Assembly (NCBI RefSeq): GCF_036711975.1
Contig: NC_091966.1
Span: forward strand, 23,691,501 to 23,755,500
Source of the DNA: Onthophagus taurus
Taxonomy: Eukaryota; Arthropoda; Insecta; Coleoptera; Scarabaeidae
Direction: 5' to 3'
Length of the DNA stretch: 64,000 nt
The position numbers and the translations under genes are program-made. Shown piece after piece: positions 1 to 64,000 of the stretch. The notes under the pieces are model-generated. The model was not told the origin of the DNA and searched no databases. It saw only the letters and a program-made list of their open reading frames with translations. How positions within the stretch are numbered: the first letter of the stretch is position 1; each line of letters starts with the position of its first letter.

Positions 1-1182
1 CATATTAGGAAATTTTTTACAAAAAATCTGAGTACACCACTGCATTAAGCGCCTTTTGAAATGGGCATATACCAAATTTCATCAAAAATGGTTAAAAATT
101 AAAACCGTTACAGATAATTGAAAAATATCATTTTTCATGAATTTATTTGATCTATGTGCGATGACGAAATCATTAGTTTAGCGATTGAGATTCCCGATGT
201 TAAAGAATGCAGTGAAAGTTACTACAACTGGCTGCTAAATTAGGCGATCATTTTCAGAAGCATGATCCTATCGAGGAGAGATCTACCAAATTTCAACGAG
301 ACATTAAATTATTAATGGGCAGTTATCGTGAATTGTATAACAGCCTTATGGAACACAATGATCGATGACAGAATTTGTGATTAAAACCACTAAAACGACA
401 GCACAGCTTGAGAAAGAAAACGCATCAAAAAGTGATAGCAATTAGAAATTAACTTTCGTTTTTGTTTCACTAAATAATGATTTTTTATCTACTTTTAAGA
501 GTTCAATGAAAACTTTTATTTTTTCATTATTTAAACTTACGAATTATTTATTAAGTAAAAATAGAATTCAGTGTACTTATTTTTGATCGGGTTAAGCATT
601 TGAAATAGATTCTCTTTTGGGTGTTGTTAAACGATACAACATACAACTTTTAATGGTGACTGTATGTCAAGTTCATTAACTTAGGTATAATATTTAAAAA
701 CTTACAATTAGAATAGATTTACAAGTTTCTACAATGAAATACAATTTCAGTTTAAAAGAAAGAAACTCCTTAATTCTAACACGAGCAAAATGTCTGTGTA
801 ACGATGCAGAAATAGCTAAAGTTCAACATGAATGTGTTACATTCTTTTATATAAGCAGCCTCCAATGTTCGATCTAATCATGTGAGAATAGTAAATTATA
901 CCAAACATTAAAATTTCAGTTTATAATGGATAAAGAAAATAGAAAAGAAGTTAGTTTCAAATTTAAATAACACATCGGTCTTTAGAATTTAATAGTAAAA
1001 GTTTATACAATATCATTTTTAAATCGGTTAAAAAAATTAAAACTAATTTTTATTTTTGTCCAGCTTCTGAGTGTCTCATATATATGTAGTAGCTAAAAAA
1101 ATAAGACATTTATATATAGCATAATATATAATACATAAAAAAGAATGGGATAAAATTCTCCATATTTCTCTAATAAATATAA
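1..1182. other. No gene recognised; one short open remnant
   Basis: AT-rich sequence without a convincing exon. On the + strand, 216-368 is an open stretch of about 50 codons with protein-like composition (charged, helical), ending in TGA at 366-368. It has no start codon and no recognisable domain, so it may be a scrap of a mobile element. I see no upstream calpain exon here. Confidence 0.3.
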
Positions 1183-1493
1183 TAAAATATGATGTAGGTA
1201 AACGTAAAAACTTTTTGAGAAATACTAAAATGTTTAATTCAATTCAAGCAGACATGTTTCGAAACTAATGTTTCATCTTCAGTACTTAGAATATTATACA
1301 ATATAATGGAAAAATATTTTGTTAGTAGGTGGGGTTTAGGAATGGATCTAAATTTCTTTCAGCTTAATTTACAAACAAAAAATTAATTTAACAAAATTAA
1401 AAAATTCAATAATATAGTTAAAATCTTGGAAGGTAACATATGTTACCTTAGTATTTCTCAAAAAGGTTTTACTTTTACCTACATTATATTTTA
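1183..1493. repeat. 311-bp inverted-repeat element (MITE-like)
   Basis: The two ends are inverted copies of each other over about 45 bp with few mismatches: TAAAATATGATGTAGGTAAA at the left pairs with TTTACCTACATTATATTTTA at the right, and both continue into a shared AGAAATACTAA block. A hammerhead-like RNA core lies inside on the minus strand (1245-1288). There is no coding capacity. The target duplication is not clear because the flanks are AT-rich. Confidence 0.6.
1245..1288 (-). ncRNA. Hammerhead-ribozyme-like core
   Basis: On the minus strand the order is: 6-nt stem I strand (UAAGUA), CUGAAGA, an extra U, stem II (GAAAC, loop AUUA, GUUUC), GAAAC, a 2-bp stem III closed over AU, then GUC, then the other stem I strand (UGCUUG). 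All invariant core bases are present if position 7 may vary. The deviations are the extra U before stem II and the tiny stem III. Hammerhead variants with reduced stem III are known from Penelope-like elements. The predicted cut follows the C at 1251. The pairing was read by eye. Confidence 0.5.
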
Positions 1494-2914
1494 CATAAAA
1501 AAGACATAAAATACTTTATTTATCCTATTTGAGGAATTTTAAAAACGAAGTTTTTTCTTCTTCAAATAGATGAGAAATATTTTGTTTTAAATATCTCAAA
1601 TCTGTACGTGTTAGCACGGGAATACTCACATTTATATTACTTATACGTACGTAAAGTCACGCCCTGTTGTATCCTGTATAAACTTAAACACGCATTTCCT
1701 GCACAAAACGTGCCTGGCGTGCGAACAAATATGTATTGAGCCCCGCACTCAACACTATCACTTTAAAAACGATATTAAAGAGAAATGTCCTCCCAAATTA
1801 ATGTTAATAAAAAGCTTTTATTCTATCTAGAATTAGAAAGAAAACTTTCAGATGTCGTACAACTATAGTTGGTACTATTAATATAATAACACGTAATTTT
1901 CCCCTCAATTTAATCCTAACGAGTAAAACAACGGACAATTATACAAAAAAATAAAAATTATTCGATGCTTTGTCTTCACTCTTCTTCTATCGCTAAACTC
2001 ACGACTTATAAATTAAAGTTAAATGTTTTGCTGTTCTTAGTAATTATATATTCCGGTTTTAAGCAGACAAGGCACATTATTTATATCGATACAGTTACGT
2101 TTTTGCAACGTAAAACTTTTTTCAATTTCTTCTACCCTACCTCTTTAGTAAATAGTAATATACGTTGTGGAGAGAGCTTAAAGGGTATTTAATGATTTAC
2201 TCGTTGCTCTGAGCGTCGAGACGTTATTATTGAATAAATGCAGAACGGTGGGACAAATAAACAACGAGAGCGACTCCTTTTATAAATTGATTGCTCCACG
2301 AAACGAGCTCAATGGGAACCTTGGGATTATTTATTGCCTATTATGCGCTTGTGGCCGATCAGAACCGCAAAAATCTTTAGATAAATAGCGGGGTTTCTGC
2401 GCTATTGAGCTGGAATTCTATTCAGAAATCTGCGTATATCAAGAATTTGAAACGGGTGGAAACGATCGTTAACGTTTTAAGTATCATTATAATGTTACTG
2501 AACTATGCTTTAAAGAATCTAAGTTATATTATACTAAACAAAAACAACATTTTAAATAAAATGAGTAAGGTTATAAAATAGTTTTGATTTGGTGTTTGTG
2601 TGAAAGAACAAGTTAAATTTTTTTATTAAAAAAATTAAAGAAAAGATGGGAATGACAGATAAAAGTTTAAGTATAAGCATATGTGTAAGAAGGCAATTAA
2701 CAGCATCTGGTTGGTGACCGAGAATGCGACCTTGACTAATAAAAAACCTGAGCTTGTTTGGCAAGAAATTATACTCCCAGAATAACTAACCATTTTCAAG
2801 AATTTGAAACAAGTTGTAAATGGATCATTTTTGTTCATGTTTTATGTTATTAAAACCAAAATGTTACATAATTTAATAATTCAATTTTATCTAATTTATC
2901 TATCTTGATTTTAG
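1494..2914. other. No gene seen; presumed calpain intron/upstream DNA
   Basis: No exon-like open frame with splice signals was found. The exon at 2915 enters in phase 1 (it starts with the last two bases of a codon), so an upstream exon ending in G must exist. It was not found here and probably lies left of the window. The last bases (TTGATTTTAG) are a good splice acceptor. Confidence 0.4.
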
Positions 2915-3170
2915 GTGATCGATGGTTGGTATCTTGTTTGGGCGTCTTATTCTTAAACAAAGGATTATTCTACCGAGTAGTTCCCGCAGATCAATCTTTT
3001 AATGGAGAACAATACGCGGGCGTATTCCGATTTAGATTGTGGTGGTGTGGTGAATGGACAGAAGTTCTTGTCGATGACCGATTGCCCACCGTTCATGGAC
3101 GATTAGCTTTCCTACAAAGCCAACATTCCGATTATTTTTGGGCAGGATTACTTGAAAAGGCTTATGCAAA
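2915..3170 (+). CDS. CalpC: Calpain exon with GDRWL (catalytic Cys replaced)
   Basis: Acceptor TTTTAG at 2914, donor AAA|GTATGT after 3170. Enters in phase 1 and leaves with two bases of a Lys codon. Encodes GDRWLVSCLGVLF through WWCGEWTEVLVDDRLP to LLEKAYAK, colinear with calpain domain PC1. The WW..GEW..V..DD.LP signature is conserved; only the nucleophile is lost. Confidence 0.92.
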
Positions 3171-6100
3171 GTATGTTCAATAAATAAATGGGTATATTAA
3201 TTAAAACAATATTCCATCAAATATTGTTTTTAACACACAGGAATAATTATAGCCAGCATATTGTTTTTGAAGTTATTAATTACTATTATTTTATTATTTT
3301 CTATTTCTACTATCTAAAATGTAAACAATTTTATAATTTTCTCACAATATTTCAAAGAAGATACTTATTTAATTCCATCAACGGTTACTCTTGGGATGAT
3401 ACGAAATATGACGATATGTTTCATTAATTTCATTATACTTACACAGGCAGTTAAAAAGTTTATTGTTCATTTGTTCATTGATTTAATTTGTTGTATAAAA
3501 AGATGTCCCACACGAACAGTAATTGTATAAGAGACAAGAATTAAATATTGCTGATCGTTTGTTGCGAGTACAGTTTTGTCTACTATTATGGGAAAATGTA
3601 CTATTGATGCTGCGATTTTAGAAAAAGTGCTTTTTACTGATGATCATTAATTGGAGAAATGCTCAATATTGGACTAAACAAAATCCAGATTTTACGCTGC
3701 GTTGGATAATAACCTGACATATTGCTTTTCTTACGATTTGTTTTCATGGGCCTACGACTAATAGCAGTATTTCAAAAACGAGTTTTTATTTATTTATTTT
3801 TGCGAATAACTCCAAAACGATACGTCTAATCAAAAACCTCTAGGAGTGAAAATAATTTTATAAAGAAATAGGGTTTTTGTAAATCAGTTGAAAAATTTAA
3901 GGGTTTACGACATAATACAAAAGTTTTAAGAAAATAACCTTTGTGAACACCCTGTATAGCATTGTTCCCGTGGTTACATATTTTCAAAAGTGACCTTAAA
4001 CGATTTCTCATGATAACGTTGCACTTCTGCCAAATTTTATCTTTCTAAAACAAACCATATTTAAGAAAATGTATAAAAATTTCTTAACTTTGAACGACCA
4101 TTTATGGGTTTAGACCAAACATTTTTACACGAATCGTCATCATTTTTACTCTAGAATTTGTGATTGAAATTATGCCACAACTTACAGAAACACCTGTAGA
4201 AATTTTTGGGTGGTATTATTTTCTAAGCATGCTCTATCGTTTTTATTTGTTGATTTAAAAATTTCGTCACTATTACTATCAATTATTGATATTTTACTGA
4301 TAATCTGTTTATTCTACTTTTAAACGACCTGCACATAAACATTTGGTGCAGTAAAAAACGTAGTTAAGTCTGTTCAATTCAATTATTACCTACAAATTGG
4401 CTATCAATGAGAACCCTTGTACAAACTTTCGAAAGAATCCGCATAATCCCAAGAATTGTCTAACTTCGTGAACATTCGTCGGTGTCTCAAAATTCATTAC
4501 AGCTTGGGTTTTTTGCTCACATGGCCGTATACCCTCACTATCAATTTCAAACCCCAGGTAATCTAGTCGCGTATGCAGGAATTTACATTTACTGAGTTTT
4601 AATGTTAAGCCTAGCTCTCGCAATACTCCCAACACTTTTCGTAGTTTCGCGATACCCTCTGCTACTGTATCACTCGGTATTAGCATATCGTCCATATATG
4701 TTAAAACAATGTTCGGTCCAATGCGTTGCACGACACGCTGCATAAGAGTATTAAATATATTTGGTGCGTTTACCAAACCAAACGGCATTTTATTAAATTC
4801 GAATTGTCCCTCGGTCGTCACAAACGCGGTTAAATGTTTAGATTGGTCATTTATCGGAATCTGATAATACCCACTCATAAAGTCTAAGGTAGTGAAATAT
4901 TTGTTACCCGCCAACATGTCTAACTGTTCGTCAATCGAGGGCATCGTCACATGTGATGTTCGCGTTATGGCATTTAAGCGTCTATAGTCTACACACAGTC
5001 TTTGCGAACCGTCTTTTTTAGGAACTAAAATCACTGGTCTTGAATATTCCGATGTTGATTCGCGAATGATGCCGGCTTTCAAAAGATCGTCTATCATAGA
5101 TTTCACTCGCTCGCGTTCCGCGTATGGTAGTCTATATGGTCTGCACCGCACTACATCCTGACTTGTAAGATCAATGTTCATAGTTACCAGGTCAGTGGTG
5201 CCAATGTCACAGGAGTTCGTAGAGAAAACTGAATCAAAAAGAACTTACCAAGTCTCGAACACTTTGAATCTCGTCACAACCTATGTCCGAATTTATGTTC
5301 ACATATTCGTTCTGACATCTTGTTTTTTCTATTCTGGAAATATTTTCGATGGTAAGCATCTTATTTTCTTTGGTTACTCTTATCCCTGGCTGATCCAATG
5401 CACTCTGTCCCACTATCATCGATTCCTGTTGCGCTTCATTTTGTACAATGAAAACAACCGCCTCGATTTTGACTCCATCTATCTCTAACAGCAATGTTCT
5501 CTTTCCTACAGATTCACACATTCCTTGTCCGAAACCTCTCAGTTTAATCTGGTGTGGCACATACTGTATGTTGATCTCAATGGCTGTCTCTTCTCTCATA
5601 GTGACGTCACTTCCAAGGTCGATGAATGCCAATGTCTTCCTTCCATCTATGTTCACGTCTTTGTAATATTCACTTTTCTCTTCCATAGTTGCAACTTTCT
5701 TTACTGATGGTTGTTTCACATTTGTGAGTGTAGATGATTTCTTTGAACAGTAGTTTGCTTTATGTCCAAATTGTTTGCAGTTGAAGCATTTGAGGCCCTT
5801 CTCCTTGAATTTACATTCAGCTGCAAAATGACCTTTTTCACCACAGTTATAACAACATTTTGGTTTCTCTCTTAGCCTGGTCTCGTCATCTTTTTGTTCA
5901 TGTTGTCTCGGCCTGCTTGTTCTTGTTTGCTTCTGCTTCCTTATCTTGTCGTAAATCTCCAGTTTTTCTTTAAATTCACTATTGTTTTTCGCTCCGTACA
6001 AAACAGTTTTGTTTGTTGATTCGTCTTCTATCCCATCTATTATGTATTGATACAATGCATCTTTCTCTATATTTCCTCGACTTCCTAGTTCTCGCATTTT

Positions 6101-9100
6101 CAAAAAGTACTCTCCCACTGTTTCATCACTCTTCATTCGTCTCTGTCACAGCATTTTGTGCAACTCAGCACTGTTGAATTTTTTGCCAAACTCATCTTCT
6201 AATTTTATTTTCAGCTTTTTCCATGTCGTGATTCCTCTTTCACTCTGGATAAATAGCTTTGCTACTCCTCTTAGCAATTTCTTGCAATAAATAAATTTTT
6301 GCACGTCTGTCCATTCCAATAAAACAGCGTTTTCTTCGAATTCTTCCATCCAGGTGTCTATCGCACAATCACCTTTGCCATCAAAGGGTCGAATCGTGTC
6401 TTCGATATCCCTGAATGTCATCATAAACTTCGTCGTCATGCATAAATCATCTTCGTACGTTTTAGTTTTCTTCTTATTCGTCGTCTTTGGTGTAGTCCTA
6501 GAACCACAACTTCGTCTTTCGTCTACATTTTCATCATCATCGGTGCCGTCATCGTCGTCTCCATTGTTGTCATCAGTATCATGGTTTTCTTGCATCTCTT
6601 CATTACTCTTACCTCCGCTGTTGCTTTTTCGTGTTCTTCGATAGCTTTCATACTCAACGCTAATTTATTCAAATCGCTCAAGGTCATGCAAACCTTCTTC
6701 GGTATCTCGTCGACAGTAACACTATCAAAATCGACATGTAACACACAACAACATGCAACCAGATCTTTCAGCGTTAGGTTCTCTTTGATGTATTTTAATT
6801 TATTGTTAAAATCATCGGAGTCTTCGTCAAATGAGAACCCTTGAAACTCTCTTAATCTTTGTCGATTTCTTCGGTCGCCATCGTATTCAAAAATCAATCT
6901 ATGTAAGGCTTTGATTGCATGCGTGGGTGCCGATTTAATATTAGCATTAATTGTAGGATTATTTGACAAACTTTCCATCGTAAAATAAAAATAAAGTTCA
7001 CCTGATAAACGTCCTTTGTTCTTATAAAAATCGAACCCGACACATGTGTTGTCTCGCCACGTACGCCCTTCGCCGTTTTACCACAGGTTTTACACTGATT
7101 TCAGATATTTATCTCACCGCTGCAATTGTTATTCGTTAAATTAAAGTCAGCTTTCTTGTAACAGATATATTGGTTTTACTCAGAACACAAAAAAGAACAT
7201 GTAACTGATTAAACTAAACGCTATACATTATTTGGTCCACACGACACTTCCTTCTTCTTCCGATCATCATCGGAAGAAGAAGGAACACCGACTTGTTTTA
7301 GTTCGTACATCCCGTCTCTACACGCCACCTATTGTCGTTCGCCAACACATTCTACCATAGTTGCGTCGAGAGATCTGAATAGGTATGTATGTGGAACCAA
7401 TGTTACTCTTCTGGACGATTCCCACAATCTGAACATCAAAATATATCGCCTTTTTGGATAGTTACTTCCAAGTACTTTCAATCGTCGGTATAATTTTTCT
7501 ACTGAAAGTAAGACTTAGGTAGCGACCAACGTATCTATACTTGGTTACAAATACTAATTTAAACCTGTTGTGAACCTTACACCGTTATGAGATATCATTA
7601 GTTTCTTTGATATATCGGCCTGTTACGTTTCCAATGTTCAAATAAGCTAGAACGAGGAGGTCTGCACTAAAAAAAATCATTGTCAGGACGCTTTTCTTAC
7701 CGCTCTTCTTGTTTCTTAAATTCTTCTATTTCCACCCCGAGACTACTTTTGAAATTGAGATTGTCACGTTTTTGACAATACACATATCGCATAAGTGTGA
7801 AAACGTTCCCAGTTTAGTAGTACTGGAAACTAATACTACCATGAACTTGGCAGTCGTCTCCACGAACATCCACATCTATAAGCAATTCATCTATAAGTGA
7901 CGGTTGACATATATTATCAGCAGATAGAAGAAAGAACTTAAAGAAAAAGTACAAGAAAGTAAGGTAAGACAGGAAGCTTGTTGTACCCAATATTAGTCTT
8001 ATTGGCTAACATTTTCTGCATATTGATGATATTCACAACTCCTGTAAAGTGCTTAAAGCTTAAGAACTAGAGTGAAGCAAAAGTATGGGTAGAAACTGAA
8101 TGATCGTCATTGCCAGAAAAATTCTAAATATATTAAAAGGACAGAGCTAACATGAAATACAAAACTATATGATTAAATTTATATGGGATGAATCGAAAGC
8201 GTTGCCAATTTTTTTATTTTAACATTAAAAAAGTTTAGAAACATAACTGCATCACTTGCAATCGACTTACTCAACAAAAGATTTACTTTACTAGATCCAA
8301 CATTTATAGACCATAAGTCAATTAATAAAAGATATGAATTGCTCCAATAAAAATTCGAATTTATCATGGTGAAAACTCAAGAAACAAGGAATATTACATA
8401 GACACCATTAAAACTTCAAAAGTTATTAAAAATGAAAGCGTTATATAAGACATGTTGGCTAATTCGTTCTATTTTATTCTAACTCACAATTTTTCAATCT
8501 ATATTAATCTAGAAATAATCTCTTAATTTGCATAATAAAACCTAAAACATATTGTAATTTTTTCAATGACTTATTAAGAATCATTCTTTTTTTCATCTTA
8601 ACTACCGGATTTATTTCTCATTGGCCACCCACAGTAAACAAATCGTTTTTGCCGTTAACTACAATCGTAAATCTGTCAGAGTAAATTTTAAGCTTACGGG
8701 CACATCCTTCGTTCTTAATGTTCTTTAGTACGAGTACCTTGTAATCTTCACTAATATTATTTATTTTTTATACTAAAAATTAAACTAAAATTTCAAGTAT
8801 GTTGGAAATACCTAACCCATATATTTCAGTATAATGTTTATACCGATAAAAGTGTCTAAAACACGTAAAAAGATTTCGAGTTGTTGTTAAGATATGAAAC
8901 GATTAAGCATAACTGTTTTCGTCGTATCTCCTATTGTTCCAACGTAACCGAACCGAAAATATCTTTGATAGTGGTTGAAATACCCGTTATTTCCTCAGTA
9001 AAAGAGCATGAACTAACTTTCATCGATAAAAAAAATGTTATATCAACACCGCTTTTTACAAAACTTACATATTCAGTCAGTGACCCTTAAGTTAATACGT

Positions 9101-12100
9101 AATTCTTGTAATTTCATAAATATTCCACGCATACCCGTAAAACGTAAAATAGATTTAAATTCACGATTGCAAATAATAAACGTTCTTTGCCTTCTAAATA
9201 AACCGTCCACGCCAATTTGCAATAATGAACAAACTCGAAGAACTTTAACTCTCATCAAGAGGTATCTTCTTCAGTTTAAATTCTTCCATTTACGTGACGA
9301 CATCCTGTCGTCGGTCACATCAAAAAGGTTACAAATACAACTCGGTTTAATTAAAATAATTGTGTCCATTGTAGATAGGTAAACGTTTTCTATTCCTTTA
9401 TAGATTACATGGATCTTACGAAGCTTTAAAATACGGCTCTTTACTCGATGGACTCGCTGATTTAACAGGAGGTATCACCGAAAGTATACAAATCAAACAG
9501 GATATCACGGCGTGTGCTCGTCTTTTACACAAATTACTGGATATGACCTCTATAATTACTGCAACAGTTCAACCACCAAATTATCAAGTACGAGCTCATG
9601 TTGAAAAATTAGCTAATGGTATACAAATAGGAACAAACTATCGAATTTATGCAGTGGAAAGAGTAAGTAAATCATTAAAGTATTTTGATATGATAAAAAG
9701 TAGTTGCTGTTTAAAATATAAAAATTAAACAATAATTAACTTAATTTTAAATAAATTGCGATTTAAATTAAAAAAATCTGTGAAATAAGGCAAATGCTGT
9801 GTCTTAGTGCGACTCTTTTAAACTTGCACAAAATCTCCATATAGACCTCATTTAATCTGCATTAAAGTTTTGAATTCGCCATTATTCCTCCAACTTGATG
9901 TGGGTATAATTATAATATATATTATAGCATATTATAATATATATTGATATATTACAGCAAATCAAAATCTCTATAATGTCTGCGTACAGTCCCTATTAAG
10001 TTTACATAGATACAATTCTGTGTAATATCATTAACATTATCTGTGCATCAAGTTATCACCATATTTCTTTAAGTTATATTTGGACAAAGTCTCCATCAAG
10101 ACTGTATTAAGATTGTATCATATTTTTATCGAATCTACATTTATAGAGGACTGCATCAATACTCCTTCAAGATTGTAGTCCCTAAACAGTCTGTATCAAA
10201 TTTCGATTGTGTTTCCCGACTTGATAAATTCAATAAGCTCTGTACAGAGTCAAGATTCCACTAAATATACATCACCAGGACTACATCATATCACTATCGG
10301 GTTTGCATCAAAATAGCATGTAGGGGTGGCAAAAAAACATTTTCAAATCCGTATGAAATCTCCAAACAGTCCTTTTAAACCTGCATCAAGTTATAGAAAT
10401 CTTCATTAAATCACTATTGTGTATCTGACTTGATAAATGTATGTTGTCTCGATCAAGTATTCGTTTAATTTTTATCATGTCCATATGAAATGTTTAATAG
10501 GTCTGCATCCAAACAACTCCAGATAAAGTTCTCATCACCTGTCAATCAGTCCATACCAAGTTTATTAAACCATATTTGTACGGAATCAGTTATCTAAGTA
10601 AGACTGGTTCATATCTCTATTTGGTCCACATTTACAAGTGTTACAAGATGCTTTCAAAACGGCATAAAATCGTCGTATAGTAAGATGTCTATCATGCATT
10701 CGCGAAGTCTCCATCGAGACAAGTGCGTATAAAGTGTACCTCACCGCTACATTAAGCGTCAATGTTAACTCGCCATCCAGTCTGCATCAAGACTACATCA
10801 AGTATCTAATGAGTCAACGTTAAATTTATCTAAGAGTGTAGATACATTTTGCCTCTGTCATCTCTATCTTACAACTGCATCAAGTTTCTATCAAAATTAC
10901 ATCAGAACAACTCCGTATAATGGCTACATTGTCACTACATCAAGTTGTCGTCTTATTTTGGTCAAAGCAAGCATGTATACATTCAAGTCTGCAAAATATT
11001 GCATCATATCTATAGCGCAAGCTCATCGCCGAGCTCACTCGATATGACTAAAATGGACATCTGCTAATATAAATATCTGAAATGTAAAGTTTAATACACT
11101 CTACCAATCAGTATTTATCTATTATCAGTATGAATTAAAAAATCATCAGAATTACTTTAACATTGTTACCATGGCTAAGCGCTCTCAGTGTTTAATAGTT
11201 GGATTTATCTGTCGGATAAATTTATCAGGAAGTGTTAAAAGTGGGTCTTATAGTTATTTTAATTCTTATTATTACGTAAATTATTTAAAACATTTAGTCT
11301 TTTATTGCAGAATTACAAATAAATGTGGCCAACTAAACTTAACGTAATTTTCTTTTAAGCTGCCTTCCTCGTCTCACAGTGTTCTGAACCCCGCATTGGT
11401 CTCTTGTGTCGAAGTTCTTAATTCTCTCCCATCTAGTCTTTCCTGAGATTGTCCTCGATTGGGCGAATGCATATCCTATATATCTGCACTTTACTATACA
11501 CACGGATGGATTTGTTCGAGCAAACAGTATCTCGTAGGCAGCCATAATTGCGGACACTTTGTTGATCTGACTTTTCAGGACTTTTGCATGATCGTAGTTG
11601 CTTGATATGTGCTTGTTCGATGGAGGTGTTGTTGCTTTGCTCGCTTAATAGAACCTGTGAAGTTGTCAACGTAGCATACTAAGTAGATTTTCGTTTGGCC
11701 AAGTTTATATTCTGCGTTTGAAGTTATCACTTTCTCGATTATTTTGTCCATTAATAAGTTAAACAAAGTGGGCTGGGACTATCGCCTTTTTTTTGTTTCA
11801 TTTCTATATGTATATTTGTGGAATATACATGGATGTCTGTAATGTAATGTTTTATAAATACTTGTGCAGCAGATGTCCGACTCTGGATTTAGCTCTTTCT
11901 TGCTTAGATTTTGCTGTATATCACTGAATAATTTTCATATGTCGATGTCCTCTGTCTTTTTTTCTATGTTTCGGAGAATGCACATATATCGCACATGTTA
12001 TGGTTTCTCATTTGAATCGTAATCTCCTCAAAAAACGAATACAACGTTCAAAAACGTTGTATTCCAACAGCCTAGGCACCACGCTTTCGCTTTTTCTCTC

Positions 12101-14304
12101 ATTATCCCTTATCATAGCATTTTTCATAATATTTGTAATCCATCCATAATTTGAACCGCGTTTCTTTCAGTACCTTGAACCAAATTACGGTTTCCTATAA
12201 GCAGGAACTAACCTAATCTATTCCCTTCATTGTTCCTCCTTTATTTGGCCTTGAGACCGGCAGTGATAACTAGTGAGTTACTCAATCCCCCCACTGACCA
12301 TCTTAGGCGAAATTGCATCTATTACAGCAGTGTTTAATGTCTTTGATGTCGTCACAGATTGTTATCACTTGTAGTCATATGAAAGAACTTGAAATCTTTG
12401 TATTCATTAAAAATAGTTATTTCGAAAGCTTTTCTGTTGTTAAAAAAATGAAACTAAATCTGGAAACTGATTGGAGTATTTAATGTTTCTGGTGTTATGT
12501 TGGAACCTTCTATAGAAACAAGTTCAAATTTTTTAAGACACTCTTTTAAAAGACGTGAGATATAACTTGCAAGTTTTTAGTTTAAGCTTAATATCTAGTT
12601 TAGAACTATTAAAAATTATCAGAAATCACCCCAAATCAAGAATAAACAAAAAAAATGTTTAAAGTCTAACTGTAAGATCAATTAATATCTAAAACCGTTC
12701 GCAAATAAATACATAATTAACGATTAAATATCGAATCGTTGAAAAATATGAAATCTTATAAATTGGCGTACTTTTATGATTATTGTTCTAGAATTTTTTA
12801 AAATGGTTAGGTTGAAAATTAATTAATATCGCGTACAATTAACATTTAACTAAATCACTGTAAAGATAAATAATTTAAAACCATTTATTTTTTTAGGTGG
12901 AAAAATTTAGTGGAGAAGCAGTTCAGTTAATAAAACTAAGAAATCCTTTAGGTACTTCAAACGAGTATACAGGATCTTGGTCTTTAGATTCAACAGAATG
13001 GTCCGATGTAAATCCATTGGAACAAGAACGTGTTCAAGCTAAGCTAACAGAAGATGAATTTTGGGTTGCTTACGCTGATTTTATAAAAACGTTTACAAAT
13101 TTAGAAGTTGTCCACTTAGATAGCGATACAAGTCGAGATGAACCAAGTCTTCATAATAAAAACACGTGGCAAATGAGATTGTATCAAGGAAATTGGCAAA
13201 AAGGAGTTTCTGGTGGTGGATGTAGAAATAATCCGGATACGTTTCATATAAACCCTCAATTACAATTATTGTTAAGTGAAATGGAGGAAGTTATCGTTTC
13301 ATTGAATCAACATAGTATAATGGAACCTAAAGTAATCGGGTTCACTGCTTATTCTTTACCAAAAAGTACGACTGAATCTATCGGAAAATTATTTTTTAAG
13401 AAAAATAAATCACTTATTAACTCGCAATACACAAACAGTAGACAAGTAAGTCATCGATGTCAATTAGAACAAGGTGGATATTTAATTCTTCCTACAACTT
13501 TCGAACCTGGCCAAGAATCAGGGTTTACACTTCGCGTTTATTCGAGTAAACCGTTAAAATTAAAACTTTTGGATACACCACCTTATCTTGTTAAATCTGC
13601 AATAGTTAAAGCACCACCATTATTAGACGGGAAAAGTTTTAGCCAATACGAAGCTGTTTTTCTACAATTAGCAGATGAACATCGAACTGTAAACGCTTTT
13701 GAATTACAAGAATTATTAGACGCCTGTCTTCCAAATGATTATATTAAAAGTTGTGCTTCAATTGAAGTTTGCAGACAAGTCGTTTTAACACTCGATGTAA
13801 GTCAATTGTTGCTTTTTTGTCTTTTGACAAACTAAATTCTATTTTAGACAACTGGTACTGGTCGATTAAAATTTAGCGATTTTAAAGATCTTATGTGTAG
13901 TCTTAAACATTGGCAGACAGCTTTTAAAAGTCATACGAAAGAAAAAACAGGAATCTTGAAAGCAGAACGTTTACGAGACGCATTACTCGAAGTCGGATTT
14001 CAATTAAGCAGTGACGTTTTAGCTATTTTAATATTGCGATATATGAGAAAAGATGGCACTTTACGTTTTGGTGATTTTGTATCTGCAATACTTCATCTTA
14101 CAGTATCATTTAGTAAGTTTTTGAATCGTTCATTATTTTCTGATAATAATTAAAAATGTTTTTAGGTATATTTGAAACTAAGGATCCTTTACAAAATGGT
14201 AATATTAAATTGAGTTTGGCAGAGGTATGTTGTGAGAAAGTGTTGGAGCTTTTTTTTAATAATTATTTTTTCTCCAGTGGCTAAAATCATCGTTGACTTG
14301 CTAA
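2915..14304 (+). CDS. CalpC: Calpain-C-like protein, catalytically inactive type (3' six exons; 5' end outside window)
   Basis: Exons 2915-3170, 9404-9662, 12897-13796, 13848-14112, 14166-14224 and 14278-14304 join in frame through canonical GT-AG introns (6233, 3234, 51, 53 and 53 bp) into 587 residues plus a stop. Domains in order: protease core PC1 beginning at the active-site helix, PC2, the C2-like domain III, then the penta-EF-hand region ending EWLKSSLTC. Active calpains have GDCWL; here it is GDRWL, so the nucleophile is Arg. The His of the GHAYS-type motif is Thr in an ungapped alignment (GTNYR). The Asn motif remains (RNPLG), but the usual Trp is Leu. Drosophila calpain-C also lacks catalytic residues, so a non-proteolytic scaffold or regulatory role is inferred. 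The first coding exons, including the anchor helix, lie left of the window. The family assignment is firm; orthology to CalpC is likely. Confidence 0.92.
3440..3780 (+). pseudogene. Mariner/Tc1-family transposase scrap in calpain intron 1
   Basis: Frames broken by stops still show LFTDD (the first catalytic Asp region) and, in another frame, RNAQYWTKQNPDFTLRW, which resembles the residues after DE-x-F in IS630/Tc1/mariner transposases. Neither the terminal repeats nor the rest of the gene are recognisable. Confidence 0.45.
3781..4389. other. Intron filler with short mobile-element ends
   Basis: No gene. A 35-bp block near 4165-4200 (GAAATTATGCCAC..ACTTACAGAAACACC) recurs near 39575-39610, so both are probably ends of one repeat family. 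Confidence 0.35.
4390..5181 (-). pseudogene. Gypsy-type reverse transcriptase, 3'-truncated
   Basis: Reverse transcriptase of an LTR retrotransposon, which copies element RNA to DNA. Seen in order: RPYRLPYAER at the start, LVPKKDGSQRLCVDYRRLN, TLDFMSGYYQIPI, FNKMPFGLVNAPNIF, the catalytic YMDD box, and LDYLGFEI. It ends soon after FLGLCGFFRKF; RNase H and integrase are missing, so the element is truncated on the low-coordinate side. It lies antisense in calpain intron 1, downstream of the gag/protease frame. Confidence 0.9.
5234..6595 (-). pseudogene. Gypsy gag (matrix/capsid part, two zinc knuckles) and protease
   Basis: Two blocks in one frame, split by a single in-frame TGA at 6146-6148. 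The first has an acidic stretch, then a capsid-like region (IRPFDGKGDCAIDTWMEEFE, KKLLRGVAKLFI). The second has two CCHC zinc knuckles (CYNCGEKGHFAAEC, CFNCKQFGHKANYC) and an aspartic-protease motif DLGS followed by VT. The protease block ends at 5234 in a short T-rich run, where the frame shifts by one base into the reverse transcriptase. The element is therefore inactive. Confidence 0.85.
6523..6978 (-). pseudogene. N-terminal gag extension with DEK-like domain
   Basis: Starts with ATG at 6976-6978. Residues about 20-95 follow the pattern of the DEK-protein core: LHRLIF, then LREFQGFSFDEDSDDFNNKL, KDLVACCCVL and a closing LSDLNKL helix. The frame then diverges, and the gag continues in another frame from about 6595, so there is one frameshift in the overlap. 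Inference: this LTR element acquired a host chromatin-type DNA-binding domain at the front of gag. A chance helical resemblance is possible. Confidence 0.5.
6979..7710 (-). other. Probable 5' untranslated/LTR side of the Gypsy element
   Basis: Sequence upstream of gag on the minus strand, without coding capacity. A TGGCGAACGACAATAGG stretch (minus strand, near 7330-7348) could be a primer-binding site. No second LTR copy exists in the window to prove the LTR limits. A near-perfect 15-bp-arm palindrome lies at 7245-7284. Confidence 0.3.
7711..9403. other. Remainder of calpain intron 1; nothing identified
   Basis: AT-rich. Frames of up to about 115 codons occur but show no domain, no splice-compatible context and low-complexity composition. 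The acceptor of the next calpain exon closes the stretch. Confidence 0.4.
9404..9662 (+). CDS. CalpC: Calpain exon: LHGSYEAL to YRIYAVER
   Basis: Acceptor TTTATAG at 9403, donor AGA|GTAAGT after 9662. The first base completes the Lys codon of the previous exon, giving KLHGSYEALKYGS. Calpain hallmarks follow: DLTGGITE, LLDMTSIIT, then the region where active enzymes carry the catalytic His. Here it reads IGTNYRIYAV, with Thr at that position. 259 nt; exits in phase 0. Confidence 0.9.
9850..11080. repeat. Degenerate short-period repeat field (CTGCATCAAGT-like)
   Basis: In about 1.2 kb, variants of CTGCATCAAGT, CTACATCAAG, CTCCATCAAG and TGTATTAAG recur at irregular short spacing. Clear clusters are at 10090-10200, 10290-10410, 10780-10810 and 10875-10955. 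This looks like a very old, diverged minisatellite inside calpain intron 2. No coding frame. Confidence 0.5.
11339..11770 (-). pseudogene. LINE (non-LTR) reverse transcriptase C-terminal scrap
   Basis: Minus-strand frames show FNLLMDKIIEKV followed by a CYVDN box (normally CYADD), then, after frame changes, IYRICIRPI and TRWERIKNF..RDQCGVQ. This is the usual order behind the reverse transcriptase palm in Jockey/RTE-like LINEs. It is interrupted by frameshifts and missing both ends. Confidence 0.6.
11771..12896. other. Rest of calpain intron 2; no gene
   Basis: The minus strand near 11800-12000 may be further decayed LINE sequence, but I see no motif. The rest is unannotated AT-rich intron ending in a strong polypyrimidine acceptor. 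Confidence 0.35.
12897..13796 (+). CDS. CalpC: Calpain exon: RNPLG motif, C2-like domain, first EF-hand part
   Basis: Exactly 300 codons between acceptor TTTTTTAG and donor GAT|GTAAGT. It opens with VEKFSGEAVQLIKLRNPLG. This keeps the Asn of the catalytic triad but has Leu for the Trp of RNPWG. The domain III portion follows (WQKGVSGGGCRNN, then PTTFEPGQESGFTLRVYS), and the exon ends in the helical start of the penta-EF-hand domain (FLQLADEHRTVNAFELQELL). Confidence 0.93.
13848..14112 (+). CDS. CalpC: Calpain exon: penta-EF-hand region
   Basis: Follows a 51-bp intron. Encodes TTGTGRLKFSDFKDLM, LRDALLEVGFQLSSDVLAILILRYM and KDGTLRFGDFVSAILHL, the repeated helix-loop-helix pattern of calpain EF-hands. 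The loops deviate from the best calcium-binding consensus in places. 265 nt; exits in phase 1. Confidence 0.9.
14166..14224 (+). CDS. CalpC: Calpain short exon (EF-hand 5)
   Basis: 59 nt between acceptor TTTTTAG and donor GAG|GTATGT, encoding IFETKDPLQNGNIKLSLAE. The following 53-bp intron ends TTTCTCCAG. Reading through instead of splicing gives a different, non-conserved tail. Confidence 0.85.
14278..14304 (+). CDS. CalpC: Calpain terminal exon
   Basis: 27 nt, encoding WLKSSLTC and TAA. With the Glu that ends the previous exon it forms the EWL motif seen at calpain C termini, which supports this very short last exon. Confidence 0.85.
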   Translation, partial: WLKSSLTC

Positions 14305-14427
14305 AATGCGCTCTTTTTGATGAAAACTGTATATACCAAAAGCAGAAGATGACTACGTATTTATAAATTGTAGATTTAAGTTGTAACATATTTTCTATTA
14401 TTAGTATTTATGTAAAACCTGTGACAC

Positions 14428-14433
14428 AATAAA
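14428..14433 (+). terminator. Poly(A) signal AATAAA for the calpain gene
   Basis: Canonical hexamer 124 bp after the calpain stop codon. It is the first AATAAA in the 3' flank and would give a short 3' UTR. Confidence 0.6.
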
Positions 14434-14439
14434 TATTTT

Positions 14440-15186
14440 TGTACATAATATTTCTTTGAATATGCTTTTTATTTTGTGCCTCAAAAATGCTTCCAAATGT
14501 TGAACAATTAAAAGCTGTTTTTTGAATTAAAAAATGTACAGTTCAAACGAGTCTTTTGATAATATACGAAATCAGTGTCTGCTTAGAAATCGTAAATTCA
14601 ATGATTGCACTATGATATTAGTTGTAATTTCAATTTATTTAGTTCAATAATACAGCACAAAATATATGTACAAAAAAGAGATAAAAAACAAAAAGATTTC
14701 TAAGTTTTTAATACAGATGCAAATCCAAAGAGACAAATTTTAACTAATTTTCATATAAACTAATTTACTGGTCGATCTAGCTGTGTAGTTTGGTCCCCTA
14801 AACCCAAAAATCACATTTAAAATTTTTTCTATGGATACGTTTTGGAGCTATGATTGCAGCATATCTCGAGTTAGAGATGACCGATCTGGTCGTGCTATTC
14901 ATCAAATTAAAGAGTATTGTATAGCCAATCAATGGTATTAATACTTATTCCAATCGGTTCGGTAGTTTTAAAACAATGGCCCATAATATGTGAAAAAGGG
15001 ATTTTTTTAGACAAAATGTGAACCAAAATTCATTCAATATCCGTGGAGAGTCGCAGAAAAATTCTTTATTCCTTCTACGTAAAGTTTGCTCTTTTTAGAA
15101 GACAACAAGGTACGCAGGATGAGAATCGGTGGAGAAATTACCAAAAATTGTGATCTTCTATATGTGAGAGCACAGCTTTTTCTTGT
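14440..15186. other. Intergenic, no gene seen
   Basis: No open frame with recognisable product. Oligo-A and AT-rich stretches only. Confidence 0.4.
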
Positions 15187-15820
15187 ACAGGATGTCCCAA
15201 TTACGATGTCCACATAGGCTATCTCCGAAACTAAAAGAGATAGAAAAAAAGTACCTTACATGTCATGATCTCGTTTTTCGAGTAAATGCTAATGCCGAAA
15301 ACTCCGAACAGCTATCGTCTTTTGTTTTCGCCCTATCGGCAAAAACTAAAAATTTTCGAATATCTCACTTATTATCAAAGAGGGAGTATTATAAATAAAA
15401 CATTATATGGGCAACTTTTTACGAAGAATTCAGTGGGGTAGGTAGAATTTTTTTCCCACCTTTTATTTTCGAGATTGTAGACGTAACTTTATTTTTTTAA
15501 ATGGAAACCATAGTTGTCTATGACCTAAAATAATTTGTTATTTTCTTCTGATCACAAATATATATAGTTTGTAGGGTATATTTCTTATAGTTATTGAATA
15601 ATTAATAAAAATTCATTTTGTTCTATCTAAAACTAATGTATGTATTTAAAAGTTAATGTTGCTATGGTGATAACCATACATACTATGATGGAACATAATG
15701 TATCAAATAACTGCCAAAGTTTGTATTTAAAAATTCGATAACAACTCTGGCATTATGAGCTGGTACGATGCACCAGCATGTTAGGTGTCAAAGTATAACA
15801 AAACTGAATAAAACTTTACA

Positions 15821-16553
15821 ATGAATTTCGAAAATTATGAAAAATGTAACATAATGGAATGCTATATGTTATCAGATAAGAATGCGACGTTAGCCGCGGA
15901 ATTATATTTCACAAGGTATCCGGAAAGAAGACAACCGCACGTAAGAACCTTCAGCCGGTTAGCAGAAAATTTAATAGATTTTTGGTCCTTCCCCAAACCA
16001 CGTGCAAAAACATACCAAGATGGCCTGCAAGAGGATGAAGTCAATGTGTTGGCTTCAGTTGCGATAAATCCATCAACATCGTGCAGAGAAATTGAACAAG
16101 ACGTCTGACCCAAAAGCCGCTGCTCCAGAATATGAAATAAAATTATGTGTAAACCATACAAAGCGGTGCTGACTCATTATTTACGTGCCGGAGATGTCAA
16201 TCCAAGATTAGAATTTTGTAGATGATATTTAGAAAAATTAAATAATCTGCTGTTTGTTCAAAATGTCATCTGGACCAATGAAGTCTCTGAGTGTTCGAAG
16301 AAGGTTGGGGTTCAATGTATGGTATGCCCTTTTAGATAATAGAATGTTGGCATATAGTATCTACCATAAAAACTTAAACTCAGGTAATACCTCAATATAT
16401 CAAGGCAGCACATTGTGCCTTTGGTCGACAATTTGCCATTAAATAAGTCTCAAATGATATATTTTCAATATGACGGAGCACCAGCACATAATGCCAGAGT
16501 TGTTAGTGAATTTTTAAATACTACTACAAACTTTGGCAATAATTGGAAACAAT
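15821..16553 (+). pseudogene. Mariner-like transposase, decayed
   Basis: Begins MNFENYEKCNIMECYMLS, continues with the helix-turn-helix style N terminus (LYFTRYPERRQPH, TFSRLAENL) and NVLASVAINPSTSCREIEQDV, then stops at 16108. Later pieces in shifted frames include an FQYDGAPAHNAR box, the second catalytic Asp of this family. The first Asp region is mutated and the C terminus is missing behind the nested MITE, so it is non-functional. Confidence 0.75.
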
Positions 16554-16973
16554 GGGCACGTTCAGCCGGTGTCAACTGTTGAGTTGCTATATTAGCAGTC
16601 GCGGCTGAACGATACGCTAAGTCAGCGCTGTTACGCAGCAGTTTAGTAAATATCTCAGCGTAAGTAATCTGCGCTTAGTTTGTCAGCGGTTATGAAATTC
16701 TAGGTTAGGATTAATATTTTTTGTTTCTCCTCTTTAATTTTGAAAACTGGCAGAACTGTATAAAATGAAATGAGCCTTAAAATCAACATCATCATCCATT
16801 ATCTCTTGTAATAACACAAAATTTTCAAAAATATTATTGTTAGCCATAGTTTTAGGTTATGCTGAACGGCTAAGTCTCAATTGCTTGTTCAGCCGATTTC
16901 GTTCCGCTGTATTAAAGTTCATACAACTAGCTGACTGATTTAATTCAACTGTTGACACCTGCTGAACGTACCC
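16554..16973. mobile_element. 420-bp PIF/Harbinger-type non-autonomous element nested in the mariner
   Basis: About 28-bp inverted ends, GGGCACGTTCAGCCGG... and ...TGCTGAACGTACCC, flanked by a 3-bp duplication AAT (16551-16553 and 16974-16976). On the minus strand from 16847 it keeps a start codon and MANNNIFENF..LLQEIMDDD, like the N terminus of a Harbinger transposase. It is therefore an internal-deletion derivative. It interrupts the mariner transposase and is younger than it. Confidence 0.7.
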
Positions 16974-17593
16974 AATGTTTTCCATCATGGTATGGTTATC
17001 ACCATAACAACATTAAGTTTTAAATACATACAATAGTTTTAGAAAGAACAAAAAAAAATGATACATTATGTTCCATCATAGTATGTATGGTTATCACCAT
17101 AGCAACATTAACTTTTAAATACATACATTAGTTTTAGATAGAACAAAATGAATTTTTGTTAATTATTCAATAACTATAAGAAATATACCCCACAAACTAT
17201 ATATATTTGTTATCAGAAGAAAATAACAAATTATTTTAGGTCATGGCCAACTATGGTTTCCATTTAAAAAAATAAAGTTACGTCTCAAATCTCGAAAATA
17301 AAAGATGGGAAAAAAATTCTACCTACGCCACTGAATTCTTCGTAAAAAGTTGCCCATATAATGTTTTATTTATAATACTCCATCTTTGATAATAAGTGAG
17401 ATATTCGCGATTGTCGTTTTCGCAAAATTTTTAGTTTTTGCCGATAGGGCGAAAACAAAAGACGATAACTGTTCGAAGTTTTCGGTATTAGCAGTTTCTC
17501 GAAAAACGAGATCATGACATGTAAGCTACTTTTTTTCTATCTCTTTTAGTTTCGGTGATAGCCTATGCGGACATCAAAATATGGGACACCTGT

Positions 17594-18200
17594 TTCGTAC
17601 GTTTCTGAGATTTTACGTGTAGGAGCTATTCATCCCATGCAATCTTTCGATTTAAAATAATTTCAAAATGGCTGCCATATCCAGTGTAGCGGAAGTAACC
17701 TACAACTTCGTTATTTTAAACGGAATGCTGCATTTTTTATTGGATATTTGAATTGAAAAACACTTTTTTTAATAAAAAATCGCAATACAAAATTCACTCA
17801 AACGCCTTGGAAGATGCTTTTACAATAGGAAGATGCCCAGGTTTTTCCTGTTTCTATATTTTTCGGTATTCCTAACGTATATTGCCGTTTTACTTAGTGA
17901 ATTCAGTTTAGCTGAAAAAGGATATTTGAGGTACCAGTGCATTTTATTATTCTTGGAAAATTATCGGTTTTAGAACAAAGGATCTTCGGATACAGGTTTG
18001 TCCCATCTTTTTTTACCTACTTGAACAATATTAAAATAAATACATTTCTCTTGGAAAAGGGAGCATCATAAAAAACCCCACTGTGCCATAACGGAAGGTT
18101 TCGTGGAGAGTAAGATTGCTAGAGTTATTCATTCGAGTTCCATATTCAGCGTTAAACAGTTGTTCACAAATTGTATCGTGTAATATAATTTAATTATATA
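17594..18200. repeat. Repeat DNA shared with 47745-47930; no gene
   Basis: The segment around 17655-17830 matches 47745-47930 (shared CAACTTCGTTATTTTAAA and flanking blocks, both after a GGAAGTA motif). It looks like the subterminal part of a mariner-like family. The rest holds nothing recognisable. Confidence 0.4.
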
Positions 18201-18204
18201 CTTG

Positions 18205-18440
18205 ATTATAAAATGTGTAAAAGACAACGAGTTTTTGAATGTGAAAACGACCCCCTTAATTTCTGTTATGTGTGTGGTGAATGTCGTCAAGAAAAACATG
18301 CGTAAATTTACTAATTCGGTACAAGTAAATTATCTCCAATATTTTGAAATAGCAACTGAAAATCTTCAAGAACAATTGACACCAAGTTTTTTATGTCTTA
18401 ATTGCCATATAAATCTTAGTGGATGGGCGCTCGCAGCGCC
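18205..18440 (+). pseudogene. Remnant of a Cys-rich (FCYVCGE) transposon-associated protein
   Basis: One frame gives CKRQRVFECENDPLNFCYVCGE and is lost about 18 codons later. The 18202-18558 frame then continues with KFTNSV..NYLQYFEIA...FLCLNCHINLSGWA. Together they show a CxxC...CxxC...W arrangement found in insect repeat-associated proteins I know only by pattern. One frameshift separates the halves. Function unknown. Confidence 0.4.
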
Positions 18441-18576
18441 AGAGTATGTATTTCATGTTAATAATACCGGTGTCCGCCGGGAAGGTATACTACTTTGTTT
18501 TGCCGCCATTTTGGTAAACATTAGTCTTGACAGTTTATATTTGGCAGTCGTGAAGTAGAGACGTGGCAAATTTATT

Positions 18577-19625
18577 ATGGAAAAATATTCGGTAAACCAA
18601 CGTGTTTTAATCGTTAAAACATTTTATCAAAATCAATCATCGATTACTGTGATCATGAGAAAGTTACGTGAAATTTTTGGGAGAAACAACGTGCCAACAA
18701 GACGCACTATTTATCGTGTAGTGCATGATTTCGAAGAAAGAGAGACTGTAGCTGATAGGCCCAAGCATGGACCACAACGTACTGCAAGATCGGCTGAAAA
18801 CATTACTGCTGCTCAAGAAAGTGTAGAAGACAATTCATCAACCTCAATTCGACGCCGTGCTCAGGAGCTTGGTCTTCAAAGAACAACTTTGGCCACAATT
18901 TTGCACAAGGATTTGCATTTGTTTCCATTTAAGATTCAGTTGACACAAGAGCTTCTTCCAGAAGACCATTTACGCCGCCGTACATATGCCAATAGGATGT
19001 TACAGCTCGCCCATGACAACCCCGATTTTCATGAAAAAATCATAATGAGTGACGAGGCACATTTTCATTTGAATGGATATGTGAATAAACAGAATAGTCG
19101 GTTCTGAGCAATGGAAAACCCTCAAATTATCCATCAGTCACCTTTGCATCCATTAAAAGTGACAGTCTGGTGTGCAATTTGGTCAGGAGGAATCAGTGGA
19201 GCTTACTTCTTTGAAACTGAAAACGGCGTAACGGTAACTGTCAATGGGGAGCGATATCGTGATATGATTGAAAACTTTTTAACGCCACAACTGCATGCTT
19301 TGGGCTTGATACAGCCAGGATTACAATGGAATTACTACGAGACCTCTTTCCACAACAAGTTATTTCAAGAAATGGTGATGTTGATTGGCCTCCACGGTCG
19401 CCTGATTTGACTGCTCCGGACTTCTTTTTGTGGGGATATCTGAAAAGCAAGGTTTATGCAAACAAACCAGAAACGCTGGAGCATATCAAATAAAATATTC
19501 GTGATGAAATTAATGAAATACCGCGTGAAATGTGTGAGAATGTAATGAAAAATGTGCTCAAAAGGGCTCGCATTTGTGAGGCTAACAGAGGCGGAGATTT
19601 ATCTGATATTGCATTCCATACATAA
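18577..19625 (+). pseudogene. Mariner-like transposase pseudogene
   Basis: ATG at 18577. The N-terminal helix-turn-helix half is intact (RRTIYRVVHDFEERETVADRPKHGP, then TSIRRRAQELGL), followed by LPEDHLRRRTYANRML and the first catalytic Asp in MSDEAHFHLNGYVNKQN. A TGA at about 19106 and later frameshifts break it. The region of the second Asp is replaced by unrelated residues. The C-terminal WPPRSPDLTAPDFFLWGYLKSK is present in a third frame near 19392-19460. Confidence 0.85.
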
Positions 19626-19689
19626 TTGCCGACATTAAATAAAACATTTATCAATATAAGATCCATTCTCTTTCATTTAATCAGAAATT

Positions 19690-19959
19690 ATAAACAAACA
19701 AAGTAGTATAATTACAATAACCGACCGCGTTGGTTTGTTTTTAAAAAGAGTTTTATTTTCAAAAACAATTACACGGAAAATTAAAGTAATTACGAATCAC
19801 AATTTTAACGAATTAAGATGTGGGTTATTAAGAGGTTGATTAATAACTGAATAAACAATAGATTTGTACGTGCTTTTATACTTTTTAACGTTTATCTCTT
19901 CTTCTGGTTTCGGATTACAGCCACTTGTTGGTGTCATCCTCTCTACGCGTCTGGTAACA
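19690..19959 (-). repeat. Probable 3' LTR of an errantivirus-like element
   Basis: On the minus strand a purine tract (AAGGCGGGAGG) is followed at 19959 by TGTTACC, the usual start of an LTR. Inside are a TATA-like GTATAAAAGC and an AATAAAA. The distal limit near 19690 is estimated, since no second LTR copy is in the window. Confidence 0.55.
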
Positions 19960-20245
19960 CCTCCCGCCTTAAGTTGGAAGGTCGCAGCCAACGATGAGAT
20001 CCTTCCTTTCTTTTTGGTGCGTCTTGGGATTTCAATTCTTCCTCCCTTCCCGTGTAGTTTCCAATGAGGCATTTCCTCCTCCGCATTGCTGATGTTAATC
20101 TTGTTGATTTGAAAAACCCTATTTTGGAGAGTTTTCGAATGGGTCTTGAGAATTTCATAATTCCATCTCACTTCGCATTCTTGGGAAATTTGAATGAGAT
20201 GTGGCCCCGTTATTATTTGATTTTCCTTTCTTTCCTCGCATGTTG

Positions 20246-21420
20246 TTACTCATTGGAACTTATTTTTTGTATTGACGGCAATGCTCTTTTATCAATTTGG
20301 TGTTTACATTGTCCCTTTTGGTATCTGTGTTTGAGTAATTGATATTCGCATGGAGTGCCCATTTGAATATCTTTGCTGGTTGTTTGACATAGAAACTTTT
20401 TGTCCTTTATTTCTTGACATTTGTCTCCACTACTAATGTACCGCACATTATTTTCGGCAAGGTACTGGTTTTGGATATTTAGGATTCCAATGGATGAATT
20501 AAAAGATTGTGGGATCGGAAAAATCTGATAATATTGGTATGTTTCATTTTCGCAAAGGGGAATTTCGATGATAAAGTGTATTTTAGTACCCTTACTGTAT
20601 GCCTTTATTGTTAACGTTCTTTCAAGCGCATAGATACTATCTTCCGTAATAGGTAACGGTAATTTTTCTCGTTTGGTTTCTCGTTCAATTTTTAATAATT
20701 CCATCAGTAACAATTCGGTATCTAACATTGTTGGGTGGTAAGTTTGTAATTTTGCGAATGATTTCGCTGTTATTACCTTTTTCATGATGGTATTGATAGT
20801 AGTAATTTCGTTCGTTAAAGCGAATATAATGCCGTAAAGATTCATCTTTTTGTTGGTTTCAATTGCGAAAAAGCTAACATTTTGTAGTGCCTTTCCCAGT
20901 TGTAGAACAACTGCAGAACTTCAGAACAATTTGGTTTCTTTGCAAAATGTCTATATTACGTTTAAATTCATTAACGGCTTTGCTTGAAAGCGAAATTTGA
21001 TCCTTTTGAATTTTGATAATCTTTTCTTGATTCTTCGCTGAAGCTTCTATAGCTTTATCGTATCTTTCCGCGTCCTCTTGATCCAAGTTGCCGGAAATTG
21101 CCTTGATAATACATCCAAGGAAATTTGCCGCTCCTCTACGTGATCTTATTTTGGGTAATAATTGGTTTTTATTAGAGTTCATCAGTTGTCGGTTTGTGTC
21201 TAATGATGACAAAGCATTTTCCAACTCTTAATAATGGGTCTTTGCCTCCTTGCTGTTGTTTAATACTTCGTGTAGTTCATCACATCGATTGTTCATATAA
21301 TTGATTTCTTCGAGTAGCGGTTTTATGTCATATTGGGTGATTATTGTCCAAGTTGAGATTTTATTCTCGGCCGTGCCCAGACATAATGGAAAAAGTGGTT
21401 CTTTTATTTCCATCAATTTG
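20246..21420 (-). pseudogene. Errantivirus-like envelope gene (F-protein type), broken
   Basis: Old insect-retrovirus envelope. The F-type signature is a basic cleavage site (RSRRG) near 21135 followed by a hydrophobic, Ala/Gly-rich segment and a heptad-like helical region. Three minus-strand blocks (21416-21228, 21224-20874, 20845-20246) are separated by one in-frame TAA and by frameshifts near 20890-20860. It lies between an integrase fragment upstream and an LTR downstream, the order expected for env. Confidence 0.7.
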
Positions 21421-21539
21421 ACTTCTGCTACTGCTCCGATGACAGCGCATCTAGAACAAATCCATGCTTCAGGTGTCGTTGATGATACGTTTGATTACCT
21501 CTTTTTGTGCTCACCTCTACGGTGTTATTATCATTAACT

Positions 21540-22116
21540 TTAAGGATAGTGTAAGGACCGAAAAATGGTTTCATGAGTTTACTGCTTTTAGTGACGTTTT
21601 CTACATAAACTTTTTCTCCTACTACCCACTCTGTTTCTTTTGTTTTCTCATTTGTTTTCTTTGAGTGTTTTCTTTTCTTACTTCATCTTTTGCTTTTATT
21701 TTATTATAGAGCAATTTCATCCTTTCTTTATGCTTACTGATCTGATCTTGATAAGTTATTTGATCGTAGAATAAGTTTAGAGGATTTCTCATTTTTATAT
21801 GACCAAATATTATTTCTATCGGTGTCATTCCAGTGGCATTACAAATGCTGTTATTGTATGCTATCAGGGCTGTCTTCATTTGTTGTTCTTTCTGTTTACC
21901 TTCGGTATCTCCCATGCATCTTAAATGCTCAATAAGAGTTGAATGAAATCTTTCGATATTCGATTGGGATTCCGGGTTTTTGGCTGTTCCAAAGTGTAAT
22001 TTGATTTTATGGAGTTCGGCTAGTTCCTTTAATAGTTTGTTGTTAAACTCCGTTCCTTGGTCACTTATTATTTCGTTTGGAACTCCGTAATATGAAAAAT
22101 ATGAGTATATACTCAT
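21540..22116 (-). pseudogene. Errantivirus-like integrase, C-terminal half
   Basis: Starts inside the integrase core: VPNEIISDQGTEF carries the second catalytic Asp, and a Glu lies about 35 residues on (SNIERFH). The Gypsy-type tail (NATGMTPIEIIFGH and a basic Lys-rich stretch) follows. A frameshift near 21640 shifts the end of pol into another frame before env. The 5' part of the element (gag, protease, RT) is absent. Confidence 0.8.
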
Positions 22117-22269
22117 AAAACTACTACTACTACTCTCTACTCTATTAAATATATTTGTTGAACTATTTAATTTATATATGTTTTACACAAAAGTTGGAAT
22201 AGATTGCATTATTTCACATTTTTTATTAATATTTAATATTATTCTTAAATGACTTAATAAATTATTGAT
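22117..22269. other. Junction sequence, no gene
   Basis: Short CTA-rich run, then AT-rich DNA between the truncated errantivirus and the next repeat. Confidence 0.3.
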
Positions 22270-22990
22270 AGATGGCGCCATATGTTTTTTTTTGAATTCA
22301 AATAAACATAGCAACATTTGTTTGTATTCAAAAATTTTCTGCAGTGTCGCTTTAAAAATCCTGTTTTTAAGATGAATTACGAAAATTTTGAAAAGTTTAA
22401 CATGTTAGAATGTTACATATTAAAAAAATTATTTGTTTTTAAATACCAGAAGTTATCTCCTTATTTAATTGTTAACTTTTTAGATTTTACCTACCGCCGC
22501 GTAACTTACAGGAAACTGTAAATTTAATTTCGTCGACGACACTAGGTGGAAATTTTATAAAAAAAGTTTATTTTTAGCTTTATTCTAAAACAATAAGAAA
22601 TAGACCTTCCGAACCCTACATTTTTGTAATTAGAAAAAAATAAAGAATTTAATAAGCGAATAATCAGTGGTTAAAAAAAATCAAAATTGTCATGATATCT
22701 CAAAATCTAAAACCGTCATCAAATTCTCTGTAAAAAAGTGTCCATATAATGTCTTAGTTATAATACTCCACCTAGAATAATAACCAAGATAATTGCACTT
22801 GCTGGTTTTACGATATTTTCAATTTTGGCCTCTAGGGGAAAAACAAAAGACGATAGCGCTATGAGGTTTTCGGCATTAGCAGTTTCTCGAAAAACGAGAT
22901 CATGACATGCAAGCTACTTTTTTTCTAACTCTTATAGCTTCCTAGTTAGCCTATTCGGACATCGAATTTGAACCACCCTGTACAATACAT
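22270..22990. mobile_element. Truncated second copy of the 15187-17593 mariner-like family
   Basis: At 22372 the frame MNYENFEKFNMLECYILKK parallels the transposase start at 15821. From about 22540 to 22975 the sequence matches the inverted terminus of the other copy, including the CGAAAAACGAGATCATGACATG block, and ends in CGGACATCG..CACCCTGTA. The left terminus and most of the gene are missing. Confidence 0.65.
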
Positions 22991-23034
22991 TCATTTTAAA
23001 TGTAATTTTAGCAGAAAAAAGACACCTGTATATA

Positions 23035-23796
23035 CAGGTTGTCACACAAGAATGCCGCAAGATGTAACTCTGTCATTTACATTCCGATTTTCATGAGCGA
23101 AATATCAAATGAAAAGGTTTGATGAATACATGATTCTTGCTACAAATAAACTTTTTCCAACGCCATCTACAATTTCAAGCGATTATTAACTTTTGATTTT
23201 CAAATTGCTTGGTATATTTTTCTTCGCGTTATTGGATAGAGATTCCTTTTCTGAATCCATTAATGTACAATACATCAACATTCATTGTAATTGTAGCATA
23301 GAAAAACATTAAAACAGTTTCCTTACATTCTCTTAAAGTTAGTTGTGTTATACTGTAGTGTGCCATGGGAAAAAATAAAAAAACAACTTATAAGTATCAT
23401 TTACAACTGCTTCGGTCATTAAAATTACATTTAATGACTGTTATCAGTTTTCCGCGTTATTTTGTTCCATGGTACACACAGTATTACAGAAGTGACTAAG
23501 ACAATGTTCGGAAAATGTTTTAATTGGTTTTCTTTGCTAAAATTAGAATTAATGTTAATGTATTGCACATCATTGGGTTCAGAAAAAAATCTCTATCCAA
23601 TAACGTGAAGAACAACATACCGAGCAATTTGAAAATCAAACATCATCACTTGAAATTGAAGATGGCATTGGAAAAAATCTATTTGTAGCATAAATCATAG
23701 CATTCATCAAACCATTTCATTTGATACCTCGTTCATGAAAATCAGAAGGTATGGATGACAGAGTTACAGCTTGCGGCGTTCTTGTGTGACAACCTG
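23035..23796. repeat. 762-bp foldback element with TA duplication
   Basis: CAGGTTGTCACAC at the left and GTGTGACAACCTG at the right are inverted, TA-flanked, and followed inward by more than 150 bp of inverted homology. The flanking 50 bp on each side are also inverted copies (AATTTTAGCAGA..GACACCTG), so the palindrome extends further. No open frame. Confidence 0.65.
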
Positions 23797-24917
23797 TATA
23801 TACAGGTGTCTTTTCTCTGCTAAAATTACATTTAAAATGGATGTATTGTACATCAATGGATTGAGAAAAACAAACTCTATCCAATGACGCGAAGAAAAAC
23901 ATAGACAGCAATTTGAAAAATAAAAGTTAATAATCGCTTGAAATCGAAGATGGCGTATTATTTAAATGTTGTGTTAAATATTGTAAATTTGCAGACAATG
24001 TGAAATTTCTTGGTATCCAGTTTGATGCACACTTTTCCTGGGATGAGCAGACACGAGTCCTTTCAAAGAAGCTGTCCTCACTCTCGTTTTTGTTTTTGAA
24101 ACTTCGGAAGGTACTTGATACCGAAATTGTCAAAACTATTTATTACGGTTTGGTTTATTCCCATCTAAATTATGGCATTGTATGTTGGGGCAATTCTTCG
24201 ACTTCACAACGGGTGTTTGTGGCCCAGAAGAAAGTCATTAGGTCGATGTTTGATTTGTCTTATAATGAATCATGTAAGGAATCATTTCGAAAGAATCGCT
24301 TATTAACCATGCCTTGTGTTTATATTCTGCAATCACTCTTATATGTAAAGAAACACCTTACGGAGTTTGCTAGGAGTGGTGATATAAATACTCAATACCC
24401 CACTAGGCAGGCTGGAAATCTGTACATACCCAAATGCCGACTGTCTCTCACCCCAAATAGCCCTCAACATATGATGATTCGCTTATACAATCATTTGCCG
24501 ATAACATTTAAGAGGCTTGATTTCAACCGTTTCAAGTATAAATTGAAAATCTTCCTTACATCCAAATGCTTTTACTCAGTGGGGGAATATTTACTAAATA
24601 CTTAATGGGACCACGACGATGGTAGAGAATTGCAGTAATCTGTTTTGTTTCCTTATGTGATTGTTTTTTGTATTTTCGCTGTGCATGTTCGCTGTGAGAT
24701 GACGAAAGTACGTATTGTACTGACTATCTTTTGTAATCATTAGCGTAAGGACAATTTCTGATGCAGTACAGCCTATGGAAATAAAGATATTATTATTATT
24801 ATTATTTGTAGCATGAATCATAGTATTTATCAAACCATTTCATTTGATACCTCGCCCATGAAAATCGGAATGTAAATGACGGAGTTACAGCTTGGGGCGT
24901 TTTTTGTGTGACACCCT
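23797..24917. mobile_element. Second foldback copy interrupted by a LINE 3' end
   Basis: The right half of the family seen at 23035-23796 resumes at about 24803 (GTAGCATGAATCATAG..) and ends in GTGTGACACCCTG. Its left part ends at GAAGATGGCG (about 23955). Between them sits a 5'-truncated LINE. Compared with the intact copy, about 10 bp of the target was lost on insertion. Confidence 0.6.
23957..24802 (+). pseudogene. 5'-truncated LINE insertion with (ATT)n tail
   Basis: 24000-24605 encodes the C-terminal part of a non-LTR reverse transcriptase: KFLGIQFDAHFSWDEQ, then YYGLVYSHLNYGIVCWG, AQKKVIRSMF and a tail ending FLTSKCFYSVGEYLLNT, stop at 24605. This matches the thumb/C-terminal region of Jockey/CR1-like LINEs. 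About 180 bp of 3' UTR with AATAAAG and an (ATT)n tail follow, as in target-primed insertions. The frame is intact to the stop, so the insertion is fairly young. Confidence 0.8.
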
Positions 24918-25389
24918 GTATATTTATAGCTAACATTCACAGGAGTTAAACCAACTCGCATGTAACAAAAAAAAAGGAAAAGAAAAAAAATATACTACAA
25001 TAATACATTCGTGGTATCTATAATTAATAGTAATACCACAAATAAATTAATATGCGCATAGACATCAAGATATAATAATAATATTATTATATTAAAATAT
25101 ATTATATTTTAAAATCTAAAGACCAATCGTTACGAAGGCCAACCCTACTTTGAATGTCTCTTAAAAGTTTAAAACCGCGACTTGGTAAGATCTTCATTTA
25201 TATCAACACCAGAGTTACGTAACTCCCAACGACCGAGCATTTCCTTCATTCTATATTGATAGCTTGTAAATTTAACAATTACACTACAAATTCCATTTAT
25301 CATTACACTATGATATTAGTTATAAACCTATATATTTTGTTTCGTCAGCCTAATTATCATGTATGTATATCATTGAAAGGAAATAAAAA
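24918..25389. other. No gene seen
   Basis: AT-rich sequence with short poly(A) and TAATAT runs. A CACTATGATATTAGT block near 25310 recurs near 14608. Confidence 0.35.
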
Positions 25390-25707
25390 CACAATTAAAC
25401 AAAAGCATATGTAGTTTATTTACAAAAATGAAGAAATAACTTTTACATTATACTAAATATCAAAGCGTCTTGTATTAGTGATTAATTGAGAACACATAAA
25501 AAGATATAACAAATTTTATATGAAAAATATAAACTTAATTCTAAAAACAGGTATCGTTTTTTAATGTTTAATAAGTAAAATTGTACTAATCTTGTTAATA
25601 GAAAATAAAAATTAATTTTTAATCAATTTAGAATTTAAATTGGCTTCTTTAAAGTTCCATAATTAATGAAAATAAAATCATGTACAGTTTAAAATGATGT
25701 AAAAATA
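25390..25707. repeat. Displaced 3' flank of the coiled-coil gene at 30101-31365
   Basis: TAGTTTATTTACAAAAATGAAGAAATAA..TTTTACATTATACTA matches the 3' flanks of the two paralogues (near 40795 and 57775). It therefore belonged to the flank of the first paralogue before a 4.3-kb element (25710-30031) separated them. Confidence 0.6.
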
Positions 25708-25978
25708 TACCGGGTGTCCCAATAAGGGTACGGAGCGGCAAGGCCTAGATGTTTGGTAAAAAATCCTTAGCAGCAAACTGAGTAACAGAAATAGCTTGAA
25801 ATTATTTTGAAGTTCGTACTCCGTTAGGGGTCGTAACTGTCATAAAGAGACATAAAATTCCCGCTATGTTAGAAAGTCAAATGATGATAAAACTTAAGCA
25901 GGAAATTTTTTTCTTTAATCCCGTTAACACCTCGAACAATAAACAATAAATTTATTTCCAGGATAGGATTGAGGACTA

Positions 25979-26266
25979 TTGAAACGATTAAAAAAAACGT
26001 TTAAATCAACACAAAGGCATAACATAGCTTGGATACTGGTCATTTCTTTAATTTCGAGGAGGCCAAGATTTTGGATAGGGAAAACAATTAGCAGAAATGC
26101 TCTACAAATGTGGAACATTGTTAATAAAAATTATACTGTCAATTTTAGGACTGATGTCAACTCCCTCAGCAACGTTTATTCATTGACTTTTGAAATTTAC
26201 AACAAAAATAGTTCTAGTTCTGACCCTCAACCCTCTGATTTAATTTATTTATCCGGTTTAAATTGA
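25979..26266 (+). other. Unidentified 95-codon open frame in the composite element
   Basis: Reads MKRLKKTFKSTQRHN..WIGKTISRNALQMWNIVNKNY.. and ends YLSGLN. The LINE-tail-like composition (Trp/Asn, basic) suggests a LINE C terminus but no family motif is clear. It lies within the 500-bp segment that interrupts the left arm. Confidence 0.25.
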
Positions 26267-26629
26267 AAACTTGTTTTCTCGGTTATTCTTTGACCGATGT
26301 TCGACCTTTGTGGTTCTCACATGGATTTAAGATGTGCGTCGTGGCTGATTATTAATATTTTTCGCTATTTCAAGTACAATTGGAAGTTACCACGTCGTTT
26401 TGCTTGCGACATTTCTCAAATCTGCCATAATAAAGGAGGGAGAGACCAATGCGTTTTCACATATTTACATTTTAATATCTGCCGGATCATTCAACCGATT
26501 TGAATATTTTTGGCCTTATTTGAAATAGCATGTTCTTTTAAAAGATACTTTTTATAAGACCGTTTGGTATAAACCAAATAAGCCAAAAGCCATTATCTGC
26601 AGTGATTACATATTCCTGTGTAGTGGTGC

Positions 26630-27690
26630 GTACGAGAGTCTCGTCTTCGAGACGATACTCGGACAAGACAAGACGAGACTTTCATTGGTGTCGTCTCGAG
26701 TCTCGTGCATGAGGTCTTGCGTCTCGTACGAGAGTCTCGCAGGTAAGTATTGCTGCAAATAATATCTGCAATATTTCTGTAAATATTTTCGTATCTACAA
26801 GCTGGAATTCCAGTAATGATATGTTGAAAGTACCTCTTGAAGGTAGACATGGACTTGGTGCATTGTGTCAAAATGTTGTTGATTTAAAACCATATGCTCT
26901 TGAGGACAAAGAATGGATACTACTAGAAGAAGTGCATAAGTTACTAGTCAACTTTCAAATACTCTCCAATAAACTCTGAAGAGAGAAGTACGTCAAATTA
27001 TCTACGGTGGTTGTATGTATCAATATACTAATAGATAATATTGAGAGCAAAATATTTGCATGGGACCGAAAGGCAGATCGAAAGACTGCCCAAGAGCAGC
27101 TTATTGTTAGTTTTCAGGCTGCGAGAGACAAAATATTAAAGCATTATCGTAAAACTAATTAGATTTATGCTGCAGTTTTAATTCTCGATTCGCGGCATAA
27201 GATAGAAGTTTTTGATATGACAAGATGGAGCCAAGAATTAAAAGAGACTTCGATTCAGAAATTTGAAGATGTATACAAAGCCTATTTCCATCAACCAGAA
27301 TGCCAACGTTCGAAAGTAACAGCATTGGAGGAACGAGAAGATTCTAGAGCGGAAAAGTCGGATTTTGTAATTGATTTTGATGTTTTGTATGCAGTAAATC
27401 TTACGCCTTCCGAAGGAGAATGGATGCAGGAGCTTCAAAAATATTATTTATTCTATGCCTCGGTGTGATAAAGACACAGATATATTACAATGGTGGAAAA
27501 TTCATGCTTCTGAATTTCCTATTTTAAGTTTAATGGCACAAGATCTCTTAAGCATACCGGCTACTTCAGTCCCGCCGGAAAGATTATTCTCAGGTTATAA
27601 GCATTAACTATAAGAAAAGATCGAAATCGCCTTAATAATACGTCTGCACGATGTTTGTTATGTCTAAACGATTAGGTGAAAAACAAAATC
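26630..27690 (+). pseudogene. hAT-family transposase remnant
   Basis: Coding pieces in shifting frames: around 26930-27170 a region with SIESKIFAWDRKA-like residues; 27217-27468 open; near 27480-27660 the hAT dimerisation region ILQWWKIHASEFPILSLMAQDLLSIPATSVPPERLFS. The catalytic N-terminal part is missing or broken. A 105-bp cluster of GTCTCG/CGAGAC motifs (26635-26740) precedes it and may be its subterminal repeats. Confidence 0.7.
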
Positions 27691-27939
27691 ATTTGCGACC
27701 AACAGGGCTGAGGGCTGTAATTCTCTCTTCCGAGTCTTACATTATAGCAAGTATCTAATCTGTCTAGGAGACATTAAAATATAAATATTTGAAAACGCAT
27801 GGACCTTTCCATCCCTTATTATGACAGATAGGAGAAATGTCGCAAAGCAAAATGATGCGGTATTATCCAAGCTGTCAAATGATATCAAAGTTGTCACAAC
27901 AACTTGTCAACATCGTTGTCTTTTTCCATCCTGTAGAAT

Positions 27940-29810
27940 GTAATGAAATTCAATTTTGCACCTTTTTGGATGGATATATTTTTAAAAATAAAGTTCAACC
28001 GGTTTCGATTCTACGAAATAATAATAATATGACTTTATTTGTCCTATTATATGTACATTGACTTAGTATACATGAAATTATTATAACTTAAGCCAGGACA
28101 AATTAGGCGGAGTTCAGGTGCAGCCGTAACAGCACTTGCTCTTCCACTCAAACCTAATAAAACTAATTCTAATTCTAAATATACAAGAGAGAAAAAGAAA
28201 AGAAAAACGAAAAGAAACAGGAAAAGAAAAGGAAAAAGACCCGATACTGAAATCATAATCAATTACCAAGCGCAAACTGTCCGATACCTGTCGCCCTACA
28301 ATGCATCCTGAATTTGAGACAGGCGGCCCCTCATTCTGTGACGAAACAACCTTAAAGAAGTGCTACATTTTATAGTTGATGGCAAATCATTAAGAATATG
28401 TGTTATTGGTATGAAAAGCATTTCTTAACTAGCTGGTGATGATGGATCGGCAGGGTAAGAGTGCCCTTGAATCGAATATTCAAGGTGTAAATATCGGTAC
28501 AAAATTTTATTCTATTGAACAAGTATGGAGGTTTCTTCAAAGAAAGTATATTAAAGAACAAAACTGCCGAATGGAGTATGTGCCTGTTTTTCATGTTGAG
28601 GCAACTCAAATCCTTTAATTTGTGCGAAACATGCTGACGCCCCCGTAACCCAAATATCAAGCGCAAGCAAGAATTTTTTCTAAATTTATTTCGTATTACT
28701 ATACGAAATACACGGATCATACAATGTATCACAATAATTAAAATGCGATAATACCAAGGCATCGCACAAAAGCACCCTTGTTCTACAATTGAGGAACGAC
28801 CGACCGCCATAAATCAGCTTAAGAGCAGCATACGCGAAAGCTTATTTGTGTTTATTAAAGTTTAAATTTTCGTCCAATAAGACTTCCAAGTTTCTCACAC
28901 AATCCTTCAGCGGCAATCAACTATCTTGAACAACTATCTTGACCCGATCCCGAACACAATTGTCACTTATCACCTTTCTTGGCCCGAATAATATCAACTC
29001 TATTTTAGCAGCATTCAGACAAAGGCAGTGACGCCTAGAAACCAGCTCCAAAGCCTCTATATCCAAAGTCAGACAAGAGCCAGATAAAGCCAGATAAAAC
29101 AAGCATCATCGACATCCGATGGCAGAAAAGATATATATAACTGAGTGTCATCCGCGTAGAAATGATGATTACAACTTTTTATGTATCTGTTAAAATGCGA
29201 TGTGTAAAGTGAGTATAGCAATGGACCCAAAATTGAACCCTGAGGAACACCGGACGTTGTTGAAAGAAATGATGTAACGCGACCATTCACCTTCACGCAC
29301 TGCATTCTGCCCGACAAGTAACTGTACAAGAACCCCGATGCAAGATCATCAAACCCAATGTAGCGAAGTATGGCATACATCAAGTCATGATAGATAGTAT
29401 CAAAAGCGTTTGAATAATCTAAGAGACACATCAAAGTCAATTTACCTTGGTCTGTGCTTCATACGACATCGTCCACAATATTCGATACTACTCATTAATA
29501 ATCTCTATCACCTTCCCCTCAATGTTCTCATTCTTTTCCTCGGGAATTCCGTAAAATCGAACGCTTGAACGACGTGTATATTGTCGTCGTGTGTAAATCA
29601 TCATCAGGAACTTACGTCAATAACAAAATGTGTTCAGATCGAGTCGAATTTATATATTTTTGTTAATGATTGAAGAAGTTATCTTAATTGTTTAATAACA
29701 ACATTGTTCCTGATGATGATTTTGTAGAATCGAAACCGAATGAACTTAACTATTTTACTATTTTTAACTATTTTTAAAAATATATTCATCGAAAAAAGTG
29801 TAAAATTGTG
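27940..29810. mobile_element. Inverted-end unit containing a LINE piece
   Basis: 27940-28040 and 29710-29810 are inverted copies (GAATCGAAACCG..TGAACTT, TTTTTAAAAATATAT, then a TTTCATTA end). They flank a minus-strand LINE fragment. The right copy shows a CTGATGA...GAAAC hammerhead-like core. The unit sits inside the right arm of the 25710-30031 element. Confidence 0.5.
28403..29440 (-). pseudogene. Jockey/CR1-like LINE reverse transcriptase fragment
   Basis: 29069-29440 encodes LLDYSNAFDTIYHDLMYAIL, TSGVPQGSILGPLLYSLY and the catalytic FYADD box, in the family order. A second frame from 29102 gives the thumb region, and the C terminus (LSLKKPPYLFNRI, FKGTLTLPIHH) is at 28403-28560. At least two frameshifts separate the blocks, and ORF1, endonuclease and N-terminal RT are absent. 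Confidence 0.8.
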
Positions 29811-30100
29811 TTTCATTAAAGTTATAACTCATCATCAAACTTTCCGATATAGGGTGAATTTTATGTTTCTTTATTAAGGGGCAATCACGCCCCTTAGTGG
29901 TCGATTTGCGAACTTCAGAATAATTTATAAATAAGAATAAGAATAAAATAAGAATAAGATTTTTTTCTCGAACCTCGAGGTCTTACCATTGTCGAGATAC
30001 AACCGCTCCGTATCCTTATCGGGACATCCTGTACATGAAAAAAATTATTAAAAGCGAAATATATAATTAAAAAAGAATAATTTTAATAAGCTTACAGAGA

Positions 30101-31365
30101 TTACTGCTCAGATTCATTGACTAGTTCATAACCATCATTTAAATCGGTATACTCATGCGATGAGTTTTCACCACAGTCATCACTTGGATATTCAATATAA
30201 TAATGGACTTTATTATTATAACTTTGAAGCAATTTTAAAATGTCTTTGTTCTGGTACTTCATTTCTTGTAATTCAATTTCCAAACGTTTTAGTGTCTCAT
30301 TAAGCTCAGATTCACCTTTTGCTATTTCGTTATGCCTCTCATTAGAGTAATTTTCTATTGTTTTAATCTTAACCAAAATTTCATCAACAATATTTCGCAT
30401 TAGGAATTTTTTTTCAGATTTCTTCTGGTATAAAGCTTCATTTTTTCTAGTGCGAAGGGTAAGATCGTTCTTAAATTCATTTTCAATGGTATTAATATGA
30501 GTCATAATTTTATCAAAACTCTTTTTCCGATTGTACTCATTTTCGACCGTGAAGTTATTAATAATTGTTTTCTTGTGCAGTTTATTACTTTGACTTTCAA
30601 AATCTTGTATTGAAATTATTGTTTTTAGATTTAAATCAATTCTTGTTAGTTGTGTAGATAGTTCCTTTACCTGTATAATATATTTATGCATGAAATTTTT
30701 AGCCGCTTCAGTAACAATTTTATTCATACTCGAGATAATATATTGATTGTTTAAATTAATTGCGTCATTTGAAATTATTTCAATATCATTTTTTATTCTC
30801 TTTAGGTTTTTATTTATGTCATTTAGTCGTTGTTTATTAAACCTTTCCAAGCTTTCTTGCATTGTAAAAAGATTACTTAGAAGAACGTTCTGCGAATTCG
30901 ATTTTTCAGTTAACGTTGTTATTTTATTTATGCTTATAACAATTTTTGTGTGAATATTCTCAATATCTTTGGAAACATTATCTATTTTCGTGCAACATTC
31001 TTGACCTGTGCTACTTGATATTGAATTGTGAAATTGAAGGATCTTATCTAATTTATATTCAACCCTAAAATTTCAAGAATGTTATTTCCTTTTTAAGCAT
31101 AAATTTACTAATTTATTAAATTACTTACTTTTTTAATGCAGTAACGATTAAATTATCATGCATAAAAAGCTTCTCCTCAATTTTCTCTAAAAGTAGTGAA
31201 TCCTTTTTAAGTTATAATAGTTAATTGTTTATGGAATAAAAGAAATAATGTAATTTTTTTACAAAACTTACGTAAGAAAACAGCGGTCACATTTGCTTTA
31301 GCAAATAAGTTCGCACAATCAAAAATATTCAGAGATATTATAATTAAAAACAGAATTTTGTTCAT
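30101..31365 (-). CDS. Secreted coiled-coil protein, paralogue A (371 aa, three exons)
   Basis: Exons 31272-31365, 31129-31186 and 30101-31064 (minus) join in frame (94+58+964 nt, 372 codons with stop) through GT-AG introns of 85 and 64 bp. Residues 1-18 (MNKILFLIIISLNIFDC) look like a signal peptide. A QKIEEKLFMHDN exon follows, then an ECCTKIDNVSKDIENI segment, and after that about 250 residues of Lys/Asn/Glu/Ile-rich heptads with long coiled-coil character. The tail is acidic. The shared block VENEYNRKKSFDKI is also in paralogues B and C. I do not recognise the family. It is the most diverged of the three. A 4.3-kb element sits about 70 bp after its stop, with no AATAAA between, so its 3' end may be altered. 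Confidence 0.8.
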
Positions 31366-31377
31366 TATTTCTTTATA

Positions 31378-31475
31378 AGATGTTTACAAGTGGAGTTAAA
31401 GTACGATTTAGAATCGGATGAAAAGTCGTGGCGGTGATTACAACAAAAATGAAAACCGCAAAATGATAAGAAACC
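31378..31475 (-). promoter_or_regulatory. Conserved upstream region of paralogue A
   Basis: TGTAAACA (minus; 31381-31387 reads TGTTTAC on +) lies 16 bp before the ATG, and CTTATCA (31464-31470, TGATAAG on +) lies 83 bp further up. Both recur at matching spacing in B and C although the rest has diverged. They match forkhead and GATA-factor consensus sites. No clear TATA box. Confidence 0.4.
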
Positions 31476-31559
31476 GTTAAATTATAATAAAATTAATATT
31501 AAGCAGTAAGGTTCATAAAAGAAGATTTAAATAGCACCACCAGTTTAAGGAACTACAAG

Positions 31560-32301
31560 CCATCAGGAATAAGAAAACAGTAAATTCAAATAAAAGAAAG
31601 CCAGGCGTCTCGTATGCCGAAAAAGCGAGCGTACTAGAAAAAATACTTCAACAAGAAGAAACACTAAAAACATTATATGCCCGTCAATAATTCATTGAAA
31701 GCAACTTAAACCAAAGAGCGATTCATAAAAGAAATCAAAATGTCTAAAAAGCTGCAACTAAAAATAATGCTGTGGAATTCCAATGGTTTTCGACAACATC
31801 AAAATACACTACCAGTAAGAAACTCATTTCACACGAGAATCGTATATAAACATCAACCATTTCAATATTTATCACACAATTCACCCTAGTAATGCGGCTC
31901 GAGGTGGAAGTGCAATGATCATTAAAAGTAATATTGACCACTATTTGAACAATACAATTAGTACTGAACAACATCAAACTACAATGGTAAAACTTCAAAC
32001 TGCTAATGGCTTAATATCTGTAGCAGCAACGTACATACCGCCAAGATATAATCTCAAAAGAGAAGATTATCAGGATATTCTACTGCATCTTGAAAGCAAA
32101 TTTATACTTGGAGGAGACTTTAATGTAAACCATATGTCTTGGGGATCTCGCTTGATAAATACAAAAGGAAGAGAAGTGAAACATGCAATAGAGGCCCTAA
32201 ATTGTGAGGTGCTCTCCACTGGTAAGAGAACTTACTGGCCAACAGATAGAAGTAAAATTCCGGACCTGCTTGACTTTTTTTATTACGAAAAATGTATCGC
32301 T
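31560..32301 (+). pseudogene. Jockey-like LINE: ORF1 end and endonuclease start
   Basis: 31590-31740 reads as the end of a Jockey gag (KPGVSYAEKASVLEKIL). ORF2 starts near 31741 with KLQLKIMLWNSNG, the apurinic endonuclease opening. After an in-frame stop it continues from 31900 with RGGSAMIIK, VAATYIPPRYN and the catalytic GGDFNVNH box to about 32300, where a 701-bp inverted-repeat insert interrupts it. Confidence 0.8.
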
Positions 32302-33002
32302 TAAAGAGAGGTGGAAGTACTGGTTGTACAGGTGTCCAAATTTCGATGGGTTTGCAGAATATCTCAGTTAGTATGAAAGATAGAAAGTTGCGGCTTTCAC
32401 GAACCTAAGCTACTTTTTTGTGAAACTTCCAATGGCGCAAACCAAATTTTTATAGCCCTTTTCGTTTTTGATATACAGGGAGTATTTGAAATTTACAATT
32501 TTCAGACACCTCCTGTATCTCAGCTATCCGGAAACTTAGTAAGAAAGTAAAAGCGGGTTCTAATAGATTTTTTCACGTGGAATCCAATGGTGCACGTAGA
32601 ATTTTTCTAGACATCACGGTTTTTGAGTTATAAACTCAACTCAAATACTGAATACTCAACTTCTAAAATACTCAGCTTTTATTAAAAATGGATTATTTGT
32701 TTTTAATTCTACCGGTTTCGGTTCAATAGTAGAACCATCTTCAGGAACCCTCGAATCTCGTCAATTTATTTTTAAATCTCTTGTGATAGTTAACATGATA
32801 AAAAATTCTTTTCTTCAATTCACAAGAACTTGTGTTTTTTTACTTGTAGGGTATTAGCTGTTAAGTTCAAAGTTAGTTACACAGGAATATGTGCGCACGT
32901 GTTTTTCATTCTTGTTTGAGGTTAGAATCTTTTGATATCGTTTAATGTTTGATATCGTTTAAAAACCTAACGTTGTACAACCAGTACTTCCACCTCTCTT
33001 TA
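32302..33002. mobile_element. 701-bp insert with perfect 29-bp inverted ends
   Basis: The outer 29 bp (TAAAGAGAGGTGGAAG.. and ..CTTCCACCTCTCTTTA) are perfect inverted copies. Just inside the left end a TA|CAGGTGTCC mariner-style terminus appears. A hammerhead-like core is at 32705-32749 on the minus strand. It splits the Jockey endonuclease. No coding frame. Confidence 0.6.
32705..32749 (-). ncRNA. Hammerhead-ribozyme-like core
   Basis: Minus-strand order: GGUUC (stem I), CUGAAGA, extra U, stem II GGUUC/GAACC with a 7-nt loop, GAAAC, CG loop, GUA, then GAAUU (stem I partner, two G-U pairs). This is the same design as at 1245-1288: 2-bp stem III, and cleavage expected after the A of GUA. Confidence 0.5.
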
Positions 33003-33265
33003 TACTTCTAGATGGGTTTTTTAAACGACATCAAAACTACATATGGGGACCAGACCGTCTCCGACATCAAGAGACTGATTAAGGCTAACAAAAAGGGCTG
33101 GACTCAGATCACTCATCAGTAATTATTGCTCTAAATAACAAAGTATTTAACAAAGAACCCTTTTTATCGCTCACTAATAAATTCACTAACTGGAATCTAT
33201 TTCAACAAACATTAGACAATAAAATTCATCTTAATGCTTCTGGAGTACATCTTTTAGAAATCCCT
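33003..33265 (+). pseudogene. Jockey endonuclease continuation
   Basis: From about 33095 the frame GLDSDHSSVIIALNN follows, the last catalytic box (SDH) of apurinic-type endonucleases, then KFTNWNLFQQTL. 33005-33095 (GFLNDIKTTYGDQTVSDIKRL) does not fit this LINE and resembles a Penelope N terminus. The LINE is truncated at about 33265 where Penelope sequence begins. Confidence 0.55.
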
Positions 33266-33289
33266 CTTTCACAAAATTTTTTTTGTCGC

Positions 33290-33766
33290 ATATCCTCTCG
33301 GCTCGTTGAAACAGGGCTTAGATCACTGACCTCTTACAATATACTTCCAGTTCCATGACCCCATCTAGTAATCATCTTTCTAGTGATCAAAACATCCAGA
33401 AAAGGTAACTGTTTTCCAGCTTTCGTTTCCATGGTAAATTTGATCATGGGGTGTTGTGAGCTCAGATAGTCAAGGAATTCCTGGAAAAGCTGTGTTCCAT
33501 GCTACTACAACACAAAGATGTCATCTATAAAACTGTCCATAAAGCTTTATTTTCTATGGAGTGTTCCTTAACGCTTCTTCCTCAAACATCTCTATGTAAA
33601 CATTGGCGATTACCGGTGACAAAAATGATCTAGTGACAGCCCTTTCGTATTGCTCGTAGAATTCTCCCTTCCATCTAAAATATGTAGTTATCAAGCAGTA
33701 CTCGGAGTAGTGCTTAACCCGGGATAGTGGTGTACAGTACTCCACTATACCGGGAACATTCGTATA
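33290..33766 (-). pseudogene. Penelope-like element 1: RT palm and thumb part
   Basis: 33554-33766 reads VEYC..TTYFRWKGEFYEQ and FLSPVIANVYIEMFEEEAL, the Penelope RT palm. 33290-33550 carries the HPMIKFTMET segment in broken frames. The upstream half of the same gene is at 35941-36850, beyond a 2.2-kb insertion. Confidence 0.75.
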
Positions 33767-33768
33767 TA

Positions 33769-35938
33769 CAGGGTGTCCCATTAAGCGTACGGAGCGGCTG
33801 TATCTCAACAACGGTAAGGCCTAGAGGTTTGGGAAAAAAATACTTATGAGCAAAGTGGCCAAGAGAAATAGCTGGAAATTATTTTGAAGTTCGCAATTCG
33901 ACCGCAGGGGGGCGTACCTGCCATAGAAAAACATAAAATTCCCGCTATCTCAGAAAGTTAGACGATGAGCTATAACTTGGACGACATCATGTAGTAGCTT
34001 GGATAATACCGCATCGCTTTTGTTTTGCGATATTTCTCATATCTGTCATAATAAGGGAGGGGGGGCTAATACGTTTTCAAATCTTTACATGTTAATATCT
34101 CCTGGACCATTCAACCGATTTAAATATTGTTGGTCTTGTTTGAAAGAGCATTTTATGCTCTTTTTAAAGATATTTTTAGTAAGACCGCTTGGTTTAAATC
34201 AAATAAGCTAGAGGGCGTTATCTGCAGCGGTTACATATTTTTGTGATTTTTGAAAAAAAGTTAAATGGAACGGTACTATTTACTTCACAGACCATTAATC
34301 ACCATAAAATTTGCCAAATATTAGTGAAAACCGCATCTCGATATCTCCATCCATTCTCGAATTATGAAAGAAAATGTTAAAAATTCGTATATCTTAATCG
34401 GATCAAGTTACCTTAGGAAACAAATAAGAGAGAACAAAAATTTTATTATCTAGAACCTTCCTTCACACTTTATCCAAGCTTAGAACTGCATCAAAACTAT
34501 TTTTGAGGCGTGTTGAAAAGCCAACGGATCAATGAAACATCAACAATGATAATAAAACAAAATAAACCAAAACACTTAGAATAACTTAAATTTTTGGCAA
34601 AAATAGCTCACTATTGTGCGAAATGCCTTCCATAAACCTCAATGCATTTATTTAATCTTGTTTCGACGAAAAAAAAAACGCTGCTTAAGTATCGGCCCTG
34701 GACACGTTTCTACTGGTATTTAGTGTTTTGTCATATTTTCCATGGTTATTGCTTTTTGTGAAAGCAATGTGGGTTTTGCTCGAAACAAGAATGCATATTA
34801 TGCAAGTTTACACCAGCTTGTGGACAGATGCTTCATGCATCCATGGCATTTGTGATAAAAGGTTTGGATTTGCCCAAATCATATTTAAAAGTCAATGGTA
34901 ATAGTTCAGTCTCTTATCATAATCGGTATCTGTTAAGGCCTGATGTAAAACAACGTGGTGGAGATATTATTCTCTTGAGGAATCTTGTGGGCAATTGTTT
35001 TCCCAGATTATGAGGGATCACATTGCGCACCAATGTGATTTACGAATTCATAGAGATGTCTGAATGGGCTACACGTTGCCAATTTTCCGTAATCGCTAAG
35101 TCAATCTTAAAAACACTTCTAGACAAAAATGTCTTTCTTTGTCGTAATTGCATTGCACATTTTTGCCATGCAGTTACATCGTATTCGAAACATTGAAAAT
35201 AAATCATCATACGCTCTATCATACGCTTCTGCGTTAGTAAATGTTTACATGTTTACAGTTACCATGGTTATGTGATTTGTTTTTCTCGATGAGGTAACTG
35301 GATCCGATTGATGGCACTCGAGTTTTTAACATTTTCTTCTATAACTCGAGAACGGGTGGCGATATCGAGATGCGGTTTTCACTAAAATTTAGCAAACTTT
35401 AAAGTGACTAAGGGTCTGTGACGTAAATAGTATCGTTCCATTTAACTTTTCTTTAAAAATCACAAAAATATATAATCGATGCAGATAACGCCCTCTAGCT
35501 CATTTGTTTTAAAGCAAATGGTCTTACTGAAAATATCTTTAAAAAGAGCATAAAATGCTCTTTCAAACAACACCGAAAATATTCAAATCGGTTGAATGGT
35601 CCAGGAGATATTAAAATGTAAACATTTGAAAAGGCATTGGCCTCCCCCTCTCTTATTATGACAGATATGAGAAATATCGCAAAACAAAAGCGATGCGGTA
35701 TTATCCAAGATACTAAATGATGTTGTCAAAGTTATAGCTCATCGTCTAAGTTTCTGATATAGCGAGAATTTTATGTCTCTCTATGGCAGTTACGCCCCCT
35801 AGCGGTCGAATTACGAACTTCAAAATAATTTCCAGCTATTTCTCTTGGTCACTTTGCTTATAAGGATTTTTTTCCCAAACCTGTAGGCCTTACCGTGGTA
35901 GAGATACAGCCGCTCCGTACGCTTAACGGGACACTCTG
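33769..35938. mobile_element. 2170-bp TA-flanked element with about 650-bp inverted arms, inserted in Penelope
   Basis: The ends CAGGGTGTCCC and GGGACACTCTG are inverted, with TA on both sides (33767-33768, 35939-35940). The arms (33769-34430, 35280-35938) match almost throughout, and the ends match those of the composite at 25710-30031. The 850-bp centre has short frames (34828-35013 +; 35040-35222 -) that I cannot assign. TA duplication and ends suggest the Tc1/mariner superfamily. Confidence 0.75.
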
Positions 35939-35940
35939 TA

Positions 35941-36850
35941 TATTCTGGCGAAAACCAACCACGGCATCATTTCATTCTACATTAAAACTTACCATAATAT
36001 CCTGGGGACTGGGGATCTAACTTCATACTTTTGATTGATTCAACAAACTACGTAGAATCTCTGACATATTATTCTGTTATTGCTGTAAAGACAGTCAGAG
36101 AGACAGAATCTTGACAAGGTGTTTTGCCGTCTGATAAGATGGAGAATGTATAGCGCTGACAACAGATCGAAGCGGGACATCCGCTTTATGGATTGTAGGT
36201 AATCCATTTTCATTCCATTTTTGGTGATATTGGGGCCTATACAAACAAATAGTATTCTTAACAATTCCCTTTGTCTACTGGTAAGATAATAATGTCTGTT
36301 TTTCTCTGATTATCCGTGCCCTTCTTTCGTTGATTGTTAGATTTGATATTGAGCACCTTCACTGATTTAAGAACTTTCGCTATATCTTGTTGAATTTCCT
36401 TCGCTTTCACCGCAACTATTCTGCGAACAGCCGCTTTTCAGATGATTTCTTCCTTCGGAACCCGCATCCGCACGACTGCATAATTTAACCTTTGACGAAC
36501 ACTGCTATTTCCTCCTCTGTTAATGGGACACTTTATCGGTTGATGACGACCGTTTCAATCTAGTAAGTAAAGTAGGAGTAAATCGTTGTTCCTCTTTTTT
36601 GCTGCTGCTTCGGAAATGACGTTGCACATTCTCCATGGTCATTTTATCTATTTTGTCTCAGCCTTCTCTAGCCATATAATTGGAAAGTGTCAGGTAGAAT
36701 CGTAGTAACCTCTCATTTATTTGCTGCAGATCTTGAAGGTCCTATGACTTCTTTCCCGTATTAGTGCTTGTTTTAACCGAATCAAGATCCTATGAGCCAC
36801 AGCAGAGTCGATAAGTGCTTCACCTTGAGAAAGGTTAACGTAATTTTCTT
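35941..36850 (-). pseudogene. Penelope-like element 1: N-terminal RT part
   Basis: In minus frames, pieces corresponding to the Penelope region before the palm are legible (the MKLD..FNVESL area near 36000-36080). The 36290-36780 stretch is nucleotide-similar to 55420-55990 in copy 3. Many stops and frameshifts. Confidence 0.6.
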
Positions 36851-37490
36851 TTAAAAGAATTATAATTGAAATCCGTTTTACCAGTTTATAGGTTTATTTA
36901 CGATTTATTTGTTATTAATAATCTTCAAGATCTCGATAATGTAAAATGAAAAACATTGATATTTTAATCTCCTTTTTGAATTTTTTGATAGTCTCTTGTT
37001 TATTAATTTAATGAGTTATTCGTTATTGTTCGCTTATTAATTTTGTAATTCACTGACCTTTAAATTCGGGACGGGTTTTTAACTTCCAAAATCCATTTAT
37101 GTACAACGCGGGTTGTGAATTAAGGCAACGAAATAAAGAAATTAAAAAAAAAAGATTGAAATGTAATTAAAATAATAATTAATATTATATATAAAAAAAA
37201 TTTAAACGTAAAGTTTTGAACATCTCTGAAGATGGCAAATAGCCGAAATTAGTGGGACTTATTTATATTTTAATTAAAGACTAGTTAAATGTACAAAAAT
37301 ATATATTTTTCTTCTTATTTTCTTTTTTCTGCGTTTTCGTAGGACGGCCAACCTGCAAGCGTTGTCTAATCCGTAAGCTATCAAAAATTTGTTGATGAAA
37401 TGTTGATAATAAAAATTGATAACTAGAACTAACACTTGCACTATCACTAGAACAACAGTGTACCTAAAACTAGACACTTTCGGGTTAAGC
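36851..37490. other. Penelope flank, no gene
   Basis: AT-rich DNA. A CTGAAGATGGC..GCCGAAA block at 37226-37255 resembles the hammerhead-like cores but lacks a proper cleavage triplet. Confidence 0.35.
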
Positions 37491-37745
37491 CGTGCGTGTT
37501 TTGAAAAAGTCTTCCGACATTTCAGATAGGTACCATGTTGCAACCTTCTTCAAAAACACATGAAAAACAACAGAACAAACTTACCAAATTTTTCACTTCG
37601 AACTTGTTTTTTAAGATGGTTGTAAGATGACATCCGAAATGTCAAACACATTCTCAAAAGACGCACGACTTAACCCGAAAAGTTTTAAATCCACTGTTAG
37701 TTCTAGTGATAGTGGTGTGTTAGTTTCAGTTTTAGGATTGTATAT
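37490..37745. repeat. Two facing Penelope terminal (pLTR-like) pieces
   Basis: 37490-37560 (minus) and 37600-37745 (plus) both resemble the 3' flank of the Penelope copy at 54240-54430 (GAAGAAGGTTGCAACAT.., then TTAACCCGAAA and TAGTTCTAGTGATAGTG). They face each other across about 40 bp. Each has a degenerate hammerhead-like core with base changes in CUGANGA. Confidence 0.55.
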
Positions 37746-38265
37746 TACATACAGGTGTCACGAAACATAACGTCAAGCGGACACCGGATGAGAGGCCAAC
37801 TCATACCTGTTCTGGTAAATACAAGAAAAAAATTCCATGTCTCTTAGTTAAGAGGTCTACCTAGCTGGCGAAAAATTCGAAACGAGATTCGCTCTTGAAC
37901 CCGCTTAATGCGGCAACACCGCTCCATGTGTGATCGGGCTGGCGCGCCAAGCCGATGGCGACTAGGACTGTCCGATTGTCGGGTAATTCCCCGACAATCA
38001 GCGACGTTGATTTTATTCTTAGTTGAATGCATTTAAATACGAGTCGGGGCCGCTTTTTGGAACATAGCTGTTATTGCTAGTATTTCATTATTATCAATTA
38101 TTGTTAGTTAAAATTATATATTTTCTCGAAAAGGGATGTTGGTGGATGCCGATCTTATCAGATTCCTCATTATAAAATTGCACAGTATACCAAATTTTAT
38201 CTGTATATGACAAATCATTGAAATTATTACAGGTAATCTAAACCTTAGCCATTCATTGATTTATA

Positions 38266-39513
38266 CAGGGTGATTTATCAGCTCACCATCAAACTTTGAC
38301 ATATGATAGCTAATCCAATTACCAAAAAAAAATGTTAATCAACATATGTCCTATTTTAATTATTTACGAAATTATAACACTTTAAAGTTTTCATTTTTAT
38401 ATCATAATTAACTGCTACATTTTTTTTAAAACACATAAATATTACAAATATTGTTCAAAATAGACTCCAAGCAAATGGACCATTATTACCAATCCACTTG
38501 TTTGGAAAATATTGATTTAACCACTCGACAACTACTCTTCCGCGATGAGGGGGCATCATCGTGCTGGTACCACATATTTTGAATTACATACATTAAGAGG
38601 TAGTATCATATCTTCAAGTAAATCAAAAAGTGTGTTGTTCAAAAAAATCTGTAATTTACAGCGTTCAAACGTCCATCAAGTACATGCAAACCTAGTAAAT
38701 TGTTGTTAAATAATCCACCCCAAACGTTGATGCTGAAACGTTGTTGAAATTTCCTTGGTCTAATCGCATGCGGATTTTGTAATGCCCAGATATGTTCAGT
38801 ATGGTAATTATTTATACCATCTCGTGTAAAACATGATTCATCTGTCCAGAGATCATTTGAAATGAAGTCATTATTTTGGGCATGTTACTACAATAACCAT
38901 TCACAAAATGCTAACCGTTGCTGATTATCTCCTGGCTGTAGAGCTTGAACGTTCTGTTTACGATACGGATGAAAGACTTGGCGATTCAATACGCGCCATG
39001 CAAAATGTTGACTTACATGTATGTTGTGTGCTATTCTTCGAGTGCTGATGGAAGGATTATCAATGACAGCATTAATTACAGCTTCTTCGTCCTCTAGATT
39101 AACTACATGTGGTCGAATAGGATTACCTGTTTCTCGAAGTCTTCTGAAAGAATCGTTAAAAACTGAATAATATGGCAAATGACGCTGTGGAAATCTTTCG
39201 TGATATTCTGGTACTGATTATCGAGTATTTAAATTGCAAAAACCATACACGAAAATTATATCAGCATACTCTTCGGTGCTGTAAGCGTACATTTTGAATT
39301 TCTTCTTGTATGCAATAATTAAACCTTACAGCAAACTCACATATTACAATGACAACTTTGTTTTTGTTGAATGTTTGATTTTACTGACTATTAATAAATT
39401 CGCTGCAGAAAACTTTAAAGTGTTATATAATTAAAATTCATTAAGATTTTTTTTTGGTATTTGGATTAGCTATCATATGTCAAAGTTTGATGGTGAGCTA
39501 ATAAATCAACCTG
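38266..39513. mobile_element. Nested 1248-bp mariner-like element D
   Basis: Inverted ends CAGGGTGATTTATCAGCTC and the complement of AATAAATCAACCTG, then a long shared ACCATCAAACTTTGACATATG. TA duplication at 38264-38265 and 39514-39515. It is almost fully occupied by a minus-strand transposase pseudogene. Confidence 0.8.
38470..39300 (-). pseudogene. Mariner-like transposase of element D
   Basis: From about 39292: MYAYSTEEYADIIFVYG, the ERFPQRHLPYYSVF block, then an intact run 39178-38888 with the paired helix-turn-helix (NPSISTRRIAHNIHVSQHFAWRVL) and LQPGDNQQRLAFCEWLL, stop. Further on are the first Asp (WTDESCFTRDG), HIWALQNPHA, the INVWGGL strand and the second Asp (QHDDAP). In-frame stops and a C-terminal gap make it inactive. 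Confidence 0.8.
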
Positions 39514-40615
39514 TATTTAAAGATTAAAAATGTTTACACTAGTTGTCATAATTTTTGCTCTGGTAGTATATGTGGTTGAAATTATGCCACCACTTACAGA
39601 AACACCATATATTATTATATGTATAAGGTGCCCATTATTTATGGAATATAGTATATATCTTGGTAAATGTTGACTTTATAAAAAAACATTTTATACAAAA
39701 GTTGTTTAACATTTTATTTGCCATAATAAGACAGCATTCAATTGTTTATATTTCAGAAAACAAATGAGCAACGAATAACACTTGAATTTTTTTTAATGGC
39801 AATGTATCCTTTCGTTAGGCTCATTTGATAGAGATTGTTTTTCTCTTTACGATGATGTAAAATTTTAGTACCCTTATATCAGAAAATTATTGAAAAAATG
39901 CAAAAATTGTTTATTAAGAAAATTTTTAGTTTTTTATGAGTTAATATATTTTTTATTATTTATATTGTATTATTTATTTTAAAATATACCTTTGGTAATT
40001 CTTTACATTTTTATTTTGTATTTATTTTAATAATTACTCTAATAGTAGATGATCAGATAATTGTGCATTCTACGTAAATTAAATGTTTAAATTTAAATTA
40101 ATGATATACAAATTTTATGATCTATCCGAAAATATTAATCGCTTCAGGTTTGTTTTTCTTGGGGGACACTACGCCGACGTCTCGGTTGCTGAGAATCCTG
40201 AGAATACCGAGCTCCACTATGTCTCGGGCAATGTTTGGGATGGAGCAATATTTGCGATGTTGCCGTATTTATACTCCGCAAGCAATCAAAACCGACCACA
40301 CGTTTTAAACCCATTTCATTTAAATTTGCTGCATTTAATAAAAAAATTGAACTCTTGCTAAAAAAGGAGTACTACAACACCCTTGGCAACTCCTTGGTTA
40401 ATAAAGATCACATTATTAAAAAATCACTATTAAATTGCGAACATTTCTAACCGTAATACTTAAAGATATGATCTACTGGTAAGATTTTTAACATTTTCTA
40501 AAACATGTCTATTATCGCTTAACTAAGGGACAGAATTTTTTCTTATTTTTACCAGAACAGGTACGGTTGGCCTCTCACCCAGTACCCGCTTGACGTTGCG
40601 TTTTATGGACACCTG

Positions 40616-41325
40616 TATATCTTTTTATCTTTCAGAGTAATAATCAGTTTGTCGCAACGAATTTTAGTTCATTTTATAAACTAAAATTTAGCAATTCAAA
40701 TTTAAAAGTAAGACTCGTCTATACGGGGGTATCATTATTTGGAAAGGTATTGAGACCCTTAGTAAATAAGAACAAGATTTAAAAAAATCATATCTGGTTT
40801 ATTTATAGAAATTAAGAAATAATTTTGACACAGTACTATTTCTGTACTAAGAATATACAATAGTAATAAAAATTTTATTGATATGACAAACACAAAGAAA
40901 AAAAAATTTTTGTAATAAACCTTGATTTTCTAACACTGAAACTTTTAAGAAAAAAATATATGAATATTAGAAAAAGGTTCAAAGAAATACTTAACTTCTA
41001 ATGAATACTGACTAGTTTACTGATAAAAATGAAGAAATAATGTTTAGATTAAATTAAAAGATGTCTTTTAAAAATCACGTCTTAAAAATAAATTAATCCA
41101 AATAATCTTTGTGAAAAAAAAGACTATAAAGTTTGTTTAAAAGGTTTCCTTTCGCGTGATGCTATTTCCAATAAATAAATCAATATAAATAATTTCAAGG
41201 CGTTGCAACTTATTTTTAAATGTTTATGTGTATTATTTGTTGAAATAACGTTTACTAGCTAAGTATTCAACTTAATTTACGTATATGGTATCCATGTGAA
41301 ATAAAATATCTGAAAAATACTGATA
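40616..41325. repeat. Duplicated 3' flank of coiled-coil paralogue B
   Basis: Matches 57600-58150 behind paralogue C over most of its length (GGGTATCATTATTTGGAA.., ..TTTATTTATAGAAATTAAG..), so the duplication unit included at least 600 bp beyond the stop codon. Confidence 0.7.
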
Positions 41326-42645
41326 TTAAGATTCACTGTAGTGTTCATAACTATCATTTCCAAAATTAGAAAATTCATTTGGTAAGTATTCACTATTGTT
41401 AAAACTTGTAGAAACACTATAAGAAGCAGTGTTATGAAAATGTTGAAGCATATTTAAAACTTCTTTGTTCTGAAGTTTAATGTCTTGTAGCTCGATTTCA
41501 AAAATATTCATTTTAGCTTCAAATAAATCAAATTGATCTCGTGATTTTTCGTAATGCTTTTCGTTAAGGCCATTTTCAATCGTTTCAATCTTAACCAAAA
41601 TTTCATCAAGAGTTTTTAGTATTTCGTCCATTTTTTCAGATTCTTGCTGGTATAAGGTTTCGGTTCTTTTAGCTTGAACAGTAAGATAGTTTTTAATATC
41701 ATTTTTAATAGTATCAATTTGAACAATAAGTTGATCAACACTCTTTTTTCGATTGTACTCATTTTCAATGGTAACGTTATTAATCAATTTTTTTGTATCT
41801 TCTGCATTATTTTGAATTTCAAAATTTAGCTTTGAAATTATTTCGTTTTGATTTAATTCAATTCTTGTTAATTGAGTAGATAGTTCGTTAATTTTAATAT
41901 CATTTTCTTTTATCGATTCTGTGATAATTTTATTTATACTGTAAGTAACAACCTCGCTAATTAAATTATTAACATTATTTGAAATGTTGTCATTTTTTAT
42001 TTCTTTTAATAGTTCTGAGTCATTTATTCCAACGGTGTTTGTTTTAAGTAATGTTTCTATCAATTCTCGATTTACACCAAATTTTTCCACAATAACGTAA
42101 TTAATAGCATGTTTGAGATCGTTTATGTCATCTACTTGTTGCTTATTTAGCTTTTTTAAGCTGTCATGTATCGTTAGAAGGTTATTCAGAAGAACATTTT
42201 GAGAATTTGAATTTTCTGTTAACGTCGTCATTTTATTTACGCTCCCAATAATTTCCATTTGAATGTTTTCAATATCTTTGGAAACATTGTCAATTTTCGT
42301 ACAACATGGTTGATCTGTATTACAAGACAGCGAATGGGAAAAATGAAGGATATCATTTAATTTGTTTTCAACACTAAAAATTTAAGAAAATTATTTTCTT
42401 AATCTTAAATTTGCCAATTCATTAAAGTACTTACTTTTTTAATACAGCAGCAGTTTGTTTGTCATGTTTAAACAGTTGTTGCTTTATTTTACCTATCGTG
42501 TAATGTTTCCATATAAAAATAAATATTACCACCGTTTTCAAAACTTACCTAATATAAATTCGGCGTTTGGATTTGCATTTATAAACAAATTAACATCAAC
42601 AACAATATTGAGAAACACTATGATTAAAAACACAATTCTGTTCAT
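41326..42645 (-). CDS. Secreted coiled-coil protein, paralogue B (400 aa, three exons)
   Basis: Exons 42549-42645, 42435-42492 and 41326-42373 (minus) give 97+58+1048 nt, exactly 401 codons, with introns of 56 and 61 bp. A hydrophobic N terminus (MNRIVFLIIVFLNIVVDV) acts as the likely signal peptide. GKIKQQLFKHDKQTAAVLKK is the short middle exon. Exon 3 has a Cys-containing stretch (SCNTDQPCCTKIDNVSKDIENIQ), then about 280 residues rich in Lys, Asn, Glu, Ile and Leu in heptad-like spacing, the family block VTIENEYNRKKSVDQL, and an acidic/Ser/Tyr tail. No catalytic motif or membrane anchor beyond the N terminus. Close to C, distant from A. Function unknown; the secreted-rod idea is inference. 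Confidence 0.85.
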
Positions 42646-42654
42646 TATATCTTC

Positions 42655-42770
42655 TAAAGACGTTGTTTACACTGGAGGCTAATCCGACTAACAATCGACT
42701 GAAATAATCGTGGCAATGGCCATAATAAGAAACAAAACCACAGAATGATAAGAAGAACGTAATAAAATTT
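42655..42770 (-). promoter_or_regulatory. Conserved upstream region of paralogue B
   Basis: TGTAAACA at 42664-42670 (TGTTTAC on +), 19 bp before the ATG, and CTTATCA at 42746-42752 (82 bp further), spaced as in A. A GCCACGATTATTTCAG block between them is also shared with C. Confidence 0.4.
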
Positions 42771-42879
42771 GTTAAAATTCGTCGCTATATACTAATTCTT
42801 TGATTAATTCATAAATAGAAATGAATTTTGAGCTGTTCTCATCGCTGCTCTCATCATTTATCGCAGCTCCAACATAAAG

Positions 42880-43194
42880 GTACACTTAGGTGATCATAAC
42901 TCATAAACAATGCACTCGGTTATCATGATCATCTATATTTATATTATTTAACCGTTATTTAACGTTTTTTTATTGAAAGAACGTTTTGATTATTTAACTT
43001 TTATTTAAAATTACAAAATTACATAAGACTTTATGAATACAGAAGCGTAACTCGAACACCGCGTTGACGATTGAAGTAGTTCGTGGAGAGTCGGAATTAC
43101 AATTCTCTAATATCGAAGTATTCACAGTTATTTATAACAATTAATTGCTGACGCTTCACATATTCAACATATTCAGTTCGTTCAGGTCATTACA
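42880..43194 (-). repeat. Probable 3' LTR of errantivirus copy 2
   Basis: On the minus strand a purine tract (GACGGGAAGAG) precedes TGTAGCCGCCCC at 43194. The downstream stretch has AATAAAAG and CAATAAAAAA signals. The distal limit is a guess; no partner LTR in the window. Confidence 0.4.
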
Positions 43195-43199
43195 GTTGT

Positions 43200-43520
43200 T
43201 AAGGGGCGGCTACATTTGGTAACTCTTCCCGTCTTAAAGTGAGCCAAGGATTGGGAGAGCTTCTCTCCGGGACTTGGGTTACTGAGTTTTCGCTATCCTG
43301 GACTTTTTGCCCTTTTCTAAAACAAACTAAAATAATAATTATGATAATTATGGTCACGGTTCCAATGAGCGACGTCATCGAACTCCCTAGACTGAAAAGT
43401 TGGTTGGTTCTGAATTCTCGTAGCCTCTGGTATAGTTCGGTGACATTGGTTCTTGCATCATTCAGGCCTTCTGCACACGGAGCTGCTCGTCATAGACGCG
43501 TATTAGATGCGATTGTAGGA
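43200..43520 (-). pseudogene. Errantivirus copy 2: env C-terminal part
   Basis: The minus strand encodes a hydrophobic Ile-rich membrane segment (near 43330-43370) followed by a short charged tail and a stop close to the LTR, as at the C terminus of F-type envelopes. The N-terminal part of the same gene lies at 46030-46900 on the other side of a Harbinger insertion. Confidence 0.5.
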
Positions 43521-43676
43521 AGTGCATCTCACGTATTTTTAAATGAAAACCTGCACATAACGACGCGATTTCGTCTAACAAGACACTTAAAAGCGTCATG
43601 CAGCGACGCTTCTTATACGCCTAAAGATCCGCAAACGAACCGATCTTAAAACGTATTTCATTCAGTACTTGTCAAT

Positions 43677-45458
43677 ATGTCACGTGATGAAGAGGATCTA
43701 CTTTTGTTAAATTATTTTCGTTCTCGTAAGAGAAAACAGAAATACAAGAGAAAATTTTGGGTGCATCCTTATATTCGCAAGAGACTATTTATTGTTGCCA
43801 AAGAGCTATCAGTAGACGACTCTAAATTTCAAAGCTTATACAGAATGTCTAAAAATACGTTTAAAGAACTTGTATTCATTGTAGGTCCCACCATTCAAAA
43901 ACAAAATACTAACATGCGTTAATGTAAGGCAAGTAAAGTAATTTATTTATTATAAAAACAATAATACAAGTTATATATTTAATTTTTAAAGAAAATTATT
44001 TTGGTCATTTATATTACTACTACAAGCAGGTAAACTTTCCAAATTATGACTTGTGTATCCATCCGTGATGACATAAATACTGGAAGCTGAAGACGATGCA
44101 ATACTAATCGGCGAGGGAGCGTGATTGCTTTGTGCGTTATCGTGTATTTAAAAATAATCTATAGATTGCTCTTGTTGCGTTAACAGTTCTAGCAATACAA
44201 GTGTTTTAATTTTAAATTGTCGCATATTTTTGTCTGATAAATTCTTTATGTCGGGTAATAAACTTAAAAGAAACATCCGTCGATCATTTTCTTTTTCCTC
44301 TACATGTCTTCTCTTTCTTTTCTTTTTTTCAATATTAAAAGAACTTTCTTCAGAAGATTTCGTGACGTTATCGTTTTTATTTTCTTCAAGCAGGGTATTA
44401 CTTAACTGAGGTTCGGGATTGTCTTCGTCGGTCTCTGTCACTATTTCACTTTCTTCCAACGAAATTTTTCCGATTTTTTCTAAATGCTGAATGGGTCTTA
44501 CATATGGCAAGACAAACTGCATAATGTCGTGCAAATAGTAAGGTTTTTTAGATTTTGCTGATGATCCACTCTCAGGTGGTTTAAGGCTGCGTACAAAACC
44601 ATTCCGAATGTTTTTCCAGTTGTCTTTACAATCTGCCGGTATGAAAAATTCGCGTATTTATAAGCAAATATAGCGTGCTTTTCATATAATATATACAACT
44701 ATTTTTTTGTTTTAGATATTTAGCTACTGGCTGTACATTTACTGCTCAAAGAGGTGAACGTACCGTGGGAAGTATTGTAGAACAAACTACAAAAGCGATA
44801 TGGAATGTGTTGAAGGAGCCATATATGTCGTTACCAAATACAGAAAAATGGAAACAAATAGCAAATCGATTTTTTGAGCTATGGCAGTTGCCAAACTGTT
44901 TAGGAGCAATTGACGGTAAACATATCTAGAAAAGCGCTAGGCGGAGTTTTTGATCGCAAAAACTGTTGACTATATACGATAGGATTAGTGGGTGCGGCGA
45001 TCAGAAACAAAAAAGTAACTAAATTATTACTTGCGATATTTCGAAACTTTATTGTTTCTTCTACAGGCAATTAATCATAGTTAAATGAAATCGGGGTAGT
45101 TGAAATACATCAAAACACTTCTTGACTACTCATTAAAACCAAAGGCATCTTTCGGGTTTCCACATTTGGTCGTTGGTTGGAGAACAATAATACTTTGCCA
45201 TCTTTAACAAAACTTCTAAACGACGAAAGTGGGAATAAATTCCCATATTATTTTGCAGCTAATAACGCATTTCCTTTGAGACAAAATATTATGAGACCAT
45301 ACCCGGAAAGAAATATTAACAATAAATTGCGAATTTTCAATTACACACATAGTCGTGGAAGAAAAACAATAGAATGTGCTTTTGAAATGATGACTCAAAA
45401 ATTTCAAATTTTTTTAACACCTATACAAGTCCGCAAATATGAAACAATTATATCATAA
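43677..45458 (+). pseudogene. Harbinger transposase (HARBI1-like), inactive
   Basis: 43677-43922 gives the N terminus (DEEDLLLLNYFRSRKRKQKY, FKELVFIVGP). The next exon starts after an acceptor at 44715 with YLATGCTFTAQRGERTVGSIVEQTTKAIW. It contains the first catalytic Asp in CLGAIDGKHI but meets TAG at 44927-44929. About 230 bp later 45177-45458 resumes with the C-terminal part (NNAFPLRQNIMRPYPERN, RIFNYTHSRGRKTIECAFEMM). The segment with the second catalytic Asp is lost and the first exon has a stop before any good donor. Confidence 0.85.
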
Positions 45459-45873
45459 ATATAACACAATTTCATTAGAAATAATGATGGCACATTATAC
45501 GCAGTTCCTGTAATAAAAAAGAATCCGCAAAATCCGAGAAAGTTGCCAGATATTGAAAATATAAATATCAATGAAACTTCCTCATCTCAAAATCTCCGAA
45601 ACTACTTAGCTAATTATTTTTTATCACCAAATGTAGCTTTACCATGGCAATGGAATTATTGTTTATAAAATGTTAAAATGAATATACATATAATATAATA
45701 ATATATAAAATAATTCTTGAATTACCTGTCCACTTCATTTTTTGGCCTATTGCAGACCAATCTTTTTCGGTAACATCTTTTCTAGAGTGTTCACATAATG
45801 CATAATTATATAAACATTGATAATTTTCAGTTAACTGAACAAGTTTCACCGTTTGATCAGTTTTATCTTCCAT
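44148..45873 (-). CDS. MADF-BESS protein of the Harbinger element (210 aa, two exons)
   Basis: Exon 1 45726-45873 and exon 2 44148-44632 join through a GT-AG intron (44633-45725) to exactly 211 codons. Residues 1-85 form a MADF (Myb/SANT-like) DNA-binding domain: VKLVQLTENYQCLYNYAL, KDWSAIGQKM, DCKDNWKNIRNGFVRSL, KKPYYLHDIMQFVLPY. A Glu/Asp-rich linker, a basic KKKRKRRH stretch (possible nuclear signal) and a BESS-like C terminus (FLLSLLPDIKNLSDKNMRQFKIKTLVLLELL) follow. In this superfamily such partners help the transposase bind DNA and enter the nucleus. The transposase gene's middle exons lie inside this gene's intron on the opposite strand. The frame is clean although the transposase is dead. 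Confidence 0.8.
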
Positions 45874-46029
45874 TTTTACTTATTATTTTATTTATACGGC
45901 GTTACCTCTACGCCAAGCGACCAACACTGCTGTACGCCGGCCGCTATGCAGCTTGCATGTTCAAACCAGATCGCGACGCTGCATCGCCATGTGCAGGTTT
46001 TCATTTAAAAAACACGTGAAATGTAATGA

Positions 46030-46900
46030 AGCGTACGTACTCATTGCTGCCAATTGGAGATGCGGATGTTTTCCAGTTGCCAAGGTGATTTTTCCTCTGG
46101 TATAGTGGACAAATTTACAGCGGCTAAATGGAATTGACGATCTGGTAAATTATTGATGGTGGTGCGCAAGATTTCTTTTCTCAAGTGGACGCTACAGTCA
46201 GGTTATTTATTATTATGTATTAGGAGATTTCCGTGTAATAGACGATCTTCGTACCGCGTTTCTCCTGTTGAGTTGGTCATTTCAATTGCAGGAATTTGTA
46301 AGATGAACGTGAAAATGTGGTTTTTCTATCTGGCATAAATTCTCATCTGTCGGAGTTAATAGTAACGTTATTCGACTATTGAAGACTGAATGAAGCGTAA
46401 ATCTTCTAACAGTCTTGTGCCGGAATGATCGTTACATGGTACGTTTGCAGATAACCAAATGTCTTTGAATATTTTAAGACTTTCTTGTGAGAGATGGATT
46501 TGAGCCAATATTGCTGCCGATAGTTCCCGTTGATTTAATACAACTTCTATTCTCACTTTGTCGTACTTTTATAATTAAATCCAAGAATTTCATTGCTCCT
46601 CTGCGATGTCTGCTTGTCGGTATGAGTTGTTGTCTTAATTGTTGTAGCAAATCTTTGATATTCCTCATAAGGGTCTGGAATGACGTTTGGTCGGTACCGT
46701 TTTCTCGGTTTTTGGTTTTTCACTGTTGCCCAGATGTATGAGAATAAAGGACCATATAACGCGATTATTCAGACATTGAGTCTGGTTCAGAAGCATCTGA
46801 AACAAACCGGTATGAAACATAACACGCCATTTCAATGTAGTAACCCGGTTTCACAAGCTCTTGTAAGTACGCATTTTTAAGTAACAAAACTACAGAAAAT
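46030..46900 (-). pseudogene. Errantivirus copy 2: env N-terminal part
   Basis: 46474-46668 shows the basic cleavage-site motif (SRHRRG) followed by a hydrophobic segment. 46368-46556 in another frame continues with a helical stretch. Frameshifts and stops throughout. It joins 43200-43520 across the Harbinger element to form one decayed envelope. Confidence 0.55.
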
Positions 46901-46984
46901 TTGACGCTTATACCAGTTGAAATATAACAATAAATACAATTGAAAAATTAGCGTAAATAAATTGTCTTGCACCGATTTCGTAAA

Positions 46985-47665
46985 GGCTGTGTTACCCTTA
47001 TATTAAAAATCGCCCTGTGTTAACGATGGCAGTCCCCAAAAATCTGATAGTTGCTGAATATACTAAAACATCCCACTTGTCGAATAGCGTGGCCTGATTT
47101 AGTTGCTCTGACTTCGTAAGGGCTTTTTTTATTCACCCCTATGTTACAAAAATCGCCCATGTTAACGACGGCACTCCCAAAAAATCTGATAGTTGCTAAA
47201 TATACTAAAACATCCCACCTGTCGAAAAGCGCCTGCAGATTTACTTACTCTGACTTCGTAAAGGCTCTTTTATTCACCCCTATGTTAAAGAAAATCGCCC
47301 TGTGCTAACGACGGCAGTCCCCAAAAATCTGATAGTTGCTAAATATACTAAAACATCCTACCTGTTGAATAGCATGGCCAGATTTACTTGCTCTGACTTC
47401 GTTAGGGCTCATTTATTCACGATGATTGATAAATATACTCTATTCGATAGCTGGGATGTTCTAGAATATTTATCTATCATCGGATCTTTGGAACTGCCGT
47501 CGTTAACACAGGGCAATTCTTTTAACATAGGGGTAAATAAAAGAGCCCTTTGAAAGTCAGAGCAAGTAAATCTGGACACGTTTTTCGACAGATGGGTTGC
47601 TTTAGTATATTTAACAACTATTAGATTTTTTGGGACTGCCGTCGTTAATACAGGTCGATTTTTTT
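46985..47665. repeat. Small foldback with about 144-bp tandem units in its arms
   Basis: Three direct units start at about 47009, 47152 and 47296 (TCGCCC.GTG.TAACGA.GGCAGT.CC, then CTGATAGTTGCTAAATATAC). About 1.3 units in reverse orientation occupy 47490-47665. A unique spacer (47430-47490) separates the arms. Same architecture as the larger element at 48126 but an unrelated unit. Confidence 0.7.
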
Positions 47666-48116
47666 ATACAGTGTCCGCCAAAACGTCAGCAACACCCGTT
47701 TTATTTCTGTTCCATTGCATCTACATTTCTGAAATTTAGTTTATGTTAGAGGTTCATACCGACCTTTCGATCTAAAGTATTTTCAAGATGGTGTACACTT
47801 TCGGTACCCCGGAAGTAGACCACAACTTCGTTATTTTAAATGGAATACTATAGTTTTTATTGCACCTTTTAATTATATGTGCAAAAATAAATTGACTTTG
47901 ATAAAAGTTATTGGTACCTAGCGCTTTTCGTTTTCGAGTTATTTTGATTTAAAATGTTTCTTGTCAATTTTCACCATGCTCTTTAAAACTCCATATCTCA
48001 GCAAACGTTCATTCAAAAAAGCTTTAAATTGGCACGATTGCTCTTCAAATGCTGTAAAATAGATTGTCATTTGCTGTATCACAGTATGTTGTACAGGTTG
48101 GTCAAAAAGTGAATTA
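47666..48116. repeat. Mariner-like terminal repeat DNA, no gene
   Basis: TACAGTGTCCGCC near 47678 and TACAGGTTGGTCAAAAAGTG near 48094 look like mariner termini. 47745-47930 matches 17655-17830. The minus-strand frame 47939-48286 runs on into the foldback arm and is not a gene. Confidence 0.4.
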
Positions 48117-48437
48117 CCTTTTTTCACTGGTGTGAAGTTATCCATAAATCCCAGCAATAAACTTAAAACATTAATAATTCCGTAACCAACACGATTTGGG
48201 TAACCAAATTTCACACACAGGTCACTCTTACCCTCAAGAACAGCTAACCACCCCCATTTGGTAAAAAAAATTTTTTCAAGCCTCACCCCCGAAAAAGGGA
48301 TGTTTTCGCCCTGATGGGCACCTTCGAATTAAACGAAATTCTACCACATAATAGAACACACTTCTAAGTATTTTTATCAATTTTCAAAACACCGTAAGCC
48401 CTAACGGTTTTCGAGAAAAAAAATCAGTATTATAAAC

Positions 48438-50140
48438 CGCGGATGGGACTTTAGGGGTGAATTTGACCCCGTTGGGCACCTTCAAAATTGATGAAATTTT
48501 AGGATGATTTAGAGGATGCCTTTAGCAATTGAAATCAACCATCCAAACACCGTAAGGTATAACGGTTTCCGAGAAAAAAAATGTGTTATTAGACACTATA
48601 GGTACGCAGCGCGGCGCGGACTTTGGGGGTGAATTTGACCCCGTTGGGCACCTCCAAAATTGACGAAATTTTAGGATGATTTAGAGGATGCCTTTAGCGA
48701 TTGAAATCAACCATCCAAACACCGTAAGGTATTACGGTTTCCGAGAAAAAAAATGTGTTATTAGACACTATAGGTATACAGCGCGGCGCGGACTTTGGGG
48801 GTGAATTTGACCCCGTTGGGCACCTCCAAAATGGATGAAATTTTAGGATGATTTAGAGGATGCCTTTAGCGATTGAAATCAACCATCCAAACACCGTAAG
48901 GTATTACGGTTTCCGAGAAAAAAAATGTGTTATTAGACACTATAGGTATACAGCGCGGCGCGGACTTTGGGGGTGAATTTGACCCCGTTGGGCACCTCCA
49001 AAATGGATGAAATTTTAGGATGATTTAGAGGATGCCTTTAGCGATTGAAATCAACCATCCAAACACCGTAAGGTATTACGGTTTCCGAGAAAAAAAATGT
49101 GTTATTAGACACTATAGGTATACAGCGCGGCGCGGACTTTGGGGGTGAATTTGACCCCGTTGGGCACCTCCAAAATTGATGAAATTTTAGGATGATTTAG
49201 AGGATGCCTTTAGCGATTGAAATCAACCATCCAAACACCGTAAGGTATTACGGTTTCCGAGAAAAAAAATGTGTTATTAGACACTATAGGTATACAGCGC
49301 GGCGCGGACTTTGGGGGTGAATTTGACCCCGTTGGGCACCTCCAAAATGGATGAAATTTTAGGATGATTTAGAGGATGCCTTTAGCGATTGAAATCAACC
49401 ATCCAAACACCGTAAGGTATTACGGTTTCCGAGAAAAAAAATGTGTTATTAGACACTATAGGTATACAGCGCGGCGCGGACTTTGGGGGTGAATTTGACC
49501 CCGTTGGGCACCTCCAAAATTGATGAAATTTTAGGATGATTTAGAGGATGCCTTTAGCGATTGAAATCAACCATCCAAACACCGTAAGGTATTACGGTTT
49601 CCGAGAAAAAAAATGTGTTATTAGACACTATAGGTATACAGCGCGGCGCGGACTTTGGGGGTGAATTTGACCCCGTTGGGCACCTCCAAAATGGATGAAA
49701 TTTTAGGATGATTTAGAGGATGCCTTTAGCGATTGAAATCAACCATCCAAACACCGTAAGGTATTACGGTTTCCGAGAAAAAAAATGTGTTATTAGACAC
49801 TATAGGTATACAGCGCGGCGCGGACTTTGGGGGTGAATTTGACCCCGTTGGGCACCTCCAAAATTGATGAAATTTTAGGATGATTTAGAGGATGCCTTTA
49901 GCGATTGAAATCAACCATCCAAACACCGTAAGGTATAACGGTTTCCGAGAAAAAAAATTTGTTATTAGACACTATAGGTACACAGCGCGGCGCGGACTTT
50001 GGGGGTGAATTTGACCCCGTTGGGCACCTCCAAAATTGATGAAATTTTAGGATGATTTAGAGGATGCCTTTAGCAATTTAAATCGACCATCCAAACACCG
50101 ACCACGGCTTCAGAGAAACAATTTCGTTATTAAATTGTAC
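48438..50140. repeat. 172-bp satellite array, left arm (10 units)
   Basis: The GCGCGGCGCGG landmark occurs at 48609, 48781, 48953, 49125, 49297, 49469, 49641, 49813 and 49985, exactly 172 bp apart; a divergent outermost unit precedes them. A one-base variant (AAAATTGATG or AAAATGGATG) alternates strictly from 48953 to 49813, implying 344-bp dimers. Each unit has a CCGTAAGGTATTACGG palindrome. Confidence 0.95.
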
Positions 50141-50456
50141 ACGTATGTAGAGCAGATAGTAGGTGCCTTTAGCGATTTTAATAGATTATGAAAACTGCGA
50201 AACTCTTAATATTTCATGGAAAAAATAAATTTTGTTAAGAAAGGCATTTTGTAGTTTTATGGGCTTTTAGTCGTTACTGGCAAAGGGTAAGAACTCCGTC
50301 ACGTGCAGTTACAAAAGGCGCAGGTATTAAGGAAAAAATATGTCCATATTTTTTGCATTATAAGTGCATTCCGGGAAAATAGTTGCCGACTTATTCGGTG
50401 TTGTTTTAGAGCGTCATACACATTTTTTAGATTTTGCCCGAAAGGTGAGGAGTAAA

Positions 50457-50472
50457 CTTATAATATATAAAG
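50457..50472 (+). promoter_or_regulatory. Possible TATA region of the SGNH-like gene
   Basis: CTTATAATATATAAAG lies about 70 bp before the ATG at 50539, with an initiator-like AGATCAGCTG at about 50491. Consistent with a promoter carried inside the element; unproven. Confidence 0.35.
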
Positions 50473-50538
50473 ATTCCTCAGCTATTGCAGAGATCAGCTG
50501 TTCTAGTTATCTCTTGTTAAAACCAGTGACCAGTGAAG

Positions 50539-51293
50539 ATGTCGACGAAATTACTGTTTTTGGGCGATAGTAATTTTTGCCGAATGCTACGTACTAGAAC
50601 TAACTACAAAGTATTTGTTCTAACAGATGTGAAATTAATTCCTACTAATGGTATATATTTTAGGACGACAACCAAAACAGTCAAGCAACGGAAAATATTT
50701 CCTCGACTTAGCAGTAGGCGGTCAAACAATACTAAAACTTTTGCGGCGCGCAAAGTGTATTCCAAAAACATGTTACCCTTGGTTTTGTGGAGATATTGTT
50801 GAACGTCATATCGTTATAATGATAAGAACTAAAAATATACTCCATAAAACATCACCATCCCAACTGAAGTCCCAATATTCTCACCTCTTCCGCTTCCTTC
50901 TTTCCTTAAATCCTAAAGGAATACAAATTTGCACAATTCCTCCCTGCAAAAACTTCGAGTCTGTGAACGTAAGATATTATAACTTCTCTGTCATGCTATA
51001 AATAAATACTCTCCATGCCTTTATAGGAAATCAATCATTACATTCGACGGTTTTGTGCTGAAAAGCAAATCAATTGTACCGACATTGAAGCAATTGTTAA
51101 CAGAACCATGATGGAAGGGTAACAAAACGTAAAAATGTTTCTTTTCTTATGTATTTAATACAAATTTCTACACAGGGATGGCATTTACTTAAATGAACAA
51201 GGGTTGGAAACGGTCTGGAACGCGGTAGCAAGTAATTATAATCATATTCTCAATCCATTACACAATTTAATTATAAGTAAAACAGACCATTAA
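50539..51293 (+). CDS. SGNH-hydrolase-like protein carried by the foldback element (188 aa, four exons)
   Basis: Exons 50539-50590, 50664-50968, 51027-51118 and 51176-51293 sum to 567 nt, exactly 189 codons, with GT-AG introns of 73, 58 and 57 bp. SGNH blocks in order: block I TKLLFLGDSNFCRM (Ser of GDSN), block II LDLAVGGQTI (Gly), block III VIMIRTKNI (GTND in the family, degenerate here), a GIQICTIPP strand, and block V GDGIYLNEQGLETVWNAV. Block V normally reads DG-x-HLN; Tyr replaces the catalytic His, so hydrolase activity is doubtful. There is no signal peptide. SGNH/esterase domains are known in some LINE ORF1 proteins, but I know of none as sole cargo in a foldback DNA element. The product may bind rather than cut. 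Intact frame and splice sites suggest recent activity or selection. Confidence 0.75.
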
Positions 51294-51344
51294 TATAATT
51301 TATTTCTTTCTCTATCAAAATTTTTTTTTCTATCAAAAGTCCAC

Positions 51345-52010
51345 CCTCCAAATCATCCTAAAATTTCATCAATTTTGGAGGTGCTCAACGGAGTCAATCG
51401 ATAAAGGCATCCTCTAAATCATCCTAAAATTTCGTCAATTTTGGAGGTGCCCAACGGGGTCAAATTCACCACCAAAGTCCGCGCCGCGCTGTGTACCTAT
51501 AGTGTCTAATAACAAATTTTTTTTCTCGGAAACCGTTGTACCTTACGGTGTTTGGATGGTTGATTTCAATCGCTAAAGGCATCCTCTAAATCATCCTAAA
51601 ATTTCATCAATTTTGGAGGTGCCCAACGGGGTCAAATTCACCCCCAAAGTCCGCGCCGCGCTGTATACCTATAGTGTCTAATAACACATTTTTTTTCTCG
51701 GAAACCGTAATACATTACGGTGTTTGGATGGTTGATTTCAATCTCTAAAGGCATCCTCTAAATCATCCTAAAATTTCATCAATTTTGGAGGTGCCCAACG
51801 GGGTCAAATTCACCCCCAAATTTCGCGCCGCGCTGTGTACCTATAGTGTCTAATAACAAATTTTTTTTCTCGGAAACCGTAATACCTTACGGTGTTTGGA
51901 TGGTTGATTTCAATCGCTAAAGGCATCCTCTAAATCATCCTAAAATTTCATCAATTTTGGAGGTGCCCAACGGGGTCAAATTCACCCCTAAAGTCCCATC
52001 CGCGGTTTAT
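51345..52010. repeat. 172-bp satellite array, right arm (4 units, inverted)
   Basis: GCGCCGCGCTG landmarks at 51481, 51653 and 51825 (172 bp apart); a divergent terminal unit follows near 51997 that mirrors the outermost unit of the left arm. Confidence 0.95.
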
Positions 52011-52379
52011 AATACTGATTTTTTTTCTCGAAAACCGTTAGGGCTTACGGTGTTTCGAAAATTGATAAAAATACTTAGAAGTGTGTTCTATTATGTGGTA
52101 GAATTTCGTTTAATTCGAAGGTTGCCATCAGGGCGAAAACATCCCTTTTTCGGGGGTGAGGGTTGAAAAATTTTTTTTTTACCAAATGGGGGTGGTTAGC
52201 TGTTCTTGAGGGTAAGAGTGACCTGTGTGTTAAATTTGGTTACCCAAATCGTATTGGTTACGGAATTATTAATGTTTTAAGTTTATTGCTGGGATTTATG
52301 GATAACTTCACACCAGTCCTTTTTTCCGCATTCAATGGCAAGAAAGTGAACATTTTAAATGGTAAGCCCTATATTTGAT

Positions 52380-54233
52380 TAGCTCATTAGAAAGGGAATT
52401 TGCCGGGAAATACCAGAAACCGATTTTTAGTTAGTCCAATCCGAATAAATACGTTCTTAACGCAAGAAATTATATGTGAAGTGGAACCGACTATTCCCAG
52501 AATCACACCTGCAGAGAAAGCAGAAGAAATTCGTCAAGACATAGCGAGAGTGCTTAAAACAACAAAGCCACCGAAATCAAACTTAACAATGAACGAAAGA
52601 AGAGCACTATGAACGATAAGGGAAAAACCAGACATTATCATCCTACCAGCGGACAAGGGGAATGCGACCGTGATTATGGACAGAAAGGAATACGACGACA
52701 AGATCAAGAGCCTTTTGGACCCAGTCACCTATAAGAAGGAAGATGAAAGAACTGGTAAAATCCATAGAAATCCCAACAGATCAACAGAAAAGCTTATTCG
52801 TACAGGCTCCAGTACCACTAAGGATATATGGATTACCCAAAATCCATAAACCAGACGTCCCACTACGCCCTATTGTCAGTGCCATAAATTCTCCCACCTA
52901 TCAGCTAGCAAAGCACCTTTCCAAGATTCTGTCTCCTTTTACAGGTAGAACAGAGTCAGAGACTCCACACATTTTGTAGAATCAATTAGGAGTATGAAGT
53001 TAGACCGTCAGGATATGCTGGTAAGTTTCGACATGGAATCTCTATTCACCAAAGTACCAGTCAAAGATGCCGTGGATGGACTTAGCCAGAAACTCATCCC
53101 GGAGGGTTTGCCCAAGTATGTCCCAGGACTAGTGGAGTACTGCCTATCGTCAACATATTTCAGCTGGAAAGGGAAATTCTATGAACAATGCGAAGGCGTA
53201 GCCATGGGATCACCTCTGTCTCCTGTGATAGCCAATTTTTACATGGAGATGTTTGAAGAGGAAGCGTTAAAGAAGAGTCCTTGGAAACCGAAGCTATGGC
53301 TCCGTTACGTCGATGACACTTTCGTGATCTGGCAACATGGAAAAGAGCAACTCCAGGCATTTCTAGACCACCTCAATTCACAGCACCCCATGATAAAATT
53401 TACCATGAAAACAGAAACTGCAAAACAGTTCATTCCTGGATGTGTTAGTCACTAGGAAGACAGATGTGGGCATGGAACTGGGAGTATATCGAAAGAAGAC
53501 GCATACGAATGGGTACCTGCAGGCTTCATTCCACCACCACCCACAACAGAAGAGGTCCGTGATTAAAGCCTTATTCCAACGAGCAGAGAGGATATGCGAT
53601 AAAGAGAACCTAAGAAAAGAAGAAAAATTCCTAGAAGATGTGCTGCAGAAGAACGGCTATACGATGAGAGATATCCGACGAGCCACCAAACCACGCAAAC
53701 AGAAGGATGACTCGGTAAGTACGACACCAGCCGGTTTTATCTGCCTTCCTTATGTTTCAGGTGTGACGGAGCGAATTGCGAGGTGTCTGAAGAAGAATGA
53801 TATCGTGGTACGATACAGTACGGTTAGCAAAATACAAAACGCTCTTCCGATAGCCAAAGACAAACTAACCCCATTAAAGACAGTGGGAGTCTACCGGCTA
53901 TCGTGCAGTTGCGGGAAATATTACGTTGGCCAAACTGGACGTAACATCGAGTGCCGCATCAAGGAACACGAGAGGGACGTCCGACTAAGAAAGATCCAAC
54001 AATCTGCGGTCGCAGAGCATTGCCACAAAGGAGGACACAGCATAGAGTTCGACAAAACCAAAGTGCTAGCAAGAAACAGACATTACTTCCCAAGATTGAC
54101 GAGAGAGGCTATAGAGATTCATCGACATGGGAATAACATGAATAGAGAAGATGGTTGGGAACTCAGCCGCACATGGCAGACCCGGATGCCTTCTCCACCC
54201 GGATTTGACAAAAACAACTTAGTTGGCAATTAG
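52380..54233 (+). pseudogene. Penelope-like element 2: reverse transcriptase plus GIY-YIG endonuclease
   Basis: 52400-52610 is the N-terminal region (ERRAL, then TGA). The RT then shows [68 protein letters not shown] and the catalytic LRYVDD box. A frameshift near 53450 moves to 53442-54233, which ends in the GIY-YIG nuclease (GVYRLSCSCGKYYVGQTGRNIECRIKEHERD) and stops at 54233. Two stops (about 52611 and 52977) and the frameshift inactivate it. It begins directly behind the foldback element. Confidence 0.9.
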
Positions 54234-54430
54234 TTATTCAAGTATTAACCAAGTTAACTCAAGTTTTAACCGAATTCGTCACTTCGAACTGGTTTCTGAA
54301 GAAGGTTGCAACATAGCATCCGAAACGCCAAACATTTTTTCAAAAAACGCACGGGTTAACCCGAAAGTTTCTAGGTCTAGTGTTAGTTCTAGTGATAGTG
54401 TTAGTTTTAGTTTAATTAACACCGGCCGTG
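54234..54430 (+). repeat. 3' flank (pLTR-like) of Penelope copy 2
   Basis: Contains CTGAAGA..CCGAAAC (54296-54326) and the GTTAGTTCTAGTGATAGTG run shared with 37680-37720 and, inverted, with 37410-37450. The hammerhead-like core keeps its conserved bases, but the expected GUC is GCC here. Confidence 0.55.
54291..54335 (+). ncRNA. Degenerate hammerhead-like core of the Penelope pLTR
   Basis: CUGAAGA, extra A, stem II GGUUGC/GCAUCC with one mismatch, then GAAAC. The cleavage triplet is GCC rather than GUC, so cleavage is unlikely in this copy. A sister core at 56222-56266 (minus) has CUGAAGA and GAAA-UA-UC. Confidence 0.35.
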
Positions 54431-54650
54431 AAAGCCTTCGTACTTGAATTAAGATTTGTTCCAACTCGGGCCAGGTTGTGTTTGCTTCCACCACCTCACG
54501 TGCTTTGGCGTGTAATCTGCCCATAAATATCATCAGCAGACCTTTATCTATTCGAATCTCATGCGATGCTACTAGGGCTGGTGGTAGATATTCTTCGATC
54601 AGGAATTCGCAGACGTTTATGTAGCTTTCTAACGTTATCCGTCTGACCAA
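54431..54650 (-). pseudogene. LTR-retrotransposon gag scrap
   Basis: The minus frame from 54650 reads RRITLESYINVCEFLI.., GRLHAKAREVVEANTTWPELEQIL, like the capsid region of Gypsy-type gag (a short loop before a Trp-x-x-Leu helix). It fuses into Penelope sequence after about 70 codons. Confidence 0.4.
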
Positions 54651-55169
54651 AACATCTAAAAAAGGTAACTATTTTGCAGCTTCCGTTTCTATAGTAAATT
54701 TGGTAATGGGGTGTTGCAAGTTCAAATGGTCAAAGAGTTCCTGGAGACGCTCTGTTTCATGCTGCCAGATCACAAAGGTGTCATCAACATAACCTTGGCA
54801 ATTACCGGTGGCAAAGGTGCTCATTGTTCATAGAAATCTCCCTTCCAGCTAAACTATGTAGATGTTAAACAGTACTCCACTATCCTTAAAAGTTACTTCC
54901 GTTAGCATTCCGGGATGAGTTGCTGGCGAAATCTTTGACTTGCCGTCTGGTAAACAGAGGTTCCACATCGAAACTTACCAGGATATTATGAAGATCTAAC
55001 ATGACGTAACGGGACGTTCGCTTTATGGATTTTAGGTAATCCATAATTTTTTTGTGGTACTAGGTCTTGTACAAACACACTTCTCTGTTGTTCTGTTAGA
55101 ATTTCTGTAATAATTCTTTCATTTTTTGTATTATCTTCTCGGTGGCGTTCTTTTTGATTTTGTTATAGG

Positions 55170-55320
55170 TAAGGCACGGAACTTTTGTAACAAAAGGATA
55201 CGATTTCCCCCCTCCACTTGTTCTCAGTGGCTTCCTAGAAAATAAACCCAGAAAACTAGCCAAGGAGAACAAGTGGAGGGGGGAAATCGTATCGTTCTGT
55301 TACAAAAGTTCCGTGCCCTA
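55170..55320. mobile_element. 151-bp hAT-type MITE with 8-bp duplication
   Basis: TAAGGCACGGAACTTTTG.. and ..CAAAAGTTCCGTGCCCTA are inverted ends extending about 60 bp inward. Flanked by GTTATAGG on both sides (55162-55169, 55321-55328). 8-bp duplications and TA-G ends fit hAT. It is nested in Penelope copy 3. Confidence 0.8.
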
Positions 55321-56221
55321 GTTATAGGTAGCTGAATCCAAAAGGTTCGTGATCTTGTCGTCGTATTCTTTCCAGTCCATGACCATGGTGGCATTGCCTT
55401 TATCTGCTGGTGCTTTTTTCTCTGATTGTCAGTAGTTCTTTCGTTGATTGTTAAATTTGATTTTGGTAACTTCGCAGATTTAAGTCGTTATATCTCCGCA
55501 TCTCCTCCGTATTCATCGCAAGTACTCTGCAAATAAGCGCTTCCACTTTCCAGATTATTTCTTCCTTCGGAACCCTCTTCAGAGTAGACTGCGTAATTCA
55601 AGTCTTTGGCGAACACTGTTGTTTCCTCTTCTGTCAATGGGACACTTGATCGATTGATGATGATCCTTTTAATTGGTAAATCCTTAGTTCTTCTCTTTGT
55701 AGTTGCGGCGATCCAACTGCTCAAATTTCTTAATTTGTTTGCTCCAGCTTCTTTGGAATTCATATTCCGCCTTCTCAATGGTTATTATATCTATTTTGTC
55801 CCAGTTTTATCTTGCTATGAAATTGGAAAATGCAAGATGGACTCGTAGTCACCTCTCACTTATTTTGTGCAGATCTTTGATGGTCTTATAAATTCTTTCC
55901 CGTATTAATGCTTGTTCTGTCCTAATCAAAGTCCAATGAGCAGAGCTTCACCTTGATTAAGGCTGGCGTTATTTTCTTTTCTCTGCTTCTTCGTAGGAAG
56001 GCCAAACTGCTTAATAACTTGCGTTGTCCAATCCGTAAGTTATCAAAACTTTCTTATTTGTTTATTAATTTTTTTATCTACTAAATTTTAGTTTATAAAA
56101 TGAACTATATTTTGTTATGATAAATTGATACTCTACAAAATAAAAATACATATAAACATTGAACTAAAACTGAAGTTAGAACTAGAAACTTTCGGGTTAA
56201 ACTGTGCTTCTTTTGAAAAAG

Positions 56222-56266
56222 TGTTCGATATTTCAGATGCCATGTCGCAATCTTCTTCAGAAACAA
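56222..56266 (-). ncRNA. Hammerhead-like core of Penelope copy 3
   Basis: The minus strand reads GUUU (stem I), CUGAAGA, a stem II of AGAUUGC/GCAUCU, GAAA, UA, UC, then GAAC (stem I partner). Stem III is reduced to one pair. It resembles the dimer-type variants of Penelope elements. Activity untested. Confidence 0.4.
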
Positions 56267-56385
56267 GTTTTAAGTGACGAAATCAGTAGAAATGTGACAA
56301 AATATACATGAAAAACAGCAGAACAAAACTTGACATCCGAAATTTTGTAGTTCTAGATCTACAGTTTTAGTTCAATGCTTGTATA

Positions 56386-57572
56386 CAGGGTGTATCTGAA
56401 TGACTACAACAAACTTCAAGGGTGATTCTTTAGTGAATTTTAAGGGTACTTTCATATATGAACCATAGGCGACTTCGGCTCCCCTAATACACCCCTCCAA
56501 AAATGGCGGAAAATTTTGGTTTAATTTTTTTTTCTCGAAAACCATAAACGCTAGGAAAATAAAATTTAGGGAATATGTTTAACTCATAATAGGGCACGTT
56601 TTGATGCTATTTGTACTTTCAACCTACCCTTCTAAACTACTAAACGTAAACACCCCCGTTCAATTTATGCCTAGATTTTTTTTATGAAGATGATAAATAC
56701 ATTGGAAAAATTTCAGTTAGATAGGTAAAACTATTCTAAAACTTTTTTATCTCTCTGAAGTTTTTCGAAAATTTAATAATTTCTGAGAAAAAAAATAATT
56801 AAGCAAACACTAACTGTGAAGCTTTAGGGTTGTTAATCGAAAGTTGGAATGAATTTTTAATGAAAAAACCTTAGTAGGCTTTGCAATCTTTGTCAGAAAT
56901 ATTTTTGACGTTTAAATGTCAGTGGTTTTCTTACTATTGTTATTATTTTATTTAAAATTTTGAGCGTAAATGCGATAGAACTTTATTCAAAAATTAATTT
57001 GGAAAACAATAATAATAGTAAGAAAAACATTGACATTTCAACGTCAAAAATATTTCTGATAAAGATTGGAAAGCCTACTAAGATTTTTTCATTAAAAATT
57101 CATTCCAACTTTTGATCGACAACCCCGCTGTTTAACGGGCAGTGTTTGCTTTATTATTTTTTTTCTCAGAAATTACTCGTTTTTGGGAAAATTTTAGAGA
57201 GACAAAAAAGTTTTAGGATACTTTCATCTACCTATGTCAAATTTTTCTAATGTATTTATCATCTGCATACAAAAAATTTTTGCAAAAATTTAAAGGGGGT
57301 GGTTACGTTTAGTAGTTTAGAAGGGTAGGATGAAAGTACAAATAGGGTCAAAACGTGCTCTATTATGAATTAAGCATATTCCCCAAATTTCATTTTCCTA
57401 GTGTTTATGGTTTTTGAGGAAAAAAAATTAAACCAAAATTTTCCGCCATTTTTGGAGGGGCGTAGCTCCCCAGGGGGGCCGAAGTCGCCCATGGTTCATA
57501 TATGAAAGTACCCTTAAAATTCACTAAAGAATCACCCCTTGAAGTTTGTTGCAGTCATTCAGATACACCCTG
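56386..57572. repeat. 1187-bp near-perfect palindrome (TA-flanked foldback)
   Basis: CAGGGTGTATCTGAATGAC at the left and GTCATTCAGATACACCCTG at the right, with TA outside both. The arms remain matched for about 560 bp each with only scattered differences. The spacer is short. No coding frame. It lies between Penelope copy 3 and the duplicated 3' flank of paralogue C. Confidence 0.85.
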
Positions 57573-57599
57573 TATATTTTTATTTTTTAGTGTATCCAT

Positions 57600-58150
57600 C
57601 ACTGGTGCGCCATCAGTTTGTCACAACGAAATATAGTTCATTTATTAACAAATTTTGCGATTCAAATTTAAAAGTAGGAGACTCCTAAGACTCGACTACA
57701 CAGGGGTATCATTATTTGGAACGGTATATAAGGGTCTCACTTAGTAAAAAAGCAACAAAATTTAAAAAATCATATCTAGTTTATTTATAGAAATTAAGAA
57801 ATAATTTTTACATAGTACTATTTCTATTCTATTTTGCACTACAAGGCAGCAAATAAGAATTTTATTGATGTAACAAATATTAATAAAAAAAAATATATGA
57901 CTATTATATTAGAGAAAAATTTAAAGAAATTAAACGTAAAAATATTTATCAAAAAAAGACTATATCAATAAATAAATCAATTTAAATACTTTCAAGACGT
58001 TAGAACTTATTTTAAAACTTTTAACTGTATTAATCTTGTAGAAATAATTTTTATTAGCTAAGTATTCAACTTATTCAAGAGTCTCTTACCAGCATAATCA
58101 TTTATAAAAAATACAATGTGAAATAAAATATTTGAAAATGTCAACAATTA
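57600..58150. repeat. Duplicated 3' flank of coiled-coil paralogue C
   Basis: Homologous to 40640-41320 behind paralogue B. Small indels and AT-rich runs differ. The MITE at 56386-57572 marks the end of recognisable homology. Confidence 0.7.
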
Positions 58151-58153
58151 TGA

Positions 58154-59502
58154 TTATTGCTCAGATTCGCTATAGTGTTCATAACTATCATTTCCGAAAT
58201 TAGAATATTCATTTGGTAAGTATTCACTATTGTTAAAACTTGTATAAACGCTATAAGAAGCACTGTTACGAAAATGTTGAAGCATATTTAAAACTTCTTT
58301 GTTCTGAAGTTTAATGTCTTGTAATTCGACTTCAAAAATATTCATTTTAACTTCAAATAAATCAAGTGATTTTTCGTAATGTTTTTCGTTAAGGCCATTT
58401 TCAATCGTTTTAATCCTAACCAAAATTTCGTCAACAGTTTTTCGCATTTGGAAAATTTTTTCAGATTCTTGCTGGTATAACGTTGTGGTTTCTTTAGCTT
58501 GAACAGTAAGATAGTTTGTAATGTCATTTTTAATAGTATCAATTTGAACTATAAGTTGGTCAACACTCTTTTTTCGATTGTACTCATTTTCAATGGTGAC
58601 GTTATTAATTAATTGTTTCGTATCTAGTGCATTATTTTGATTTTTTAAATTTAGTTTTGAAATTATTTCTTTTTGATTTAATTCAATTCTTCTTAATTGA
58701 GTAGATAGTTCATTAATTTTAATATCCTTTTCTTTTATTAATTCTTTTATCGATTCTGTGATAATTTTATTTATACTCGATGTAACATCTTCGTTGATTA
58801 AATTAATGAGATTATTTGAAATAATATCTACTTCATTTTTTAATTTTGTTAATAGTTCTGAGTCATTTATTCCAACGGTGTTCGTTTTATGTAATGTTTC
58901 TAACATTTGTCGATTTACATCAAGTTTTTTAGAAATAACGGAATTGATGGCATGTTTGAGATCGTTTATGTCATCCACTTGTTGTTTATTAAGCCTTTTT
59001 AAGCTGTCATGTATCGTTAGAAGGTTATTCAAAAGAACATTTTGAGAATTTGAATTTTCTGTTAATGTCGTTATTTTATTTACGCTCCCAATAATTTCCA
59101 GTTTAATGTTTTCAATATCATTGGAAACATTATTAATTTTCGTACAACATTGTTGATCTGTATTACAAGACAGCGAATGCGAAAAGTGAAGGATATCATT
59201 TAATTTGTTTTCAACACTAAAAATTTAAGAAAATTATTTTCTTCATCTTAAATTTTCCAATTCATTAAAGTACTTACTTCTTTAATACAGCAGTAGTTTG
59301 TTTGTCATGTTTAAACAGTTGTTGCTCTATTTTACCTATTGCATAATATTATTAATAATAACTTATTATATAAAAATAAGTATTACCACACTCTTCAAAA
59401 CGTACCTAATATAAATTCGACGTTTGGATTTGCATTTATAAATAAATTAACATCATCAATAATATTGATAAATACTATGATTAAAAACACAATTTTGTTC
59501 AT
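58154..59502 (-). CDS. Secreted coiled-coil protein, paralogue C (405 aa, three exons)
   Basis: Exons 59406-59502, 59278-59335 and 58154-59216 (minus) give 97+58+1063 nt, exactly 406 codons, with introns of 70 and 61 bp. The signal peptide starts MNKIVFLIIVFINI; the middle exon is GKIEQQLFKHDKQTTAVLKK. Exon 3 opens with VENKLNDILHFSHSLSCNTD and the CCTKI motif. A long Lys/Asn/Ile/Glu coiled-coil region follows, then VTIENEYNRKKSVDQL and an acidic Tyr/Ser tail (NDSYEHYSESEQ). It is close to paralogue B along the whole length, including introns, so the duplication is recent. All three frames are open and spliced alike, so I infer selection. Function unknown. Confidence 0.85.
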
Positions 59503-59511
59503 CATTTCTTC

Positions 59512-59605
59512 TAAAGACGTTGTTTACACATGGAGGCTAAATCAGACTGAAATAATCCTGGCAATGACCGTAATAAAAAGCAGAACAGCAGATTGATAAG
59601 AAGAA
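59512..59605 (-). promoter_or_regulatory. Conserved upstream region of paralogue C
   Basis: TGTAAACA at 59521-59527 (TGTTTAC on +) lies 19 bp before the ATG, CTTATCA at 59594-59600 is 73 bp further. The GATTATTTCAG block is shared with B. Confidence 0.4.
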
Positions 59606-60398
59606 CATAATTAGATTTGTTTAATTATTAAATAATTAATCTTAATTGTAATGAAACCCAAATACAGTATATTTGGGTTAAAATTATAAACTAATGACGA
59701 AGATTTATTTCTACTACAACTGGTAACTAATAAATAAAGATGTTGTTTTACGATAATTGAAGAAATAATTTCTCTTTATTTAGCTTTCTCTTTAAGTTAG
59801 CCCTTAATTAGATAGCATTTTACATGTATAGTATTTTGATTTGATAACAAGAAAACCACTCAACCGATTTCAATAAACAATGTCTCATTCGAAAGCTTAA
59901 TCCTTCGCCAATACGAAAAGTGGAAATTTGAAATCTCTTTCGAATTCCGCAAAAACGCCAAAATATTGCAAAGGTACACGAAAATAACGCAAAAATGTCC
60001 TTTTCTACGTGATCATAACTAGTAAACGTTATACTCGAACTTTGTATGTAGCCACTAGAGAGCATTTTTGGATTTTACAATAGAAATTGTGAATTTTCTT
60101 AAAAAACTTAAATCTGTTGGTATTGCTTTTATGAGAAAATTCAATGGATTTCGATTAGTTTTTTAATTTTTTAAACTGCCTTCATTTAGAAGATACTTCA
60201 TCTCACTTGCGAGAGCATTCCTCATTCATTGTTTTTTACTCCAATTAGATGTGAAAATTTGGCATATTAACAAAAATAAACATAGTTTTAAACACAATAA
60301 TTAATATTTGTAGAAATCGGTTCAATCGGTTCAAGGGGCATTAAAAAAGCTTCAAAAAGCTTTTTCAATACCCCCTTAAACGTTCAAATTGCTGTTCA
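59606..60398. other. No gene; repeat-like DNA
   Basis: A small palindrome (AACCCAAATA..TATTTGGGTT, about 59658-59683) lies upstream of paralogue C. The rest is AT-rich, with TTGAAAATCTC-type phrases typical of insect MITE arms but no partner in the window. Confidence 0.35.
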
Positions 60399-61000
60399 TC
60401 ACGTTCTATGCATTAGAGCCTCTCTTGCCTGGAAAAAAATATAAACTCTATTTCGACTCTTGTCTTGTCTGGTTGTAGGTTGAGTTTGAAACACCATGTT
60501 CTTTAGCCGCCCCCATAAATAAAAATCCAAACAAGTAAAGTCTGGGAATCTGACTGACCATGGAAATAGGCTTCCTCTTCCGATACATCGTTGTTGAAAC
60601 ACTGCGTTTAGGTGGTCTCTCACATTTATAGCAAAATATGCTGGGCAAGCATCCAGCTGGCCCATCTTCTAACAAAATTGTTAATTGATTGACCAAAAAA
60701 TCGAGGAACACGTTGCCATATACTCCAACGCCCTTGATGTTGAACTTCGCGCAACCAATAATGCATGTTATTAACTTTACCGTCACTGTTAAAAGTTGCT
60801 TCATCTGTCCAAAGAATTTGAGACAAAAATTGTCTATTTTCATTTATCATGCCTAACATCCAATAACAATAATCTAATCTATAGTCAAAATCTTGTTCAT
60901 TCAAGGTCTGATGCAAAACTAATATGGATACATCGTGGAACATTCAAGGGAACCTATATTTTCTAACGTTATTAGAAAAATTACCTATGATCCTTCAAAA
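60399..61000 (-). pseudogene. Mariner-like transposase pseudogene
   Basis: The minus strand shows LDYCYWMLGMINENRQFLSQILWTDEATFNSDGKVNN (first catalytic Asp), then a DHLNAVFQQRCIGRGSLFPWSVRFPDF block where the family has WPPRSPDL, and FYLWGRLKNMVF. Frames change at least twice and the second Asp region is absent. Confidence 0.7.
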
Positions 61001-61131
61001 TATTTTGAACAGTAGTACGTAATATGCGAGAGATAATGTTAACAGATAATGCTAACATGAAGATCGGTAGTACCACCGTCTTCCAGACAAGCAAACCTTC
61101 GGTAGAATCTTCACAACTCTTCGATTAAGAG

Positions 61132-62016
61132 GTGCGTTCCCTAAATCGACTTGTGAAAGAGAAATTAGGCGAAGAAACAATGCTGCAGAAGTGCTTGAGG
61201 CTTGTTGAAAATGATGATGGTACTAGTACGAGAAGAATTTCTGTACTTACTGGACAAGCTAGGACGGCTGTGCGTGACACTTTGCAGGAAAACGTACTGC
61301 ATCCCTATCATTACCAACCAGTACAACAACTTCTTCCCGAGGATCTTCCCCAAAGAGTTCGCCTTTGTGAATGATGGAGAAATCATCTGGATACTCTTTC
61401 AAGAACTCTTTTGTGTGACGAAGCTACATTTACTAGAGATGGAATCAACAATTTTCATAACAAACATGTGTGGAGATTCGAAAACCCTCATGCTGTTCGA
61501 GAAACCCATTTCCAGAGTAGATTCTCCGTAAACGTTTGGGCTGGAATAATTAATAATGTTGTTATTGGACCGCATTTTTTCGACTGAAATTTGAACAGCG
61601 AAATATACCAGACTTTTTTGGAGAACGATCTACCTCTATTACTTGAGGGCATTCCTATTCAAATTAGAAGAACAATGTTCTTTTTACATGATGGTGCTCC
61701 CGCCCATTATGGAAGAATTGTCACGAATTTCCTCAATGAACAGTATCCAAATCGATGGATAGGTCGTGGTGGTCCCATTGCTTGGCCACCGCGATCTCCG
61801 GATCTCACCCCACTAGATTTGTTCATGTGGGGACATGTGAAGACACTTACGTATTCAACGGGAAAGCCTAATAATAGAGACCAACTTATACAAAACATTC
61901 ATGCAGCGTTTCGAGAGGTAAAAAACTATATGGAGAACTACAACTGGAAACGAAAGCTCCGGCAAAGGATTGAATTATGCATTGCACAAGGCGGTGGTCA
62001 CATTGAGCAGCTTTAA
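61132..62016 (+). pseudogene. DD41D-type mariner transposase, nearly complete
   Basis: The N-terminal part 61132-61374 (TSTRRISVLTGQARTAVRDTL, LLPEDLPQRVRLCE) shifts frame near 61375. The first Asp follows in CDEATFTRDGINNFHNKHVW, then FSVNVWAGI. After a stop at about 61587 the intact run 61591-62016 carries FFLHDGAPAHYGRIVTNFLN and WPPRSPDLTPLDLFMWG. Exactly 41 residues lie between the Asp of HDG and the Asp of PLD, the DD41D (rosa-like) spacing. It is opposite in strand to its neighbour at 60399. Confidence 0.85.
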
Positions 62017-62029
62017 TAATTGCAGTGTC

Positions 62030-63321
62030 ATTAAGCTTTTATTAAAATAAACCGCAATTTTTCCATAGCCAACCTAGCAATGTGTTGTACTGTTTAGCAT
62101 CCTATTCCAGCCCCAGGGATCTTTGATAGGAGAACTTGGGACTGATTGTATGTCGAAATCCCACCGTAAGATGGCATTAGCATCTATACTGAAATAATTT
62201 AATTAAACTAACAAGATTGTTTATGTATATTGTTATCAATTATGCGTTTTAATTTAAACATTTTTAAGAATTGTTTAAATAATTTGATATTTTTCATGAT
62301 GAAACTGCACTCACTGATTCTGTTTATGTTTAGAGAGAATGAGCGTATACATTTGTACCTGCTATTTGTTTATTTAAGGCCCCTCGACGCTCGAACCGCT
62401 GTCGATTTCCGAAAAGATGCATTCTTTGTTCGGACCCCGTATCAATTGCCGTTCAATAATTACGTCTTGCGTAATAAACTATTCTTTAATACGAGTGATT
62501 GTTTTCTAAGTGCCCTACTTTCGTACCTACCTAAGTAATAAAATCGAGCTTAATCGTGTTATCAATCAATTAGAACAATTGTAAAAAGAAAAAAAAATAT
62601 TTTATTGAAGCAGTTAGTAACATATCAAATTATAAAATTATACATAAAATATAATTTTTGTAACCATTATTTTTTAAATTCTAAATCTGCACGCTATATA
62701 CAGATCATTCAAAAGTAGAGTATCAAATTGAAATCTTCCGATTTTAAGTCGAAATGAAAAAATAAAATTTTTGCCGATTGGCTTTTGTTTTCGAAATAAT
62801 CGGCTTCAGTTTCATTTTCACTGTCGCCTCGATGGTAATAACCAAAAGTTTTATAAAAACAAAATTCTAGAATATTTCTAGTACAAAAATTCATTTTAAA
62901 TCGAAAATAAAGAATAACATTTTTTTCCAATCTGCATTCGTTCTTGAGATATAAGCTTGAATTCGATTATGTTGCAAACAAAAACCAACGAGAATATTCT
63001 TAATATATTTCATTTATGTCCAACAAAGTGTTCAACATACCAAAACGTCAGAAATTCTGTTAAATTCTTGAACTTCACAGTTCTTGAAAACTGTGATCTG
63101 TTTAATCGGAAAATCTGTTTAGTTCGGCTTATTCATTCTCTATATATTAATAATGGGTAGTCTTTTAATAATTTAAATAATAATCGTTTCCGAGCTCTGA
63201 AATCAAACGTACCTCATTTCAAACGTACAAAAAAATAATAATTATATTTTATAATAAAGTATTTATTCAAAATGCCATGTATGTTTTTGTATGTATGTTT
63301 TTGAGTCATTAAGAAAGAAAG
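62030..63321. other. No gene seen
   Basis: AT-rich. Frames at 62230-62538 (+) and 62709-62930 (-) have no recognisable motif. The upstream exon of the THAP-type gene (first half of its zinc finger) was looked for and not found. Confidence 0.35.
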
Positions 63322-64000
63322 TAGTTTGCAGTTTGCACTTTAAATCGGAATTGTATACTGACTCTCATCGTTTACCAAGGGGAGCAGTTCCGCAACCATA
63401 TCGGATTATGGAGGACTGTGTCAATATTTCGCCAGAACACCTGAAGGTTAAAACACCAGAAAAGACTTACTCACAAATGTCTTTTTGTGACCTTAAATTG
63501 GCGCCTTCTAAACATGGCGAGGTACGTTTTCTATCCCCTGATAAAAGTTCTAAATCGTCACCAGTATCATATAGTTCGCCTTCTCAAAAGAAGTTTCCAA
63601 GTGAGTATCTAGAACATCCGTCACCGAACTCCCATCATAATCAGATACCCTGTGCTTTAAATAAATTAAAGGAAAAATACAATAAACTCAGACTGAAATG
63701 TAAAAATGCGAAGTCAACAATATCAAAACTAAAGAAAAGATTAACTACCACCACACTATCAAACAATTTACAATCCTGTCTAAGTGTTATAAAATATCAT
63801 TCCCCTCAACATAGAAGATTTGCGGCAATGCAATTACTGCATAAAACAAAAGGCCACTGGACATACAATGAAAAACAATTTTCACTTAGTTTATATTATA
63901 AAGCACCAAATGCGTATAAACATTTATTAAGACAAAAAATAGTTTTACCGTCTGTATCAACAATTAAACGTTGGATAGGAATCACGCCTTTTCTACCTGG
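63322..64000 (+). CDS. THAP / P-element-like transposase exon, runs off the right edge
   Basis: Open in one frame from an acceptor-like AAAG at 63321 to the end of the window (over 220 codons). It starts with VCSLHFKSELYTDSHRLPRGAVPQ, the second half of a THAP zinc finger (the C..H pair, then R-L-x-x-GAVP). A Ser/Lys-rich linker and a basic leucine-rich segment (LKEKYNKLRLKCKNAKSTISKLKKRL) follow, then FSLSLYYKAPNAYKHLLRQKIVLPSVSTIKRWI, the conserved start of P-element/THAP9-like transposase. The upstream exon is not found and the catalytic core lies beyond 64000. It could be a mobile copy or a domesticated gene; it is undamaged as far as visible. Confidence 0.75.

Follow-up and report, generated by a model that had tools for sequence, protein, structure and literature searches.

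The systems closest to the one described here are known from flies, mosquitoes and fish. In Drosophila melanogaster, Ssk-FB4 consists of an almost complete host gene within an FB element, with 9–10-bp duplications; it is a Pack-TIR or Pack-MULE element that combines a spliced gene, long repetitive arms and several insertions with, reportedly, an unknown transposase (PMC8277862). Tetris (TIR-220) of Drosophila virilis has foldback arms with a ~220-bp tandem unit in variable number and 8–10-bp duplications, and is reported to have three complete copies, no transposase and no apparent coding capacity, and to have given rise to satellite arrays (PMC4079207). Muta1 and other Aedes aegypti MULEs generate 8–9-bp duplications, have inverted repeats with subterminal tandem repeats and belong to the type 2 foldback class, with many non-autonomous derivatives (PMC5225508). 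The texim genes of fish encode SGNH hydrolases and reside on DNA transposons, the Helitrons (PMC4021074).

Here, we analyse 64,000 nucleotides of the beetle Onthophagus taurus (the window), which contain one recent insertion from a young foldback DNA transposon family that is apparently non-autonomous. A spliced SGNH-like gene lies between its arms. Ssk-FB4 exists as four polymorphic copies and has a known parent gene, whereas the beetle gene has at least 75 copies, no parent was found for it, and it forms two lineages, one of them without the catalytic residues. Tetris produced satellite arrays and apparently encodes nothing; the beetle element pairs that were checked always carry the gene, and the 100 repeat units listed include no free array. 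Muta1 differs in encoding its own transposase, which none of the beetle elements read does, and in having subterminal units of 12 bp rather than 172 bp. The texim genes differ in their Helitron carrier, their few copies and their host group. Helitrons are not known to have arms or target duplications of the type seen in the beetle element.

The preliminary description had considered a spliced cargo gene in such an element undescribed. The kind is in fact known, from Ssk-FB4 and from the SGNH genes that travel with fish Helitrons (PMC8277862 and PMC4021074); what sets the beetle family apart from these precedents is the scale, the constancy and the coexistence of two gene lineages. For an animal foldback element with a nearly whole spliced gene, the precedent in the papers cited here amounts to the four copies of Ssk-FB4 (PMC8277862). 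In the beetle family the gene is found in each of the 45 pairs checked, and the coexistence of apparently enzyme-intact and enzyme-dead lineages provides a natural test of whether a transposon benefits from a gene that it has captured. The fresh copies also make the beetle a system for asking what mobilises foldback elements.

Element structure and evidence of insertion

The element spans 4192 bp (48126–52317) and has inverted arms composed of 172-bp units; it is bracketed by a perfect 9-bp duplication (48117–48125 and 52318–52326). The outer 323 bp at both ends are mutual inverted repeats with 97.5% identity. Both the element and its duplication are thus as first described, and the 10 and 4 arm units given at that time are roundings of 9.6 on the left and, on the right, 3.5 with an additional 56-bp fragment. 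Features of the window are as follows.

3725..4141, + strand: repeat copy corresponding to the empty site of the C1:20395687 insertion, with a single GAAAAATTT at 3890–3898
48117..48125, no strand: left 9-bp target site duplication, CCTTTTTTC
48126..48448, + strand: left outer terminal inverted repeat, starting ACTGGTGTGAAGTTATCC; 97.5% identical to the right end, with many genome copies
48449..50100, + strand: left arm, the 172-bp subterminal unit repeated 9.6 times
50464..50497, + strand: putative promoter-like pair, noted by eye, of TATATAAAG (50464–50472) and TCAG ~30 bp further on
50539..50590, + strand: SGNH-like gene, coding exon 1
50664..50968, + strand: SGNH-like gene, coding exon 2
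51027..51118, + strand: SGNH-like gene, coding exon 3
51176..51293, + strand: SGNH-like gene, coding exon 4, including the stop codon
51342..51993, − strand: right arm, the 172-bp unit inverted and repeated 3.5 times, with a 56-bp fragment
51994..52317, − strand: right outer terminal inverted repeat
52318..52326, no strand: right 9-bp target site duplication, CCTTTTTTC

The promoter-like pair is a candidate, put forward for its resemblance to the consensus. Unit numbers differ between elements, reaching for example 6 and 49 in the two arms of the pair at C5:8925238-8936988. The long inverted tandem-repeat arms of unequal length are FB-like in design.

The 37-nt end has 208 genome matches with at most three mismatches, against none for a reversed control. 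Perfect duplications of 8–10 bp flank all 33 elements tested: 29 are of 9 bp (one of these, at C2:8531148, sits in a run of TA that leaves its length ambiguous), three of 8 bp and one of 10 bp. When flanks from different elements are combined, a 9-bp agreement with at most one mismatch occurs in 2 of 1056 combinations versus 29 of the 33 true pairs, and the four remaining true pairs match perfectly, three of them over 8 bp and one over 10 bp. The pattern is far beyond chance. Empty sites are also present: when the two flanks of the window's element are joined and the 40 best matches taken, 38 are paralogous repeats that cross the junction without an insertion (the other two are the window's own halves), one example aligning 299 bases against 299. 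For a second insertion (C1:20395687), the empty site was aligned explicitly and holds a single duplication at ~73% identity. The reading as a mobile foldback element that encloses a gene is supported, as are the many copies, a separate duplication for each one tested, and the existence of empty sites. The family also shows the hallmark of Pack-TIR and Pack-MULE elements, a non-transposon gene inside one TIR element, with several insertions and distinct duplications. The family appears young, with 30 lineage A cores differing by a mean of 0.27% from their own majority, a figure biased towards young copies because the cores were drawn from the 40 candidates, among 123, that scored highest.

The 172-bp unit has 1498 genome matches, 100 of which were listed. 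All 100 lie in the family's elements or close to them (91 inside paired elements and nine no more than 5.7 kb from an unpaired end), and no free tandem array occurs among them. A free-satellite reading was rejected on these 100 of 1498 units, and the earlier suggestion of a satellite-spreading vehicle is unsupported for the same reason.

The cargo gene and its two lineages

The gene lies between the arms as originally proposed, with four exons, GT/AG at all three introns and a product of 188 aa; no other long open frame was found, the longest listed (117 aa) being within the gene. Its core had also been called single-copy, which holds inside the element; in the genome the gene has at least 75 copies, and it is annotated in O. 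taurus as LOC111429034. The 100 listed ends (of 208 in all) make up 45 element pairs, every one of which holds the core; 28 belong to lineage A and 17 to lineage B. With regard to a possible parental copy outside transposons, 50 gene copies sit on stretches with listed perfect ends, and 49 of them have an end no more than 12 kb away, the exception being the copy at C8:15937855. Of the 36 copies read, 30 have an intact frame under the projected gene model (28 in a set of 34, and both of two more), and two further old copies have a broken frame. One derivative (L026) has its arms joined and no core.

The gene product has the fold of SGNH hydrolases. Pfam Lipase_GDSL_2 matches lineage B above the cut-off (E 2.5e-12) and lineage A below it (E 8e-4), and querying the PDB with the A sequence returned nothing of SGNH type. 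A single-sequence fold of the protein P0001 was discarded at a mean pLDDT of 36.9; the model used instead draws on 21 aligned sequences, out of 75 relatives (mean pLDDT 76.6), and in Foldseek it matches GDSL hydrolases. The window copy, a member of lineage A, keeps the GDS and GG motifs and has RTKN in place of GTND and DGIY in place of DGIH. In lineage B all catalytic residues (Ser, Gly, Asn, His) are present, and the frame with its SGNH residues is intact in four of the five B copies read. Lineage A, the window copy included, has lost catalytic residues that B retains. Polarised with two older copies, G72 and N74 changed on the A side; position 154 is Y in A and H in B, a difference whose direction is not polarised.

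On the B branch, changes number 3/567 in coding and 10/274 in noncoding sequence (nominal Fisher p 0.0012), or 7/567 in coding sequence if all four unpolarised coding changes are assigned to B (nominal p 0.033). The A branch has 10/567 and 8/274 (p 0.31), and the direct contrast between branches is not significant (p 0.14); numbers are small and the outgroup is two incomplete old copies. B coding sequence thus appears to have evolved more slowly than B noncoding sequence, and A's not detectably so. Overall dN/dS between A and B is 0.64. Within A, 28 copies depart from the majority by 31 nonsynonymous and 12 synonymous changes, tallied per copy so that shared changes recur in the count, against a neutral site ratio of 3.7. 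As a separate observation, the presence of the core in 45 of 45 pairs and the conservation of B coding sequence exceed what a pure passenger would predict.

Candidate movers and possible roles of the gene

The family is real, foldback/MULE-like and gene-carrying, and apparently non-autonomous. The MULE domain PF10551 has 16 genome matches, the nearest 87.6 kb from any listed end or gene copy; 100 of the 208 ends were compared, and an element with a transposase may lie among the other 108. The one MULE locus read (L109, ZSWIM/FAR1-like) contains none of the family's ends in 5.3 kb. The first 14 nt of the end combined with a non-A at position 19 give one match, ~1.1 kb from a family gene copy. 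The two longest pairs, read whole at C5:8925238-8936988 and apart from ~6 kb in the middle at C8:14517474-14538957, consist in the parts read of arms and a B core, with no transposase. None of PF10551, L109 or the altered ends yielded an autonomous relative, and the longer relative with a MULE transposase anticipated in the preliminary description was not found (100 of 208 ends listed). Since no transposase is tied to the ends, the superfamily call leans on duplication length and design; the 8–10-bp duplications expected of MULEs flank each of the 33 elements tested.

We consider it probable that this is a young, non-autonomous foldback family moved in trans by a MULE-type transposase, with a captured SGNH gene copied along. 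A Mutator/Foldback-type (MULE) transposase acting on the ACTGGTGTGAAGTT... ends would be the likeliest mover because of the 8–10-bp duplications and the long tandem-repeat arms. The SGNH/GDSL hydrolase gene would have been captured with its introns before lineages A and B split, from the host or from another element, and since it sits between the ends it would have been copied with the element; in lineage A it may now be a passenger. It is improbable that a cut-and-paste transposase other than a MULE is the mover and that the foldback shape arose independently. Merlin- or P-like transposases produce duplications of ~8–9 bp, and no MULE is tied to the ends (100 of 208 listed). It has been proposed that foldback forms come from different lineages of transposons (PMC4079207), but mosquito MULEs give 8–9-bp duplications, Muta1 is itself termed a type 2 foldback element (PMC5225508), and 29 of the 33 duplications here are of 9 bp. 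Ordinary satellite DNA or a segmental duplication surrounding a host gene, together with a chance 9-bp repeat, would account for tandem 172-bp arrays beside a spliced gene; it has next to no probability, being refuted by the perfect duplications of all 33 elements tested, which differ in sequence, by the empty sites and by the dispersed positions.

The SGNH enzyme might instead be a working part of the transposon, an active B esterase aiding the family in trans, for example at membranes or in the germ line, and catalytically dead A being a second-order parasite of B, which we regard as rather unlikely. The core in every pair checked, the intact SGNH residues of most B copies read (4/5) and the rarity of coding relative to noncoding changes on the B branch (p 0.0012, conservatively 0.033; not significant for A) argue for it, and CR1-type retrotransposons bear an active SGNH esterase (PMC3905857). 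However, A multiplies to many copies without catalytic residues, a derivative without a core exists, overall dN/dS is 0.64, the branch contrast (p 0.14) rests on few changes and two incomplete outgroup copies, and selection on B might serve a host function. That a trans-acting B esterase is exploited by enzyme-dead A, the commoner lineage among the 45 pairs checked (28 vs 17), is likewise unlikely; if true, it would be a DNA-transposon counterpart to the CR1 esterase. Domestication, in which the gene's many copies would be kept because they serve the beetle, for instance through testis expression, is very unlikely: teximY genes of platyfish are reported as expressed in testis (PMC4021074), the frame is intact in most copies read (30/36) and the gene is annotated, but the A copies are too young to show selection, their 31 nonsynonymous and 12 synonymous changes being near the neutral ratio.

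One further difference separates the lineages. B carries a 470-bp stretch upstream of the gene, which resembles an insertion with a 9-bp duplication, but the flanking copies are non-identical (AACTTATAA and AACTTAATAA). Four diverged copies (78–85%) also have the stretch, so it is no less likely that A lost it than that B gained it.

Copies, target duplications and empty sites

The foldback element of the window consists of unequal inverted arms of 172-bp units around an SGNH gene core:

48126-52317, foldback element, 4192 bp, bounded by two copies of CCTTTTTTC

The outer 323 bp form inverted ends of 97.5% identity, and within them lie a left arm of 9.6 units, the core, and a right arm of 3.5 inverted units plus a fragment. 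The assembly searched comprises 290.8 Mb in 33 contigs (C). The preliminary description named many copies of both the outer end and the core as support for a mobile element, and both are found. The outermost 37 nt have 208 genome matches at up to three mismatches and none in the control, and the outer 305 bp are 99-100% identical in all 40 scored candidates (the best 40 of 256). The 100 ends listed, all perfect matches among the 208, form 45 head-to-head pairs, each bounding one element, and 10 single ends; the pairs span 3.1-21.5 kb, with a median of 5.7 kb. The core is 98-100% identical in 40/40 scored candidates (the best 40 of 123; a few of partial length), with one extra short match, and is present in all 45 pairs from the listed ends: 25 belong to lineage A, 17 have the stretch typical of lineage B, and three, seen on inspection to contain core sequence, are closest to A. 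The genome holds 75 copies of a 62-nt segment of exon 2; on stretches where all perfect ends are listed, 49 of 50 copies are no more than 12 kb from an end. In the left part read of the element at C3:9696169 (C3:9694669-9697974), the arms meet directly as a hairpin of units with no gene core. The ends at C8:14517474-14538957 are 21.5 kb apart, and the left part read has no arm beyond a partial single unit; a further insertion or rearrangement probably lies inside.

The arm unit, searched as a 71-nt pattern, has 1498 genome matches. Of the 100 listed, 91 fall in paired elements and nine within 5.7 kb of the family's single ends; thus, among the matches listed, the 'satellite' is the element's own arm unit.

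A separate 9-bp duplication at each copy was the second such support named; among the copies tested it holds for the duplication itself and not for a fixed length. A perfect direct repeat flanks 33/33 elements tested with both flanks read (32 of the 45 pairs, including that of the window, and C11:6221433-6231807), measuring 9 bp in 29 (one in a TA run), 8 bp in three and 10 bp in one. When flanks of different elements are combined, 2/1056 combinations agree over 9 bp with no more than a single mismatch.

Sites lacking the element are also present. The insertion at C1:20395687 sits in a repeat, another copy of which, at window 3725-4141, is uninterrupted, with a single GAAAAATTT and ~73% identity to the C1:20395687 flanks. 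Joined through a single duplication, the flanks of the window insertion align across the junction at 38 other places, with 83-95% identity and equal aligned lengths (e.g. 299 for 299); these are the 40 first-listed matches minus the window's own two halves, where the best 40 were scored of the 1119 candidates for the host repeat in the initial genome search. A further 31 shorter or inverted matches rank after these 40. Broken retroelement frames, which we take by eye to be Penelope-like, adjoin the element at window 52949-54230, one frame matching RVT_1. The window holds a second inverted-arm structure, with 2.9 copies of 143-bp units at 47005-47420 and inverted partners at 47487-47671.

The SGNH gene and its two lineages

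The cargo gene encodes 188 aa in four coding exons; its three introns, all GT-AG, measure 73, 58 and 57 bp. Among annotated proteins the product is nearest to Onthophagus taurus LOC111429034, with which it shares 98% identity across 92% of the query. Against Pfam, the B protein matches Lipase_GDSL_2 (E 2.5e-12, above cut-off), Lipase_GDSL (7e-9) and OSK (1.6e-5, below the OSK cut-off), and the A protein matches weakly (8e-4 and 0.0066). A predicted structure of the cargo protein (mean pLDDT 76.6, 21-row alignment) retrieves GDSL lipases and TesA in Foldseek, with a best E of 8e-5 and 15 matches at 0.001 or below, three of them designed scaffolds. The 75 relatives found include, at ~30% identity, ten firefly and two leafhopper proteins; unnamed metagenomic proteins and archaeal or bacterial GDSL proteins are also among the 75. 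The firefly proteins (P0003, P0005-P0011, P0013, P0014) are divergent SGNH/OSK-type paralogs, mostly with IGGQTI- and IGTND-like motifs.

Lineages A, to which the window copy belongs, and B differ at 12 of 188 residues. B has the motifs G-D-S, G-G, G-T-N-D and D-G-I-H, and A has R-T-K-D (R-T-K-N in the window copy) and D-G-I-Y; catalytic and oxyanion roles are assigned to these positions from the published account of the ZfL2-1 esterase (PMC3905857). B also carries a stretch directly upstream of the gene that is absent in A:

L062:5198-5667 (L, genomic stretch), B-specific 470-bp stretch; the core match is interrupted by the same gap in L063, L064, L065 and L068

This stretch is 100% identical (rounded) across 18 full-length copies, the query's own included. 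It ends in CAGGTAAG, a splice-donor-like sequence that may mark an additional 5' exon in B. The frame is intact in 26/31 A copies and 4/5 B copies read, and broken in two old copies. A copies are young, differing from their majority by a mean of 0.27% (30 copies from the best-scoring set).

Differences between A and B were polarised with two older copies, L111 and L112. The A branch has eight nonsynonymous, two synonymous and eight noncoding changes, and the B branch two, one and ten; four coding and three noncoding differences have no assigned branch, among them H154Y, because both older copies are gapped at 154. Coding changes are depleted relative to noncoding ones in B (3/567 vs 10/274, p 0.0012; p 0.033 with all unassigned coding changes placed on B), and the A comparison gives 10/567 vs 8/274 (p 0.31). 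Contrasted directly, the two branches do not differ significantly (p 0.14). These few data point to probable constraint on the enzyme along the B branch and to its loss in A.

Precedents and candidate mobilisers

A spliced SGNH-like gene as the only cargo of an FB-type element had been thought undescribed; as to the kind of element this does not stand, since Ssk-FB4 of Drosophila melanogaster (PMC8277862), the closest precedent, makes it already known. Neither a foldback element with an SGNH gene nor a description of this family from Onthophagus was found in titles and abstract openings of the open-access papers searched, a listing that included papers naming O. taurus, such as iMITEdb and the horned dung beetle genomes. 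What is new here is the scale, how constantly the gene is retained, and the presence of an enzyme-dead lineage. The family shares with Ssk-FB4 and with Tetris of Drosophila virilis (PMC4079207) the lack of a known mover.

The MULE transposase profile PF10551 has 16 genome hits, the nearest 87.6 kb from any gene copy or any of the 100 ends listed among the 208. A pattern made of the end's first 14 nt and a non-A base at position 19, which would miss relatives keeping A there, has one genome match, ~1.1 kb from a family gene copy. In the 5.3 kb read at L109 (C6:28824487-28829771) the family's ends were not found; this stretch contains an open 464-aa frame with a MULE domain, ZSWIM/FAR1-like, and nearby a further 301-aa frame that is DDE transposase-like by eye.
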